A DNA stretch of 64,000 bases from Micromonospora sp. WMMD1082. Lineage in GTDB: Bacteria > Actinomycetota > Actinomycetes > Mycobacteriales > Micromonosporaceae. The first letter of the stretch is position 1; each line of letters starts with the position of its first letter. The translations under genes were made by a program, and so were the position numbers. The DNA is taken from NCBI RefSeq assembly GCF_029626175.1, contig NZ_JARUBM010000002.1, positions 4,791,001 through 4,855,000 of the forward strand, given 5' to 3'. The notes below the pieces were generated by a model. The model was given only the letters and a program-made list of their open reading frames with translations, was not told where the DNA came from and did no database searches. This document shows, in pieces, positions 1 to 64,000 of the stretch.

Positions 1-1
1 C

Positions 2-736
2 AGCTTCTCCGCGGCCGGTGACCCGGCGGCCACCTGGTGGGCCGACCAGGTCGACGGCGAGGGGTACGCCCAGCGGTTCACCGTGCACGGCCCGGACGGG
101 CGGGAACTGCCCGCCGCGGTGGCGCTGCCCGGCCGGCACAACGTGGCCAACGCCCTGCTGGCCATCGCCACCCTGGTGGCCGCCGGGGTCGACCCGGCGA
201 TCGCCGCCGAGGGGGTGGCCGCCTGCGGCGGCGTACCCGGCCGTCTGGAGTCGGTGGGCGTGGCCGGCGGTGTGCGCGGCGTGGTCGACTACGCGCACAA
301 GACGGACGCCATCGTGGCGGCGCTGGCCGCGCTGCGCGAACTCAGCACCGGCCGGCTGATCTGCGTGATCGGTGCGGGCGGCGACCGCGATCGGGGCAAG
401 CGGCCGATGATGGGCGCCGCCGCCGCGGAGGGCGCCGACGTGGTGGTGGTGACCGACGACAACCCGCGTACCGAGGATCCCGCGGCGATCCGTGCCGAGG
501 TGCTCGCCGGGGCCTACCGGGCCGGCGGGCCGGCCCGGGTCGTCGAGATCGCCGGCCGCCGTCCGGCGATCGACGAGGCCGTGCGGTTGGCCGCGCCGGG
601 CGACGTGGTGGCGGTGCTGGGTAAGGGGCACGAGCGCGGTCAGGAGGTCGCCGGCGAGGTGCACCCGTTCGATGACCGGACCGAACTGGCCGACGCGCTG
701 CGCGGCCGCTTCGGGGATCTGGAGGGCCGCCCGTGA
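2..736 (+). CDS. murE: MurE, UDP-MurNAc-tripeptide synthetase (5' truncated)
   Basis: C-terminal 244 residues of the ligase that adds the third stem-peptide residue to UDP-MurNAc-L-Ala-Glu in the cytoplasm; the start lies outside the window. Visible are the end of the central ligase domain (LPGRHNVANAL), the linker DYAHKTDAI (around nt 287) and the C-terminal Rossmann-like domain with GAGGDRDRGKRPMM. The DNPR motif at 458-469 is the family signature for meso-diaminopimelate, so DAP-type peptidoglycan is expected. The stop overlaps the GTG of murF by 4 nt (GTGA), implying translational coupling. The identification is secure. Confidence 0.96.
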   Translation, partial: SFSAAGDPAATWWADQVDGEGYAQRFTVHGPDGRELPAAVALPGRHNVANALLAIATLVAAGVDPAIAAEGVAACGGVPGRLESVGVAGGVRGVVDYAHKTDAIVAALAALRELSTGRLICVIGAGGDRDRGKRPMMGAAAAEGADVVVVTDDNPRTEDPAAIRAEVLAGAYRAGGPARVVEIAGRRPAIDEAVRLAAPGDVVAVLGKGHERGQEVAGEVHPFDDRTELADALRGRFGDLEGRP

Positions 737-2154
737 TCACGCTCAGCCTGGCCGAGGCGGCCTCGGCGGTCGGCGGTCGGCTGGTCGCCGCCGATCCCGC
801 CGCGCAGCTCACCGGGAGCGTCGAGTTCGACTCTCGCAAGGTCACCCCCGGTGGGCTCTTCGTCGCCTTCGACGGGGAGAAGGTGGACGGGCACGACTAC
901 GCCGCCGGGGCCGTCGAGGCCGGCGCGGTGGCGGTGCTGGGCACCCGCGTGGTGCCCGGGGTACCGATGATCCTCGTCGCCGACGCGCTGGACGCGATGG
1001 GCCGGCTGGCCCGCGCGGTGGTGGACCGGCTGCCCGAGCTGACCGTGATCGGGCTGACCGGCTCCTCCGGCAAGACCACCACCAAGGACCTCATCGCCCA
1101 GTTGACCGCCCGGCTGGGCGAGACGGTGGCGCCGCCCGGGTCGTTCAACAACGAGCTGGGGCACCCGTACACGGCGTTGCAGGCCGGGCCGGGCACCCGC
1201 TACCTGGTGCTGGAGAAGGGCGCGCGCGGCATCGGCCACGTGCGGTACCTCTGCGAGGTGGCGCCGCCCCGCATCGCCGTGGTGCTCAACGTCGGGGTCT
1301 CGCACATCGGCGAGTTCGGCTCGCAGGAGAACATCGCGCTGGCCAAGGGCGAACTGGTCGAGGGGCTGCCGGCCGCCGGCCTGGCCGTGCTCAACGCCGA
1401 CGACCCGCTGGTGGAGGCCATGGCCGCCCGTACGGTGGCCCGGGTGGTCCGCTACGGCGAGGCGGCCCACGCCGACGTGCGGGCCGTGGACGTGACGCTG
1501 GACGAGCGCGGGCGGCCCGCGTACACCCTGGTGACGCCGGAGGGTAGCGCGCCGGTGCGGCTCGGGCTGACCGGGCGGCACCAGGTCTGGAACAGCCTGG
1601 CCGCCGCGGCGGTGGCGCGGGAGCTGGGCATGCCGCTGACCGAGCTGGCCGTCGCGCTGGGCGCGCTCGGGTTGGTCTCCACCCGTCGGATGGACGTCTT
1701 CGAGCGCACCGACGGGGTGACCGTGATCGACGACTCGTACAACGCCAATCCGGCGTCGATGGCGGTGGCGCTGCGTGCGCTGCACGGCATCGGCAGCGGG
1801 CGGCGTACCGTCGCGGTGCTTGGCTACATGGCCGAGTTGGGCGAGTTCGAGGCGCAGGGACACGCCGAGGTGGGCCGTCTCGCGGCCGAGCTGGGCGTCG
1901 ACCGGCTGCTCGTGGTCGGCGAGGCGGCGGCGCCGATCCATCACGGGGCTACATCGGTAGGTGACTGGGGAGGAGGATCGGTGCTGCTCACCGATCAGGC
2001 GGCGGCCGTCGAGGTGCTGCGCAGCGAGCTACGGCCGGGCGACGTCGTCCTGGTGAAGGGCTCCCGGTACCGGACCTGGGAGGTGGCCGACGCGCTGCGC
2101 GTCGACGCCGCCGGGACCGGCACGGGTACGCCGGCCGAGGGTGGCGCGGCGTGA
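733..2154 (+). CDS. murF: MurF, UDP-MurNAc-tripeptide:D-Ala-D-Ala ligase
   Basis: 473 aa, normal family length. It adds D-Ala-D-Ala to the UDP-MurNAc tripeptide with ATP. The Mur ligase P-loop [13 protein letters not shown] is at about residues 107-119, followed by the central-domain motif [12 protein letters not shown] and the C-terminal domain motif [11 protein letters not shown]. The GTG start at 733 overlaps the murE stop, and the stop overlaps the mraY GTG, so the gene sits in an uninterrupted coupled array. Confidence 0.96.
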
Positions 2155-3284
2155 GGGCGGTCATCGTGGCCATCGGGGTGGCCTTCCTCGTCTCGTTGTT
2201 CGGCACCCCGATCGCGATCAAGGTCTTCACCCGGTTGAAGGCCGGTCAGCCCATCCGGGCCGAGGGCCCGCAGATGCACCAGGGCAAGAAGGGCACGCCG
2301 ACGATGGGCGGCGTGGTGTTCATCCTGGCCACCGTCATCGCGTACGTGGCCGGCCACCTCGCCCTGACCACCCTGCCGGACGCGCAGATCGCCCAGGTCG
2401 AGCCGACCATCACCGCGCTGGTGCTGCTGGGGCTGATGGTCTTCTGCGGCGCGGTCGGTTTCCTCGACGACTTCCTCAAGGTCCGCAAGCGGCACAGCGG
2501 TGGCCTGAGCGCCCGAGGCAAGCTGCTCGGGCAGATCCTGGTCGGTGCGGTGTTCGGGATCATCGCGCTCTACTTCCCCTCCACCATGACCGACGCCACC
2601 GGCGCGGTGACCAACACCGAGACGGTCGGCAGCACCATGCTCAGCTTCATCCGGGACATCCCGGCGCTGGACGTCACCAAGATCGGCGCGGTGATCATCT
2701 TCATCTTCGTGGTGATGGCCGCGACCAACGGTGTCAACCTGACCGACGGCCTCGACGGGCTGGCCACCGGCGCCTCGGTGATGGTGCTCGGCGCGTACGC
2801 GGTGATCGCGTTCTGGCAGTACCGGCACTGGTGCGCCGACCCGGCGTACACCGCCAACCCGAACAACTACTGCTACACCGTCCGGGATCCGCTGGAGATC
2901 GCACTGATCGCCGGCGCGGCGGCCGGGGCGTGCGTCGGCTTCCTGTGGTGGAACACCTCGCCGGCCCGGATCTTCATGGGCGACACCGGGGCGCTCGGCC
3001 TCGGTGGCCTGATCGCCGGCATGGCGATGTCCACCCGCACCATCCTGCTGCTGCTGATCATCGGTGGACTGTTTGTGATCATCACGATGTCGGTGGTGAT
3101 CCAGATCATCTCCTTCAAGACCACCGGCAAGCGGGTGTTCCGGATGTCGCCGTTGCAGCACCACTTCGAGCTGGCCGGCTGGAGCGAGGTCAACATCGTG
3201 GTCCGCTTCTGGATCATCGCCGGCATCGGTGTGGCCATCGCCCTCGGCCTCTTCTACAGCGACTTCCTCGCCAACATGGGCTGA
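2151..3284 (+). CDS. mraY: MraY, phospho-MurNAc-pentapeptide translocase
   Basis: 377-aa polytopic membrane enzyme that transfers phospho-MurNAc-pentapeptide to undecaprenyl phosphate, making lipid I. It shows the family sequence [11 protein letters not shown] near residue 104, the active-site motif [12 protein letters not shown] near residue 196 and the C-terminal [10 protein letters not shown] near residue 337, with about ten hydrophobic segments. The GTG start overlaps the murF stop. It is followed by 199 bp without a gene and then ftsW; murD is absent from its usual place. Confidence 0.97.
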
Positions 3285-3483
3285 CCCGCCGGTCCGCCCG
3301 GCCGGGCCGCCCGGGGCCGCCCGGCTGGGAAGCAGGTGGCTGCTGTGGCGATCCAGCTGTGCGCTCAGCTCGACAGGGGCTGAACCCCTTGGTGGTGGGG
3401 AGCGGACGGTCGCACCATCGTGACCGCGTGACAGCAGGGCGTGACCAGCGCAAGTTCGACACGCCGACCGGCCGGTACCGCCG
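3285..3483. other. mraY-ftsW spacer without murD
   Basis: No credible coding sequence on either strand. The first part is a C/G-rich run able to form hairpins (around 3295-3330), and a short GGGG/CCCC stem lies near 3375-3389. The spacer breaks an otherwise overlapping gene array exactly where actinobacteria usually carry murD. It may hold a terminator plus a promoter for ftsW. Confidence 0.5.
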
Positions 3484-5118
3484 GTGTCAGGTGCCGGGAA
3501 CCGCGATGATGACGCTGTGGGGGAGGCACGAGCAGGAGGCGACGCGCCAGCGGCGCGCCGGTCGCCAGTCGCCGGCCCGGGTACCGCCGAGGTGGCCGCC
3601 GCGACGCGGCCCAGCGGGTCGGGAGCGCGCGGGTCGGGAGCCGGCGGGTCAGGGGCTGACGGATCGGGAGCCGGCGGCGCGTGGCGCGGGCTGGACGCGG
3701 TGGGGTCACTGGCCGCGCTGCGGGGGCTGCTGTCCCGGCCGCTGGCGTCCTACCACCTGCTGCTGGCCAGCGCCGGGCTGCTGCTGCTGATCGGCCTGAC
3801 CATGGTCTTCTCGGCCACCAGCGTGCGGGACTACGCCCAGGGCGGCAACGCCTCGGCGTCGCTGACCAAGCAGGCGATCTTCGCGGTGATCGGCGTCGGC
3901 GCGTTCTGGGCCTGCCAGCGGCTGCCGGCCCGCACCTACCGGGCGCTGGGCCGGCCGACGCTGGCGGTCGCGGTGGGGCTGCTGGTGCTGCTGAACCTGC
4001 TGGAGGCGTACGGGCGGCTGACCAACGGCCCGGCAAAGATCGGCCCGCTGGAGGCCGACCTGCTGTGGCTGTTCATCGGCGGCTTCGGCCTGCAGCCCTC
4101 CGAGCTGGCGAAGTTCGCGCTGGTGCTGTGGGGCGCACACGTGCTGGCCCGCAAGGGCGCGGCGCTGGGCTGGTGGCGGGAACTGGCCACCCCGCTCTTC
4201 CCCGTGGTGGGCCTGATGTTCGTCCTGGTCGGCTACAACGACCTTGGTAGCATGCTCTGCCTGCTGGCCCTGGTCGTCGGGCTGCTCTGGGCGGCGGGGG
4301 TGCGGCTGCGGGTCTTCGCCGCGCTGAGCGCCATCGGTCTGGTCGGCATCGGCCTGCTGGTCGCGGTCGCCTCCCTCGGCGCCGGCTCCGGGGTGCGCGG
4401 CGAGGAGAACTACCGCCTGGCCCGGCTCACCGTCTTCATCAGCCCGCCGGCACTGGACGACTGCAGGGAGACCCTCTGCTACCAGATGGTCCAGGCCCGC
4501 TACGCCATCGCCAACGGCGGCTGGTTCGGCACCGGGCTGGGCCAGGGGCGTACCAAGTGGGCCTGGCTGCCGGCGGCGGAGAACGACTTCATCTTCGCGG
4601 TGATCGCCGAGGAACTCGGGGTGGTCGGCTGCGCCGTGGTGGTCACCCTCTTCGCCGTACTCGCCTACACCGGCCTGCGCATCGCCCGGCGCGTCGACGA
4701 CCCGTTCCGCCGCCTGGCCGCCACCGGGGCCACCGCGTGGCTGGTCGGCCAGGCGTTCATCAACATCGGCGGGGTGATCGGCCTGCTGCCGCTGACCGGC
4801 GTACCGCTGCCCTTCATCTCCGACGGCGGCAGCGCCCTGGTCGTCACCCTCGCGGCGGTCGGCATGCTGGCCTCCTTCGCCCGCGCGGAACCGGATGCGG
4901 CCCGGGCACTGCATGCCCGTCCGCCGGCCCGGTGGGTCCGACTAGTGTGGGCACCGTTGCCGCCGCTTCCCGGCCGGCGCCGTCGCGCGGCGCCGCCGTC
5001 GGCCGCCCGGGGTTCCGTGCCCCAGGCACGCAAGCGGCGCAGGGACGACCAGGCCGCACCGCGTGGCGCCCGGGACGGCCGGGGTCGCGGCGGGTCGGCG
5101 GACGAGAGGAGACGGTGA
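3484..5118 (+). CDS. ftsW: FtsW, divisome peptidoglycan glycosyltransferase
   Basis: 544-aa SEDS-family membrane protein that polymerises lipid II at the septum with its partner PBP. Family motifs are GLQPSELAKFALV (about residue 202), the long extracellular loop with NYRLARLTVF, GLGQGRTKWAWLP and LPFISDGGSALV (about residue 441). About 70 residues of Gly/Ser/Ala-rich sequence with repeated GSGA units precede the first membrane segment, and there is a basic C-terminal tail. The start is uncertain: GTG 3484 has no Shine-Dalgarno sequence, while GTG 3517 is preceded by GATGAT and a 6-nt spacer, as in other apparently leaderless genes here. The stop and the murG ATG share one base. Confidence 0.95.
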   Translation: MSGAGNRDDDAVGEARAGGDAPAARRSPVAGPGTAEVAAATRPSGSGARGSGAGGSGADGSGAGGAWRGLDAVGSLAALRGLLSRPLASYHLLLASAGLLLLIGLTMVFSATSVRDYAQGGNASASLTKQAIFAVIGVGAFWACQRLPARTYRALGRPTLAVAVGLLVLLNLLEAYGRLTNGPAKIGPLEADLLWLFIGGFGLQPSELAKFALVLWGAHVLARKGAALGWWRELATPLFPVVGLMFVLVGYNDLGSMLCLLALVVGLLWAAGVRLRVFAALSAIGLVGIGLLVAVASLGAGSGVRGEENYRLARLTVFISPPALDDCRETLCYQMVQARYAIANGGWFGTGLGQGRTKWAWLPAAENDFIFAVIAEELGVVGCAVVVTLFAVLAYTGLRIARRVDDPFRRLAATGATAWLVGQAFINIGGVIGLLPLTGVPLPFISDGGSALVVTLAAVGMLASFARAEPDAARALHARPPARWVRLVWAPLPPLPGRRRRAAPPSAARGSVPQARKRRRDDQAAPRGARDGRGRGGSADERRR

Positions 5119-6224
5119 TGGGTCCGCTGCGTTCGGTGGTGCTCGCAGGAGGTGGCACCGGGGGGCACATCTACCCGTTGCTCGCCTTCGCCGACTGCCT
5201 GCGCCGGCACGACCCCGGCGTCCGGATCACCTGCCTCGGCACCCCGAAGGGTCTGGAGAACGAGCTGATCCCGCCGGCCGGCTACGACCTGCGGCAGATC
5301 CCGGCCTACCAGCTGCCCCGGTCGATCAACATGAACCTGGTCCGCACCCCGGGCCGGATGTGGACCGCCGCCCGCGCGGCCGGCAAGGTGATCGACGAGG
5401 TGCGCGCCGACGTGGTGGTGGGCTTCGGCGGGTACGTCTCGGTGCCGGCCTACCTGGCCGCGTGGCGGCGGGAACTGCCCATCGTGATCCACGAGGTGAA
5501 CGTCCCCCCGGGCGTGGCCAACCGGCTGGGCATGAAGTTCACCAAGCACGTCGCGGTCGGCTTCCCGCACCAGCCGTCGCAGGCCGAGTCGCTGCGCGAC
5601 GCCCGCGTGGTCGGCGTGCCGCTGCGCCGCAGCATCGCCGGGCTGGACCGGGCAGCCATGCGGAACGCCGCCCGCGCCCACTTTGGGCTCCGCCCCGACC
5701 TGCCGGTGCTCTTCGTCGCCGGCGGATCGCAGGGCGCCCGTTCGATCAACCTCGCCGTCGCCGGGGCGGCCAAGGAACTGGCCCGCAACGGCATCCAGGT
5801 GCTGCACGTGATCGGTGCCCGCAACGAACCGGTGCCGATCCCGACCGACCTGCCGGTGCCGTACGTGACCCTGCCGTACCTGTCCGACATGGACGCCGGG
5901 TACGCCGCCGCGGACCTGATGCTCGGCCGGGGTGGGGCGATGACCTGTGCCGAGGTCGCCGCGATCGGGCTGCCGACCATCTACGTGCCGTACCCGCACA
6001 GCAACCAGGAGCAGAAGCGCAACGCGCTGCCGGTGGTCGAGGCCGGCGGCGGGCTGCTGGTCGACGACGCCGAGATGACCCCGGACTGGCTCGAACGGAC
6101 GGTGATCCCGCTGATCCGTGACCCGCAGCGGCTCTACGCGATGAGTGCCGCGGCGGCCGGTTACGGGCGGCGCGACGGCGACGAGGCCCTGCTCAACTTC
6201 GTCTACGAGGCGGTCACCCGATGA
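5118..6224 (+). CDS. murG: MurG, lipid II synthase
   Basis: 368-aa GT-B glycosyltransferase that adds GlcNAc from UDP-GlcNAc to lipid I on the inner face of the membrane. It has the N-terminal motif GGGTGGHIYPLLAF, the acceptor-side VVGFGGYVSVPAY, and the donor-site motifs GGSQGARSIN and GRGGAMTCAEVAAIGLPTI. ATG 5118 (TGATG junction with ftsW) is preceded by GAGGAGAC and matches the family N-terminus; a longer open frame upstream runs inside ftsW and is not used. The stop overlaps murC by 4 nt (ATGA). Confidence 0.97.
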   Translation: MGPLRSVVLAGGGTGGHIYPLLAFADCLRRHDPGVRITCLGTPKGLENELIPPAGYDLRQIPAYQLPRSINMNLVRTPGRMWTAARAAGKVIDEVRADVVVGFGGYVSVPAYLAAWRRELPIVIHEVNVPPGVANRLGMKFTKHVAVGFPHQPSQAESLRDARVVGVPLRRSIAGLDRAAMRNAARAHFGLRPDLPVLFVAGGSQGARSINLAVAGAAKELARNGIQVLHVIGARNEPVPIPTDLPVPYVTLPYLSDMDAGYAAADLMLGRGGAMTCAEVAAIGLPTIYVPYPHSNQEQKRNALPVVEAGGGLLVDDAEMTPDWLERTVIPLIRDPQRLYAMSAAAAGYGRRDGDEALLNFVYEAVTR

Positions 6225-7645
6225 CGACGTTCAGCCCGGCCGGCACCCTGACCGCCGAGGACCTCGGCCACATCCACCTGATCGGGGTGGGCGGGGTCGG
6301 CATGAGCGGCCTGGCCCGGCTCTTCCTCACCCGGGGCCTGCCGGTCTCCGGCAGCGAACTGCGCGAGTGGCCGTCGCTGGCCGGCCTGCGGGCGCTCGGC
6401 GGGACGATCCAAATGACCCACGAGACGGCCAACCTCGACGGGGTCGACACCGTCGTCTACTCCTCGGCCATCCCCGCCGACCACTTGGAGATGGTCGAGG
6501 CGCGCCGGCGCGGGCTGCGGGTGCTGCACCGCTCGGAGGCGCTCGCGGCCGCGATGACCGGCCGCCGCACCGTGGCCGTCGCCGGTACGCACGGCAAGAC
6601 CACCACCACCTCCATGGTCACCATGGTCCTCCAGCAGGCCGGCGCGGATCCGTCCTTCGTCATCGGTGGCGAGATCTCCGAGGTGGGCTCGGGGGCGCAC
6701 CACGGCACCGGCGAGTACTTCGTGGTCGAGGCCGACGAGAGCGACCGCTCCTTCCTCATCTACCGCCCGTTCGTCTCGATCATCACCAACGTGGAGGCGG
6801 ACCACCTGAACACCTACGGCGACCTGGCCAACCTGGAGGCCACCTTCGCCGAGTTCGCCCGGCTCACCGATCCCGCCGGCTTCGTCATCACCTGCGCCGA
6901 CGACCCGGGCGGGCGGCGGCTGGCGGCCACCCTCCGGGCCGAGGGGCGCCGGGTGTACACCTACGGCGAGTCCGCCGACGCCGACCTGCGGCTGACCGAC
7001 ATGGCCTCCTCGGCCCGGGGGATACGGTACCTCGCCCACATCGACGGCCGCTCGCTGGGCGAGTTCCGGCTGCCGGTGCCCGGCCGGCACATGGGGCTCA
7101 ACAGCGCCTCGGCGGTGCTGGCCGCGTACCTGCTGGAGCTTCCGCCGCAGGCGACCGAGGCCGCGCTGGCGGCCTTCCCGGGCGTACGCCGGCGCTTCGA
7201 GCGCAAGGGCGTCGTCGACGGGGTGCTCGTCTACGACGAGTACGCCTACCACCCGACGTCGATGACCCTGGCCCTGCAGACGTTGCGCGAGGTGGCCGCC
7301 GACGGCCGCCTGATCGTCGTCTTCCAGCCGTACCGCGTCTACCGCACCCGGGAGCTACAGGCGGAGATCGCCGAGGCGCTCGCGATCGCCGACGAGTTGG
7401 TGCTGCTGGAGGTCTTCGGGCCGGGCGAGCAGCGGGGCCCGGGTGAGGGGTCGACGGCCCTGGTCGAGGCGGTGTCGCTGCCGGCGGAGCGCAAGGTCTT
7501 CGTCGACTCGTGGGAGGCGGCTCCAATGGAGGTGGCCCGCCGTTCGCGGCCCGGGGACGTGGTGGTGACGATGGGCGCCCCGCCGATCTCGCTGATGGGC
7601 GACGAGTTGCTGGCCGCGCTGGCGGCGCGTACCACCGCGGAATGA
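6221..7645 (+). CDS. murC: MurC, UDP-MurNAc:L-alanine ligase
   Basis: 474 aa. It adds L-Ala to UDP-MurNAc, the first stem-peptide residue. The N-terminal Rossmann motif GVGGVGMSGLA, the P-loop AGTHGKTTTTSM near residues 121-132, the substrate motif EADESDRSF, and the C-terminal DEYAYHPTSM and FQPYRVYRT are all present. It overlaps murG upstream and ftsQ downstream by 4 nt each. Confidence 0.97.
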   Translation: MTTFSPAGTLTAEDLGHIHLIGVGGVGMSGLARLFLTRGLPVSGSELREWPSLAGLRALGGTIQMTHETANLDGVDTVVYSSAIPADHLEMVEARRRGLRVLHRSEALAAAMTGRRTVAVAGTHGKTTTTSMVTMVLQQAGADPSFVIGGEISEVGSGAHHGTGEYFVVEADESDRSFLIYRPFVSIITNVEADHLNTYGDLANLEATFAEFARLTDPAGFVITCADDPGGRRLAATLRAEGRRVYTYGESADADLRLTDMASSARGIRYLAHIDGRSLGEFRLPVPGRHMGLNSASAVLAAYLLELPPQATEAALAAFPGVRRRFERKGVVDGVLVYDEYAYHPTSMTLALQTLREVAADGRLIVVFQPYRVYRTRELQAEIAEALAIADELVLLEVFGPGEQRGPGEGSTALVEAVSLPAERKVFVDSWEAAPMEVARRSRPGDVVVTMGAPPISLMGDELLAALAARTTAE

Positions 7646-8457
7646 GTCCCGGTCCGGCTCGCGGGCGCGGCACCGGTGTGGACGGCGGTGCCGGGCGCCG
7701 CCCCACCCGACGCTGGCAGCTGGTCCGCGCCGACAGCGACGCGGTGCCCGCCTCCACCCGACGCTTCATGGCCCGGGCCCGGCGTCGCCGGATGCGCGCG
7801 GCGCTGCCCTGGGCGGTGGCCGGCGGGCTGCTCGCCGTGGCCGGACTGGTGGCGTGGACGCTGCTCGGCACCGGCCTGTTCGGGGTGCGGGACATGCGGG
7901 TGGAGGGTGCCGAACTGGTGACCGCGGTGCAGGTGCGTGACGCGGCGGGGGTGCCCGACGGCGCTCCGCTGGCCCGGGTCGACCTGGCGGAACTGGCCGA
8001 CCGGATCGGCACCCTGCCGCCGGTGGAGCGGGCCACCGTGACCCGGGACTGGCCGGACACGCTGGTGGTGCGGCTGACCGAGCGCACCGGTGTGGCGGTG
8101 GTGCCACGGGGGGAGCAGTTCGCCGTGATCGACGCCGCCGGGGTGGTGTTCCGGACGGTGCCGCAGCGCCCGGACGGCCTGCCGCTGGTGCGGCTGGACG
8201 CCCCGGGGCCGGACGATCCGGGCACCCTGGCCGGGTTGGAGGTGCTCGGCGCGCTCACCCCGCAGCTGCGCGATCAGCTGGTCGAGGTCAGCGTCGAAGG
8301 GCTGGCCCGGATCAGCGTGCGGTTGCGCGGCGACCGCACGGTGATCTGGGGTGACGCGACCCGTGGCCCGGACAAGGCGCGGGTGGCCACCGTGCTGCTC
8401 GACCAGGACGCCGCCCGGATCGACGTCAGCGCGCCGGACGTGGTCACCTTCCGATGA
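7642..8457 (+). CDS. ftsQ: FtsQ/DivIB, divisome assembly protein
   Basis: 271-aa bitopic membrane protein. It has a basic cytoplasmic N-terminus, one membrane segment at about residues 52-75, then a POTRA domain beginning FGVRDMRVEGAELV and a beta-domain containing TRDWPDTLVVRLTERTGVAVV. It links FtsL/DivIC and FtsW/PBP in the divisome. ATG 7642 overlaps the murC stop (ATGA); an in-frame extension upstream to 7510 lies within murC and is rejected. Identification rests on position, topology and the POTRA sequence. Confidence 0.93.
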   Translation: MSPGPARGRGTGVDGGAGRRPTRRWQLVRADSDAVPASTRRFMARARRRRMRAALPWAVAGGLLAVAGLVAWTLLGTGLFGVRDMRVEGAELVTAVQVRDAAGVPDGAPLARVDLAELADRIGTLPPVERATVTRDWPDTLVVRLTERTGVAVVPRGEQFAVIDAAGVVFRTVPQRPDGLPLVRLDAPGPDDPGTLAGLEVLGALTPQLRDQLVEVSVEGLARISVRLRGDRTVIWGDATRGPDKARVATVLLDQDAARIDVSAPDVVTFR

Positions 8458-8574
8458 GTGGCCGGTCAGCGCGGGTGTGGGCGGTGAGGCACATCGCTAC
8501 CCCGGGCGACACGCCGGAGAGGTCCTTGGCTCATCGCTCGGCTGCGCTTACGTTGCCCCGAAGAGGATCAGTGG

Positions 8575-8612
8575 TTGACATAACTCTCACCCTCTAGTAG
8601 AGGGTGAGGGTT
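8575..8612 (+). promoter_or_regulatory. ftsZ promoter with 31-bp palindrome
   Basis: A consensus -35 TTGACA (8575-8580) lies 17 bp from TAGAGG (8598-8603). The -10 falls inside a near-perfect palindrome: arms 8582-8596 and 8598-8612 around a central G at 8597, with 14 of 15 positions complementary and the fifteenth a G-T wobble in RNA. The core arms are CTCACCCTCTA and TAGAGGGTGAG. The arrangement suggests an operator or an RNA hairpin near the 5' end of the ftsZ transcript. Confidence 0.65.
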
Positions 8613-8652
8613 TTGCCCTCTCGGCCTCGCTGGTGAAGGGAAAGGACCGGAG

Positions 8653-9768
8653 ATGACACCTCCGCACAACTACCTGGCGGTCATCAAGGTCGTCGGCATC
8701 GGGGGCGGCGGCGTCAACGCCGTCAACCGGATGATCGAGGTCGGGCTCAAGGGCGTCGAGTTCATCGCGATCAACACGGACGCGCAGGCGCTGCTGATGA
8801 GCGACGCCGACGTCAAGCTCGACGTCGGCCGCGAGCTGACCCGGGGGCTGGGCGCCGGCGCCAATCCGGATGTCGGCAAGAACGCCGCCGAGGATCACCG
8901 CGACGAGATCGAGGAGGTCCTCAAGGGCGCCGACATGGTCTTCGTGACCTGCGGTGAGGGCGGCGGCACCGGCACCGGAGGCGCACCCGTGGTGGCGAAC
9001 ATCGCCCGCAAGCTCGGCGCGCTGACCATCGGCGTGGTCACCCGCCCGTTCTCCTTCGAGGGCAAGCGCCGCCAGGTGCAGGCCGAGGCCGGCATCGACG
9101 AGCTGCGCAACCAGTGCGACACGCTGATCGTCATCCCCAACGACCGGCTGCTGGCCCTCGGTGACCGCAACATCAGCATGATGGACGCGTTCCGCACGGC
9201 CGACCAGGTGCTCCTCTCCGGTGTGCAGGGCATCACCGACCTGATCACCACGCCGGGTCTGATCAACCTGGACTTCGCCGACGTCAAGAGCGTGATGAGC
9301 GGCGCCGGCAGCGCGCTGATGGGCATCGGCAGCGCCCGGGGCGAGAACCGTGCGGTCGAGGCCGCCGAGGCGGCCATCTCCAGCCCGCTGCTGGAGCAGA
9401 GCATGGACGGCGCCCGTGGCGTGCTGCTCTCCATCGCCGGTGGTTCCGACCTCGGCCTGTTCGAGATCAACGATGCGGCCCAGCTGGTCACCGACGCGGC
9501 GCACCCGGACGCGAACATCATCTTCGGCGCGGTCATCGACGACGCGCTCGGCGACGAGGTGCGGGTGACCGTCATCGCGGCCGGCTTCGACGGGGGCACG
9601 CCGGCCTACAAGGCAGCCGAGTCGCCCCGCAAGACCAACCAGAACCAGCCCGCCCAGCCGAGCACGCCGATCGTGCCGTCGCCGGCCGCCCCGGCCACGC
9701 CGCAGTCGCCGCGCCGGGTGCTCTTCGACGACGTGGACGTCCCCGACTTCCTCAAGAACGGGTCCTGA
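8653..9768 (+). CDS. ftsZ: FtsZ, tubulin-like cell division GTPase
   Basis: 371 aa. It polymerises into the Z-ring that recruits the divisome. The tubulin signature [13 protein letters not shown] is near residue 104, with [13 protein letters not shown] near the N-terminus and NVDxxD-type loops (NTDAQAL). After a Pro/Gln-rich linker the protein ends with [13 protein letters not shown], the conserved tail that binds SepF and FtsW. The ATG follows AAAGGACCGGAG. It has its own intergenic promoter region (8458-8652) and is followed 9 nt later by yggS. Confidence 0.98.
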
Positions 9769-9777
9769 GCACCGCCG

Positions 9778-10527
9778 ATGACCGACAGTGATGCCCTGGT
9801 ACGCCCCGACCGGCGCGCCGAACTCGCCGCCGGGCTCGCCCACGTACGCTCGCGCATCGCGGATGCCTGTGCCGCCGCGGGCCGGGACCGGGCCGCGGTG
9901 ACCATGATCGCGGTGACCAAGACGTACCCGGCGGCCGACGTGGTGGCGTTGGCGGGCCTCGGCGTGACCGATGTCGGGGAGAACCGCGACCAGGAGGCGG
10001 CGGCCAAGGCCATGCAGGTCGCCGCCGCAGGGGTCACGCCACGCTGGCACTTCATCGGCCGGCTGCAGCGCAACAAGGTGAGGTCGGTGCTGCGGTACGC
10101 CGACGTGGTCCAGTCCGTCGACAGCGTCCGGCTGGCCTCGGCGCTGGACGCGGCCGCCACGTCCGGCGGCCGGGACCGGCCGTTGGACGTGCTGGTCCAG
10201 GTGAGCATCGACGGCGATCCGGCGCGAGGCGGCGCGGTGCCGGACTCGGCCGATCCCGACGTCGGTCTCGGCCCGGTCGCCGAGGCGGTCGCCGGCGCCG
10301 CAGGGCTGCGGCTGGCCGGCCTGATGGCCGTGGCACCGCTGGGCTGGGAGCCGGAGCGGGCGTTCGCCCGGCTGGCCCGGATCGCCGAGCTGCTGCGGGC
10401 CGACCATCCGCAGGCCACGGCGCTGTCGGCCGGGATGAGCGGCGACCTGGAGACGGCGATCGGCCACGGCGCGACACATGTCCGCGTCGGCAGCGCGTTG
10501 CTCGGAATGCGTCCCACGCTGCGGTAG
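9778..10527 (+). CDS. YggS/YlmE-family PLP-binding protein
   Basis: 249 aa. Single-domain TIM-barrel PLP-binding protein of the PLPBP family, involved in pyridoxal phosphate homeostasis with no known strong enzymatic activity. The PLP lysine lies in MIAVTKTYPA (about residue 47). Further family motifs are GENRDQEAAAK, WHFIGRLQRNK, LAGLMAVAPLG and GMSGDLETAIGHGATHVRVGSALLG. It sits between ftsZ and sepF as usual, but directly after ftsZ, with the commonly intervening pgeF/yfiH gene missing. Confidence 0.92.
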   Translation: MTDSDALVRPDRRAELAAGLAHVRSRIADACAAAGRDRAAVTMIAVTKTYPAADVVALAGLGVTDVGENRDQEAAAKAMQVAAAGVTPRWHFIGRLQRNKVRSVLRYADVVQSVDSVRLASALDAAATSGGRDRPLDVLVQVSIDGDPARGGAVPDSADPDVGLGPVAEAVAGAAGLRLAGLMAVAPLGWEPERAFARLARIAELLRADHPQATALSAGMSGDLETAIGHGATHVRVGSALLGMRPTLR

Positions 10528-10720
10528 CCTGGCCGCGAGGGAAGCAAATTACATCAGTGTTGTTTGTGGGGGACGGCCTTCCCGGTGACGGGGGGCGTGA
10601 CGTGCAACGCGAATTGCGCGTCGGGGATTGCCGTTCCGGTCCGGTGGGCAGGAATGGTCCCACTCGCGACAGGCGACACGGCGGGGGCGTGTGCCGCACG
10701 GCGGACGGGAAGGGCGCGGG
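10528..10720. other. yggS-sepF intergenic region
   Basis: 193 bp without a gene. A patch around 10540-10575 is clearly more AT-rich than its surroundings (GCAAATTACATCAGTGTTG), which suggests a promoter for sepF, but no unambiguous -35/-10 pair could be assigned. Confidence 0.35.
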
Positions 10721-11407
10721 ATGGGTGCACTGCGCAAGGCGGGGGTCTGGCTCGGGCTTGTCGAAGAGGACGACGAGCGGGCCTACGACGACGGTGGCTA
10801 CGACAAGGGTGGCTACCGCGAGTCGCGTTACCGGCAGAGCCGGTACGCCGAGGAGTTCGCCGACGAGGAGGACGAGGCGGACGAGCCGCCCGCACCTCGG
10901 CCCCGGCCCGGTGAGCGTGGCCGGTTGAGCGAGCGGTCCAGCCGGCTGAGCGAGGCCGAGCGGCTGGAGTCCGAGCGCCCCGAGCGGGTCGAGCGGTCCA
11001 GCGTCCGGTCGATCACCCGCTCCACCGGTGAGCCGTCGGGTGCCCTGACCTATCACACCCGCGACAACCTCGCCCTGGCGCCGCAGGTGCAGCCCCGCGA
11101 ACGCGCGATGCTGCCGGAGGAGGAGCAGCGTTACCAGATCACCACGCTGCACCCGACCACCTACCGCGAGGCCCGCACGATCGGCGAGCATTTCCGGGAC
11201 GGGGTTCCCGTGATCATCAACCTCACCGAAATGGACGAGGCGGATGCCCGCCGTCTGGTGGACTTCGCCGCGGGGTTGGCCTTCGGGCTGCGCGGTACGA
11301 TCGAGCGCGTGACCAATCGGGTGTTCCTGCTCTCACCGGCCAATGTCCAGGTCACCGCGGAGGACAAGGCCAAGATTGCTGAGGGCGGGTTCTTCAGCCT
11401 GAGTTGA
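10721..11407 (+). CDS. sepF: SepF, FtsZ membrane anchor
   Basis: 228 aa. The N-terminus [13 protein letters not shown] is the amphipathic membrane-binding helix typical of SepF. A charged, disordered Arg/Glu/Ser-rich linker of about 110 residues follows, then the globular SepF domain ([29 protein letters not shown]... ending in [12 protein letters not shown]). It tethers FtsZ to the membrane, which matters in actinobacteria that lack FtsA. ATG 10721 is chosen because it starts the amphipathic helix; the upstream in-frame extension has no family similarity. Confidence 0.95.
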
Positions 11408-11436
11408 CCCGCCCGACCTGAGGGACGTCGCCTGCC

Positions 11437-11742
11437 GTGTTGTCGATCTTGCTACAGGTTCTCTACCTGATCACGTATGTCTTCCTGATCATTCTTCTGG
11501 CCCGTTTCGTCCTGAGCGCTGTGCTCCAGTACGGCCGGCGTTGGCAGCCCGGTCGGGGAGCGGCGGCCGGACTGGAATCCGTGTGGAGCGTCACTGATCC
11601 CCCGCTCTGGGCGTTGAGGCGTGTGATCCCTCCGCTGCGAATTGGTACCGTGAGCATCGACCTGGCCTCCCTTGTGCTCCTGGTTATCCTGTTCGTGCTG
11701 ATGAGGTTTGTGTTAGAGCCGGCGATCATCAGGACCGCCTGA
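11437..11742 (+). CDS. YggT/YlmG-family membrane protein
   Basis: 101 aa with two hydrophobic segments (about residues 1-25 and 75-97) and the family-typical middle [23 protein letters not shown]. The family is conserved next to sepF and divIVA and is linked to division or membrane organisation; its biochemical role is not established. The GTG at 11437 is immediately followed by TTG, so the exact start is uncertain by a codon. Confidence 0.88.
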
Positions 11743-11786
11743 TGACCGACGCGCTATCGCGGCCGCAACTGACCCGAGGAGTTTCG

Positions 11787-12584
11787 ATGCCGCTGACCCC
11801 GGCCGACGTCCACAACGTCGCCTTCAAGAAGCCGCCGATCGGCAAGCGGGGCTATGACGAGGAGGAGGTCGACGCCTTCCTGGACGAGGTCGAGCGCGAA
11901 CTCGCCCGTCTGATCGAGGAGAACAACGAACTGCGCGCCCAGGTGGAGCGCGGTGGTCGGGGCGGTGCCCCCGCCGGCCCCGGCGGTGACGCCCGCTTGG
12001 CGGCCGAGCTGAACGACGTCAAGGCGCAGCTCGACCGGGTACAGCGCGACAAGGCCGCCGCCGAGCAGGCCGCCCGCGCCATGCAGGCCGAGCTGGAGCA
12101 GGTCCGGGCCGTCGGTGGCGCGGTGGCCGGGCCCGACGGTGAGCAGCAGGCGCTGCGCGTGCTGATGATGGCCCAGCGGACGGCCGACGACCACGTCTCC
12201 GACGCCCGCCGCGAGGCCGACCAGCTGCTCTCCGAGGCCCGCTCCAAGGCCGAGGAGGTCACCCGCGAGGCCCGTGCCAAGGCCGATGCGCTGGAGCGCG
12301 ACGCCCGGCAGCGGCACCAGGAGGCCATGGGCGGCCTGGACGCCAAGCGCACCGCCCTGCAGAAGCACATCGAGGAGCTCAAGCAGTTCGAGCGGGAGTA
12401 CCGCACCCGGCTCAAGGCGTACCTCGAGAGCCAGCTGCGTGACCTCGACGGTCGTGGCCAGGGACTGGAGGCCGAGATGACCCGCGGTGACAGCACCCGG
12501 GCCGCCGGCAACGGGCTCGCGGCCGCCGGCCTCGCCGGTTCCTACGGCGGGGGCCGCTCCGGGGCGCTCGAAGCCGGTCGCTGA
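11787..12584 (+). CDS. divIVA: DivIVA/Wag31, polar growth scaffold
   Basis: 265 aa. The N-terminus [29 protein letters not shown] is shared by actinobacterial DivIVA/Wag31 and forms the membrane-binding domain. Long coiled coils follow, interrupted by a Gly/Pro-rich spacer near residues 65-80, and the C-terminus is Gly/Ala-rich. It marks cell poles and hyphal tips and directs apical growth. ATG 11787 has GAGGAG five bases upstream; ATG 11742 overlaps the yggT stop but adds 15 residues outside the conserved start and is less likely. Confidence 0.96.
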
Positions 12585-12588
12585 ACCG

Positions 12589-12626
12589 GGTGGGTGACCG
12601 CCGCCGACGCGACGATCACCCGCCCT
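12589..12626 (+). terminator. hairpin after divIVA
   Basis: Arms 12589-12598 and 12617-12626 are complementary at 9 of 10 positions around an 18-nt loop, and begin 4 nt after the divIVA stop. There is no clear U-tract, as is common for GC-rich terminators. Confidence 0.4.
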
Positions 12627-12658
12627 GCCTCATCGGTACGACGCGGCGGGGGTGAGCC

Positions 12659-13246
12659 GTGATAGTCATCAGTCTCGCGCTCATTGTCGTCGCGGTGGTG
12701 CTGCTGGTGCTCGGTCTGGCCGGTGGCTCCAGCGCACTGCTGGTCGTCTCGATCGGGGCCAGCCTGCTGGCCGCCGTGGCACTGGTCGCGGGCGCCCGCC
12801 AGGCGGCCGGCCGAGCCTCGGCACGGCGTGGCGACCCCGGCGAACCGTCACGGGAGGCCGCCGGGCGGGAGCCGGGCATCCCGGCACAGCACACGGCGAC
12901 AACTGCGGACACCGGCCGAGCCGGGTGGCGGCAACCACCCGGCCCGCCGGTGACAGATCCGCGCGAGGGGCTGGCCGATGTCGACGGTTACGACGACGAG
13001 CCCGGTTACGACGACGAGCCGGCGGCCCAGGAGATGACCGCGGAGCAGGCGGCCCGGGTGGCCCGCCTCGCCGACGAGGTCCGGGTGGTCGACGGGCGCC
13101 CGCGCTACCACCTCGATGACTGCCCGCACCTGGTCGGGCGGGAGCATGAGCCGCTGCCCGTCGCCGAGGCGGTCGAGCTGGGCTTCACCCCCTGCGCGCA
13201 CTGCACCCCCGGCACCATCCTGTTGTCGGAATCCGGACGCCGCTGA
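12659..13246 (+). CDS. membrane protein with C-terminal Cys/His motif, unknown function
   Basis: 195 aa. Two hydrophobic segments span about residues 1-45. A disordered, Gly/Pro/Asp-rich linker contains a repeated GYDDEP. A conserved-looking tail follows, with HLDDCPHLVGRE, an AVELGFTPC helix and CAHC. The spacing (H, C, H, then CxxC) resembles a small metal-binding fold of the Ada or zinc-ribbon type; this is inference. GTG 12659 has GGCGGGGGTGAG upstream. Position after divIVA and 5 nt before a DUF167 gene is the only functional context. Confidence 0.75.
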   Translation: MIVISLALIVVAVVLLVLGLAGGSSALLVVSIGASLLAAVALVAGARQAAGRASARRGDPGEPSREAAGREPGIPAQHTATTADTGRAGWRQPPGPPVTDPREGLADVDGYDDEPGYDDEPAAQEMTAEQAARVARLADEVRVVDGRPRYHLDDCPHLVGREHEPLPVAEAVELGFTPCAHCTPGTILLSESGRR

Positions 13247-13251
13247 GCTCC

Positions 13252-13557
13252 GTGGACGATGCGCTCACCGTCGCCGTCCGGGTGAAGCCGGGGGCGTCCC
13301 GGGCCCGGGTGGGCGGCCGCTTCGACGGCCCGCACGGCCCCGCCCTCGTGATCGCGGTGCATCCTCCGGCCGTCGACGGCCGCGCCACCGAGGCTGCCCG
13401 GCGGGCGCTGGCCGCCGCGCTCGGCGTCCGGCCGGCCGCCGTGTCGTTGCGTAGCGGCGCGGCGAGCAGGGACAAACTCTTCCTGGTCACCCCGGCCGGG
13501 CCGGACCTCGCGGGCCGGCTGAGCCGGTTGCGGGACGGCGCCGGCGCGGCCGGCTGA
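13252..13557 (+). CDS. DUF167/YggU-family protein
   Basis: 101 aa. It has the compact DUF167 pattern: VAVRVKPGASRARVGG, then AVHPPAVDGRATEAARRALAAALGV and LRSGAASRDKLFLV. The family is widespread and structurally known but has no defined function; it commonly accompanies yggS/yggT clusters. A degenerate tandem repeat of about 35 bp spans its stop codon. The start codon is GTG with no clear ribosome site, 5 nt after the preceding stop. Confidence 0.85.
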   Translation: MDDALTVAVRVKPGASRARVGGRFDGPHGPALVIAVHPPAVDGRATEAARRALAAALGVRPAAVSLRSGAASRDKLFLVTPAGPDLAGRLSRLRDGAGAAG

Positions 13558-13600
13558 GCCAGCTGGCGGTACGGCGCCGAAGCGGCCGGCTGAACCGGCC
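13515..13600. repeat. degenerate ~35-bp tandem repeat across a stop codon
   Basis: The start of each unit, CCGGCTGA, recurs at 13515, 13550 and 13586 (periods 35 and 36), with recognisable similarity through GGTACGGCGCCG-like cores. The second copy supplies the TGA of the DUF167 gene; the third is partial and non-coding. Confidence 0.6.
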
Positions 13601-13670
13601 CGGTCTGCTAGCGTTCCCTTTGCCCCGATACGGCATAAACCGGGGCGGGTCGGGCGTTCCGGTGCGTCAC

Positions 13671-13700
13671 GTTGTCGGACGCCTGTACGTTCCGTATCCT
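13671..13700 (+). promoter_or_regulatory. promoter of the DksA/TraR-like gene
   Basis: TTGTCG (13671-13676) and TATCCT (13695-13700) are separated by 18 bp in an intergenic region, giving an untranslated leader of about 120 nt before the ATG at 13826. Confidence 0.5.
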
Positions 13701-13825
13701 TGCCAACCTCCGGAGTGCGCGGCCCCGTCGCCGCGCGCCCGTTTTGTACCTGGGGCAGCCGGTTGCCGGCGGCCCCTGTCCAGGCGTCGCGGACTCACCG
13801 CGGCCCCGTGGCCGAGGGAGCGACT

Positions 13826-14245
13826 ATGGCCAAGCCAGCCGACACCAGGACCGCCGGCCGCAAGCCGGCGGCGAAGTCCACCCGCAGCGCCGCGGAGACC
13901 GAGAAGATCCGAGCCGCGCTGGCGGCGCGGCACGACGAACTGCGCGCCGAGTACGATCAGACGCTGAGCGAGATCACCGAGCTGCAGCGCGACCGCCTGA
14001 CGGACTCGGCCGGGGACGACCAGGCCGACACCGGCACCAAGACGTTCGAGCGGGAGCAGGAGATCTCCCTCGCCAACAGCATCCTGGAACGGATCACGCA
14101 GGTCGAGCGCGCCCTGGAGCGTCTCGACGAGGGTGGTTACGGCTGGTGCGAGCGGTGCGGCAACCCCATTCCGGTGGAGCGGCTGGCCGCCTTCCCGTCG
14201 GCAACCCTCTGCGTGACCTGCAAGCAGCTGGAGGAGCGGCGCTGA
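13826..14245 (+). CDS. TraR/DksA-family zinc-finger protein
   Basis: 139 aa. An N-terminal Lys/Ala-rich segment leads into a coiled coil (about residues 20-95) and a C4 zinc finger, CERCGNPIPVERL...CVTC, at about residues 109-133. In the DksA/CarD-like group such proteins reach into the RNA polymerase secondary channel. The DxxDxA motif of classical DksA is not obvious at the coiled-coil tip (DSAGDDQADT), so transcriptional activity is uncertain. ATG 13826 has GAGGGAG five bases upstream. It precedes lspA as in many actinobacteria. Confidence 0.88.
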   Translation: MAKPADTRTAGRKPAAKSTRSAAETEKIRAALAARHDELRAEYDQTLSEITELQRDRLTDSAGDDQADTGTKTFEREQEISLANSILERITQVERALERLDEGGYGWCERCGNPIPVERLAAFPSATLCVTCKQLEERR

Positions 14246-14312
14246 CGGCGCGCTCCCCGGCGCCCGTGCGCGGCGGTGCCACAGCACCGCCGCGATTGTC
14301 GATGGGGAGCAG

Positions 14313-15014
14313 ATGAGCGCAGCACCGCCCGCCGGGTCCGGCACCGCCGAGTCGGGCGGCGCCACGAGATCGCGGCGCCGGCCCGTCACGATCCTCCTCG
14401 GCCTCGCGGCGTTCGCGCTGACGGTCGACCTGCTGACCAAGCACCTGGCGCTGCAGGAGCTGAGCGACCGCGAGCCGGTCCGGCTGCTGGGTGGCGCCGT
14501 CTACCTCTCGCTGACCCGCAACAGCGGGGCCGCGTGGAGCCTCGGCAAGGACTACACCTGGATCTTCCCGCTGATCGCGATCGGCGTGCTGGGCTGGATC
14601 GCCTGGATGGCGCGTACGCTGCGCTCGGTGCCGTGGGCGATCTCGCTCGGCCTGGTGGTCGGCGGAGTGGTGGGCAACCTCATCGACCGGATCTTCCGGG
14701 CCCCCGGCTGGTTCGTCGGGCACGTGGTCGACATGGTCAGCGTCTTCGACCCGTACGGCCGGGTCTTCCCGATCTTCAATGTGGCCGACAGTGCCCTGGT
14801 CTGCGGCGTGGTGCTGGCCGTCGGGCTGGAGTTCACCGGCCGCCAGCGCGACGGCACCCGGGCGCTGGCCGACGACCGGCGGGGCGACGCCGGCAAGGAA
14901 GGTACCGACAAGGAAGGTACGGCGACCCGCGATGGCGACCCGGCCCGGCAGCCCGCCACGGCCGACGAGCCGGGGGCCGTCGACACCGATGGCGGACGGC
15001 GGGAGCGCGCATGA
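14313..15014 (+). CDS. lspA: LspA, lipoprotein signal peptidase II
   Basis: 233 aa. This aspartic membrane protease cleaves signal peptides from diacylglyceryl-modified prolipoproteins. Four membrane segments are visible, with the conserved [31 protein letters not shown] and [11 protein letters not shown] carrying the catalytic aspartates. The C-terminal tail of about 60 residues is hydrophilic and contains a repeated KEGT. The stop overlaps the next gene by ATGA. Its substrate-modifying partner Lgt is encoded at 48617. Confidence 0.95.
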
Positions 15015-15955
15015 CGGCCACCTTCGCCGCCGGCGGCGACCAGCGCAGCCTGCCGGTGCCCGACGGGCTCGACGGGATGCGGCTGGACCAGGCCGTCGCC
15101 CGGCTGTTCGGCCTCTCCCGCACGGCCGCCGCCGCGCTGGTGGACGCCGGTGAGGCGCTGGTCGACGGCGCGGTACGCCCCAACTCGCACAAGGTCCGGG
15201 CGGGTTCCTGGTTGGAGGTGACGCTGCCCGCGCCGGCCACGGCACCGGTGGTGGTGCCCCAGGCGGTGCCGGGCCTGCGGGTGGTCCACGCCGACGACGA
15301 CATCGTGGTGGTCGACAAGCCGGTCGGGGTGGCCGCGCATCCCAGCCCGGGTTGGACCGGCCCGACCGTGATCGGCGGGCTGGCCGCGATCGGGCACACC
15401 ATCGCCACCAGCGGCGCCGCGGAGCGGCAGGGGGTGGTGCACCGGCTCGATGTCGGCACCACCGGGGTCATGGTGGTGGCCAAGAGCGAGCAGGCGTACA
15501 GCGTCCTGAAGCGGGCCTTCAAGTACCGCGAGGTGGAGAAGCGGTACCACGCGGTGGTGCAGGGCCACCTGGACCCGCTGCGCGGCACCATCGACGCCCC
15601 GATCGACCGGCACCCGCATCACGACTACCGCTGGGCGGTGGTTTCCGGCGGGAAGCCGAGCATCACGCACTACGACACGATCGAGGCGTTCCCCTCGGCG
15701 AGCCTGGTGGACGTGCGGCTGGAGACCGGCCGGACCCACCAGATCCGGGTGCACTTCGCCACGCTGCGGCATCCCTGCGTGGGCGACCTCACGTACGGCG
15801 CGGATCCGACACTCGCCGCCCGGCTCAGGCTGGATCGACAGTGGTTGCACGCCAGAGAGTTGAGCTTCGAGCACCCCCGTACGGGGGACGAGGTCCGCTT
15901 CGTCAGCGACTACCCTGACGATCTGGGACGCGCGCTGGACCTCCTCCGCGACTGA
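15011..15955 (+). CDS. RluA/RluD-family pseudouridine synthase
   Basis: 314 aa. An N-terminal S4-like RNA-binding domain ([29 protein letters not shown]) precedes the catalytic domain with [16 protein letters not shown] at about residues 144-159; the aspartate of HRLD is the nucleophile. The C-terminal [19 protein letters not shown] is characteristic. It probably modifies 23S rRNA (RluD-like), judged from the lspA-rluD order; the exact target is not determined. Start ATG 15011 overlaps the lspA stop. Confidence 0.92.
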
Positions 15956-15996
15956 CGCGCCCCACCCGTCCCGACCGATCGACGAGGGGGCCGTTC

Positions 15997-17016
15997 GTGC
16001 GTGCCGGCGAGCTGCTGCGGCAGTTGGACCAGCGAGTGCTGCCCCGCCTCGCGGCCACGGTGACCCGGCTCGGTCACGGCACGACCCGGGCCCCGCTGAC
16101 CGGGTGGGTGGCGACGCTGTCGTGCGCCGCGGTCCTGGCCACGGCCGTGCTCGCCACCGGTGGCCCGCCGCTGTCCGACCGGACGGTCGGCGAGGTGACC
16201 CGGGTGGGTGTCGTCGACGGCGACTCGATCCCCCGCTACGAGGCGACGGCGGCGGCCGACCTGGCCGCGCTGACCGGCGGCGGGTCGCGCGGCGAGGGCA
16301 CCTACGCCCTGGTCTCGCTGACCGAGTACCTCACCCCCGCCCGGCTCGCGAGGGTCGTCGGTGACGTGGGCGTCGCGGTCGTCTTCGGGCGGGTGCCGCT
16401 GCCGGACCGGCAGACCGAGATAGTCCGCATTCCCGCCCAGCGGGTGCCGGAGGACGTGACGGCCGGGATGGTCAGGCTCGCCGAGCGCAAGGAGCGGGAG
16501 GCCGCCGACTACCGCTCGCGGGCCGCCGCGCTGGGCGGTGGCGGGCCACCCGAGCGCGAACTGCGCGACCTGTACGCCAGCGGCGCACAGGTCGCGGCGG
16601 CGGAGGCGGCCGCGTACCGGGCGGGCTGCGCCTGCCTCTATGCGCTGGTGGTCCGCGCCGCACCGGCGAAGCTGCGTGGGGTGGCGTCCCGGCCCGGCGT
16701 GCGGGTGGTCGACCCGGCGCCCGAGGTCCGGCGGCTGGAGCGGACGGTGTTCACCCCGCCGCTGCCCGAGCAGCGCGACATCGTCCGGCCGCCGGTCGAC
16801 CGGGCAGCCACGCCGGCGCCGGCACCGAGCGCCACCAGCGCCAGCCCGCCCGCTCCGGATCCGGTCCCGGCGGAACGCCCGGCGCCGCCGCCGGAGGTGA
16901 CGGATTCGTCACCATCACCGGTGGCACCACCGACCTCCCCCGCGGTGCCGACCCCCTGGGCGCCGTCCACCTCGACAGACACGGTCGAGGAGGGCGAGGT
17001 GGGCCCGACACCGTGA
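15997..17016 (+). CDS. single-pass membrane protein with proline-rich tail, unknown
   Basis: 339 aa, not recognised. A short cytoplasmic N-terminus leads to one membrane segment at about residues 34-57. An extracytoplasmic region of about 180 residues follows, including a helical Arg/Glu/Ala stretch (AERKEREAADYRSRAAALG) and a CAC dipeptide region, and then a Pro/Ala/Ser-rich tail of about 80 residues. GTG 15997 has GAGGGGG six bases upstream. It lies next to a ParA-like ATPase gene with its own proline-rich region, so the two may cooperate; this is inference. Confidence 0.7.
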   Translation: MRAGELLRQLDQRVLPRLAATVTRLGHGTTRAPLTGWVATLSCAAVLATAVLATGGPPLSDRTVGEVTRVGVVDGDSIPRYEATAAADLAALTGGGSRGEGTYALVSLTEYLTPARLARVVGDVGVAVVFGRVPLPDRQTEIVRIPAQRVPEDVTAGMVRLAERKEREAADYRSRAAALGGGGPPERELRDLYASGAQVAAAEAAAYRAGCACLYALVVRAAPAKLRGVASRPGVRVVDPAPEVRRLERTVFTPPLPEQRDIVRPPVDRAATPAPAPSATSASPPAPDPVPAERPAPPPEVTDSSPSPVAPPTSPAVPTPWAPSTSTDTVEEGEVGPTP

Positions 17017-17111
17017 CGGTTGCCGACACATCCGTATGCCGCCCGGTGTGGCCCGAATAGGCTTTCGTTCGTAGCCTGTCAGACGAAACCGAAGCGCTGG
17101 GGAGGCGAGCC

Positions 17112-18509
17112 GTGGAGGGCAGCGAGACCGGTTGGGGACGGCCCGCCGAACCGGCACCGCGGTGGCGGGCGCTGCTCGACCGAGCCCGGCTCGGCGGTCG
17201 CGGCGCGGAACCGGCCGCCGAGCGGCGGGCCGAGGAGGCACCACCCGCGCCGCCGGAGCAGACGCCACGGCGGGGGCCGGGCACCGGCTACGCGGGGCGG
17301 GCACCGGCCGTCGGGCAGCCGGCCGACCGGTCGTACGGCGGGGAGCCGGGCTACCGGGCGGAGGCGGCCTACCCGGTCGAACCGCCGCGTCCCGCCCCAC
17401 CGTATCGGGGACAGGTGGGCCAGCCCGTCCCGCCGGTTGCGCCGGTCCAGGCGGGGCAGCCGGCCTACCCGGTGGCGCCCGAGCCGGTCGAGTCGCGATA
17501 CACCCTGCTGGACAACGGCTACCGCCACGCCGCGCCGCCGGTGGAGTCCCGGTACGCGCTGCTGGACAACGGCGGCTACCAACCGCCCGCGCCACCGGCC
17601 CCGCCCGCGCCACCGCCTCCCGTGCCGCCGCCTCCCGTGGCGCCGCCCACGGTGGGGGGCCGGCCGGGGCGCATCGAGTGGCGCGCCCAGAGCGCCGGCG
17701 GCGATCTCGAACGGGCCGCCGCCGTGCTGCGCCGGGAACTGGGCACGCCGCGGGTGGTCGCCTTCGCCAACCCCAAGGGCGGCGTGCACAAGACCACGGC
17801 CACCGTGCTGGCCGCCGCCACCGTCGGCAGTGTGCGCGGGCGCGGCGTGCTGGCCTGGGACGACAACGAGTTGCGTGGCACGCTCGGCCTGCGTGCCGGT
17901 AGCGCCCGGCACGCCCGCACCATCCGGCACCTGGTCTCCGACCTGGTCCAGATCGAGATCCGGGATGGCGCGGAGCTGCTGGAGATCCTCGACGACTACC
18001 TCCGGCACGCCTCCGACGGCTCGTACGACGTGCTGGCCGGTGAGGAGAGCCCCCGGTTCGCCCAGCGGCTGGACCAGTTCACCGTCAAGCGGGTGCTGGA
18101 GTTGTTGCGCCGCACCCACGACGTGATCTGCGTGGACACCGGCAACAACGTGGAGAGCCCGAACTGGCGCACCGTGATGCAGGCCGCCGATCAGCTGGTG
18201 GTCACCACGGTGCCCCGCGAGGACGCCGCGTTCAGCGCGGACTGGATGCTCGACCTGCTGCACGAGGAGGGGATGGGTGAGCTGGCCGACAACGCCGTCA
18301 CCCTGATCTCCTGTCCCACGCCGGGCCGGTTGCCGTTGCAGAACGACCTGGAGCGGCACTTCGCGACCCGGACCCGGGCGGTGACCGTGGTGCCGTACGA
18401 CCCCGCGCTGGAGACCGGTTCCTCGATCGAGTACCACCAACTCCAGGCCGAGACCCGGCAGGCGTGGATGCGGGCGGCGGCAGCGATGCTGGAGCCGTTC
18501 GGCCGCTGA
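17112..18509 (+). CDS. ParA/MinD-like ATPase with proline-rich N-terminus
   Basis: 465 aa. The first 190 residues are Pro/Gly/Tyr-rich and contain an 18-residue tandem unit beginning VESRYxLLDNG at residues 126 and 144. The ATPase domain starts near residue 215 with a deviant Walker A, NPKGGVHKTTATVL (about 220-233), then DDNELRGTLG and VDTGNNVESPNW as the Walker B region. The overall design resembles actinobacterial ESX-linked (EspI-like) or positioning ATPases, but no ESX genes are near. GTG 17112 follows GGGGAGG. Confidence 0.85.
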   Translation: MEGSETGWGRPAEPAPRWRALLDRARLGGRGAEPAAERRAEEAPPAPPEQTPRRGPGTGYAGRAPAVGQPADRSYGGEPGYRAEAAYPVEPPRPAPPYRGQVGQPVPPVAPVQAGQPAYPVAPEPVESRYTLLDNGYRHAAPPVESRYALLDNGGYQPPAPPAPPAPPPPVPPPPVAPPTVGGRPGRIEWRAQSAGGDLERAAAVLRRELGTPRVVAFANPKGGVHKTTATVLAAATVGSVRGRGVLAWDDNELRGTLGLRAGSARHARTIRHLVSDLVQIEIRDGAELLEILDDYLRHASDGSYDVLAGEESPRFAQRLDQFTVKRVLELLRRTHDVICVDTGNNVESPNWRTVMQAADQLVVTTVPREDAAFSADWMLDLLHEEGMGELADNAVTLISCPTPGRLPLQNDLERHFATRTRAVTVVPYDPALETGSSIEYHQLQAETRQAWMRAAAAMLEPFGR

Positions 18510-18565
18510 GCGGTTTGGTGCCGACACGGTGCACGGCTCGCGCGGGGAACTGCGAGGATCATCGG

Positions 18566-19297
18566 GTGAGTCCGGACACCCCCGCCGCCGAACCGCCCGT
18601 ACCGGCATCGCCGGCCTACCCGCAGCAGCCGCCGGCACCGCCGCGCCGTCCCGCCCGTACGGCGGCGATCGGGGCGGTGACGGTGCTGGTGCTGGGGCTG
18701 CTGGGCGCCCCGCTGGGGCTGCTCTGGGCGGCGGTCGCCCCGGCCACCCCGGTCATCAAGAGCGGCGAGGGCGCGATCTACGGCCAGGCGCAGCCGGAGC
18801 AGCCGGTCGCCGCCGACGGGTGGTTCAGCCTGCTCGGGTTGGCGTTCGGGGTGCTCGCCGCGCTCGCGGTGTGGCTCCTGCTGCGCGGGCGGCGGGGGCC
18901 GGTCGGGCTGGTCCTCGTGGTGGCCGGCGGGCTCGCCGCCGGGGTGGTCGCCTGGCAGGTGGGGCGCCGCGTCGGGCTGGTCGACTACGAGCGGTTGCTG
19001 GCGACCGCACCGGACGGGACGCCCTTCGGTAAGCCGGCCGACCTGCGGGCCGGCGGGATCGAGCTGTTCCTCGGGGTGCTGCCGGTGCCGTACGGCAACC
19101 TGCTGTTGCCGGCGTTCGGTGCCGCGGTGGCGTACACCCTGCTCGCCGGCTGGTCGCGGTGGCCCTCGCTGCGCCCCGAGCCGGAGCCCGACGCGGCCTG
19201 GGAGGGGATCAGTTCGGGGCCGGCGGCGGCGTGGCCAGCTCCGCCAACGGCACCGGAACCGCCCGCACCTGGCGCAGCAGAGCCGCCTCGCGGTTGA
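18566..19297 (+). CDS. DUF2567-like membrane protein
   Basis: 243 aa. A proline-rich N-terminus is followed by four hydrophobic segments (about residues 33-60, 92-112, 115-135 and 178-200). The loop VAPATPVIKSGEGAIYGQAQPEQPVAADGWF matches my memory of the DUF2567 family; function unknown. GTG 18566 is preceded by GAGGAT and a 6-nt spacer, consistent with a leaderless transcript. Its last 89 bp overlap the 3' end of the convergent Lon-N gene. Confidence 0.72.
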   Translation: MSPDTPAAEPPVPASPAYPQQPPAPPRRPARTAAIGAVTVLVLGLLGAPLGLLWAAVAPATPVIKSGEGAIYGQAQPEQPVAADGWFSLLGLAFGVLAALAVWLLLRGRRGPVGLVLVVAGGLAAGVVAWQVGRRVGLVDYERLLATAPDGTPFGKPADLRAGGIELFLGVLPVPYGNLLLPAFGAAVAYTLLAGWSRWPSLRPEPEPDAAWEGISSGPAAAWPAPPTAPEPPAPGAAEPPRG

Positions 19298-19910
19298 GCA
19301 GGTTCAGCTCGGCGCGCAGCCGGGCCGCCGTGCCGTCGATGGCGAGCAGCCGCTGCCGGTCCGCGACCGTCAGCGCCGCCGTCGCCGCCACCAGGTGGGA
19401 GAGCACGGTGGGATCCTCGGGCAGCTGCTCGGTGAGCTGGCCCGCCTCGGCCCGGATCAGGCCGAGGTACTGCCGGAAGACGGCGATCACCCGCGCCGCC
19501 AGCACGCCGGCCGCCTCGTCCGGGCCGTCGGGCTCGGGCAGCCACCGGACCTCGGCGGTGAGGTATGGCGCGGAGTGGTGGTCGACGTCGGCCACCCGGA
19601 ACCGTCGCCGCCCCACGGTCACGATGTCGAAGCCCCCGTCGGCCAGCTCGGTGACCTGCCGGAGCTCCGCCGTGCAGCCCACCTCGTGCAGCGTCACCTC
19701 CCCGGCGTCGGGCGCGCTGCGGCCGGCGGCGGACGCGACCTCCCCGCCACGGGCGATGGCCACCACACCGAACTCGCGTGGCGTGCCGTCGGGGAGCCCG
19801 ACCAGGTGCCGGACCAGGGCGCGGTAGCGCTCCTCGAAGATGTGCAGCGGCAGCACCAGCCCGGGGAAGAGCACCGTGGCGAGCGGGAACACCGGCAGCC
19901 GTGCGGTCAC
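19209..19910 (-). CDS. Lon N-terminal (LON substrate-binding) domain protein
   Basis: 233 aa. It starts TARLPVFPLATVLFPGLVLPLHIFEERYR, the typical opening of the LON-N/PUA-like domain, with GVVAIARGGEV and GCTAELRQVTELADGG further in. There is no AAA+ or protease domain, so this is the stand-alone family of unclear function, possibly substrate recognition. GTG 19910 is preceded by TAGGCT (19923-19918) and a 7-nt spacer, which favours this start over a longer one at 19958. It is divergent from hisD. Confidence 0.85.
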   Translation of the reverse strand: MTARLPVFPLATVLFPGLVLPLHIFEERYRALVRHLVGLPDGTPREFGVVAIARGGEVASAAGRSAPDAGEVTLHEVGCTAELRQVTELADGGFDIVTVGRRRFRVADVDHHSAPYLTAEVRWLPEPDGPDEAAGVLAARVIAVFRQYLGLIRAEAGQLTEQLPEDPTVLSHLVAATAALTVADRQRLLAIDGTAARLRAELNLLNREAALLRQVRAVPVPLAELATPPPAPN

Positions 19911-20004
19911 GTGATCAAGCCTAGCCCGATCGGCGACCGGCGGCGTGTCCCGGCTCACCGTCCCGGACAGCGGGCGGCGCCGGTCGGCCCGGCGCGGGGC
20001 CGCC

Positions 20005-20017
20005 TAGACTCGCAGGC

Positions 20018-20018
<1 letters not shown>
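20005..20018 (+). promoter_or_regulatory. hisD -10 element, leaderless start
   Basis: TAGACT at 20005-20010 followed by a 7-nt spacer and the GTG of hisD. The distance places the transcription start at or next to the start codon. The divergent Lon-N gene has a matching element at 19923-19918, so 19911-20017 is a short bidirectional promoter region. Confidence 0.55.
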
Positions 20019-23093
<3,075 letters not shown>

Positions 23094-23127
23094 CCGCCCC
23101 GCGCGCCGCCGGGCGGGGGTGCCGCCG

Positions 23128-23301
23128 ATGAGCGGGGTGCTGCCGACGCTGCTGCTGATCTTCGCCGGGGTGCTGGTGGGCGGGACGGTGTCCCTGCACC
23201 GGCAGGGCGCACCGCGCGGCGCGGTGGTGGTGACCGCGCTGCTGGCGGTGCTCGCCACGGTCGCCGGGGTGCTGTGGCTGCTGCCCGGGGAGGGGTCGTG
23301 A
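23128..23301 (+). CDS. 57-aa membrane protein within the his operon
   Basis: 57 aa made almost entirely of two hydrophobic helices (about residues 3-22 and 31-52) joined by a basic loop HRQGAPRG. No function recognised. ATG 23128 follows GGGCGGGGGTG, and the stop overlaps the hisH GTG by 4 nt, so it is probably translated in coupling with hisH. Confidence 0.75.
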   Translation: MSGVLPTLLLIFAGVLVGGTVSLHRQGAPRGAVVVTALLAVLATVAGVLWLLPGEGS

Positions 23302-23966
23302 CCGACCGGATCGTCGGCCGGCCGGCCGACGGCCGGCGGCGCGTCGTGGTGCTCGACCACGGCTCGGGCAACCTGCGTTCCGCCGAGCGCGCGCTGGCCG
23401 CGGCCGGTGCCGACGTACGGGTCACCGGTGATCTCGCCGCCGCGGCCGACGCCGACGGTCTGGTGGTGCCCGGGGTGGGTGCCTTCGCCGCCTGCATGGC
23501 CGGGATCGAGGCGATCGGTGCCGGCCCGGTGATCGCCGGGCGGGTCGCCGCGGGCCGGCCGGTGCTGGGCATCTGCGTGGGCATGCAGATCCTCTTCGAG
23601 TCCGGCGACGAGCACGGGGTGGTCACCAAGGGGCTCGGCCTGTTGCCGGGCACCGTCACCCGGCTCGCCGCCGCCCGGTTGCCGCACATGGGCTGGAACA
23701 CCGTGCAGGCGCCGGTGGGCTCGGTGCTCTTCGCCGGCCTGCCCGCCGACAGCCGGTTCTACTTCGTCCACTCCTACGCCGTCGGTGACGCCGGCGCGCT
23801 GGCCGCCGCCGGGGCGAGGGTGACCACGGCCCACCACGACGGCGACTTCGTCGCCGCCGTGGAACGGGGTGCGCTCTCGGCCGCCCAGTTCCATCCCGAG
23901 AAGTCCGCCGACACCGGTGCCGCGTTGCTGCGCAACTGGCTGGCCACCGTCCCGTCCGGTGGCTGA
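23298..23966 (+). CDS. hisH: HisH, glutamine amidotransferase subunit of IGP synthase
   Basis: 222 aa. It releases ammonia from glutamine for HisF. The class I amidotransferase triad is visible: nucleophile Cys in GICVGMQILFESG and His/Glu in QFHPEKSADTG; LDHGSGNLRS and PHMGWNTV are family motifs. GTG 23298 lies in the stop of the preceding small gene and an SD-like GGGGAGGGG sits just upstream. Confidence 0.95.
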   Translation: MTDRIVGRPADGRRRVVVLDHGSGNLRSAERALAAAGADVRVTGDLAAAADADGLVVPGVGAFAACMAGIEAIGAGPVIAGRVAAGRPVLGICVGMQILFESGDEHGVVTKGLGLLPGTVTRLAAARLPHMGWNTVQAPVGSVLFAGLPADSRFYFVHSYAVGDAGALAAAGARVTTAHHDGDFVAAVERGALSAAQFHPEKSADTGAALLRNWLATVPSGG

Positions 23967-23996
23967 CCCGGTGGGTGGCGCCGGCCGGGAGTCGCG

Positions 23997-24317
23997 GTGA
24001 GCAAGGAACGGGCCCAGCGCCGGGCGGCCCGGGAGGCGGAGCTGGCGCGGCGCCGGGTGCTGCGGGAACGCGCGACGGCCCGCCGGGACCGACGCCGCGC
24101 GCTGCTGCGCCGGATGGTGCCCACGGTGCGTCGCGGCCGGACGGGTCGGCTGCCGAGGTACTCCCGGGGCGAGCGGTCCGCCATCGTGGCGCTGACGCTG
24201 GCGGCGATCGTCCTCATCTGGGCGCTCGTGCCCGACCTCGCCCTTCGCCTCATGCTGATCGTGCTGCTACTGCTCGTACTGCCGGTGATCGTGGTGATCG
24301 CCCTGGACCGCCGTTGA
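23997..24317 (+). CDS. 106-aa arginine-rich membrane protein in the his operon
   Basis: 106 aa. The first 60 residues are strongly basic (Arg-rich, helical) and are followed by two hydrophobic helices (about residues 62-80 and 82-102). Not recognised beyond being a small conserved-type membrane protein in a his operon. It starts at GTG 23997, 30 nt after hisH, and ends just before priA. Confidence 0.75.
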
Positions 24318-24339
24318 CCATGTGAGAGGGACAAGACAG

Positions 24340-25092
24340 ATGAGCCTCACCCTGTTGCCCGCCGTGGATGTCGCCGACGGCCAGGCCGTCCGGCTCGTGC
24401 AGGGCGCCGCGGGCAGCGAGACCGCGTACGGCGACCCGCTCGACGCCGCCCTGGCGTGGCAGCGTGACGGCGCCGAGTGGATCCACCTGGTCGACCTCGA
24501 CGCCGCGTTCGGCCGGGGCGCCAACGCCGAGTTGCTCGCCGACGTGGTGCGCCGCCTCGACGTACGGGTCGAACTCTCCGGTGGCATCCGTGACGACGCC
24601 TCGCTGCGCGCCGCGCTGGCCACCGGCGCCGCACGGGTGAACATCGGCACGGCCGCCCTGGAGGACCCGCAGTGGTGTGACCGGGTCTGCGCGGAGTACG
24701 GCGACCGGGTCGCGATCGGGCTGGACGTGCGGGGCCGGACCCTGGCGGCCCGGGGGTGGACCCGCGACGGCGGCGACCTGTACGAGGTGCTGGAGCGGCT
24801 GGACAAGGCGGGTGCCTCCCGGTACGTGGTCACCGACATCACCAAGGACGGCACCATGCGCGGGCCGAACCTGGACCTGCTGCGTGAGGTGTGCGCCCGT
24901 ACGGACGCGCCGGTGATCGCTTCCGGCGGCGTCTCCACCCTCGACGACCTGCGGGCGTTGGCCACGCTGGAGCCGGTCGGGGTGGAGGGGGTGATCGCCG
25001 GCAAGGCGCTCTACGCGGGCGCGTTCACCGTGGCGCAGGCCCTGGACGTCCTCGCCCGGTCGGGCGGGTCGGCACCGCCGGCGCAGGGATAG
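24340..25092 (+). CDS. priA: PriA, bifunctional HisA/TrpF isomerase
   Basis: 250 aa (beta/alpha)8 barrel catalysing the ProFAR isomerisation in histidine synthesis. Actinobacterial PriA also performs the PRA isomerase step of tryptophan synthesis. The sequence has [18 protein letters not shown] (first catalytic Asp), [10 protein letters not shown] and [17 protein letters not shown] (second catalytic Asp). No trpF accompanies the trp genes in this window, which supports the dual role. ATG 24340 is preferred over GTG 24322 because GAGAGGGACAAG lies upstream and the family starts here. Confidence 0.93.
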
Positions 25093-25102
25093 GCTCGCGG
25101 CA
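25090..25102 (+). promoter_or_regulatory. hisF -10 element, leaderless start
   Basis: TAGGCT (25090-25095) and a 6-nt spacer precede the ATG of hisF, matching the leaderless pattern. The first two bases lie within the end of priA, so hisF may be transcribed separately as well as with the operon. Confidence 0.5.
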
Positions 25103-25869
25103 TGACGGTGGCGGTGCGGGTGATCCCCTGTCTCGACGTGGACGCGGGCCGGGTGGTCAAGGGCGTCAACTTCCTCGACCTGCGCGACGCGGGCGACCCC
25201 GTCGAGCTGGCGGCCGCGTACGATCGCGCGGGCGCCGACGAGCTGACCTTCCTCGACGTCACCGCCTCCTCCGGCGATCGCGGCACGATGCTCGACGTGG
25301 TCCGGCGCACAGCGGAGTCGGTCTTCATCCCGCTGACGGTGGGCGGCGGCGTCCGCACCGTGGCGGACGTGGACACTCTGCTGCGCGCCGGTGCCGACAA
25401 GATCGGGGTGAACACGGCGGCGATCGCCCGGCCGGAACTGCTCGCCGAGATCGCGGAGCGGTTCGGTCGGCAGGTGCTGGTGCTCTCGTTGGACGTCCGG
25501 CGGGCCCCGGCCGGCACCACGCCCAGCGGTTTCGAGGTGACCACGCACGGTGGCCGGCGCGGTACCGGGCTCGACGCCGTGCGGTGGGCGCGGCGCGGTG
25601 CCGAGTTGGGTGCGGGGGAGATCCTGCTCAACTCGATGGACGCCGACGGCACCAAGGCCGGCTTCGACCTCGAACTCATCGGCGCGGTGCGCCGGGTCGT
25701 CGACGTGCCGGTGGTGGCCAGCGGCGGTGCGGGCGAGGTGGCCCACTTCCCCCCGGCGGTCGGCGCGGGCGCCGACGCGGTGCTGGCCGCCAGCGTCTTC
25801 CACTTCGGTGAGTTGACCGTGGCGCAGGTCAAGGACGTGCTGCGCGCCGCGGGCCACCCGGTGCGCTGA
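25102..25869 (+). CDS. hisF: HisF, cyclase subunit of IGP synthase
   Basis: 255 aa TIM barrel. With ammonia from HisH it converts PRFAR to imidazole glycerol phosphate and AICAR. Catalytic aspartates are in [17 protein letters not shown] and [14 protein letters not shown]; the phosphate-binding [10 protein letters not shown] is also clear. It starts 9 nt after priA and is the last gene of the his operon. Confidence 0.97.
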
Positions 25870-25879
25870 CGTCGCCTGG

Positions 25880-25900
25880 CGGGTGGCTCAGCCCCACCCG
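25880..25900. terminator. hairpin between convergent hisF and hypothetical gene
   Basis: Perfect 7-bp stem CGGGTGG / CCACCCG with a 7-nt loop. It overlaps the last codons of the minus-strand gene and could terminate both directions. Confidence 0.35.
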
Positions 25901-26349
25901 GAGTGGCCCTCGGGGGAGCGCCGGGGCATCGGGATGGACCGCACCAGGTATTCCTGCACGGCGGCGGTGTGCTCGGCCTCGTCGAGGTGCCACTCCGCGG
26001 TGCCGGGGGCGTGCCGGCGGCTGAGCACCCCCTGCACGGTGTCGACCGTGGTGGCCAGCCCGGCGCTCGGCCGGGAGCGCCAGAGGCGTTCGCCATCGGC
26101 GGTGAGCCGGAACCAGCCGTCGGAGACGTCCACCAGGCCGGCACCGAGCAGCCGGCGGATCGCCTCCTCGATGTCGTGCCGTTCGGGGATGGTCTGGTCG
26201 AGGTGGTCGGCGGTGGAGAGCACGTCGGCGAGGCGTACGCCCTCGGGGCGGCGGGTGGTCGCGGATCGCCGGTGGCGGCCGGCGCCGCTGGCGATCACCA
26301 ACGAGACGAAGATCCATGCGTCGGTGCGACGCCAGGCGTTGTCCCCCAT
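25888..26349 (-). CDS. hypothetical protein, winged-helix-like
   Basis: 153 aa, not recognised. The middle part (VLSTADHLDQTIPERHDIEEAIRRLLGAGLVDVSDGWFRLTADGERLWR) has the look of a winged-helix domain in which a helical segment precedes a two-strand wing; no conserved catalytic residues are seen. ATG 26349 is preceded by CAGAAT (26361-26356) and a 6-nt spacer, the leaderless pattern, and by a GCCGGG/CCCGGC hairpin at 26361-26375. It may be a small regulator; this is inference. Confidence 0.6.
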   Translation of the reverse strand: MGDNAWRRTDAWIFVSLVIASGAGRHRRSATTRRPEGVRLADVLSTADHLDQTIPERHDIEEAIRRLLGAGLVDVSDGWFRLTADGERLWRSRPSAGLATTVDTVQGVLSRRHAPGTAEWHLDEAEHTAAVQEYLVRSIPMPRRSPEGHSGWG

Positions 26350-26490
26350 GCGGAGATTCTGCCGGGCGACCCGGCTTCAGGAAAATACCGCCCGGCTTAC
26401 TGCGACATCCGGTGATGGTGTTGTTGCCGACAGTAGCTCGGGGGTGGACGAATCTGACCCGATCCGGTATGGGGCGGTGCGCGGTGACCG

Positions 26491-27165
26491 TCAGGTGGCC
26501 GGCGCCGCCTCGATCCGCTCCGGCGCCGGCGGGCCCGGCTCGGCGACGTCGAAGAGGGGCAGGAACAGCTGGGCGAGCGGGCCGATGGTCAGCGCGTAGG
26601 CGACCGTGCCGACGCCGACCGTCCCGCCGAGCAGCGCTCCCGTGGCCAGCACGCCGAGCTCGATGACGGTGCGGACCAGGCGCAGCGACCGGCCGGGCCG
26701 GCGGGCGACGAGGCCGGTCATCAGCCCGTCGCGGGGGCCGGGCCCGAGGCGGGCACCGAGGTAGAGCGCGGTGGCCGCGCCGTTGCCGACGATGCCGCAG
26801 GTCAGCAGCGCGATCCGCAGGGGCAGCGGCCCGCCGGGTGGCAGCAGGGCCAGGGTGGCGTCGACCGCCAGGCCGATCACCACCACGTTGGCCACGGTGC
26901 CGATGCCCGGGCGTTGCCGCAGCGGAATCCAGGCCAGCAGCACCAGCGCGCCCACACCGATGACCACGGTGCCCATGCTCAGGCCGGTCAGCCGGGACAA
27001 CCCCTGGTGGAATACGTCCCAGGGGTTCAGCCCCAGCCCGGAGCGGATCATCAGCGCCATGCTGAACCCGTAGAGGAAGAGTCCGACGAACAACTGCGTC
27101 AGCCGCCGGACCGGCCGGTGCTGGAGGTTGCCAATCAATGCCACGGATGCCACTCTAGGTGCCAA
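26491..27165 (-). CDS. YczE-family integral membrane protein
   Basis: 224 aa with five or six hydrophobic helices and the family pattern LFLYGFSMALMIRSGLGLNPWDVFHQGLSRLTGLSMG near the N-terminus and GPGPRDGLM in the middle. Function is unproven; YczE-like proteins are often divergent from MocR-type regulators, as here. The start is ambiguous: TTG 27165, GTG 27153 or GTG 27144; the conserved part begins about ten residues later. Confidence 0.8.
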   Translation of the reverse strand: MAPRVASVALIGNLQHRPVRRLTQLFVGLFLYGFSMALMIRSGLGLNPWDVFHQGLSRLTGLSMGTVVIGVGALVLLAWIPLRQRPGIGTVANVVVIGLAVDATLALLPPGGPLPLRIALLTCGIVGNGAATALYLGARLGPGPRDGLMTGLVARRPGRSLRLVRTVIELGVLATGALLGGTVGVGTVAYALTIGPLAQLFLPLFDVAEPGPPAPERIEAAPAT

Positions 27166-27187
27166 TCGGCGACATCATAGAGCCAAT
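27130..27187. promoter_or_regulatory. GCCAAT direct repeats between yczE and the MocR gene
   Basis: Three copies of GCCAAT in the same orientation start at 27130, 27161 and 27182. The last two are 21 bp apart (two helical turns) and read GCCAATCGG and GCCAATATCGG. They flank both start regions of the divergent pair and are candidate binding sites for the MocR regulator. Confidence 0.45.
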
Positions 27188-27202
27188 ATCGGGGGAGTGG
27201 CC

Positions 27203-28660
27203 ATGGCGAATCAGGTCCGCGGCGTCCAATTGGCGCGGTTGCTCGGGCAGTGGCACGCCCTGCCCGGCCGGCGGCGCAGCCCCGACTACGCGGCGCTGGC
27301 CGGCGCCGTACGCGGTCTGCTCGCCGACGGGCGACTGCCCCTGGGCGTGCGGCTGCCGGCCGAGCGGGACCTGGCCGAGGCGCTGCGGATCAGCCGGACC
27401 ACCGTCACCGCCGCCTACCGCGAGCTGCGCGACAGCGGGCACCTGGCCAGCCGGCGGGGCGCGGGCAGCTGGACGATGCTGCCCCGGACGCACCGGGTGG
27501 CCGCCAACGGGCTCTGGACCCCGCTGGACGACCGGGACGTGCTCGACCTCGGTGTGGCGGCGCTGGCCGCGCCGCCCGAGCTGCTGCCGGCGGCCCGCGC
27601 GGCGACCGAGGACCTGCCCCGCTACCTCGGTGGTGCCGGGTACCACCCGGTCGGGATCATCGAGCTGCGGGAGGCGGTCGCCCAGCGGTACACCGAGCGG
27701 GGACTACCCACCTCGCCCGAGCAGATCATGGTCACCAACGGTACGCAGCACGCCCTGGACCTGGTGCTGCGGTTGGTGCTAGCCCCGGGTGGCGGTGTGC
27801 TGGTGGAGTCGCCGAGCTACCCCAACGCGCTCGCGGCGCTGGCCGCCCGCCGGGCCCGGATCACCACCTACGGCCTGGCCGCCGACGCCAGCGGCTGGGA
27901 CGCGGATCTGCTGCTGGGCACGCTGCGGCAGGTGCGCCCGCGGGTGGGGTACCTGATCCCCGACTTCCAGAACCCGACCGGCCATCTGATGTCGGCCGAG
28001 CTGCGGGAGCGGCTGGTGGCCACCGCGCACGCCGTCGGCACCGACCTGGTGATCGACGAGTCCTTCGTGGACCTGCCACTGGGCGGGACCGAGCTGCCGC
28101 CGCCGACGGCGAGCTTCGACCGGCACTCCCGGGTGGTCAGCATCGGCGGGATGAGCAAGCCGTTCTGGGGCGGGCTGCGGATCGGCTGGATCCGGACCTC
28201 CGCACCGCAGGTGCAGCGGCTGGCCGCCGCCCGGGTGGGCGTCGACATGGCCAGCCCGGTGCTGGACCAGCTGGTCGCCGTGCACCTGCTGAACGCCGGG
28301 CCGGCGATCCGGGCCGCCCGGCGGGCGCAGCTGGCCGCCCAGCGGGACGCGCTGCTCGACGCGCTGGCCGCCCGGCTGCCGCAGTGGCGGGTCGTCGTCC
28401 CCCGTGGTGGCGTGACGCTCTGGGCCGAGTTGGACGGGCCGATCTCCAGCGCGCTGGCGCGGGCGGCCGAGGAGACCGGCGTACGCCTGGCGCCCGGCCC
28501 CCGGTTCGGCCTGGACGGCACGCTCGAACGGTTCCTGCGGCTGCCCTTCACCCTTCCGGCCGCCGACCTGGTCGAGGCGGTCGGGCGGATCGCCGCGGTC
28601 CGCTACGACCTGGACCGGGCGGGGCAGCCCCGATGGCGGGAGCCGAGCGTCATCGCCTGA
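27203..28660 (+). CDS. MocR/PdxR-family transcriptional regulator
   Basis: 485 aa. An N-terminal GntR winged helix-turn-helix (LPLGVRLPAERDLAEALRISRTTVTAAYRELRDSGHLASRRGAGSW) is fused to a fold-type I aminotransferase domain. PLP-site motifs are NGTQHALDLVLR, IPDFQNPTGH, IDESF and the lysine in SIGGMSKPFWGGLRIGWIR. Such regulators sense PLP or an aminated ligand and usually control the divergent gene, here yczE. ATG 27203 follows GGGGGAG by 5 nt. Confidence 0.9.
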   Translation: MANQVRGVQLARLLGQWHALPGRRRSPDYAALAGAVRGLLADGRLPLGVRLPAERDLAEALRISRTTVTAAYRELRDSGHLASRRGAGSWTMLPRTHRVAANGLWTPLDDRDVLDLGVAALAAPPELLPAARAATEDLPRYLGGAGYHPVGIIELREAVAQRYTERGLPTSPEQIMVTNGTQHALDLVLRLVLAPGGGVLVESPSYPNALAALAARRARITTYGLAADASGWDADLLLGTLRQVRPRVGYLIPDFQNPTGHLMSAELRERLVATAHAVGTDLVIDESFVDLPLGGTELPPPTASFDRHSRVVSIGGMSKPFWGGLRIGWIRTSAPQVQRLAAARVGVDMASPVLDQLVAVHLLNAGPAIRAARRAQLAAQRDALLDALAARLPQWRVVVPRGGVTLWAELDGPISSALARAAEETGVRLAPGPRFGLDGTLERFLRLPFTLPAADLVEAVGRIAAVRYDLDRAGQPRWREPSVIA

Positions 28661-28692
28661 CCTGGGCCGGCGGCGACGGGCAGACTGCCGGG

Positions 28693-30003
28693 GTGGAGGG
28701 CGTCGAGGGGGTGCGGTGGTCACGCGGGGTACGGCCCGGCGCCCCGGGCTCCCGCGCCACCCGCCTGGAACTCTTCTACGACCTCGTCTTCGTCTTCGCC
28801 TTCATCAACGTCACCACGCTCGCCGCCGACAACCCCACGGCACGCGGCCTGGTGCAGTGCCTGATCGTGCTGGCCCTGCTCTGGTGGGCGTGGACCGGGT
28901 TCGCCGTACTCGGCAACGTGGTCCGGACCGACCAGGGCATCCTGCCGTTCGTCGCGTTCGCCACGATGGCCGGGGCGTTCGTGTTCGCCCTGGCCATGCC
29001 GCAGGCCTTCCACAGCGAGGCCGGCGGGCTGCCCGGCCCGCTGGTGTTCGCCGTCTGCTACTTCCTGGTCCGCGCCGTGCAGGTGGCGATCTTCGGCTGG
29101 CTGGCCCGTGGCGACCGTGAACTGCGCCGTCGCTTCCTGTTCGTGATGGGCCGTGGGCTGATCGTGGCGGCGCTGGTCCTCGCCGCCGCGCTGGTGCCGC
29201 AGCGGCTGGCCGGCGAGCCCGGCGAGTTCGGCGTGCGGCTGGTGCTGTGGATCGCCGCGCTCGCCGTCGAGTACGGCGCCGCGCTGGCCCTGCGCGGCAG
29301 CGGCTGGACGGTGCTGTCGGCCGGCCACTGGGCGGAGCGGCACGCCCAGATCGTGTTGGTGGCGCTCGGCGAAACGATCATCGCGCTGGGGCTCGGCGCC
29401 GGGTTCGTCATCGACCTGCCGCTGACCTGGTTGGTGATCATCGCGGCGACGCTCGGCGTGGTGGTGGTCGCCGCGCTGTGGTGGGCGTACTTCGACACCC
29501 TCGCGCTGGCCATGGAGCAGGCGCTGCATCGCACCCGGGACCGGCTGGCGCGCGCGGTGCTGGCCCGGGACGCCTACACCTACCTGCACCTGCCACTGGT
29601 CGCCGGCCCGATCCTGTTCGCCCTGGGGCTCAAACGGATGCTCGGCGGAGCCGCCGCGCCGGCCACGCCGGCCGGGAGCGTGTTGCCCGGGTTCGACCTG
29701 CTGGTCCTGCACGGCGGGGTGGCGCTCTACCTGCTGGCGCTGGTGGCGCTCGGCTGGCGGGTGCTGCGGGTGGTGCGCTGGCCGACGATCGCCGGGACAG
29801 CCCTGCTGGCGGCGCTGGTGCCGGTCGCCGCCCGGGTGCCGGAGCTGGTGGCCCTCGGGGCGCTCACCGTGGCGGTACTGGCCACGACCGCGGTGCAGAC
29901 GCTGGTGGACGCGCCGCTGCGCCGGCGGGTCCGGGAGGTGGCGTTGGCGGAGCAACTCGCCGTCGAGGCGGAGCAGACCACCTGGCGGGGCCGCCACCTG
30001 TGA
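28693..30003 (+). CDS. LtrA-family (low temperature requirement) membrane protein
   Basis: 436 aa with about ten to twelve hydrophobic helices. It starts with the family hallmark RATRLELFYDLVFVFAFINVTTL and contains WAERHAQIVLVALGETIIALG and WWAYFD. The biochemical role is unknown. GTG 28693 is preceded by CAGACT and a 6-nt spacer; an upstream ATG at 28633 would overlap the MocR gene. The longer in-frame opening back to 27250 is a shadow of that gene. Confidence 0.88.
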   Translation: MEGVEGVRWSRGVRPGAPGSRATRLELFYDLVFVFAFINVTTLAADNPTARGLVQCLIVLALLWWAWTGFAVLGNVVRTDQGILPFVAFATMAGAFVFALAMPQAFHSEAGGLPGPLVFAVCYFLVRAVQVAIFGWLARGDRELRRRFLFVMGRGLIVAALVLAAALVPQRLAGEPGEFGVRLVLWIAALAVEYGAALALRGSGWTVLSAGHWAERHAQIVLVALGETIIALGLGAGFVIDLPLTWLVIIAATLGVVVVAALWWAYFDTLALAMEQALHRTRDRLARAVLARDAYTYLHLPLVAGPILFALGLKRMLGGAAAPATPAGSVLPGFDLLVLHGGVALYLLALVALGWRVLRVVRWPTIAGTALLAALVPVAARVPELVALGALTVAVLATTAVQTLVDAPLRRRVREVALAEQLAVEAEQTTWRGRHL

Positions 30004-30019
30004 CATCGCCCGCCGGAAG

Positions 30020-30060
30020 CCCGCCGGTCCCGCACCCGGCTCGGGTGCGGGACCGGCGGG
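30020..30060. terminator. perfect 19-bp hairpin between convergent genes
   Basis: Left arm 30020-30038 and right arm 30042-30060 are exactly complementary over 19 bp with a 3-nt loop (GCT). It sits midway between the stops of ltrA and the acyl-CoA ligase and is a strong bidirectional terminator candidate despite lacking a U-tract. Confidence 0.75.
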
Positions 30061-30070
30061 GAAACGGTCG

Positions 30071-31891
30071 TCAGATCTCGGCGACGGTCCCGGCGTACAT
30101 CTTGTCGATCTCGGTGGCGAAGTTGCCCTCCACCCCACGACGCTTGATCTTCATCGACGGGGTGATCTCGCCGTCCTCGATCGTCAGGTCACGCGGCAGG
30201 ATGGTGACCTTCTTGATCGTCTCCCAGCGGTTCAGCTTGTCGTTGAGCTGGGCGACGTACTCCTCCACCATGGCCTGGGCCTCGGGCGAGGCGACGATCT
30301 CGGCGTACGGGCGGCCCTCCAGCGGGGTGCCGGCCGCCCACCCGGCGATGGCGTCCGGGTCCAGCGTCACCAGCATCGTGCAGTAGTTGCGCGCCTGGCC
30401 GATGACCACAGCTTGCGAGGTGTACGGGCAGGTGGCCTTGAACATGCCCTCGATGTGCGACGGCGCGACGTACTTGCCGCCGGAGGTCTTGACCAGGTCC
30501 TTCTTCCGGTCGGTGATGCGCAGGTAGCCGTCGTCGTCGAGGGAGCCGATGTCACCGGTGCGGAAGAAGCCGTCCTCGGTGAACGCGGCGGCGGTCTCCT
30601 CGGGCAGGTTGTGGTAGCCGCGCATCACCGGCCGGCCCCTGAGCAGGATCTCGCCGTCGGTGTCGATGCGGCACTCCAGGTCGCCCATTGCCTTGCCGAC
30701 GGTGCCGATCCGCAGCCCGTCCGGCGGGTTGACGAAGTTGCCGGCGCTGCTCTCGGTCAACCCGTAGCCCTCGGAGATCGGCAGGTTCGCCGCGGAGAAG
30801 AAGGTGGCGATCTCCGGGCTGAGCGGGGCGGCACCGGACACCAGCACCCGGATCCGGCCGCCGAGACGGGCCTGGAGCTTGCTGAAGACCAGCTTCTCGG
30901 CCACCGTGTACTTCAGCTTCAGCGCCCCCGGCACCGGCTTCCCGGCCTGCTCCAGGGCGACCTTCTCCTTGCCGACGCCGACGGCCCAGGCGAAGATCTT
31001 CGCCTTCGCGCCACCGGCGTCCTGCGCGGTGGTCACCGACTTGTTGTAGACCTTCTCGAAGACCCGGGGCGCGCCGCACATCAGCGTCGGACGGACCACG
31101 GAGAGCAGCTCGACCAGCTTGTCGACCCGCCCGTCCACGTAGGTCGGTAGGCCGACGTGGGTGGCGCCGCAGAGCAGCGTCTTGCCGAACGAGTGGGACA
31201 GCGGAAGCCAGAGGTACTGCAGGTCGTCGTCGCGCAGCAGGCCGACCGCCTCCTGCGCCACGCCCTCCCAGCACCAACCGCCGTGCATCAGCTCGACCCC
31301 CTTGGGTCGGCCGGTGGTGCCGGAGGTGTAGATCAGGGTGGCCAGGTGGTCCGGACCGATGCCGGCGACCAGGCGGTCGATCAGCTCCGGATCCTCGGCG
31401 AGGCGCTGGGCACCCTGCTCCTCCAGTTGGGCGAGGGTCAGCTGGGGCACCGGCGCGGCCGGGTCGGGGGTGCCGTCGATGAGGATCACGTGGGTCAGCG
31501 CGGGCAGGTCCGCCCCGGCGATCTTCGCCGCCTGCTCCGGGTCCTCCGCGAACAGCACCCGGGAGCCGGAGTCGGCGAGAATGTAGGCGGCGTCCTCCGG
31601 CTCGGTCGTCGGGTAGACCGTGGTCGTGGCGCCGCTGGCGCACATGATGCCGAAGTCGGCGATCACCCACTCGATCCGGGTGTTCGCCAGGATCGCCACC
31701 GGATTCTCCGGACCGACGCCGAGGCCGTGCAGGCCGGCGGCGACCGCCTTGGCCCGCCGGGCGACCTGCTCCCAGGTCAGCCAGACCGGTCCGTCGGGAC
31801 CGGGGTGGGCAAAAGCGTGGCGGTCGGGGGTCGCCGCCACACGCTTGAGGAACATGTCAGGAATGGAGTGGTACGGTACATCGAGAGCCAT
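30071..31891 (-). CDS. long-chain fatty acid-CoA ligase (FadD15-like)
   Basis: 606 aa AMP-forming acyl-CoA synthetase activating long-chain fatty acids. It shows the ATP-binding signature YTSGTTGRPKGVELMH, the motif GYGLTESSAGNF, RTGDIGSLDDDGYLRITDRKKDLVKTSGGKYVAP and the C-terminal lysine region. This is the FAA1/FadD15-type subfamily with the motif YLWLPLSHSFGKT. ATG 31891 follows GAAGGCGG; GTG 31933 is an alternative that would place an operator-like palindrome inside the coding region. Specificity cannot be read from sequence. Confidence 0.9.
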   Translation of the reverse strand: MALDVPYHSIPDMFLKRVAATPDRHAFAHPGPDGPVWLTWEQVARRAKAVAAGLHGLGVGPENPVAILANTRIEWVIADFGIMCASGATTTVYPTTEPEDAAYILADSGSRVLFAEDPEQAAKIAGADLPALTHVILIDGTPDPAAPVPQLTLAQLEEQGAQRLAEDPELIDRLVAGIGPDHLATLIYTSGTTGRPKGVELMHGGWCWEGVAQEAVGLLRDDDLQYLWLPLSHSFGKTLLCGATHVGLPTYVDGRVDKLVELLSVVRPTLMCGAPRVFEKVYNKSVTTAQDAGGAKAKIFAWAVGVGKEKVALEQAGKPVPGALKLKYTVAEKLVFSKLQARLGGRIRVLVSGAAPLSPEIATFFSAANLPISEGYGLTESSAGNFVNPPDGLRIGTVGKAMGDLECRIDTDGEILLRGRPVMRGYHNLPEETAAAFTEDGFFRTGDIGSLDDDGYLRITDRKKDLVKTSGGKYVAPSHIEGMFKATCPYTSQAVVIGQARNYCTMLVTLDPDAIAGWAAGTPLEGRPYAEIVASPEAQAMVEEYVAQLNDKLNRWETIKKVTILPRDLTIEDGEITPSMKIKRRGVEGNFATEIDKMYAGTVAEI

Positions 31892-31918
31892 CGCTGTAGC
31901 CGCCTTCGGGGGTGGAGG

Positions 31919-31934
31919 CGTGACGGTCGTCACG
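31919..31934. promoter_or_regulatory. 16-bp palindrome upstream of the acyl-CoA ligase
   Basis: CGTGACG (31919-31925) and CGTCACG (31928-31934) are perfect inverted repeats separated by 2 bp, 28-43 bp ahead of the ATG. The size fits a TetR- or MarR-type operator. Confidence 0.4.
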
Positions 31935-32030
31935 GTCGGTGTTCGCTACCGAAGGGTATTGCCTGGCAGGGGGCATCGGCTAGTGCTGACGATCAGCTGC
32001 CAGTCCGTCCCGGCTGATGGAGCGCCCGGC

Positions 32031-32969
32031 TCAGGCGTAGCGCGCCGCCGCCCGCGACCAGTCGTAGGTGCCCCGGATCCAGTTCCGCCGGGTGTCCAGC
32101 GCCGGGCGCAGCGCGTCACCGTGGCTGGCCAGCAGGTCGTTCTCGGCGACCAGGTACGCGTCGAGCCGGTCGTTGAACCGGTCGGCGGCGGCCCGCAGCG
32201 CCGCCGACTCGTCGCCGGTCTCCCGGGTCAGCACCGTGATCAGATTGTGCGCGTCCGGCCCGTCCTGCTGCTCCTTGTCGTAGGAGAAGACGTCGTTGCA
32301 CCAGCAGATCAGGTCGGCCGCCAGCGACTCCAGGGCGGCCCAGCCGGGGTCGGCCCGGCGGGAGGCCGGTGGGAAGCCGTCCAGGGCCAGGTCGGTCAGG
32401 GTGAGGCTCGGGTAGACGCCGCCGGTGTGACGGCGCATCTGGACGTACTCGTCGACCGGTGGCACCCGCCCGTGTTCCCGGTTGGCCGCCTCCCAGAGCA
32501 GCGCGAGCAGGTATTCGCGCATCGCGGCGGTGAAGCGGAGCAGGACGGCCGGGCGTCGGTGGGCGCGGACCCGCCGGCACAGGTCGGCCAGCCCGAGACC
32601 CAGCGCTCCGGCCGCGCCGGCCGGCACCGGGCCCGGCGCGCCCTGGCGGTCCAGCACGTCCAGCAGGGCGGCCACGGTCGGCGCGAGCCGGGTCGGATCG
32701 GCGCCCAGGCCGTCCTCGTCGCAGGCGTCATCCATCACGAAGAGCCAGGAGATCAGGTCGGTCAGCATGCGCAGACGGTCCAACGGTGCCCGCGGGCAGG
32801 CCCGGCCGGCGAGCCCGGCGGCGTCGGCCCGGCGCAGCCGCTGCCCGTTACTGATCAGGCCCAGATCCTGCGCCCAGTCTGCGCTCTCCCGGGCCACCCG
32901 TTCGGTGCCGTCGTGCCGGGGACCGGGGAACGGGGGCTCACGCAGGGCTGACACCGCAAAGCTTCGCAT
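32031..32969 (-). CDS. type I terpene synthase (sesquiterpene synthase-like)
   Basis: 312 aa, typical for bacterial class I terpene cyclases. The aspartate-rich motif is D80-D81-A-C-D84, the NSE triad is N225-D226-x-x-S229-x-x-K232-E233, the diphosphate-sensing arginine is in MRRHTGG (about 179-180) and the terminal RY pair is R310-Y311. All catalytic elements for Mg2+-dependent ionisation of a prenyl diphosphate are present. ATG 32969 has GGGAG upstream. No P450, prenyltransferase or methyltransferase is adjacent, so the product cannot be inferred; a sesquiterpene is the default guess. Confidence 0.88.
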   Translation of the reverse strand: MRSFAVSALREPPFPGPRHDGTERVARESADWAQDLGLISNGQRLRRADAAGLAGRACPRAPLDRLRMLTDLISWLFVMDDACDEDGLGADPTRLAPTVAALLDVLDRQGAPGPVPAGAAGALGLGLADLCRRVRAHRRPAVLLRFTAAMREYLLALLWEAANREHGRVPPVDEYVQMRRHTGGVYPSLTLTDLALDGFPPASRRADPGWAALESLAADLICWCNDVFSYDKEQQDGPDAHNLITVLTRETGDESAALRAAADRFNDRLDAYLVAENDLLASHGDALRPALDTRRNWIRGTYDWSRAAARYA

Positions 32970-33093
32970 CGCGCTCCCTGTCGCGCCGCCCCCCCACGAG
33001 GCGGCGCGGACAGCGTAAGGGAGCACGGATGATGGCCGGTCGATCAGGCGAATAACGTTTCGGATTTCCCCGTGGCCGGTTCCGCACAGAGGG

Positions 33094-33723
33094 TTAGAAG
33101 CCCAGGTTGCTGCCGCGCAGCCGGTCCACCAGCGCCGGAGGACCGTCGCACTCCACCCGCGTTGCCCGCTGTCGGCCGGACAGGAACAGCACCAGCTCAC
33201 CCGGCGTACCGGCCAGTCGCAGCGGCTCACCGCCGCGGCCGACGGTCACCTCGCCGTGCCCGGGTGCCTGGACGAGCAGCCGGGCCGGGAAGCGGCGCAG
33301 GGCCATCCTGGCCAGGAGCCGGCCGCGCCGCCACAGCGTCCGCTCCAGTTCCACCGGCAACTCCCGCGGCCGCCAGTCCGCCTGGGCGCGGCGTACGTCC
33401 TCGTGGTGGATGAAGAACTCCATCGTGTTGGCCAACTCGTCGGTGAGCGGGTTGCTCACCGGGCTCCACACGGGAGGGCGTCGCACCTGGTCGAGCAGCT
33501 CGGCCCAGTCGAGTGCGGCCACCTCGCGCTGGATCCGCTCGGCGCGGTTGCGCAGCGGCTTGAGCGCGATGCCGGCCGCGGCGTCCGGCCGGCGTTCCCG
33601 GATGACCAGGTGTGCGGCGAGATCACGGGTCGTCCAGCCCTCGTCGAGGGTCGGGGCATCCGGGCCGAGGGTGGACATCAGCTCGGTGAGCGCCTCGCGC
33701 TCCGATCGGGCGTACCGGGGCAT
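33094..33723 (-). CDS. DinB-like/MDMPI-N family protein (TIGR03085-like)
   Basis: 209 aa. The four-helix DinB/maleylpyruvate-isomerase-like N-terminal domain shows ARSEREALTELM, WTTRDLAAHLVIRERRPD and MEFFIHHEDVRRAQ; the histidines are likely metal ligands. The C-terminal half (VTVGRGGEPLRLAGTPGELVLFLSGR) is an SCP2-like fold. Probably a mycothiol-related metalloprotein; substrate unknown. ATG 33723 is preceded by TACGAT (33736-33731) and a 7-nt spacer, so the longer open frame to 33783 is not used. Confidence 0.8.
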   Translation of the reverse strand: MPRYARSEREALTELMSTLGPDAPTLDEGWTTRDLAAHLVIRERRPDAAAGIALKPLRNRAERIQREVAALDWAELLDQVRRPPVWSPVSNPLTDELANTMEFFIHHEDVRRAQADWRPRELPVELERTLWRRGRLLARMALRRFPARLLVQAPGHGEVTVGRGGEPLRLAGTPGELVLFLSGRQRATRVECDGPPALVDRLRGSNLGF

Positions 33724-33881
33724 GACGCTGATCGTAGGCCGGTGCGGCCGCCGGTCGGGGTCCGGGACGTCAACTGTAGCCATCCGGGGGTGACGTCGGA
33801 CATATCGCCGCGGGTCGGCGGACCGGGCGGACAGCGGTAAGGATGAGAGAGGATTATGGCGGCTTACGGCGGGGGAGATAC

Positions 33882-35750
33882 GTGGCGAGCGGGACTAGTC
33901 GGGACGTACTCGGTCGCGGGCTGGCCGTGCTCGGGCAGGCCATCCGGGAGCAGCCGAGGATCTTCGCGGTCGCGGTGTCCGGCAGCGTGCTGTTCGGCCT
34001 GATGGTGGTCGCCAGCGCGTTCGTGGTCGGCGCGGTGGTCGGCGATGTGGTGGTCCCGGCGGTCGAGAGCGGGTCGGTCGCGGTGGGCACCCTGGCCGTG
34101 GCCGCCACGGCGCTGTTGGGGCTGAGCGTGCTGCGGGTGGTCGGCATCTTCGGTCGGCGGCTCGGCGCGGGCTACATGCAGTTCCGCCTCCAGGCCGCCT
34201 ACCGCCGCCGGGTGACCCGCCGCTACCTGGACCTGCCGCTGTCCTGGCATCACCGCAACGCCACCGGCACGCTGCTGTCCAACGCCAACTCCGACGTCGA
34301 GGCGGCCTGGCAGCCGATCGCGCCGCTACCCTTCGCGGTCGGCACGCTGGTGATGCTGGTCGGCGCGGTGGTGTCACTGTTCGCCGTCGACTGGGCGCTG
34401 GCGCTGGTCGGGCTGGCCGTCTTCCCGGCCCTGTTCGCGCTCAACGTGGCGTACTCCCGCCGGATGGCCCCCCGCCAGGCGCGCGCCCAGCGGCTACGGG
34501 CCGAGGTCAGCGGCATCGCCCACGAGAGCTTCGACGGCGCGCTGGTGGTCAAGACGATGGGTCGGGAGGCGCAGGAGACCGGCCGGTTCGCGGCCCGGGC
34601 CGGCCAGTTGCGCGACGCACTGATCTCCGTCGGTCGGCTGCGCGGCATCTTCGACCCGATGCTGGAGACCCTGCCCAGCCTCGGCACCCTCGCCGTGCTG
34701 GTGGTTGGCGCGTACCGGCTGCGGCAGGGCGCCATCGAGGTGTCCGAGCTGGTCAGCGTGGCCTTCCTCTTCACCGTGCTGGCCTTCCCGGTGCGGGCCA
34801 TCGGCTGGGTGCTGGCCGAACTGCCGCGCAGCGTCGCCGGCTGGGACCGGGTCCGCCGGGTGCTCGACGCCACCGGCGAGATGCCGTACGGCGACACGCG
34901 GCCGGACCCGTCGGTGGCGGCGCCGGCCACCCTCACCTTCAGCGGCGTCGGATTCGCCTACGAGCCCGCCGAGGCGCACCTGCCCGGCGCCGAGGTGCTC
35001 GGCGAGGTTTCCTTCACCGTCGGCGCCGGGCAGACCGTCGCCCTGGTCGGGCCGACCGGTGCCGGCAAGTCCACCATCGCGGCGCTGGCGGTCCGCCTGG
35101 TGGATCCGCACTCCGGCGCGGTCAGCATCGACGGCGTGGACGTTCGCGAGCTGACCGCGGACGCGCTGGCCGGCGCCGCCGCGTTGGTGGCCCAGGTGCC
35201 GTTCGTCTTCGACGACACCGTCCGGGCCAACGTCTCGCTGGACCGTCCGGGCATCGACGACGAGGCCGTCTGGGCGGCGCTGCGCCTGGCCGAGGCCGAC
35301 GGGTTCGTCGCCGCCCTGCCCGACGGGCTGGACACGATGGTCGGCGAGCGGGGCACCTCGCTCTCCGGCGGTCAGCGGCAGCGGCTCACCCTCGCCCGGG
35401 CACTGGCCGGGCGCCCCCGCCTGCTGGTGCTCGACGACGCGACCAGCGCGGTCGACCCCCGGGTGGAGGCGGCCATCCTGGCCGGGCTGCGCTCGTCCGC
35501 GGCCGGTGGGCCGGGGGCGTCGATCCTGGTGGTGGCCTACCGCCGGGCCACCATCGCCCTCGCCGATGAGGTCATCTACCTGGAGCAGGGGCGGGTGGTG
35601 GCCCGAGGTACCCATCCCACCCTGCTGGCCACCGTGCCCGGCTACACCGACCTGGTCACCGCCTACGAGCAGGCGGAGGTCGACCACGACCGGCAACGCA
35701 CGTACGACGAGGTCACCCCGCTGACCTCCGGCCTGGAGGTGGACCGGTGA
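33882..35750 (+). CDS. ABC exporter half-transporter A (degenerate catalytic site)
   Basis: 622 aa. Six-helix membrane domain (about residues 1-310) followed by an ATPase domain. The Walker A GPTGAGKST (about 389) and the signature LSGGQRQR are canonical. Walker B ends in DD instead of DE (LVLDDATSAVD, about 514), and the H-loop histidine is replaced (VVAYRRATIA, about 549). It pairs with the next gene as a heterodimer. GTG 33882 has GGGGGAG 4 nt upstream; ATG 33843 is the alternative. Substrate unknown. Confidence 0.88.
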   Translation: MASGTSRDVLGRGLAVLGQAIREQPRIFAVAVSGSVLFGLMVVASAFVVGAVVGDVVVPAVESGSVAVGTLAVAATALLGLSVLRVVGIFGRRLGAGYMQFRLQAAYRRRVTRRYLDLPLSWHHRNATGTLLSNANSDVEAAWQPIAPLPFAVGTLVMLVGAVVSLFAVDWALALVGLAVFPALFALNVAYSRRMAPRQARAQRLRAEVSGIAHESFDGALVVKTMGREAQETGRFAARAGQLRDALISVGRLRGIFDPMLETLPSLGTLAVLVVGAYRLRQGAIEVSELVSVAFLFTVLAFPVRAIGWVLAELPRSVAGWDRVRRVLDATGEMPYGDTRPDPSVAAPATLTFSGVGFAYEPAEAHLPGAEVLGEVSFTVGAGQTVALVGPTGAGKSTIAALAVRLVDPHSGAVSIDGVDVRELTADALAGAAALVAQVPFVFDDTVRANVSLDRPGIDDEAVWAALRLAEADGFVAALPDGLDTMVGERGTSLSGGQRQRLTLARALAGRPRLLVLDDATSAVDPRVEAAILAGLRSSAAGGPGASILVVAYRRATIALADEVIYLEQGRVVARGTHPTLLATVPGYTDLVTAYEQAEVDHDRQRTYDEVTPLTSGLEVDR

Positions 35751-35868
35751 GTGCGAGGAGTGAGCCGGTTTTGCGAGCCCCGCAGTCGCGAACGAAGGTG
35801 GATCGGTGAGTGCGAGGAGTGAGCCGGTTTTGCGAGCCCCGCAGTCGCGAACGAAGGTGGTCCGGTGA
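35738..35868 (+). repeat. 59-bp tandem mini-ORF cassette, two copies plus a partial third
   Basis: Copies at 35738-35796 and 35797-35855 differ at one base; a third partial copy runs from 35856 to about 35875. Each copy carries a GTGA stop/start overlap. The result is two 20-residue coupled ORFs (35747-35809 and 35806-35868, beginning MSARSEPVLRAPQ) between the upstream ABC gene stop and the downstream GTG at 35865. The unit length of 59 (= 60 - 1) keeps every junction a 4-nt overlap. Confidence 0.85.
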
Positions 35869-37640
35869 GTGCGAGCGCCAGGAGCGAGCAGGTGGAGTCG
35901 ACGTGGCGGACACTGCGCCGCGGGCTCGCGCTCTCCCCGGAGCTGCGGGTCGGGCTGGCCGGCACGCTCGGCCTGGCGCTGATCTACATGATCGGCCGGG
36001 TGGCCGTGCCGGTGGCGGTGCAGCAGGGCATCGACCGGGGCATCGTCGGCGGGCCCGACCTGGACGCGCTGTTCACGGTGGTGGCGATCACCGCCGGCGT
36101 GCTGGTGGTGACCACGGCCTGCGGCTACCTGATGATGCGCCGCCTGTTCACGGTCAGCGAGACGGCGCTGGCCGGGGTGCGGGTACGCGCGTTCCGGCAC
36201 GTGCACGACCTGTCGATGCTGCACCAGCAGTCCGAGCGGCGGGGTTCCCTGGTCTCCCGGGTCACCAGCGACGTCGACCAGATCACCCAGTTCCTCCAGT
36301 GGGGCGGGGTGATCCTGCTGGTCAACCTCGGGCAGTTGGCGGTCACCACCGCGGTGATGCTGGCCTACTCGTGGCAGTTGACGCTGGTGGTCTTCGCCGC
36401 CTTCGTGCCGGCGGTGCTGGTGATCCGGGTGCTGCAACGGCGGCTCGCGGCGGCGTACGGCGTGGTCCGGCAGCGCACCGGCGCGTTGCTGGCGGCGGTC
36501 GGGGAGAGCGTGGTCGGCGCGTCCGTGATCCGGGCGTACGGCGTCGCCGGGCGGACGGCCCGGCGGCTGGACGAGGCGATCGACGGTCAGCGACGGGCCC
36601 AGCAGCGGGCGATCCGGATCAGCATCCTCGGCAGTTCCATCGGGGAACTGGCCGCCGGGTTGGCGTTGGCCGGCGTGGTGGTGCTCGGGGTGTTCCTCGG
36701 CGCCGACCGGACGCTGACCATCGGCGAGGTCACCGCGTTCCTCTTCCTGGTCACGCTCTTCATCCAGCCGGTGCAGATCGCCACCGAGGTGCTCAACGAG
36801 GCGCAGAACGCGATCGCCGGCTGGCGTCGGGTGCTCGACGTGCTGGACGTGGCCCCGGACGTGGCCGACCCGGGCCCGCAGGGGCGGGAGCTGCCCACCG
36901 GGCCGCTGGACATCCGCTTCGCCGAGGTGCGCTTCGCCTACCCGGACGGGCCGACGGTGCTGCACGACATCAGCCTGGACATCCCGGCGAAGAGCCGGGT
37001 GGCGGTGGTCGGTGAGACCGGCAGCGGCAAGACCACCTTCGCCAAGCTGCTCACCCGGTTGATGGACCCGACGGCGGGCGCCGTGCTGCTGTCCGGGGTG
37101 CCGCTGACCGACGTCCGCTTCGACTCGTTGCGCTCCCGCGTGGTGATGGTCCCGCAGGACGGCTTTCTGTTCGACGCCACGGTCGCCGACAACGTCCGCT
37201 TCGCCCGCCCGGAGCTGACCGACGAGCAGCTCACGGCCGCCTTCACCGAGCTGGGCCTGGCCGACTGGCTGGACGGGCTGCCCGCCGGGTTGGCCACCGG
37301 GGTGGGTGAGCGCGGCGAGGCGTTGAGCGTGGGGGAGCGGCAGCTGGTCGCGTTGGCCCGGGCGTACGTGGCCGATCCGGACCTGCTGGTGCTGGACGAG
37401 GCGACCAGCGCGGTCGACCCGGCCACCGAGGTCCGTTTGCAGCGGACCCTGGACGCGGTGACCCGGGGGCGGACCACCCTGGCCATCGCGCATCGGCTCT
37501 CCACCGCTCAGGGCGCCGACGAGGTGATCGTGGTGGACCGGGGGCGGGTCGTGCAGCGTGGCCCGCACGACGAGTTGATCCGCGACCCGGATTCGGTCTA
37601 CGGCCTGCTCTACGCCTCGTGGCTGGAGCAGACCCGGTAG
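35865..37640 (+). CDS. ABC exporter half-transporter B (consensus catalytic site)
   Basis: 591 aa. Six-helix membrane domain followed by an ATPase domain with Walker A GETGSGKTT (about 383), Walker B LVLDEATSAVD (about 507, catalytic Glu present) and H-loop LAIAHRLSTA. The signature is degenerate: LSVGERQ instead of LSGGQ. This complements half A, giving one consensus and one degenerate ATP site, as in heterodimeric exporters such as TM287/288. Its N-terminus (MSASARSEQV) resembles that of the mini-ORFs just upstream. Translation is probably coupled through them. Confidence 0.9.
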   Translation: MSASARSEQVESTWRTLRRGLALSPELRVGLAGTLGLALIYMIGRVAVPVAVQQGIDRGIVGGPDLDALFTVVAITAGVLVVTTACGYLMMRRLFTVSETALAGVRVRAFRHVHDLSMLHQQSERRGSLVSRVTSDVDQITQFLQWGGVILLVNLGQLAVTTAVMLAYSWQLTLVVFAAFVPAVLVIRVLQRRLAAAYGVVRQRTGALLAAVGESVVGASVIRAYGVAGRTARRLDEAIDGQRRAQQRAIRISILGSSIGELAAGLALAGVVVLGVFLGADRTLTIGEVTAFLFLVTLFIQPVQIATEVLNEAQNAIAGWRRVLDVLDVAPDVADPGPQGRELPTGPLDIRFAEVRFAYPDGPTVLHDISLDIPAKSRVAVVGETGSGKTTFAKLLTRLMDPTAGAVLLSGVPLTDVRFDSLRSRVVMVPQDGFLFDATVADNVRFARPELTDEQLTAAFTELGLADWLDGLPAGLATGVGERGEALSVGERQLVALARAYVADPDLLVLDEATSAVDPATEVRLQRTLDAVTRGRTTLAIAHRLSTAQGADEVIVVDRGRVVQRGPHDELIRDPDSVYGLLYASWLEQTR

Positions 37641-37671
37641 ACGCCGCCGAGCCGATGCCATACGCTCCAAG

Positions 37672-37690
37672 TTAGGTAAGCCTAACCAAG
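37672..37690 (+). promoter_or_regulatory. IdeR/DmdR-type iron box
   Basis: The 19 bp at 37672-37690 (core TTAGGTAAGCCTAACC) match the IdeR/DtxR/DmdR consensus at about 16 positions and contain the TTAGG...CCTAA dyad. The box lies 12 bp upstream of the ATG of the DUF2470 gene and overlaps its ribosome site, so iron-loaded regulator would block expression. Confidence 0.75.
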
Positions 37691-37702
37691 GAGGTCGGTT
37701 TA

Positions 37703-38434
37703 ATGCGGCCCAGCTCTGCCGAGATCGTCCGGACCCTCGTGGCGGGCCGGTTGCCCGGCCTCGTCCACCTGGCCTGCCGGCCCGGCCTGCACCACGTCCG
37801 TCACGTCACCGACCCGGACGGCCGGGTGTTGCTGCTGGTGCCGGTGGTCAGCGATCTCGCGGCGGCACTGCGTCCGGCCGGTGACGACCGTCCCGTCGCG
37901 GCGGTGCTCGACGTGCTCGACCTGCCGCCCGCCGCCGGAGCGCCCTCGCTCGGCCGGGCGCTGGTCTCCGGCTGGGTGCGGCGGTTGGCGGGCGACGAGT
38001 CCCGCGCGGCGGCGGTGGACTTCGCCGAGGTGGAGCCGACCGGCGACCTGCTCGACGTCGGCACCCGGTTCGGGTTGTTCCGGTTCGAGGTGGCCGAGGC
38101 CCGCTGGAACCGGGCCGGCGAACTCCGCCGGATCGACCCCGGGGCGTACGCGGAGGCCGAGCCGGATCCGCTGCACCCGGTCGAGGCGGGGCTGCTCACC
38201 CACCTGACCGAGCGGCACGGGGAGCGGATGACGGACTACCTGCGCCGGCAACTCGGCCTCGCCGCCGGTCCCGCCGCGCACGCGCCCCGCGTCGAACGGA
38301 TCGACCGGTACGGCATGCTCGTGACGTTCGGACGCCCCGGCACCCGGCGGCGGGCCCGGCTCGCCTTCGGTCGCCGGCTGGCCGACCAGGCCGACCTGAC
38401 CAGGCTGCTGCACCCGGTGCTTTGCCACCGGTGA
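37703..38434 (+). CDS. DUF2470-domain protein, iron-regulated
   Basis: 243 aa. The N-terminal part has a split-barrel (PNPOx-like) look (CRPGLHHVRHVTDPDGRVLLLVPV), and the C-terminal DUF2470 domain starts near residue 155 with DPLHPVEAGLLTHLTERHGERM. The DUF2470/HugZ group includes haem-oxygenase-like haem-degrading proteins, which fits control by an iron box directly upstream. AAGGAGG lies 8 nt before the ATG. Haem use is inference; the family assignment is fairly sure. Confidence 0.8.
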   Translation: MRPSSAEIVRTLVAGRLPGLVHLACRPGLHHVRHVTDPDGRVLLLVPVVSDLAAALRPAGDDRPVAAVLDVLDLPPAAGAPSLGRALVSGWVRRLAGDESRAAAVDFAEVEPTGDLLDVGTRFGLFRFEVAEARWNRAGELRRIDPGAYAEAEPDPLHPVEAGLLTHLTERHGERMTDYLRRQLGLAAGPAAHAPRVERIDRYGMLVTFGRPGTRRRARLAFGRRLADQADLTRLLHPVLCHR

Positions 38435-38440
38435 ACCCGC

Positions 38441-39037
38441 TCAGCCGGGCAGCGGGCCGGTGAGATAGCGCTGGACGGTCGGGCCGATCGCGGCGACCAG
38501 GGTCTCCGGTGTCGCGGAGGCGACCGGCTCCAGGCGGATCACGTGGCGCATCATCCCGAGCCCGATCAGCTGGCTGGCCACCAGCGCTCCGCGCAGCGGC
38601 AGTTCCGCCGGGTCGACGTCGAGATGGTCGAGGACCCGGCGCAGCACCTGGGTGGTCAGGAACTCGCGGAGCAGCCGCGCGGTCCACTCGTTGCTGACCG
38701 CGGAGCGCAGCAGGGCCACCCCGGCGGTGCCGGCCGGCGAGTCCCACACCGTGAGGAACGCGCGCACCAGCCGCTCGCCGAGACCGTCACGGTCACCGGT
38801 GAGCACCGCCGGCAGCAGCTCACGCGGGTCGACGGGCGCCCGCATGGCGGCCAGGAAGAGCTGGTCCTTGCTGCCGAAGTAGTGGTGCACCAGGGCCGGG
38901 TCGACACCGGCGGAGGCGGCGATGGCCCGGATCGTGCTGGCGTCGAAGCCGCGCTCCGCGAAGGCGGCCCGGGCCGCGTCGAGGATCGCCTCCCGCGTGC
39001 CCGGCTTGCCAGGCCGCCGTCCCGTCCGCCGTATCAT
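38441..39037 (-). CDS. TetR-family transcriptional regulator
   Basis: 198 aa. TetR helix-turn-helix at about residues 12-58 (TREAILDAARAAFAERGFDASTIRAIAASAGVDPALVHHYFGSKDQLFLAAM). The C-terminal ligand domain resembles the TetR_C group with VSNEWTARLLREFL. ATG 39037 has GGGAGG three bases upstream; the N-terminal extension to 39277 is low-complexity and not used. It is transcribed in the same direction as the ABC-2 exporter genes and probably regulates them. Confidence 0.88.
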   Translation of the reverse strand: MIRRTGRRPGKPGTREAILDAARAAFAERGFDASTIRAIAASAGVDPALVHHYFGSKDQLFLAAMRAPVDPRELLPAVLTGDRDGLGERLVRAFLTVWDSPAGTAGVALLRSAVSNEWTARLLREFLTTQVLRRVLDHLDVDPAELPLRGALVASQLIGLGMMRHVIRLEPVASATPETLVAAIGPTVQRYLTGPLPG

Positions 39038-39192
39038 CGTCCTCCCTCGCGTGCGTCCCGGCGGCCGGCCGTGGCCCCGTGCCCGGACCCGGCCGCCGTC
39101 AGCCGTCGGTCCGCCCGTCAGCGCCGCGCCGCCGGGCCGAGTCGGGCCGCCCGTCGGCGCCCGCGCCGCCGGCCCCCGGGTCGAGCCGCCGG

Positions 39193-39948
39193 TCAGCCGC
39201 TGCGCCGGCGCAGGGTGGCCGCGGCGAGCACCAGCGCCAGCACCGCCGCGCCCGCGACGACCGCGACGTCGCGCCACATCGTGCCGGTCGGTTCGGCGTG
39301 CGCGCCGACCTCCTGGAGGGCCTCGACGGCGTACGACAGCGGCAGCACGTCGCTGATCGCCTGCAACCAGCCGGCCATCTCGTCGCGCGGCACGAACAGC
39401 CCGCAGAGCAGCAGTTGCGGGGCGACCACGACCGGCATGAACTGTACGGCCTGGAACTCGGTACGGGCGAAGGCGCTGCAGAGCAGCCCGAGCGCGACGG
39501 CGAGCACCGCGTTCAACGCGGCGATCATGATCACGAAACCGCTGCCGCCGGCAGTCTCCAGACCGAAGATCCAGTACGCCACGGCCGAGGCGATGGTGGC
39601 CTGCGCCGCGCCGGCCAGCCCGAAGGCGATGCCGTAGCCGAAGAGCAGGTCGGCCTTTGCCAGCGGGGTGGTGAGCAGTCGTTCCAGCGTGCCCGTGGTC
39701 CGCTCGCGGAGCATGGCGATGCTGGTCACCAGGAACATGATGATGAACGGGAAGAAGCCGAGCATCACCAGGGCGATCCGGTCGAAGGTGGTCGGCTGCC
39801 CGGGCGGGGCGGGCTGGTCGGCGTACATGTAGTAGACCAGGGTGAGCAGGACGGTGGGCACGAGCACCAGCAGGGCCACCGTCCGCCGGTCGTGGCGTAG
39901 CTGCCGCAGGATGCGGCCGACGGTGACGGAGAGGATCCGCGGGTTCAT
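39193..39948 (-). CDS. ABC-2 type exporter permease
   Basis: 251 aa with six hydrophobic helices and the ABC-2 family sequence SIAMLRERTTGTLERLLTTPLAKADLLFGYGIAF. It is the membrane part of a drug or antibiotic efflux ABC transporter with the upstream ATPase. ATG 39948 overlaps the ATPase stop by ATGA. The larger open frame extending to 40692 is a shadow of the ATPase gene. Confidence 0.9.
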   Translation of the reverse strand: MNPRILSVTVGRILRQLRHDRRTVALLVLVPTVLLTLVYYMYADQPAPPGQPTTFDRIALVMLGFFPFIIMFLVTSIAMLRERTTGTLERLLTTPLAKADLLFGYGIAFGLAGAAQATIASAVAYWIFGLETAGGSGFVIMIAALNAVLAVALGLLCSAFARTEFQAVQFMPVVVAPQLLLCGLFVPRDEMAGWLQAISDVLPLSYAVEALQEVGAHAEPTGTMWRDVAVVAGAAVLALVLAAATLRRRSG

Positions 39949-40679
39949 GACGCCTCCCCGGCGCGTGCGGTCTGGCTCGTCCTGATCAGTCGCAGGAACG
40001 CCTCGTCGAGGTCGTCCACCCCGGCGGCGGCCCGGATCGCGTCGGGCGTGTCGTCGGCGATCAACCGGCCCTCGCGGATGAGCAGCAGTCGATGGCAGCG
40101 GGCCGCCTCGTCCATCACGTGGCTCGACACGAGCAGCGTCGTCCCGGTGGCCGCCAGCTCGTGGAAGCGGGCCCAGAGCTCGGCCCGCAGCACCGGGTCC
40201 TGGCCGACGGTGGGTTCGTCGAGCACGATCAGCTCCGGCTCGCCGACCAGCGCGCAGGCCAGCGACGCCCGGCTGCGCTGCCCGCCGGAGAGGGTGCCCA
40301 CCAGCTGGCCCGCCGCCGATGCCAGCCCGACATCGGCCACCGCCCGGTCGGCGTCGGCCCGGCCGCGACCGTGCAGGGCCGCGAAGTAGCGGGCGTTCTC
40401 CCGCACCGTCAGGTCGGCGTAGACGCTCGGCGCCTGCGTCAGGTAGCCGACCCGGTGACGCAGCCGGGCCGAGCCGGCCGGGGTGCCGAGCACCGTCACC
40501 GTGCCGTCGGTGATCACCTGGACCCCGACGACCGCCCGCATCAGCGTGGTCTTGCCGCTGCCGCTGGGCCCGAGCAGCCCGGTGACCGAGCCGCGCGGGA
40601 CCGTGGCGTCGATGCCGTGCAGCACCCGCCGCCCGCCCCGGTCCACGACCAGGCCACGGACGGCGATCGCGTCGTCCAT
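39945..40679 (-). CDS. ABC-2 type exporter ATPase
   Basis: 244 aa. Walker A GPSGSGKTTLM, Q-loop LTQAPSVYAD, signature LSGGQRSRASLA, Walker B LIVLDEPTVGQDP and H-loop LLVSSHVMDEA are all intact. It drives the permease encoded next. ATG 40679 has GGAGGTGGG six bases upstream. It is divergent from a MerR regulator across a 116-bp region with nested inverted repeats. Confidence 0.93.
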   Translation of the reverse strand: MDDAIAVRGLVVDRGGRRVLHGIDATVPRGSVTGLLGPSGSGKTTLMRAVVGVQVITDGTVTVLGTPAGSARLRHRVGYLTQAPSVYADLTVRENARYFAALHGRGRADADRAVADVGLASAAGQLVGTLSGGQRSRASLACALVGEPELIVLDEPTVGQDPVLRAELWARFHELAATGTTLLVSSHVMDEAARCHRLLLIREGRLIADDTPDAIRAAAGVDDLDEAFLRLIRTSQTARAGEAS

Positions 40680-40704
40680 CACCCACCTCCATAACTCATC
40701 ATGT

Positions 40705-40725
40705 GTTGAAATCAACGGTAGTTGA
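40705..40725. promoter_or_regulatory. nested inverted repeats between ABC-2 exporter and MerR gene
   Basis: GTTGAAATCAAC (40705-40716) is a palindrome, and TCAAC-GGTA-GTTGA (40712-40725) is a second one sharing its right half. TTGACA occurs at 40722-40727 on the plus strand. Candidate operator for MerR or TetR. Confidence 0.45.
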
Positions 40726-40795
40726 CATCCGGCCGGTCGGGCAAGGTGGGACGGCGGGGTCGCGCGGGACGGGTCGGTGCTGAGACCCTCGACCC

Positions 40796-41188
40796 ATGGA
40801 CATCGGTACGCGGGAGGAGACCTTCACCGTCAGCGAGGCGGCCCACCGGGTCGGCCTGAGCGTCCACACGCTGCGCTGGTACGAGCAGGAGGGGCTGGTC
40901 GCCCCCGTGGGGCGGGACTCGGCCGGGCGGCGTCGCTACACTCCGCAGGACGTCAACTGGCTGCTGCTGCTCACCCGGCTTCGCCGCACCGGGATGCCGG
41001 TGCGCGACATGCGTCGCTACGTCGAGCTGGCCCGGCAGGGTGACGGCACGCTCGGTGCCCGGCGGACACTGTTCGAGGAGCACCGGACGCGGGTGCTCCA
41101 GCAGATGGCGGAGCTGGAGGAGGACCTCAAGGTGCTCGACTTCAAGATCGACCACTATCGCCGGGCGGAACTGGGCGAACTCGACTGA
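40796..41188 (+). CDS. MerR-family transcriptional regulator
   Basis: 130 aa. It has the MerR winged helix (FTVSEAAHRVGLSVHTLRWYEQEGLVAPVGRDSAGRRRYTPQDV) and an antiparallel dimerisation helix ending KVLDFKIDHYRRAELGELD. No cysteines suggest metal sensing, so a small-molecule or ligand-independent type is likely. ATG 40796 is preceded by GACCCT and a 6-nt spacer, so it may be leaderless. It is divergent from the ABC-2 exporter. Confidence 0.88.
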   Translation: MDIGTREETFTVSEAAHRVGLSVHTLRWYEQEGLVAPVGRDSAGRRRYTPQDVNWLLLLTRLRRTGMPVRDMRRYVELARQGDGTLGARRTLFEEHRTRVLQQMAELEEDLKVLDFKIDHYRRAELGELD

Positions 41189-41328
41189 CGCCGGCGAGAG
41201 TCGGCAGTAAACGGGGCGAAACGGTATCTCCGGGCAGTAGCCCGTAGCACGGGCACTAGGCATCGGACCGGACAGTAGGTCCGTCATCGGTCATTGCGCC
41301 CGCATCGGACGTACGGCACGATGGCGCG

Positions 41329-42669
41329 GTGGATCACGCTCCGTCACCGGACAGTGGGTTTTTCGACGACTGGGCCGCGCGGCTGCGGGCGATCGCCGAC
41401 CGGCCCGTGGTGGGCATCCTGCTGCGCGGCAGCCACGCCCGCCGGGCCGCCACCGCACACAGCGACGTCGACGTGGACGTGCTGGTCGGTGGCGCCCCGT
41501 ACGCCGTCCGGCGGGCGTACTTCGCGGAGCACTCCGGCCGGCTGACCCACGTGTCGGTCGCGGCCCGGGACGTCCGGTCCTGGGTGACCCGGCTGGGTGA
41601 GCCGGCCGACTGGGCGTTCGGCCTGCCCGTGACCGCCCCCGCCCGGCTGCTCTGGGCCGACCCGCACTGGCGCAACCGGATCGACCTGCCGGTGCTCTGC
41701 CAGCCGGCCGACGAGCCGCGGCTGGAGGAACTGATCGCCACCCTCGGCAAGGTGGCCTCGGCCCGGGACGCCGACGATCCGCTCGGCGCCCGGCTGGCCG
41801 CCGCCGACCTGGCCCGGCTCTGCCCGTCGGTGCTGCGGCTGGCGAACCCGTCGGTGCGGGTGGTCTCCCGCCGGTCGGCCTTCGCCGCCGCGCTCGACCT
41901 GCCGGTGGCGCCGGCCGGCTACCGGGAGGACATGCTGCGCTGCCTGAGCGTGCGGCCCGGCTCGACCGGCCAGCTGTGGGCGGCCGCGGCCCGGCTGGTG
42001 GCCGGCACCCTGCCGCTGATCCGCCCGTACGCCGCCGAGGTGGCCCGGGCGGCCGGCCCGGATCTCGCCGACGCCCTGCTCGACGGGCGCCTGGACCGCT
42101 ACGTGATCCAGTTGGGCCGCCCCGCCCCCGGTGCCGCGTCCACCGATGGGTCGCCCACCGATGGGTCGTCCGCCAGCCAGAGAGCCGCCAGCCGGGAGCC
42201 CGCTCAGGTTCCCGCGCCGCGTACGGGACAATGGGTCACTGTGCCCGCTCCTGACGCGCCGGTGACCGGCGCCCACCTCGACCAGCCGACCCCGCCGGAC
42301 GGCCCGGACCGGCCGTCGCGGCTCGATCCGGCGATCGCCGCCCGGCTGCGGCGCACCCCCGACGGCCTGGTGGCCGCCGTCGTCCGCCAGCACGACAGCG
42401 GCGAGGTGCTGATGATGGCCTGGATGGACGACGAGGCCCTGCACCGCACCCTGACCACCGGCCGGGCCACCTACTGGTCGCGCAGCCGGCGCGAATACTG
42501 GGTCAAGGGCGCCACCTCGGGCCACCACCAGTACGTCCGCTCGGTGGCGCTCGACTGCGACGGGGACGCGGTGCTGGTCAGCGTCGACCAGGTCGGCGCC
42601 GCCTGCCACACCGGGCAGCGCACCTGCTTCTCCACCGACCTCCCCGTCACCGGCGAGGTGCCGTCATGA
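41329..42669 (+). CDS. hisI: nucleotidyltransferase domain fused to HisI (phosphoribosyl-AMP cyclohydrolase)
   Basis: 446 aa in one uninterrupted frame. Residues 1-270 hold a pol-beta-like nucleotidyltransferase with [23 protein letters not shown] (GS and DxD catalytic motifs near residues 33-50). A linker with a repeated [11 protein letters not shown] follows. Residues from about 305 are HisI, with [44 protein letters not shown] and the Zn cysteines DCDGDAV, ACHTGQ and TCF. GTG 42241 could start a separate HisI of 142 aa. The stop overlaps trpE by ATGA. Confidence 0.85.
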
Positions 42670-44219
42670 CCGACGCGCGGGTGAGCCCGGACCCGGCAAC
42701 CTTCGCCGAGCTGGCCGCCCGCTGGCGGGTGGTGCCGGTCACCCGTCGGCTGCTCGCCGACGCGGAGACCCCGGTCGGCGTCTACCGCAAGCTGGCCGGC
42801 GGCCCCGGGACCTTCCTGCTGGAATCCGCCGAGCAGGGCGTGGGCTCGTCGGGGCTGGCCTGGGCCCGGTACTCCTTCGTCGGGGTGCGCAGCAGCGCCA
42901 CGCTGGTCGAGCGGGACGGCGCGGCGGCCTGGCTCGGCGAACCGCCCGCCGGGCTGCCGGCCACCGGCGACCCGGTCCAGGTGCTGCGCGAGACGGTGAC
43001 GGCGCTGGCCGGCCCGCCCGGGCAACCGGGCGACGGGATGCCGCCGCTGACCGGCGGCATGGTCGGCTACCTCGGCTACGACCTGGTTCGCCGTTTCGAG
43101 CGGCTGCCCACGCTCACCGAGGACGACCTGCGCCTGCCCGAGCTGGGCATGATGCTCGCCACCGACCTGGTGGTGCTGGACCACTTCGACGGCTCGGCGA
43201 TCCTGGTCGCCAACGCGATCCTGCCGCCGCTGGACGAGCCGGGCCGCGAGGAGCGGATCGCCGCCGCGTACCACCATGCGGTGGGCCGGTTGGACGCGAT
43301 GACCACGGCGCTGTCGCGGCCGATCCCGCCCATGGTGGCCACGGTCGCCCGCCCGCCCGTCGGTGCGGTACGCAGCCGTACCCCCGACGGTGGGTACCCG
43401 AAGGCGGTCGAGGCGGCGAAGGAGGCGATCCGGGCCGGCGAGTGCTTCCAGATCGTGCTCGCCCAGCGGTTCGAACGCGACACCGACGCCGACCCGCTGG
43501 ACGTCTACCGGGTGCTGCGGGCCACCAACCCCAGCCCCTACATGTACCTGCTGCGCTTCGACGACGTCGACATCGTCGGTTCGTCGCCGGAGGCGCACCT
43601 GAAGGTGACCGGCGAGGTCGACGGTGAGCGGCGGGCGTTGCTGCACCCGATCGCCGGCACCCGCCCGCGCGGCGCGACACCGGAGGCCGACGCCCGGCTC
43701 GCCACCGAGCTGCTCGCCGACCCCAAGGAGCGCGCCGAGCACGTGATGCTGGTCGACCTGGGCCGCAACGACCTGGGCCGGGTCTGCCGCCCGGGCACCG
43801 TGGAGGTGCCGGAGTTCGCCACCATCGAGCGGTACAGCCACGTCATGCACATCGTCTCCACGGTGGTGGGCACGCTCCGGGCGGACCGCACGGCCTTCGA
43901 CGCGCTCGCCGCGACCTTCCCGGCGGGCACCCTCTCCGGGGCGCCGAAGGTCCGCGCCATGGAGATCATCGAGGAGCTGGAGCCGGTACGCCGGGGGCTC
44001 TACGGCGGCACCGTGGGCTACTTCGGGTTCGCCGGTGACCTCGACATGGCCATCGCGATCCGGACCGCGCTGATCCGGGCCGGGCGGGCGTACGTGCAGG
44101 CCGGTGCCGGCGTGGTGGCCGACTCCGACCCGGCCGCGGAGGACCTGGAGACCCGGAACAAGGCCGCCGCGGTGCTCGCCGCGATCGCCGCCGCCGAGAC
44201 GCTGCGGCCGGCCCGATGA
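42666..44219 (+). CDS. trpE: TrpE, anthranilate synthase component I
   Basis: 517 aa. It converts chorismate and ammonia to anthranilate with the TrpG subunit, which is not in the window. Conserved motifs are LLESAEQG (feedback-site region), [43 protein letters not shown] and [20 protein letters not shown] 42666 overlaps hisI, which ties a histidine gene to tryptophan genes in one coupled unit. Confidence 0.95.
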
Positions 44220-44785
44220 ACGACCCGGCCCGCCCCGAGTCCGGCGGTGCGCGCCCCGCGTCCGGGCGGCGCGAGCTGGCGTACGCCGTGCTGCTCTGCC
44301 TGGCCGGCGCGGGGTTGGCGCTCTGGGCGGCGACCCGGCCCTGGGTGCGGGACGTCGGTGTGCTGCCGGCCCTCGACGAGGGGCGGACCGGCGCGCAACT
44401 GCTGCCGTGGCTGCCGGCGCTCGCCCTGGTGGGGCTGGCCGGCGGCGGCGCGGTGCTGGCCACCCGTGGCCGGCTTCGCCGGGTGCTCGGCGGGCTGCTG
44501 GCGTTGCTCGGGCTGAGCCTGGCCGCCGGCGGGGGCTACGGCCTGGTGGCGGAGATCGGAGACCAGGTGAGCCGGCAGTGGCCGGCGCTCACGCTGGCCG
44601 GCGGCGTACTGGCCGCGGCCGGTGGGCTGATCACCGGGCTGCGCGGGACACGTTGGCCGGTGATGGGCGCCCGCTACGAGCGCGGGTCACGGCAGCCGGT
44701 CGAGACGGCCGGGCCGATCCAGGGGGCCGGCACGGTGGCCGCGTGGGACGCGTTGGACCGGGGCGAGGATCCGACGGTGCGCTGA
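44216..44785 (+). CDS. Trp biosynthesis-associated membrane protein (TIGR02234-like)
   Basis: 189 aa with four hydrophobic helices (about residues 15-35, 60-80, 88-108 and 122-145) and the motif ATRPWVRD in the first loop. The family is found in actinobacterial trp operons directly after trpE; its role is unknown. The ATG overlaps the trpE stop by 4 nt. Confidence 0.85.
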   Translation: MNDPARPESGGARPASGRRELAYAVLLCLAGAGLALWAATRPWVRDVGVLPALDEGRTGAQLLPWLPALALVGLAGGGAVLATRGRLRRVLGGLLALLGLSLAAGGGYGLVAEIGDQVSRQWPALTLAGGVLAAAGGLITGLRGTRWPVMGARYERGSRQPVETAGPIQGAGTVAAWDALDRGEDPTVR

Positions 44786-44815
44786 GGTCGCCTGCGCACG
44801 TGCGGGAGGTGACGG

Positions 44816-45067
44816 TCAGCTGACCGGCTGCCGGGCGTGGCGGCGCGCGGCGGCCAGCTCCGCGACCAGCCGGTCCAACTCGGCGCGCTGGTCGGCCCGG
44901 GCCCGGTCGGCGCAGATGGCCTCCCAGGCGTTGCCGCGTGCGGTCCGCATCCGGGCGGGCCCGACCATGGCCCGCTCCAGCGTGTGGACCACGCCGACGG
45001 CGAGCGACGCGACGGTGCGCGAGATGGTGGTGAGTCCGATGGTCTGGTGCGGCGCGGAGGTACTCAT
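44816..45067 (-). CDS. 83-aa hypothetical protein
   Basis: 83 aa, not recognised. A mildly hydrophobic N-terminal half (TIGLTTISRTVASLAVGVVHTLERAM) and a charged helical C-terminus (CADRARADQRAELDRLVAELAAARRHA). It lies convergent to the trpE unit and interrupts the trp genes. ATG 45067 is chosen over GTG/ATG positions farther upstream because coding character starts there. It may be a small membrane-associated protein. Confidence 0.45.
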   Translation of the reverse strand: MSTSAPHQTIGLTTISRTVASLAVGVVHTLERAMVGPARMRTARGNAWEAICADRARADQRAELDRLVAELAAARRHARQPVS

Positions 45068-45423
45068 GATCACCCCGGGGAGAGATCGTCGTGGCGGTGG
45101 GGCAGACGCGTCATCGAGTTTGCCCGACCCCGATGCTGCGCGGCTGACGTTTCGTGGTGATGACTGCACCGTCAACTCTGCGGCAGGTGGCCTGAGCAGG
45201 CAAAGAGACCTTCGTCCTTGAGCTTGGTCACAGCATCGACGAGGCTCGGTGTCGACCGACCCGCCGGCGGTGACACGGAGATCAATATGGGTGAACGTCG
45301 ATGGTGTGGTGACGTAGAGTTACCACGCATGCGCGCAAGTCGGCCATTATGCCGCAGCCCATTTCGTGAGGAGCGCCATACCCCCGGCGGTCGGCTCCAG
45401 GTAGGGCCACCTAGCATCGGCCC
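45068..45423. other. trpC upstream region, no established gene
   Basis: 356 bp, lower in GC than its surroundings. It holds an inverted repeat GTGGTGAC-(5)-GTTACCAC at 45306-45326, a TAGAGT hexamer at 45315-45320, a possible small ORF (45329-45427) and the TAGCAT -10 element at 45412-45417. No Trp-rich leader peptide or HGxxPAAW-type gene was found. Confidence 0.5.
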
Positions 45424-45427
45424 ATGA
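45329..45427 (+). CDS. possible 32-aa leader ORF before trpC
   Basis: ATG 45329 follows TAGAGT by 8 nt and opens a 32-codon frame ([10 protein letters not shown]...) whose TGA overlaps the trpC ATG by 4 nt (ATGA). It has no tryptophan codon. The precise coupling to trpC is suggestive, but the ORF is short and could be chance. Confidence 0.25.
45412..45424 (+). promoter_or_regulatory. trpC -10 element, leaderless start
   Basis: TAGCAT (45412-45417) and a 6-nt spacer precede the ATG at 45424, so the transcript probably begins at the start codon. Confidence 0.55.
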
Positions 45428-46317
45428 CACCCGGAGAGGGGAGTCCGTTGGTGACTGCTGATGAGTATGCGCACGCGGAGGGGGACGAGCCCGGCCCGGC
45501 GGCGTCCGTCAGCGTGCTCGACGAGATCCTGGCCGGCGTCCGGGAGGACGTGGCCCGGCGGCAGGAACAGGTTCCGCTGGAGCGGATCCGGGAACTGGCC
45601 GCCGCCGCCGCGCCGCCGCTGGACGCCTACGCGGCCCTGCGGCGCCCCGGTGTCGCGGTCATCGCCGAGGTGAAGCGCTCCTCGCCGTCCAAGGGCAGGC
45701 TGGCCGAGATCGCCGATCCGGCCGACCTGGCCGGCGACTACGCCGCCGGCGGTGCCCGCGCGATCAGCGTGCTCACCGAGGGGCGTTGGTTCGGGGGGTC
45801 GCTGGACGACCTCGCCGCCGTGCGGGCCGCGGTGAACATCCCGGTGCTGCGCAAGGACTTCGTGGTCTCCAGCTACCAGGTGCACGAGGCCCGCGCGCAC
45901 GGCGCCGACCTGGTGCTGCTGATCGTCGCCGCGCTGGAGCAGAACGCGCTGGTCGGCCTGCTGGAGCGGATCGAGTCGCTGGGCATGACCGCGCTGGTCG
46001 AGGTGCACGACGAGGAGGAGGCCGACCGGGCCATGGAGGCCGGCGCGCAGGTGATCGGGGTCAACGCCCGCGATCTGCGTACCCTCCAGGTCGACCGCTC
46101 CGTCTTCGAGCGGATCGCGCCCGGTCTGCCGAGCAATGTCGTCAAGATCGCCGAGTCCGGCGTACGCGGCCCGCACGACCTGATCCGCTATGCCTCGGCC
46201 GGCGCCGACGCGGTGCTCGTCGGCGAGGGACTGGTCACGCAGAAGAGCCCCCGCGAGGCGGTGGCCGAACTGGTCAACGCCGGCAACCACCCCGCGACGC
46301 CCCGCCCGGTGCGCTGA
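45424..46317 (+). CDS. trpC: TrpC, indole-3-glycerol phosphate synthase
   Basis: 297 aa TIM barrel. It closes CdRP to indole glycerol phosphate. Family sequence begins [18 protein letters not shown] (about residue 30); catalytic motifs are [36 protein letters not shown] and [10 protein letters not shown], with SESGV-type phosphate binding (AESGVRG). The ATG 45424 start fits the leaderless -10; GTG 45451 with GGAGAGGGGAG upstream is a credible second start. trpB follows after 31 nt. Confidence 0.95.
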
Positions 46318-46348
46318 CCCGCGCCGGTCCGCAGCGAGAGGATCAGCC

Positions 46349-47569
46349 GTGAGTCAGGAGCAGTTCCCCGACACCGCCGGTCACTTCGGCCCGTTCGGTG
46401 GCCGGTTCGTGCCGGAGGCGCTGGTCGCCGCGCTCGACGAACTGGGCGCGGCGCACCGCGCGGCCATGGCCGACGAGGCGTTCCGGGCCGAGTTCGCCGC
46501 CCTGCTGCGCGACTACGCCGGCACACCGTCACTGCTCTACGAGGCCCGCCGGTTCTCCGCGCGGGCCGGGGCCCGGGTGCTGCTCAAGCGGGAGGACCTC
46601 AACCACACCGGCGCGCACAAGGTGCGCAACGTGCTCGGTCAGGCGCTGCTGACCCGCCGGATGGGCAAGCAGCGGGTGATCGCCGAGACCGGCGCCGGTC
46701 AGCACGGCGTCGCCGCCGCCACCGCCGCCGCCCTGTTCGACCTGGAGTGCGTGGTCTACATGGGTCAGGTCGACACCGAGCGGCAGGCGCTGAACGTGGC
46801 CCGGATGCGGATGCTCGGTGCCACGGTCGTACCGGTGACGACCGGCTCGCGCACCCTCAAGGACGCGATGAACGAGGCGATGCGGGACTGGGTCGCCAAC
46901 GTCGACCGGACCCACTACCTGATCGGCACCGCCGCCGGCCCGCACCCCTTCCCGGCGCTGGTCCGCGACTTCGTCCGGGGCATCGGCGACGAGGCCCGGG
47001 CGCAGTGTCTCGACCTCACCGGCGCGCTGCCGGACGCGGTGACCGCCTGCGTCGGCGGTGGCTCCAACGCGCTGGGCATCTTCCACGCCTTCGTCGACGA
47101 CCCGCAGGTGCGGCTCTACGGCTTCGAGGCCGGTGGCGAGGGGGTGGACACCGGCCGGCACGCCGCCAGCATCACCGGGGGCTCCACCGGCGTGCTGCAC
47201 GGCACCCGCACCTACGTGCTCCAGGACGCCGACGGTCAGACGCAGGAGTCCCACTCGATCTCCGCCGGCCTGGACTACCCGGGCGTGGGCCCGGAGCACG
47301 CCTGGCTGCACGACACCGGCCGGGCCAGCTACCAGCCGGTCACCGACGACGAGGCGATGACGGCGTTCGCGCTGCTCTGCCGCACCGAGGGGATCATCCC
47401 GGCGATCGAGAGCGCGCACGCCGTCGCCGGCACCCTGGCCGTCGCGCCGAAGCTCGCCGCCGAGTTGGGCCGGGAGCCCACCATCGTGGTCAACCTCTCC
47501 GGCCGGGGCGACAAGGACGTGCACACCGCCGGCGAGTACTTCGGCATCCTGGGCAAGGAGGCACCATGA
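46349..47569 (+). CDS. trpB: TrpB, tryptophan synthase beta chain
   Basis: 406 aa. PLP enzyme joining indole and serine. Lysine motif [19 protein letters not shown], phosphate loop [13 protein letters not shown] and ESGxH-type IESAHAVAG are present; it belongs to the TrpB1 type that pairs with TrpA ([15 protein letters not shown] at the N-terminus). GTG 46349 follows GAGAGGA. The stop is in a 4-nt overlap with a mini-ORF rather than directly with trpA. Confidence 0.97.
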
Positions 47570-47649
47570 GCGAGCGGGAGCGAGTGAATCATCGGCTCAG
47601 TGCGGTGGTGCCTCATGGCGGCACGGAGCGCAGCGGAGTGCTGGCATGA
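47566..47649 (+). CDS. 27-aa coupled mini-ORF between trpB and trpA
   Basis: ATG 47566 overlaps the trpB stop and the TGA at 47647-47649 overlaps the trpA ATG, so an 80-bp insert carries a complete ORF beginning [19 protein letters not shown]. The first 12 bases (ATGAGCGAGCGG) are repeated exactly at the start of trpA, giving 12-bp direct repeats around the insert. It is analogous to the 59-bp cassettes at 35.7 kb. Whether the peptide has a function is unknown. Confidence 0.65.
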
Positions 47650-48461
47650 GCGAGCGGACCAGCCGGATCGGTGGGGCGTTCGACAAGGCGCGGGCGGACG
47701 GCCGGGCGCTGCTGGTCGGCTGCATGCCGGCCGGTTTCCCCACCGTCGAGGGCAGCATCGCCGCGATGAAGGCGATGGTGGCGGCCGGCGTCGACGTGAT
47801 CGAGGTGGAGATCCCGTACTCCGACCCGGTGATGGACGGCCCGGTCATCCAGCGGGCCAGCGACATCGCCCTGGCCGGCGGCGTACGCGTCCGGGACGCG
47901 GTGCGCATCATCGAGGCGGTGGCGGCCACCGGCGCCCCGGTGGTGACGATGACCTACTGGAACCCGATCGAGCGCTACGGCGTCGACGCGTTCGCCCGGG
48001 ACCTCGCCGCGGCCGGCGGCACCGGGCTGATCACCCCCGACCTGATCCCCGAGGAGGCCGGCGAGTGGCTGGCCGCCTCGGACGCGTACGGGCTGGACCG
48101 CACGTTCCTGGTCGCGCCGTCGTCGACCGATCAGCGGTTGGCGATGACCGTGGAGCACTGCCGTGGCTTCGTCTACGCCACCGCCATCATGGGGGTGACC
48201 GGTGCCCGTGCGCAGACGTCGCAGGCGGCGCCGGCGCTGGTGTCCCGGGTGCGGGAGGTCACCGACCTGCCCGTCGGTGTCGGGCTGGGCGTCAGCACCG
48301 GGGCGCAGGCCGCCACGGTCGCCGGGTACGCCGACGCGGTGATCGTCGGCAGCGCGCTGGTCCGCTGCCTGCTCGACGTCCCCGACGAGGCCACCGGCCT
48401 GGCCGCCCTGAGTACCCTCGCCGCCGAACTAGCCACCGCCGCCCACCACCCCACCCCCTAA
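47646..48461 (+). CDS. trpA: TrpA, tryptophan synthase alpha chain
   Basis: 271 aa TIM barrel releasing indole from indole glycerol phosphate. Catalytic Glu and Asp are in IEVEIPYSDPVMDGPVIQRAS; GFVYATAIMGVTGAR and VGVGLGVSTGAQA complete the family pattern. The first residues (MSERTSR) appear to derive from the same repeat that forms the mini-ORF upstream, since the conserved part starts at IGGAFDKARADGRALLVGCMPAGFP. Confidence 0.96.
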   Translation: MSERTSRIGGAFDKARADGRALLVGCMPAGFPTVEGSIAAMKAMVAAGVDVIEVEIPYSDPVMDGPVIQRASDIALAGGVRVRDAVRIIEAVAATGAPVVTMTYWNPIERYGVDAFARDLAAAGGTGLITPDLIPEEAGEWLAASDAYGLDRTFLVAPSSTDQRLAMTVEHCRGFVYATAIMGVTGARAQTSQAAPALVSRVREVTDLPVGVGLGVSTGAQAATVAGYADAVIVGSALVRCLLDVPDEATGLAALSTLAAELATAAHHPTP

Positions 48462-48478
48462 CCCCTCGCCCCCCGCGC

Positions 48479-48547
48479 CGATCTTGCAGTTTCGGTCGCC
48501 TTCCCGCGAACAATGTCGGCTTTGCCGCGACAGGAAGCGCAAGATCG
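48479..48547. repeat. palindromic intergenic repeat between trpA and lgt
   Basis: 69 bp bounded by perfect 9-bp inverted repeats CGATCTTGC (48479-48487) and GCAAGATCG (48539-48547), with internal complementary pieces (CTTCC/GGAAG, TGTCG/CGACA). It resembles dispersed REP-like repeats that I recall from Micromonosporaceae intergenic regions (memory, unverified), and could also terminate trp transcription. Confidence 0.6.
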
Positions 48548-48616
48548 CGGAAGGGTGGCGCTCGGCGAGGGAGCGGGGTGACGGGGGAGGGGGTCGCAGC
48601 GGTAGCGTGTGCATCC

Positions 48617-49699
48617 GTGAGTCTCGCCTCGCCGATGCCCCTGGCCGCCATCCCCAGCCCGAGCACCGCCGTGTGGCAGCTCGGCCCGATCCCGATCCGG
48701 GCGTACGCGCTGTGCATCATCGCCGGCATCGTGGTGGCCTGCTGGGTCACCGAACGGCGCATGCGTAACCGCGGCGTCGCCCCCGGCGCGGTGCTCGACA
48801 TCGCCCTCTGGGCGGTGCCGGCCGGCATCATCGGCGCCCGGATCTACCACGTGATCACGTCGCCGGCGGCGTACTTCGGCACCGGTGGGGATCCGATCAA
48901 GATCTTCTACATCCACGAGGGTGGGCTCGGCGTCTGGGGTGCGATCGCCGGTGGCGCGGTCGGCGCCTGGATCGCCGCCCGGCAGCTGGGCATCCCGCTC
49001 TCCGTGGTCGCCGACGCGCTGGCGCCGGGCCTGCCGCTGGCCCAGGCGATCGGCCGGCTGGGCAACTGGTTCAACAACGAGCTCTACGGCGGCCTGACCG
49101 ACCTGCCCTGGGGGCTGGAGATCCACCGGATGGACGGCGGGCAGGCGCTGCGCGACGAGGCCGGCCAGCCGATCCTGGAGCAGGGGCTCTACCACCCGAC
49201 CTTCGCCTACGAGGCGCTGTGGTGCGTCGGGGTCGCCGCGCTGGTCTACGTCGTCGATCGCCGGCTGCGGCTCGGGCGCGGTCGGGCGTTCGCGCTCTAC
49301 GTGATGGGCTACACCGCCGGCCGGTTCTGGATCGAGATGATGCGCACCGACGACGCCAACACGATCCTCGGCGTACGCCTCAACGTCTGGACCGCGGCGC
49401 TGGTCTTCCTGGGCGGGCTGATCTACTTCCTGCGGGTCCGCGGGCCACGGGAGTACCTGATCCCGATCGGCCTGCCGGCCGCCGCCGCCACCGCGCCGCC
49501 GGCCGCCTCCGACGTCTCCCAGGTGGACCTGTCGGCGCAGCAGGCCAGCACCGAGCCGGCCGCGCCCGAGGGCTACCGGGTGGTCAGCGAGGAGCAGTTC
49601 CGGCACTGGCGCGAGACGGGTGAGGCGCCGCCCGAGGCGGCCGACGGTGACGCGGCGGAGCCCGCGGCGCGGCCCCGATCCGCCGATCGCGACACCTGA
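48617..49699 (+). CDS. lgt: Lgt, prolipoprotein diacylglyceryl transferase
   Basis: 360 aa. It transfers diacylglycerol from phosphatidylglycerol to the lipobox cysteine. Seven membrane helices and the motifs YALCIIAGIVVACW, HEGGLGVWGAIAGG and the signature GRLGNWFNNELYGGLTDLPWGLEI are present. The C-terminal tail of about 65 residues is hydrophilic, as in other actinobacterial Lgt. GTG 48617 begins the coding match; upstream open frame continues through the repeat and is not used. Confidence 0.95.
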   Translation: MSLASPMPLAAIPSPSTAVWQLGPIPIRAYALCIIAGIVVACWVTERRMRNRGVAPGAVLDIALWAVPAGIIGARIYHVITSPAAYFGTGGDPIKIFYIHEGGLGVWGAIAGGAVGAWIAARQLGIPLSVVADALAPGLPLAQAIGRLGNWFNNELYGGLTDLPWGLEIHRMDGGQALRDEAGQPILEQGLYHPTFAYEALWCVGVAALVYVVDRRLRLGRGRAFALYVMGYTAGRFWIEMMRTDDANTILGVRLNVWTAALVFLGGLIYFLRVRGPREYLIPIGLPAAAATAPPAASDVSQVDLSAQQASTEPAAPEGYRVVSEEQFRHWRETGEAPPEAADGDAAEPAARPRSADRDT

Positions 49700-49714
49700 G
49701 ACGAGGGCGACGCC

Positions 49715-50896
49715 ATGCGGACCGCGGTGGTGGTCGGCGGCGGGCTCGGCGGCCTGGCGGTCTCCGGTGCGCTCGCCCGTTCCGGCTGGCAGGTCACCCT
49801 CCTGGAGCGGGCCGACCGGATCCGCCCGGAGCCGACCGCCGTGGTGCTCTGGCCCAACGGGGTCCGCGCGCTGCGCACCCTGGGCCTCGGTGCCGGTCTG
49901 GACGCCATCGCCACCCCGCTGCCCGACGGCGGCGTGCGCCGGCCCGACGGGCACTGGCTGGTGCAGCCCCGGCAGACGCCGACCGAGCGCCTTCCGGTGG
50001 TGGTGCACCGGGAGGATCTGCACGACGCGTTGATCGCGGGCCTGGGTGAGCGGGTCGAGCTGCGCACCGGGGTGACCGTGCGAACGGTACGCGCCGCCGC
50101 CGGGGAGCGTCCCGCGGTCGGCGACGGCCGGCACACGTACGAGGCGGACCTGGTCGTCGCGGCCGACGGCACGGAGAGCGTGATCCGCCGTCAGCTCGCC
50201 CCCGAGGCGGGCGTGGTCAGCTCCGGGTCCGCCGCCTGGCGGGCGGTCATCCCCTGGTACCGCGCGCCGAGCCTGCCCGACTCCGTCGGCGGTGAGATCC
50301 TCGGCGCCGGCTACCGCTTCGTGGCCGCCTCGCTGGGCGATCGTGGCTCCTCCGGCGCCTCCAGCCGGGGCGGCATCTACTGGACGGCCACCGCCGCCGG
50401 TGCGCCCCGACCCGAGCCGCCGGAGACCCAGCTGGCGCTGCTGCGGCGGTGGTACGCCGGCTGGCCCGCCCCGGTCGACGAGCTGCTGGCCGCGACCGAT
50501 CCGGCCGACCTGGTGCAGCGGGAGATCCGCGAGCTGCGTCCGCTGCCCCGGGCGTACGGCTTCCCGGCCGGCCCGGGCGGGGTGGTGCTGCTCGGCGATG
50601 CCGCCCACGCCATGCCGCCGCACCTCGGGCAGGGCGCCTGCCTCGCCTTCGAGGACGCGGCCACGCTCGCCGGGCTGCTGCGCGCGTCGACGCTGCCGGA
50701 CGCGGTGGTGGCGTACGACCGGGCGCGGCGCCCCCGGGTGGCGGCCGTGGTCCGGCAGACCCGGCGGATGTCGGCGGTGTTGCAGACCCGGGGCCGGCTC
50801 GGGCTGCGCGCCCGCGACGCGGTGCTCGGCACCGTCACCCCCCGCCTGCTCGGCAGCGCGGCCGCGATCGCCGCCCAGTGGCGCCCGCCGACCTGA
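49715..50896 (+). CDS. FAD-dependent monooxygenase
   Basis: 393 aa, PHBH-fold group A flavin hydroxylase. FAD motif VVGGGLGGLAVSGALARSG at residues 5-23, ribose-binding VVAADGTESVIR and the GD motif GDAAHAMPPHLGQGACLAFEDA near residue 292. The substrate cannot be read; it may be a small aromatic. It starts 15 nt after lgt with GAGGGCG upstream and may be cotranscribed with it. Confidence 0.87.
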   Translation: MRTAVVVGGGLGGLAVSGALARSGWQVTLLERADRIRPEPTAVVLWPNGVRALRTLGLGAGLDAIATPLPDGGVRRPDGHWLVQPRQTPTERLPVVVHREDLHDALIAGLGERVELRTGVTVRTVRAAAGERPAVGDGRHTYEADLVVAADGTESVIRRQLAPEAGVVSSGSAAWRAVIPWYRAPSLPDSVGGEILGAGYRFVAASLGDRGSSGASSRGGIYWTATAAGAPRPEPPETQLALLRRWYAGWPAPVDELLAATDPADLVQREIRELRPLPRAYGFPAGPGGVVLLGDAAHAMPPHLGQGACLAFEDAATLAGLLRASTLPDAVVAYDRARRPRVAAVVRQTRRMSAVLQTRGRLGLRARDAVLGTVTPRLLGSAAAIAAQWRPPT

Positions 50897-50989
50897 CCGG
50901 GTTGACGGGCGAGGGGCGCGGCGAGCGGGCGTTCGTCGTAAACCCCGGGTTCGGGCCGGGAACGGGTGGCGGCGTGGTACGAGTGCGGG

Positions 50990-52195
50990 ATGAGTCCTGA
51001 TGGTCGCGCTGATGGCCGCGACGGGTCCGGCGGCGGTCGGTCCCGGCTCGGCCGTGCCACCGAGCGGGCGAAGGCAACCGGCGCCCGGGTACGGGGTCGA
51101 GGTAGCCGGGCGGGGCGACTGCGCCTGAACCAGCTGGAGGTCGCCCTGGTGATCTCGGTGCAGGCGGGTGTCGCCGCGGCGCTGGCCTGGTGGATCGGGC
51201 ACGACCTGCTGGGCAACCCGTCGCCGATCTTCGCACCGTCCGCCGCGGTGGGTACGATCGTCGCCGCGCTCGGCCAGCGTGCCCACCGCACCGTGGAACT
51301 GATGCTCGGCGTGGGGCTCGGCATCGCCACCACCGATCTCCTGATCTCCCTTCTGGGCACCGGGTTCTGGCAGACCGGGTTCGTCGTCGCGTGCGCCATC
51401 TGTGCCACGCTCCTGCTGTTCGGGCGCGGCGGGGCCGCCGTCGGCCAGGCCGGCGGCACGGCGGTGCTCCTCGCGACCCTGGCGCCGGGCCAGGAGGACC
51501 TCGAATGGCCCCGGATCGTGGAGGCGCTGGTCGGCGGTGTGGTGGGCATCGTGGTGGTCGCGCTGCTGGTGCCGCTGAACCCGATGCGGATCCTCGACCG
51601 CGACGCGGCTCCGGTCTACCAGTGCCTCGCCGCCCAACTGCGGGAGGTCTCCGCGGCGCTGACCGACCATGACCAGCAGCGGGCGGTGCGGGCGCTGGAG
51701 GCGCTGCGCGGCATGGGGCCCGACCTCAGCCGGATGCACGAGGCGCTCAGCGGTGCCGAGGAGGTGGTCCGGCTGGCACCGGCCCGTTGGCTGCGTCGTC
51801 AGGACGTGGAACGCTTCGCCCGCGCGAGTATGCACCTGGAACGGGTCATCGAACACAGCCGGGGGGTGGCCCGCCGGTCGGCGATGGCCCTGGAGTACGG
51901 CGAGCCGATCCCGCCCGAGCTGTCCGCCGGCGTCGGACGTCTCGCCGACGCGGTCGATCTGCTGCGTCGTGAGCATCGCGCCGGGCGGGCGACCGAGCGG
52001 ACCCGCCAGGCGGCGGGCGACGCCGTCTACCAGGCGGGCCGAGCCCGAGCCCAGGGGGTCGACGAGTTCGGTGGCGCGGTGGTGACCCAGCTCCACACCG
52101 CGGTGAGCGACCTGCTCCGCGCTACCGGCTACGACCCGACCGCCGCGAACCACGAGGTACGCGACCAGATGCGACGCGGTGAGGAGCCGAGTTGA
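50990..52195 (+). CDS. FUSC/aromatic-acid exporter-like membrane protein
   Basis: 401 aa. A basic N-terminus (about 40 residues) leads to five or six membrane helices (about residues 45-190) with SPIFAPSAAVGTIVAALGQRAHRTVELMLGVGLGI, typical of the FUSC/ArAE group. A long helical cytoplasmic domain follows. Possibly exports aromatic or other small acids; substrate unknown. ATG 50990 is preceded by TACGAG and a 6-nt spacer. Confidence 0.78.
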   Translation: MSPDGRADGRDGSGGGRSRLGRATERAKATGARVRGRGSRAGRLRLNQLEVALVISVQAGVAAALAWWIGHDLLGNPSPIFAPSAAVGTIVAALGQRAHRTVELMLGVGLGIATTDLLISLLGTGFWQTGFVVACAICATLLLFGRGGAAVGQAGGTAVLLATLAPGQEDLEWPRIVEALVGGVVGIVVVALLVPLNPMRILDRDAAPVYQCLAAQLREVSAALTDHDQQRAVRALEALRGMGPDLSRMHEALSGAEEVVRLAPARWLRRQDVERFARASMHLERVIEHSRGVARRSAMALEYGEPIPPELSAGVGRLADAVDLLRREHRAGRATERTRQAAGDAVYQAGRARAQGVDEFGGAVVTQLHTAVSDLLRATGYDPTAANHEVRDQMRRGEEPS

Positions 52196-52202
52196 CAGAC
52201 AG

Positions 52203-53048
52203 TCAGGCGGTGACCGCGGCCGGTTCGGCGATGCAGGCGGTGCCGACGCGCCGGAAGCCGACCCGCAGGTAGACCCGGGCGATCTCCTCGCTGCCGGCGG
52301 AGAGGAAGATCAGGTCGGTGCCGGCGGCCAACAGGGCCCGGGCCAGGGCTGCGGTGATCGCCGCGCCGAGCCCCCGGCGGCGGGCGGTGGGCAGGGTGGC
52401 CACCCCGGCGATCTCGGCGACCTCGCCGACCCGCATGGCGATCCCGCTGGCCAGCGGGCCCTCGGTCGGGGTGCCGGCCAGCGCCGAGAGGCGGCTGCCG
52501 TCGGCGATGCGGGCGCGTTCCTCGTCGAGCGCCGCCACCTCCAGCCCGATCAGGGCGGCGTCGCGTTCGGCCGGTCCGGCCGCGCCCCGGCCCGTGCCGG
52601 GTGCGGCGAACCCGACCGCCGCGACCGCGCGCCGGGCGGCCACGTCGGCGGCGAGGTCCGGCGCGGACGCCGGGAGCAACCGCACCGGTACGTCGGAGAA
52701 GGTCGCCGGATCTGCCACGGCGGCCGGGTCGAGCACCATCAGCGGCGCCTCCAGCACCGCCAGCCCCACCGAGCGGGCCACCGCGAGCAGATCCGGGTTG
52801 ACCTCGTGCACCCATTCCAGGGCCTCGGGCAGACCCAGCTGGCGTTGCCGGGCCCGCACCGCGGTCAGGTCGGCCAGCGACGGCGGGCGGTCGGCGCCCC
52901 GCCGGGGCCGGGCGTAGAACGGCCACCCGGGGCCTTCGCGGACGAACAGGACGCAGGCGCCGTGATCCTCCGCACGGGCCGCATCCCGGGGCACCGCGTC
53001 ATAGAAGCGGTCCAACCGGTCGAGCAGGCCGGCGTGCCGAGTATCCAC
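52203..53048 (-). CDS. GNAT-family N-acetyltransferase
   Basis: 281 aa. The C-terminal GNAT domain contains EIAGVATLPTARRRGLGAAITAALARALLAAG with the acetyl-CoA loop RRGLGA and the last strand IARVYLRVGFRRVGTACI. The N-terminal part is less conserved and may form a second, degenerate GNAT fold. Substrate unknown. GTG 53048 is preceded by TAGTCT (53060-53055) and a 6-nt spacer. Convergent with the FUSC gene, 7 nt apart. Confidence 0.85.
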   Translation of the reverse strand: MDTRHAGLLDRLDRFYDAVPRDAARAEDHGACVLFVREGPGWPFYARPRRGADRPPSLADLTAVRARQRQLGLPEALEWVHEVNPDLLAVARSVGLAVLEAPLMVLDPAAVADPATFSDVPVRLLPASAPDLAADVAARRAVAAVGFAAPGTGRGAAGPAERDAALIGLEVAALDEERARIADGSRLSALAGTPTEGPLASGIAMRVGEVAEIAGVATLPTARRRGLGAAITAALARALLAAGTDLIFLSAGSEEIARVYLRVGFRRVGTACIAEPAAVTA

Positions 53049-53195
53049 CGGGCGAGACTACACTTCCCAGACTCTGGACAGTGTGATCAATCTGCACTGG
53101 CCTTGCGGGCCGAGCCCTAACGTAGACTCAATAGTCCGATACAGGGCCGACGTCGTCCCGACCATGATCAATCCTGAGTGACGACAGGAGGCCCG

Positions 53196-56100
53196 GTGGC
53201 CCTCGCGTACCCACACCGCCCCCAGCCGGCGCCGCTACACGGCCAGGCAGCGTCCCCTGCCGGCCTCTATGACGCCTCCCGCGAGCACGACGCCTGCGGG
53301 GTGGCCTTCGTGGCGGACCTGCACGGACGGCGTTCCCACACGGTGGTCGCCAACGGCCTCGACGCGTTGTGCCGGCTGGACCACCGGGGTGCCCGAGGCG
53401 CGGAACCGAACACCGGCGACGGCGCCGGCATCATGATCCAGGTGCCGGACGCGTTCCTGCGCGCGGTGGTCGATTTCCCCCTGCCCCCGGCCGGCGAGTA
53501 CGCCACCGGTCTGGTCTTCCTGCCCGACGACGACGCCGACGAGGCGCGCGCCCGGCAGGTGGTCGAGAAGTACGCCCTGGTCGAGGGCGCCGACCTGCTC
53601 GGTTGGCGGGACGTCCCGGTGGACCACTCGGACCTCGGCGAGACGGCCCTGGCGGCGATGCCCCGGGTCCGGCAGCTCTTCCTCGCCGCGAAGCGGCTCA
53701 CCGGCACCGCCGCCGGCCCGGCCGGCTCCGCGCTGGGCGGCATCGAGCTGGAACGGGTCGCGTTCTGCGTCCGCAAGCAGGCCGAGCGCGAGTCCGCCGA
53801 GCGCGGCGTGCCGGCGTACTTCCCGTCGCTGTCCGGCCGGACGATGGTCTACAAGGGCATGCTCACCCCGGACCAACTGCCCGCCTTCTACCCGGACCTC
53901 ACCGACGAGCGGGTGGACAGCGCCATCGCGCTGGTGCACTCCCGGTTCTCCACCAACACCTTCCCGTCCTGGCCGCTGGCGCACCCGTACCGCTTCATCG
54001 CCCACAACGGCGAGATCAACACCATCCGCGGCAACCGCAACTGGATGCAGGCGCGCGAGGCGCTGCTGCGCACTCCGGATCTCCCGGGCAACATCCGGCG
54101 GGTCTTCCCGGTCTGCACCCCGGCGGCCTCCGACTCGGCCAACTTCGACGAGGTCCTCGAACTGCTGCACCTGGCCGGGCGCAGCCTGCCGCACGCGGTG
54201 CTGATGATGATCCCCGAGGCGTGGGAGAACGACCCGGACATGCGGGCCGACAAGCGCGCCTTCTACCGGTTCCACGCCAGCCTGATGGAGCCGTGGGACG
54301 GCCCCGCCTCGGTCGCCTTCACCGACGGCGAGATCGTCGGCGCGGTGCTCGACCGCAACGGCCTGCGCCCGGGCCGCTGGTGGCAGACCGCCGACGGCCT
54401 CGTGGTGCTGGGCAGCGAGGCGGGCGTGCTCGACCTCGACCCGGCCGCCGTGGTCGCCAAGGGCCGGCTCCAGCCGGGGAAGATGTTCCTGGTCGACACC
54501 ACCGCCGGCCGGATCGTGCACGACGACGAGATCAAGACCGAGCTGGCCGCCGCCGAGCCGTACGCCGACTGGCTGCACGCCGGGCTGATCGAGCTGGACG
54601 ACCTGCCGGCCCGCGAGCACATCGTCTTCACCCACGACTCGGTCCGCCGCCGCCAACAGACCTTCGGCTACACCGAGGAGGAGCTGAAGATCCTGCTCGC
54701 GCCGATGGCGCGTACCGGCGCGGAGCCGATCGGCTCGATGGGCACCGACACCCCGATCTCGCCGCTGTCCACCCGGCCGCGGCTGCTCTACGACTACTTC
54801 CACCAGCTGTTCGCCCAGGTCACCAATCCGCCGCTGGACGCCATCCGGGAGGAGCTGGTGACCAGCCTGGCCTCGACCATCGGCCCGGAGGGCAACCTGC
54901 TCGACCCCGGCCCGGCGAGCTGTCGGCAGATCGTGCTGCCCTACCCGGTGATCGACAACGACGAGCTGGCCAAGATCCTCTCGATCGACGAGGACGGTGA
55001 CCTGCCCGGCTTCAAGGCGGTGCGGGTCTCCGGGCTCTACCGCATCCGCGACGGCGGCGCCGGCATCAAGGCCCGGCTGACCGAGATCTGCCGGCACGTC
55101 TCCGAGGCGATCGAGGACGGCGTACGGATCCTGGTCCTCTCCGACCGCGACTCCAACGCCGACCTCGCCCCGATCCCGTCGCTGCTGCTCACCGCGGCGG
55201 TGCACCAGCACCTGGTCCGCGAGCAGACCCGGACCCAGGTCGCGCTGATCGTCGAGTCCGGCGACTGCCGCGAGGTGCACCACGCCGCCGTGCTGATCGG
55301 CTACGGCGCCGCCGCGGTCAACCCGTACCTCGCCTTCGAGTCGGTCGAGGACATGATCTCCACCGGGCTGCTGGCCGGCGTCGAGCCGCGCGCCGCGGTC
55401 CGCAACTACGTCAAGGCGCTCGGCAAGGGCGTCCTGAAGATCATGTCGAAGATGGGCATCTCGACCGTGTCGTCGTACTGCGGTGCGCAGGTCTTCGAGG
55501 CGGTCGGGCTGCACACCCGCCTGGTGGAGCGCTACTTCCGGGGCACACCCAGCACCATCAGCGGGGTCGGGCTCGACGGCATCCACGCCGAGGTGGCCGC
55601 CCGGCACGCCCTGGCCTGGCCGGCGCCCGGTGCCGCGGCCGCCGACCGGCTGCCCGTCGGCGGCGAGTACCAGTGGCGCCGCGAGGGCGAGTTGCACCTG
55701 TTCAACCCGGAGACGGTCTTTCTCCTCCAGCACGCCACCCGCAGCCGGCAGTACGACGTCTTCCGCGACTACACCGCGAAGGTCGACGAACTGGCCGCGC
55801 GGGCGGGCTCACTGCGCGGGCTGTTCCGGCTGCGCAGCGGCGTGCTGCCGCCGGTGCCGATCGACGAGGTCGAGCCGGCCAGCGAGATCGTCAAGCGGTT
55901 CGCCACCGGCGCGATGTCGTACGGGTCGATCTCGGCCGAGTCGCACGAGACGCTCGCCATCGCGATGAACCGGCTCGGCGGCAAGTCCAACACCGGTGAG
56001 GGCGGCGAGGACGTCGCGCGCCTGCACGACCCGGCCCGCCGTTCCGCGGTCAAGCAGATCGCCAGCGGCCGGTTCGGCGTCACCAGCGAATACCTGGTCA

Positions 56101-57930
56101 ACGCCGACGACCTCCAGATCAAGATGGCCCAGGGGGCCAAGCCGGGCGAGGGTGGGCAGCTGCCCGGCAACAAGGTGTGGCCGTGGATCGCCCGGACCCG
56201 CCACGCCACCCCCGGCGTCGGCCTGATCTCGCCGCCGCCGCACCACGACATCTACTCCATCGAGGACCTCGCCCAGTTGGTGCACGACCTGAAGTGCGTC
56301 AACCCGGCCGCCCGGGTGCACGTCAAGCTGGTCAGCGAGGTCGGCGTCGGCACGGTCGCCGCCGGGGTGGCCAAGCTCAAGGCCGACGTCATCCTGATCT
56401 CGGGTCACGACGGCGGCACCGGCGCCTCCCCGCTGAACTCGCTCAAGCACGCCGGCACCCCGTGGGAGCTGGGCCTGGCCGAGGCGCAGCAGACGCTGCT
56501 GCTGAACAAGCTGCGCGACCGGGTCACCGTGCAGGTCGACGGCCAGCTCAAGACCGGCCGGGACGTGATCGTCGCGGCCCTGCTCGGCGCCGAGGAGTTC
56601 GGCTTCGCGACCGCCCCGCTGATCGTGTCGGGCTGCATCATGATGCGCGTCTGCCACCTGGACACCTGCCCGGTGGGCATCGCCACCCAGAACCCGGTGC
56701 TGCGCGAGCGCTACACCGGCAAGCCGGAGTTCGTGGAGAACTTCTTCCTCTTCCTCGCCGAGGAGATCCGCGGCTACCTGGCCGAGCTGGGCCTGCGCAG
56801 CATCGACGAGGCGATCGGGCGTACCGAGCTGCTCGACGTCGCACCGGCGGTCGCGCACTGGAAGGCCGGCGGGCTCGACCTCGGCCGGGTGCTGCACCTG
56901 CCGGAGCTGCCCGCCGGGGCGGCCCGCCGGGGCGTACGCCCCCAGGACCACGGCCTGGAGCTGGCGCTGGACAACGAACTCATCGCCCTGGCCGAGCCGG
57001 TGCTGCGCGACGTGGCACTCCGGGCGGCCGACGCCGAGACGCGGGTGGCTCCGGTGCGCGCCGAGGTGGCCATCCGCAACGAGCACCGCAGCGTCGGCGC
57101 GATGCTCGGCGGCGAGGTGACCCGCCGGTACGGCGGCGCCGGGCTGCCCGCCGACACCATCGAGTTCACCCTGCGCGGCACCGCCGGGCAGTCCTTCGGC
57201 GCGTTCCTGCCGCGCGGGGTCACCCTGCGCCTCTACGGCGACGCCAACGACTACGTCGGCAAGGGGTTGTCCGGTGGCCGGCTCGTCGTCCGGCCGGCCG
57301 CGTCGGCGCCGTTCGTCGGCGCCGACGCCGAGTCGGGCCACCGGGCGGAGGACCAGATCATCGCCGGCAACACCATCCTCTACGGCGCCACGGAGGGCGA
57401 GGTCTTCCTGCGCGGCCGGGTGGGGGAGCGGTTCGCGGTGCGCAACTCCGGCGCGGTGGCGGTGGTCGAGGGGGTCGGCGACCACGGATGCGAGTACATG
57501 ACCGGCGGCACGGTGGTGGTGCTGGGCGCGACCGGGCGCAACTTCGCCGCCGGCATGTCCGGCGGCACCGCGTTCGTCTGGAACCTCGACCGTCGCCGGG
57601 TCAACACCGAGCTGGTCGACCTCGCCCCACCCGGGGAGCAGGAGCGGGCGCTGCTGCACGAGCTGGTGCAGCGGCACTTTGCCGAGACCGACTCGGCCAT
57701 CGCCGAGCAACTGCTCAAGCGCTGGCCGGAGGCGGTGGAGGAGTTCACCGCCGTGGTGCCCCGCGACTACCGCCGGGTCATGGAGATCATGAGGGCCGCC
57801 GAAGCCGCCGGCCAGGACGTCGACGACGCGGTGATGAGCGCACTGGCGGCACCGGCCCCGCGGCCGGCTCCCGCCGACGCGTCCGCGCCGGTCCCGCCCG
57901 CCCCGCGGGCGGTCGCCCAGGAGGTGGCTC

Positions 57931-57938
<8 letters not shown>
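53196..57938 (+). CDS. gltB: GltB, glutamate synthase large subunit
   Basis: 1580 aa. The N-terminal class II amidotransferase begins at the catalytic Cys in [14 protein letters not shown] (about residue 30), so a short propeptide is removed. Central and FMN-binding synthase domains follow, with [21 protein letters not shown] and [15 protein letters not shown], then the 3Fe-4S cysteines in [15 protein letters not shown] and a C-terminal beta-helix ([11 protein letters not shown]). It makes glutamate from glutamine and 2-oxoglutarate with GltD. GTG 53196 has CAGGAGG 4 nt upstream; GTG 53178 is an alternative. Confidence 0.96.
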
Positions 57939-59442
<1,504 letters not shown>

Positions 59443-59446
59443 CGGA

Positions 59447-59471
59447 GGTGCGGCGGGGCCGACACCGCACC
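59447..59471 (+). terminator. hairpin after gltD
   Basis: GGTGCGG (59447-59453) and CCGCACC (59465-59471) form a perfect 7-bp stem with an 11-nt loop, 4 nt after the gltD stop. Confidence 0.4.
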
Positions 59472-59550
59472 GGTCCTCGCGCTGGTTGCCCACCCTGGTC
59501 ACACTGAGTGGATCGACGGGTACGTCCCGTCATCGTCCCCGGGGGTGGTC

Positions 59551-62232
59551 ATGCGCGAGGCGACCGGTCAGTCATCGGTCCAGGCCGTCCGGGAGCGGCT
59601 GCCCGCCGGGGGAGTCGAGTTCCTCGGCCTGCTCGCCCGGCTGCTGCGGCGGCCGCGTCGGGGCGACCATCGGCTGCCGGTGCTCTGGCTGGTCCGCACC
59701 ACCGGGACCATCGACCCGATGGTGATGCTGCGGCGCTTCCTCGGCCAGGGCCCCCGGCGGCGGGTGCCCCACGCCGTGCTGGACGTCGCCGGGCAGGCGT
59801 CCGGCGTCGACATCCCGATGGTGTTGCGGGACCTGCACCGGCAACTGTCCCTGGAGGCGTTCGGGATGGCCCGGCTGCGCTTCCGGCACTACCCGCTCGC
59901 CGACTGGCTGATGCACCAGAGCCTCAGCTTCGGCGTCGACGCCGACGACAGCCGCGCCACCCTGGTCGGCCGCCTACGCGACCGTCGCGGCCAGGGTGCC
60001 GCCGGGGAGGAGGTACCCACCGGCTCGGACGCGGTCAGCCTCGTCACCCAGGTGCTGCTCTGGCTGGTCCGCCGGGTGGTGCCCGGTGCGGTGTTCCGGA
60101 TGGCGGTCTCCGGGCGGGTGCCGGTCGTCGGCCGGCAGTACCGCTGGTTCATGCGCCAGCAGTATCTCGCCCCCCGGCAGTCGGTCACCTTCCTCGGCTT
60201 CGCCGAACGGCTCACCGCCGGGTGGCGCGACGGCGAGCAACCCGACCAGGTCAACAAGCTGCTGCTGCACGCCTTCCTGGAGGACCTGCGGCAGGCGTAC
60301 CGGCGTCGGCTGTGGCGGCCGGCGGACTGGCGGCGGACCGCGTACCCGATGCTGCTGCTCGACCACGTCGAACCCGGCACAGTCGGCCACACGCTGGTCC
60401 GGCTGCTCAACGACGTGCGCAACGAGACCGGCCGCAACGACCCGCTGCTGGTCGTCGCGGCCGCCGACCAGCCGCCGCCCGAGTTGCCCGAGCCGCACCC
60501 GCTGACCGACGCCGACGAGGCGTTCACCGAGTGGTCGGAGGCGCTGCCGGAGATGCGGCGGCTGCGCCGGCCCGCCGCCTGGCTGATGGTGCTCCGCCCG
60601 GACCCCACCGAGACCGGCCCGCCGCCGCGCGGCGGGGTCCGCGCCTTCGCCGCACCGGAGCCACCCTGGTGGTCGCGGCGCTTCCTGCCCGCGGGGCTCT
60701 GCCTGGTGCTGGTCGCCGCCGGTGGTCTGTGGGCGGGCACCCGCTGGGCGCCCGACTGCCGCCCGTCGCTCACCGACCGGGTGGCGGTACGCGTGATCGA
60801 GGGGGAGTGCGTCGGCTACAGCGACAGCGCCGCCCAGGTGTTCAACGACGACCGTGGCCAGGAGCGGCTGCGGGCGGTCCAGCGACGGATCTTCGCGCAG
60901 AACCGGTACGCCGAGCAGGTGTGGGCGGACAGCGAGCGGCGCAAGCCGTACCTCACCCTGGTCTACCTGGGCACGCTGACCGGCAACCGGACCCGTGCCG
61001 ACGAGGAGTCGTACGTCTCCGAGCGCGAGGAACTGGAGGGCATGGCGACCGCCCAGCGCGCCCTGTTGCTGGAGTCGGCCGGGGCGGATGACGCGGCGTT
61101 GCTGCGGATCGTGGTGGCCAACGGCGGCCGGCAGATGCGGCACGCCGAGTCGGCCGTGGCGATGCTCGCCGACCTGGCGCGGAAGGACCCGACGGTGCTC
61201 GGCGTGGTGGGCATGGTGGAGAGCCGCACGAACACGGCGAATGCCCTGCGCCATCTCAACCAGGCCGGGCTGCCGGTGCTCGCCCCGACCCTGTCCGCCG
61301 ACCGGATCGACACCAACTCCCGGCTCTACCTCCAGGTCTCCGCGCCCAACGCCGACCAGGCGCGGATGGTCGAGGCGTACGCCCGGCAGGTGCTCAAGGT
61401 GGACGAGGTGCATGTCTACTACACCACCGGCGAGAACAGCTCCCTCGACGACGACCTCTACGTCAAGACCCTCGACGAGGGGTTGCGGCAGCTGTTCGGC
61501 ACCCGGATCACCCGCCGGGAGGAGTGGCGTACCAGCACCCGGATGACCGCCGAGTGCGGCTTCGGCGGGATGCTCTTCTACGCCGGCCGCTGGTCGGAGT
61601 TCAACGGGTTCATCCGCTCGCTGCGCGACTGCGGGGACAATCCGCCCCGGCACCTGGTCGCCGACGACTCGGTCAACCGCTACATGGCCAACCCGAGCCT
61701 GCGCGCCGCCGCCCCCGGCAACATCCCGGTCACCTACGTCTCCAAGGCCGCCCTGGCCACCTGCGCCGCGTTGCGCGCCGCCGAACAGCGCCGCGACGAC
61801 GCCCGCGCCAGCTTCCTGAGACTCGTGCAGGCCGGCGACCTGCTCGACCCGCCGCGCTGCCGACCGGATGACCCGCATCCGGTCGGCGAGCGGGTCAGCC
61901 TCGCCTACGACGCCTCGATGATGATGGTGCGCGCGGTGGAGGGCCTGGCGACCCGACTGCACCACGCCGGCCCGCGACGCCCCTGGGAGCCCACGACGAT
62001 CAACCCGATGGCCGTGCACGCCGAGGTGCTGCGGCAGAACGCGGGCAACGGCTACCCCGGCGTCGCCGGGCTGATCCGGTACGTCCCGGACTCGGGCGAG
62101 CCGGTGCACAAGCGGATCTCCCTGATGCGGGTCGAGCGGGTGTCCGACGTGGCCACCGAGGCGGTGGAGGTGTTCCACTGTGGCAACGCCGACCAGCCGG
62201 CCGAACCCGCCTGCGACACGTCCGGCTCGTGA
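59551..62232 (+). CDS. membrane-anchored receptor-like protein: NTPase-like N-terminus plus type 1 periplasmic-binding domain
   Basis: 893 aa, not a known named protein. Residues 1-375 are cytoplasmic. They have a P-loop-NTPase look with a hydrophobic strand ending in Asp (YPMLLLDHVEPG, about 262-273) and a following LLVVAAAD strand, but no Walker A (VLWLVRTTGTIDPM occupies that place). One membrane helix lies at about 377-400. Residues 465-890 resemble a type 1 periplasmic-binding (LIVBP-like) fold: YLTLVYLGTL, VLGVVGMVESRTNTANAL, GLPVLAPTLSADRI. ATG 59551 follows GGGGGTGG. It lies between gltD and an FtsK-like gene. Confidence 0.75.
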   Translation: MREATGQSSVQAVRERLPAGGVEFLGLLARLLRRPRRGDHRLPVLWLVRTTGTIDPMVMLRRFLGQGPRRRVPHAVLDVAGQASGVDIPMVLRDLHRQLSLEAFGMARLRFRHYPLADWLMHQSLSFGVDADDSRATLVGRLRDRRGQGAAGEEVPTGSDAVSLVTQVLLWLVRRVVPGAVFRMAVSGRVPVVGRQYRWFMRQQYLAPRQSVTFLGFAERLTAGWRDGEQPDQVNKLLLHAFLEDLRQAYRRRLWRPADWRRTAYPMLLLDHVEPGTVGHTLVRLLNDVRNETGRNDPLLVVAAADQPPPELPEPHPLTDADEAFTEWSEALPEMRRLRRPAAWLMVLRPDPTETGPPPRGGVRAFAAPEPPWWSRRFLPAGLCLVLVAAGGLWAGTRWAPDCRPSLTDRVAVRVIEGECVGYSDSAAQVFNDDRGQERLRAVQRRIFAQNRYAEQVWADSERRKPYLTLVYLGTLTGNRTRADEESYVSEREELEGMATAQRALLLESAGADDAALLRIVVANGGRQMRHAESAVAMLADLARKDPTVLGVVGMVESRTNTANALRHLNQAGLPVLAPTLSADRIDTNSRLYLQVSAPNADQARMVEAYARQVLKVDEVHVYYTTGENSSLDDDLYVKTLDEGLRQLFGTRITRREEWRTSTRMTAECGFGGMLFYAGRWSEFNGFIRSLRDCGDNPPRHLVADDSVNRYMANPSLRAAAPGNIPVTYVSKAALATCAALRAAEQRRDDARASFLRLVQAGDLLDPPRCRPDDPHPVGERVSLAYDASMMMVRAVEGLATRLHHAGPRRPWEPTTINPMAVHAEVLRQNAGNGYPGVAGLIRYVPDSGEPVHKRISLMRVERVSDVATEAVEVFHCGNADQPAEPACDTSGS

Positions 62233-62301
62233 CCGTGTGCTCCCCGCCGCCGTCCGTTAGGGTTTCAGCGGACCAGGCGGCCGGCGGCGGAGGGGCAGAG
62301 G

Positions 62302-64000
62302 TTGGGCAGGCTCGCGTCGGCGTACGGGCAGGCGGTCGCCGCCCACCGGGCCGCCCGCGCCCACCTCGAATCCGCCCGTGCCGCGCTGGGCATCGCCGCG
62401 CCGCCCGCCCCGGTGGTCGACGCCGACCTGCTGGCCCGGCTGGCCCGGGTCGGCACCGCGCTGGCCACCCCGACCCCGGGCACGCCACTGGCCCGTCAGC
62501 CCGTCCCGGTCCGGGTCGGTGAGGCGGTCACCGCCGGCGGCCGGTTCCCGGTCCTGCTCCCGCTGGGCGCCGGGCACCATCTGGCGATCGACGGCGACGC
62601 CCGTGACCCGGCGGTGGCCGGGCTGCTGCGCGCCCTCGTGCTGCGGCTGCTGGCCACCGCCGCCCCCGGTGGTGTCCGGGTCGCCGCGCTGGACACCGCC
62701 GCCCTCGGCGCGACCTTCGGTCCGCTGCGACCGCTGCTCGACGCGGGTGTCATCGACGCACCGGCCACCACCGAGGCGGAGGTGACCGCGCTGCTCGACA
62801 TCGCCGAACGGCACGCCCGCGCCGCCCGCCAGGCCGACCGGCCGGACCAGGAACTGCTGGTGGTCGTCGCCGCGTCCGTCCCGTCCCCCCGGGACGCGGC
62901 CCGGCTCGCCGCGCTCACCCACGCCGGACCGGCCGCCGCGGTCTGTGTGCTGCTCGGCGGGTGGCCGCCGGCCGGTCCCGGTGAGCCGGCCCCGCCGCTG
63001 GGCGCCACCACCATGCTGCGGTCGACCGAGGGGTACGTCCGCGTCGGTGACCCGCCCGGCGCGCCGTTCAGCGCCGACGGCAGCGGCCTGGCCGCACCGG
63101 TGGTTCTCGACGGTGACCCACCACCGGCCTCGGTCGCCGCGCTCGCCACCCATCTGGGCGAATCGGCCCGGCGCGGTGAGACGGTCGACTTCGCCGACCT
63201 GCTGCCGGGGCAGCGGTGGGCCACCTCGGCCCGGGCGGGCCTGCGTACGGTGGTGGGCCGGGCCGGCCGTGACCCGTTCGGCATGGCGTTCGACGACGCC
63301 ACCCCGCACTGGCTGGTCGGCGGGCGCACCGGCGGCGGCAAGACCGTCTTCCTGCTCGACGTCCTCTACGGACTGGCCACCCGCTACTCCCCGGCCGAGT
63401 TGCAGCTCTACCTCCTCGACTTCAAGGAGGGGGTGAGCTTCACCGAGTTCGTCCCCACCGACCGCGACCCGTCGTGGCTGCCGCACGCCCGCGCCGTCGG
63501 CATCGAGAGCGACCGGGAGTACGGCGTCGCCGTCCTACGCGAACTGCGCCGCGAACTGCACCGGCGGGCCACCGCGCTCAAGCGGCACGGCGTCACCAAG
63601 CTCGCCGACCTGCCCGCCGACACCCCGATGCCCCGGATCGTCGCCGTGGTCGACGAGTTCCACGTGCTGCTCGCCGGCAACGATCCGCTCGCCCGCGAGT
63701 CGGTGGACCTGCTGGAGGAGCTGGCCCGCAAGGGCCGCTCGTACGGCGTACACCTGGTGCTGGCCAGCCAGAGCACGACGGGGATCGAGGCGCTCTACGG
63801 CCGCGCCGAGGCGGTCTTCGGGCAGTTCGCCCTGCGGGTGGCGCTGCCCGGCGGCGGTGGCGTGCTCGACCAGCTCAACGACGCCGCGGCGACGCTGCCG
63901 GTCGGCTCGGCGGTGGTCAACACGGCCGCCGGTGCCGCCGGGGCGAACACCGTGGTCCGGTTCCCCGACGCGCACGGCGCGGCCGGCGAGCTGACCCGGC
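62302..64000 (+). CDS. FtsK/SpoIIIE-type P-loop ATPase (3' truncated)
   Basis: 566 residues visible; the frame is still open at the window end. A helical N-terminus (ASAYGQAVAAHRAARAHLESARAAL) is followed by a degenerate ATPase-like region and then an FtsK/HerA domain. That domain has Walker A GGRTGGGKTVFLL (about 340-352), LLDFKEGVSF, Walker B RIVAVVDEFHVLL (about 445-457) and LARKGRSYGVHLVLASQS. There are no membrane helices, so it is not the chromosome translocase FtsK. The start is probably TTG 62302 with GGAGGGG upstream; no ATG or GTG fits. Confidence 0.85.
   Translation, partial: MGRLASAYGQAVAAHRAARAHLESARAALGIAAPPAPVVDADLLARLARVGTALATPTPGTPLARQPVPVRVGEAVTAGGRFPVLLPLGAGHHLAIDGDARDPAVAGLLRALVLRLLATAAPGGVRVAALDTAALGATFGPLRPLLDAGVIDAPATTEAEVTALLDIAERHARAARQADRPDQELLVVVAASVPSPRDAARLAALTHAGPAAAVCVLLGGWPPAGPGEPAPPLGATTMLRSTEGYVRVGDPPGAPFSADGSGLAAPVVLDGDPPPASVAALATHLGESARRGETVDFADLLPGQRWATSARAGLRTVVGRAGRDPFGMAFDDATPHWLVGGRTGGGKTVFLLDVLYGLATRYSPAELQLYLLDFKEGVSFTEFVPTDRDPSWLPHARAVGIESDREYGVAVLRELRRELHRRATALKRHGVTKLADLPADTPMPRIVAVVDEFHVLLAGNDPLARESVDLLEELARKGRSYGVHLVLASQSTTGIEALYGRAEAVFGQFALRVALPGGGGVLDQLNDAAATLPVGSAVVNTAAGAAGANTVVRFPDAHGAAGELTR

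Follow-up and report, generated by a model that had tools for sequence, protein, structure and literature searches.

A short interspersed element at gene starts of Micromonospora that appears nearly silent for translation of the downstream gene

The window analysed is a stretch of 64,000 nt from Micromonospora sp. WMMD1082 (GCF_029626175.1, contig NZ_JARUBM010000002.1, positions 4,791,001-4,855,000, forward strand), and the coordinates below refer to it; all features described lie on its plus strand. Two 59-bp units (35747-35864) are found between two ABC exporter genes, the upstream one at 33843..35750 (ABC_membrane and ABC_tran domains) and the downstream one at 35865..37640. Tandem Repeats Finder reports the region 35737-35875 with a period of 59, 2.4 copies and 96% matches. 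A partial third copy is recognized in the start of the downstream gene, which matches the 5' end of the unit; the first codons of this gene, giving the protein N-terminus MSASARSEQV, resemble what a third unit would leave of its 5' part after decay. GTG/TGA overlaps are read directly in the sequence at 35747-35750, 35806-35809 and 35865-35868. The stop of the upstream gene (TGA, 35748-35750) lies within the GTGA of the first unit, where a mini-ORF of 20 codons begins with GTG (35747..35809) and ends in a TGA (35807-35809) overlapping the next GTG; a second 20-codon mini-ORF follows (35806..35868), whose stop overlaps the downstream start. The reading chain is therefore 20 codons, 20 codons and then the gene, and the predicted 20-residue peptides are MSARSEPVLRAPQSRTKVDR and MSARSEPVLRAPQSRTKVVR.

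Each unit contains a conserved core (unit 1, GCGAGCCCCGCAGTCGCGAACG, 35773..35794; unit 2, 35832..35853) and a Shine-Dalgarno-like 3' end, recognized from its sequence, before the next GTG in unit 1 (GAAGGTGG, 35794..35801) and before the GTG of the downstream gene in unit 2 (35853..35860); the pairing energies given below apply to units as a class. The 22-base core, with at most 3 mismatches, occurs twice in the window and in none of 100 dinucleotide shuffles. Between the end of the upstream gene and the 3' tail of the unit, 13 of 14 positions agree (GGTGGACCGGTGAG / GGTGGATCGGTGAG), and the left copy of this flanking direct repeat (35738..35751) spans the upstream gene end and the first start. 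The preliminary description of this locus is thereby borne out in its two copies with a partial third, the GTGA overlap re-formed at three junctions, the two 20-residue peptides, and the downstream N-terminus resembling the cassette start. Its suggestion that the unit duplicates its target holds for the short flanking direct repeat, but the unit has a fixed core and is not a mere duplicate. If the gene start had simply been duplicated in tandem on the spot, without any dispersed family, this would account for the likeness of units within an array and for the match of the unit tail to the upstream gene end; we find it hardly credible, as the same core lies before 73 distinct downstream genes and, with at most 1 mismatch, in 150 of the 151 genomes of the soil-bacterial genus Micromonospora.

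In this genus-wide scan the reversed pattern, used as a control, gave 0 among the matches listed, and the family was hardly found outside Micromonospora. BLAST gave no match to the unit in a phage collection and one matching record only in a plasmid collection, an annotated one in which a single unit separates an acyltransferase gene from a glycerol-3-phosphate dehydrogenase gene. These searches of phage and plasmid records brought up no mobilizing machinery such as a transposase or reverse transcriptase partner. Placement was scored for 99 copy clusters from nine genomes, which include related sites from several genomes and are not independent. A co-directional coding sequence lies directly behind all 99, and upstream coding is co-directional in 85, unclear in 10 and divergent in 4. 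Random scatter relative to gene junctions, named beforehand as evidence against the idea, was thus not seen. Since some copies have a divergent upstream gene (e.g. L032, L160 and L154), it is the start codon that appears to be targeted, not the stop/start overlap, and the proposed specialization for operon junctions stands as junction specificity but shifts in its target.

Such placing could also result from indiscriminate insertion followed by selection that keeps sense copies at gene starts, a possibility that is compatible with our preferred explanation and that we give somewhat less than even odds. Selection would be expected to retain the reading chain, and lengths of class 1 modulo 3 are rare (4 of 46 spacings). 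Harmless intergenic landings should then be common, yet none of the 99 clusters is antisense to, or without, coding directly behind it, while RTGA sites in the window number 93 wholly within intergenic regions and 25 at gene starts by rough gene calls.

In 90 of the 99 clusters the downstream gene is reached by the reading chain, be it through NTGA overlaps or through in-frame fusion, in agreement with the earlier claim that the inserted unit preserves this chain; the other 9 fail to chain under the strict rule. Counted by distinct downstream gene, at least one cluster reaches the gene in 67 of 73 cases and all clusters do so in 64. The mini-ORF is fused in frame to the gene in 10 of the 90 chained clusters, and also in L104. 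When 1 nt was deleted from the last unit, the chain still reached the gene in 254 of 950 trials (27%), and with 2 nt deleted in 755 of 950 (79%), by in-frame fusion; the chain alone is therefore not extreme evidence. As the unit carries a start of its own, a mini-ORF and a ribosome-binding site, the gene behind should still be translated.

The element consists of a core of about 45 bp and a short flanking direct repeat, with a unit-to-unit length of mostly 56-62 bp, and its copies, each of some tens of bp, are both dispersed and in tandem. A length of 2 modulo 3 had been put forward as the only one compatible with the chain. This fails as a strict rule, as the 46 unit spacings fall into classes 2, 0 and 1 as 28, 14 and 4: spacings of class 2 yield mini-ORFs that stay separate, those of class 0 fuse the mini-ORF with whichever unit or gene follows, and in class 1, seen in the arrays L137 and L143, an internal second GTGA carries the chain. 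Flanking direct repeats at three sites picked by eye measure 14 nt (93%), 9 nt (100%) and 16 nt (81%). Over 79 sites, again including related ones and not independent, identity before the RTGA exceeds that of permuted sites at positions -1 (z 4.9), -2 (4.4) and -4 (3.3), and not at -3 and -6. Together with the comparison of empty and filled gap-pgk sites, in which CTGTGAG stands on either side of the unit, these repeats correspond to a target-site duplication as in MITEs. At these three sites, no inverted repeats were found that link one end of the unit to the other. At L025, one inverted pair of 11 nt (82%) links the upstream flank and the core. Conserved RNA structure was considered and rejected, the folds of five unit types being no better than shuffles (z 0.34 to -1.34); Rfam gave a single chance-level match (E 0.73), far under its gathering score.

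Empty, filled and decayed orthologous junctions were found at gap-pgk and at the ABC pair, the comparison of strains having been proposed from the outset. For gap-pgk (both genes identified by Pfam), 21 of 30 orthologs are empty, 7 are filled and 2 carry footprints. The filled sites are longer by 56 bp (five), 59 bp (L235) or 35 bp (the decayed L237), all 2 modulo 3, and the empty orthologs have the same overlap. On the tree this pattern needs at least five changes, three of them forced by well-supported branches, and 45 of 500 label shuffles were as low; the changes may comprise one gain and several losses, and are therefore no proof of recent movement. Among 30 orthologs of the ABC junction, 11 are without a scorable core (some with remnants) and 19 have 1-3 copies; the chain is intact in all 30, and copy number varies from 0 to 3 between relatives. 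Dispersal combined with presence and absence suggests that the element is mobile.

Anti-Shine-Dalgarno pairing at the unit 3' end averages -8.4 kcal/mol over the 79 sites. Shuffling the same bases gives -5.4, the ends of the upstream genes give -6.9 and randomly chosen positions -2.2. Such strong pairing might suggest a regulatory module useful to the host, its mini-ORF and Shine-Dalgarno sequence tuning downstream translation and being kept by selection rather than selfishly. More than one occupied cluster in 20 of the 73 downstream-gene groups, mostly from different genomes, would fit this, as would the chain retained even in decayed copies (L237 at gap-pgk, L186 at the ABC junction). We nevertheless consider it improbable, in view of the many empty gap-pgk orthologs with identical overlap, the variable copy number, and the few identified downstream genes, which have no role in common (ABC exporter, TrpA, Pgk, histidine phosphatase family, aminotransferase, amidohydrolase, NADH dehydrogenase subunits, arginase family). 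Open frames of 20 codons recur at many loci, and conservation could be ascribed to a functional micropeptide (MSARSEP...). This is very improbable, and was rejected, since every frame of the one DNA core is in use (frame 2 in 87 cases, frame 0 in 45, frame 1 in 3), giving unrelated peptides with no conservation, and the peptide is wholly altered in fused and 61-bp arrays.

The trpB-trpA junction had been named as a further case, and proves to hold a second family: an 80-bp unit with a mini-ORF of 27 codons (47566..47649) and ATGA overlaps at both ends, dissimilar in sequence to the 56-62 bp family and alike in behaviour. No TrpB/TrpA motifs turned up when the window was scanned for them; the trp genes were located by size and Pfam (IGPS, PALP, Trp_syntA), and the PALP gene is read as TrpB from its neighbours.

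We propose, with a probability of roughly 0.8, that a short non-autonomous interspersed element enters at the start codons of Micromonospora genes and is nearly silent for translation. Location, orientation, reading chain, empty, filled and decayed sites, direct repeats and anti-Shine-Dalgarno pairing, all established at sequence level, support this. The RTGA at the 5' end would both terminate the upstream gene and start the mini-ORF, the 3' end would bring a Shine-Dalgarno sequence, and the duplicated target would re-form RTGA as mini-ORF stop and host gene start. At each junction ribosomes would stop and start again, or simply continue where units are in frame, so that insertion would be nearly silent; this translational coupling is predicted from sequence. 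After entry units would amplify in tandem, and be lost again, often exactly, probably via recombination between direct repeats, or instead decay until they form a new N-terminus for the protein encoded downstream. What we infer is that the mini-ORFs are translated and that the element actively moves, as well as how it moves and how it is lost. Target choice, loss and N-terminus birth become directly testable at the many orthologous sites that are filled, empty or decayed, and gene starts adjoining units are easily misannotated.

MIRU-type repeats (mycobacterial interspersed repetitive units) are used for fingerprinting tuberculosis strains, and the arrays described here may likewise serve as variable-number markers for Micromonospora strains. 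MIRUs were reportedly described by Supply et al. in 1997. To judge from a review (PMC12548453), the design is known from mycobacteria. MIRUs lie at start codons as short repeats, and the ORF inside them is coupled at -4 nt to the host gene. In a literature search covering mostly open-access papers, PMC12548453 and PMC4255298 among them, no description of the element in Micromonospora was encountered. Sequence kinship with MIRUs was rejected, as local alignments of four subtypes with two MIRU forms were equalled by 398 to 963 of 1000 shuffles, although, the sequences being short, they may have a remote common origin; neither did the 80-bp family resemble MIRUs or two forms of the first family above shuffles. 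With two more, dissimilar families now seen in a different genus, there may be a general means by which DNA settles in dense operons and leaves them unsilenced. That the unrelated families (56-62 bp, 80-bp trpB-trpA and MIRUs) have converged on one design, with strict start-codon targeting and single orientation being mechanistic, seems rather unlikely to us. A silent unit would then enter only at start codons, including those without a co-directional upstream gene, e.g. by recognizing translation starts on mRNA or a transcription-coupled intermediate; if true, this would represent a new way in which a mobile element chooses its target.

The element can be compared with three known classes. 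Like REP/BIME sequences, it is short, dispersed and present in many copies per genome, but it shows no hairpin beyond shuffles (five unit types) and is placed before gene starts. It shares with MITEs a small size, the lack of a movement gene of its own and short flanking direct repeats, and differs in that no inverted repeats join its ends (three sites). MIRUs belong to another genus, have spacings of about 50-55 bp in the listed arrays, compared to mostly 56-62 bp here, and Micromonospora has the additional 80-bp family. Among presumed MIRU loci, 20 of 30 chain under a similar but weaker rule, and in these 20 the mean anti-Shine-Dalgarno pairing ahead of the gene is -9.3 kcal/mol. As with MIRUs, the Micromonospora copies are dispersed and in tandem, measure tens of bp, lie at start codons or RTGA overlaps, and contain an ORF that runs in the direction of the host gene and overlaps its start by 4 nt or is fused to it in frame.

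In the window, two 59-bp units separate the ABC exporter gene at 33843-35750 from that at 35865-37640 (each with ABC_membrane and ABC_tran domains), as seen both by reading the sequence and with Tandem Repeats Finder. GTG/TGA overlaps are located at 35747-35750, 35806-35809 and 35865-35868, so that the reading order is gene, 20 codons, 20 codons, gene, as the preliminary description had stated. The window contains the conserved 22-base core of the unit twice (allowing up to three mismatches), and none of 100 shuffles contains it.

The genome-wide search that had been suggested for this unit revealed a dispersed family: 26 places in the same genome match the 138-bp stretch, and 30 match the core with at most three mismatches, whereas the reversed control matched once. 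Allowing no more than one mismatch, 150 of 151 genomes of the genus contain the core, and the unit is present in named Micromonospora records, one of these filed as Verrucosispora. In an order-wide search of 397 genomes (at most three mismatches), all 62 genomes of the same genus had matches. Among the 335 genomes of other genera, matches were seen in 36, and they exceeded two per genome only in G208 (7) and G358 (3); the reversed control likewise produced 1 or 2 matches in a number of genomes.

Insertion sites were tabulated relative to genes for 102 clusters, using a search pattern independent of location. The own genome supplied 25 of these, and eight other genomes contributed 77 of their 90 listed clusters; three own-genome clusters fell below the unit threshold, leaving 99. 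Co-directional coding sequence directly follows the unit in all 99, which precede 73 distinct genes. On the upstream side, coding sequence is co-directional at 85 clusters and divergent at 4 (including L157, to which three of the loci scored as unclear are related), the other 10 being unclear. At three loci (L032, L160, L154) a TANNNT-like box lies 7-8 nt ahead of the unit's GTG, and we read these as putative leaderless starts. At L131, a TACGCT box upstream of the units is followed by an ORF of 10 codons, which runs into the first unit through a GTGA overlap. By rough gene calls, the window contains 660 RTGA sites, 93 wholly intergenic and 25 at gene starts; hence harmlessness alone would not predict landing restricted to starts. 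Three units (L037, L033, L027; own genome C2, 3403892 to 3416849) lie within 13 kb, preceding NADH dehydrogenase-type genes (Complex1_49kDa, an NADH-G type subunit and Proton_antipo_M), and a single operon thus seems to host several insertions.

Scoring the chain as NTGA overlap or in-frame fusion, the downstream frame is reached in 90/99 clusters; four break, four have no recognised start (their 5' ends being truncated or variant) and one ends in the wrong frame. By script, 80 of the 90 end by overlap, including L104, which is also a fusion, and 10 are fused in frame. Deleting one base from the last unit reduced chain success to 254/950 trials; deleting two left 755/950, since this change mostly joins the mini-ORF to the gene in a fusion. 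Spacings within arrays, which are not independent inside one array, were 56 (12), 57 (2), 59 (12), 60 (12), 61 (4) and 62 (4) bp, leaving out an own-genome array with 53-bp spacing under the threshold. The classes 2, 0 and 1 modulo 3 are thus represented 28, 14 and 4 times, and in the 61-bp arrays L137 and L143 a second GTGA within the unit (GAGGAGTGAGC) carries the chain, so that the strict 2 modulo 3 length rule proposed earlier does not hold. The constraint beneath this rule, that the path to the gene be unbroken, is mostly respected.

Two junctions were compared, each in the 30 best-matching of 151 genomes. Between gap and pgk (Gp_dh and PGK families), 21 sites are empty, 7 are filled and 2 have six extra bases. 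Relative to L240, L238 has exactly 56 additional bp, and CTGTGAG flanks the insert at both ends; L237 retains a 35-bp remnant (also 2 modulo 3), and all seven filled sites, read by eye, keep their GTGA overlaps. On the flanking-gene tree the filled state requires at least five changes (shuffled mean 6.5), three of them forced by well-supported branches; one gain with several losses is a possible history. The two sites with six extra bases, L236 and L244, are otherwise empty, and these footprints are compatible with imprecise loss. At the ABC junction the orthologs carry 0 (11), 1 (4), 2 (11) or 3 (4) cores, which differ in subtype, and the chain is intact in 30/30; in L193 the downstream ABC protein takes its N-terminus from the 5' half of a unit, fused in frame. 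A palindromic GGGGCCC-rich repeat, perhaps terminator-like, recurs in relatives (L189, L192, L193) close to the 3' end of this gene. Flanking direct repeats were seen at three chosen sites, where no inverted repeats were found at the unit ends; across 79 sites the direct-repeat signal just before RTGA is statistical but uneven.

Of the units, 87 have the core in frame 2, 45 in frame 0 and 3 in frame 1; the conserved entity is the DNA rather than the peptide. Five unit types folded no better than shuffles. Anti-Shine-Dalgarno pairing of the unit 3' end averaged -8.4 kcal/mol over 79 sites, compared to -5.4 for same-base shuffles, -6.9 for upstream gene ends and -2.2 for random positions.

The trpB-trpA junction, mentioned in the preliminary description as a further case, indeed carries an 80-bp unit (47566-47649) of the same design with a 27-codon mini-ORF, in a neighbourhood of IGPS, PALP and Trp_syntA genes. 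It shows no similarity to the first family above shuffles. This second family occurs at 46 places in the own genome; among 200 genomes of the order it was found in 20/23 of the genus and in 0/177 others. Thirty loci were read, four being repeats of a site; of the 26 scored, 24 chain to the downstream gene, one breaks and one has no recognised start. Coding sequence behind the unit is clear at 22 of the 26 and unclear at the other 4.

For comparison, loci of mycobacterial interspersed repetitive units (MIRUs) were retrieved with a motif that we take to be the MIRU motif, present in 43/78 genomes of a presumably mycobacterial genus. Under a similar but weaker chain rule, the chain is complete in 20 of 30 such presumed loci and broken in 2; a recognised start is missing from 7, and 1 lacks a unit. 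At one of them (L293) the start is ATGTCG and the MIRU-like unit there is bordered by CTCATGTCG on either side, so that RTGA is not an obligatory target. A published review describes MIRUs as seemingly mobile repeats whose insertion sites are start codons and which contain an ORF coupled at -4 (PMC12548453). Judged by its sequence, the first-family element of Micromonospora would work like a MIRU, but it showed no kinship in the sequence test; we therefore name it MIRU-like, not MIRU.
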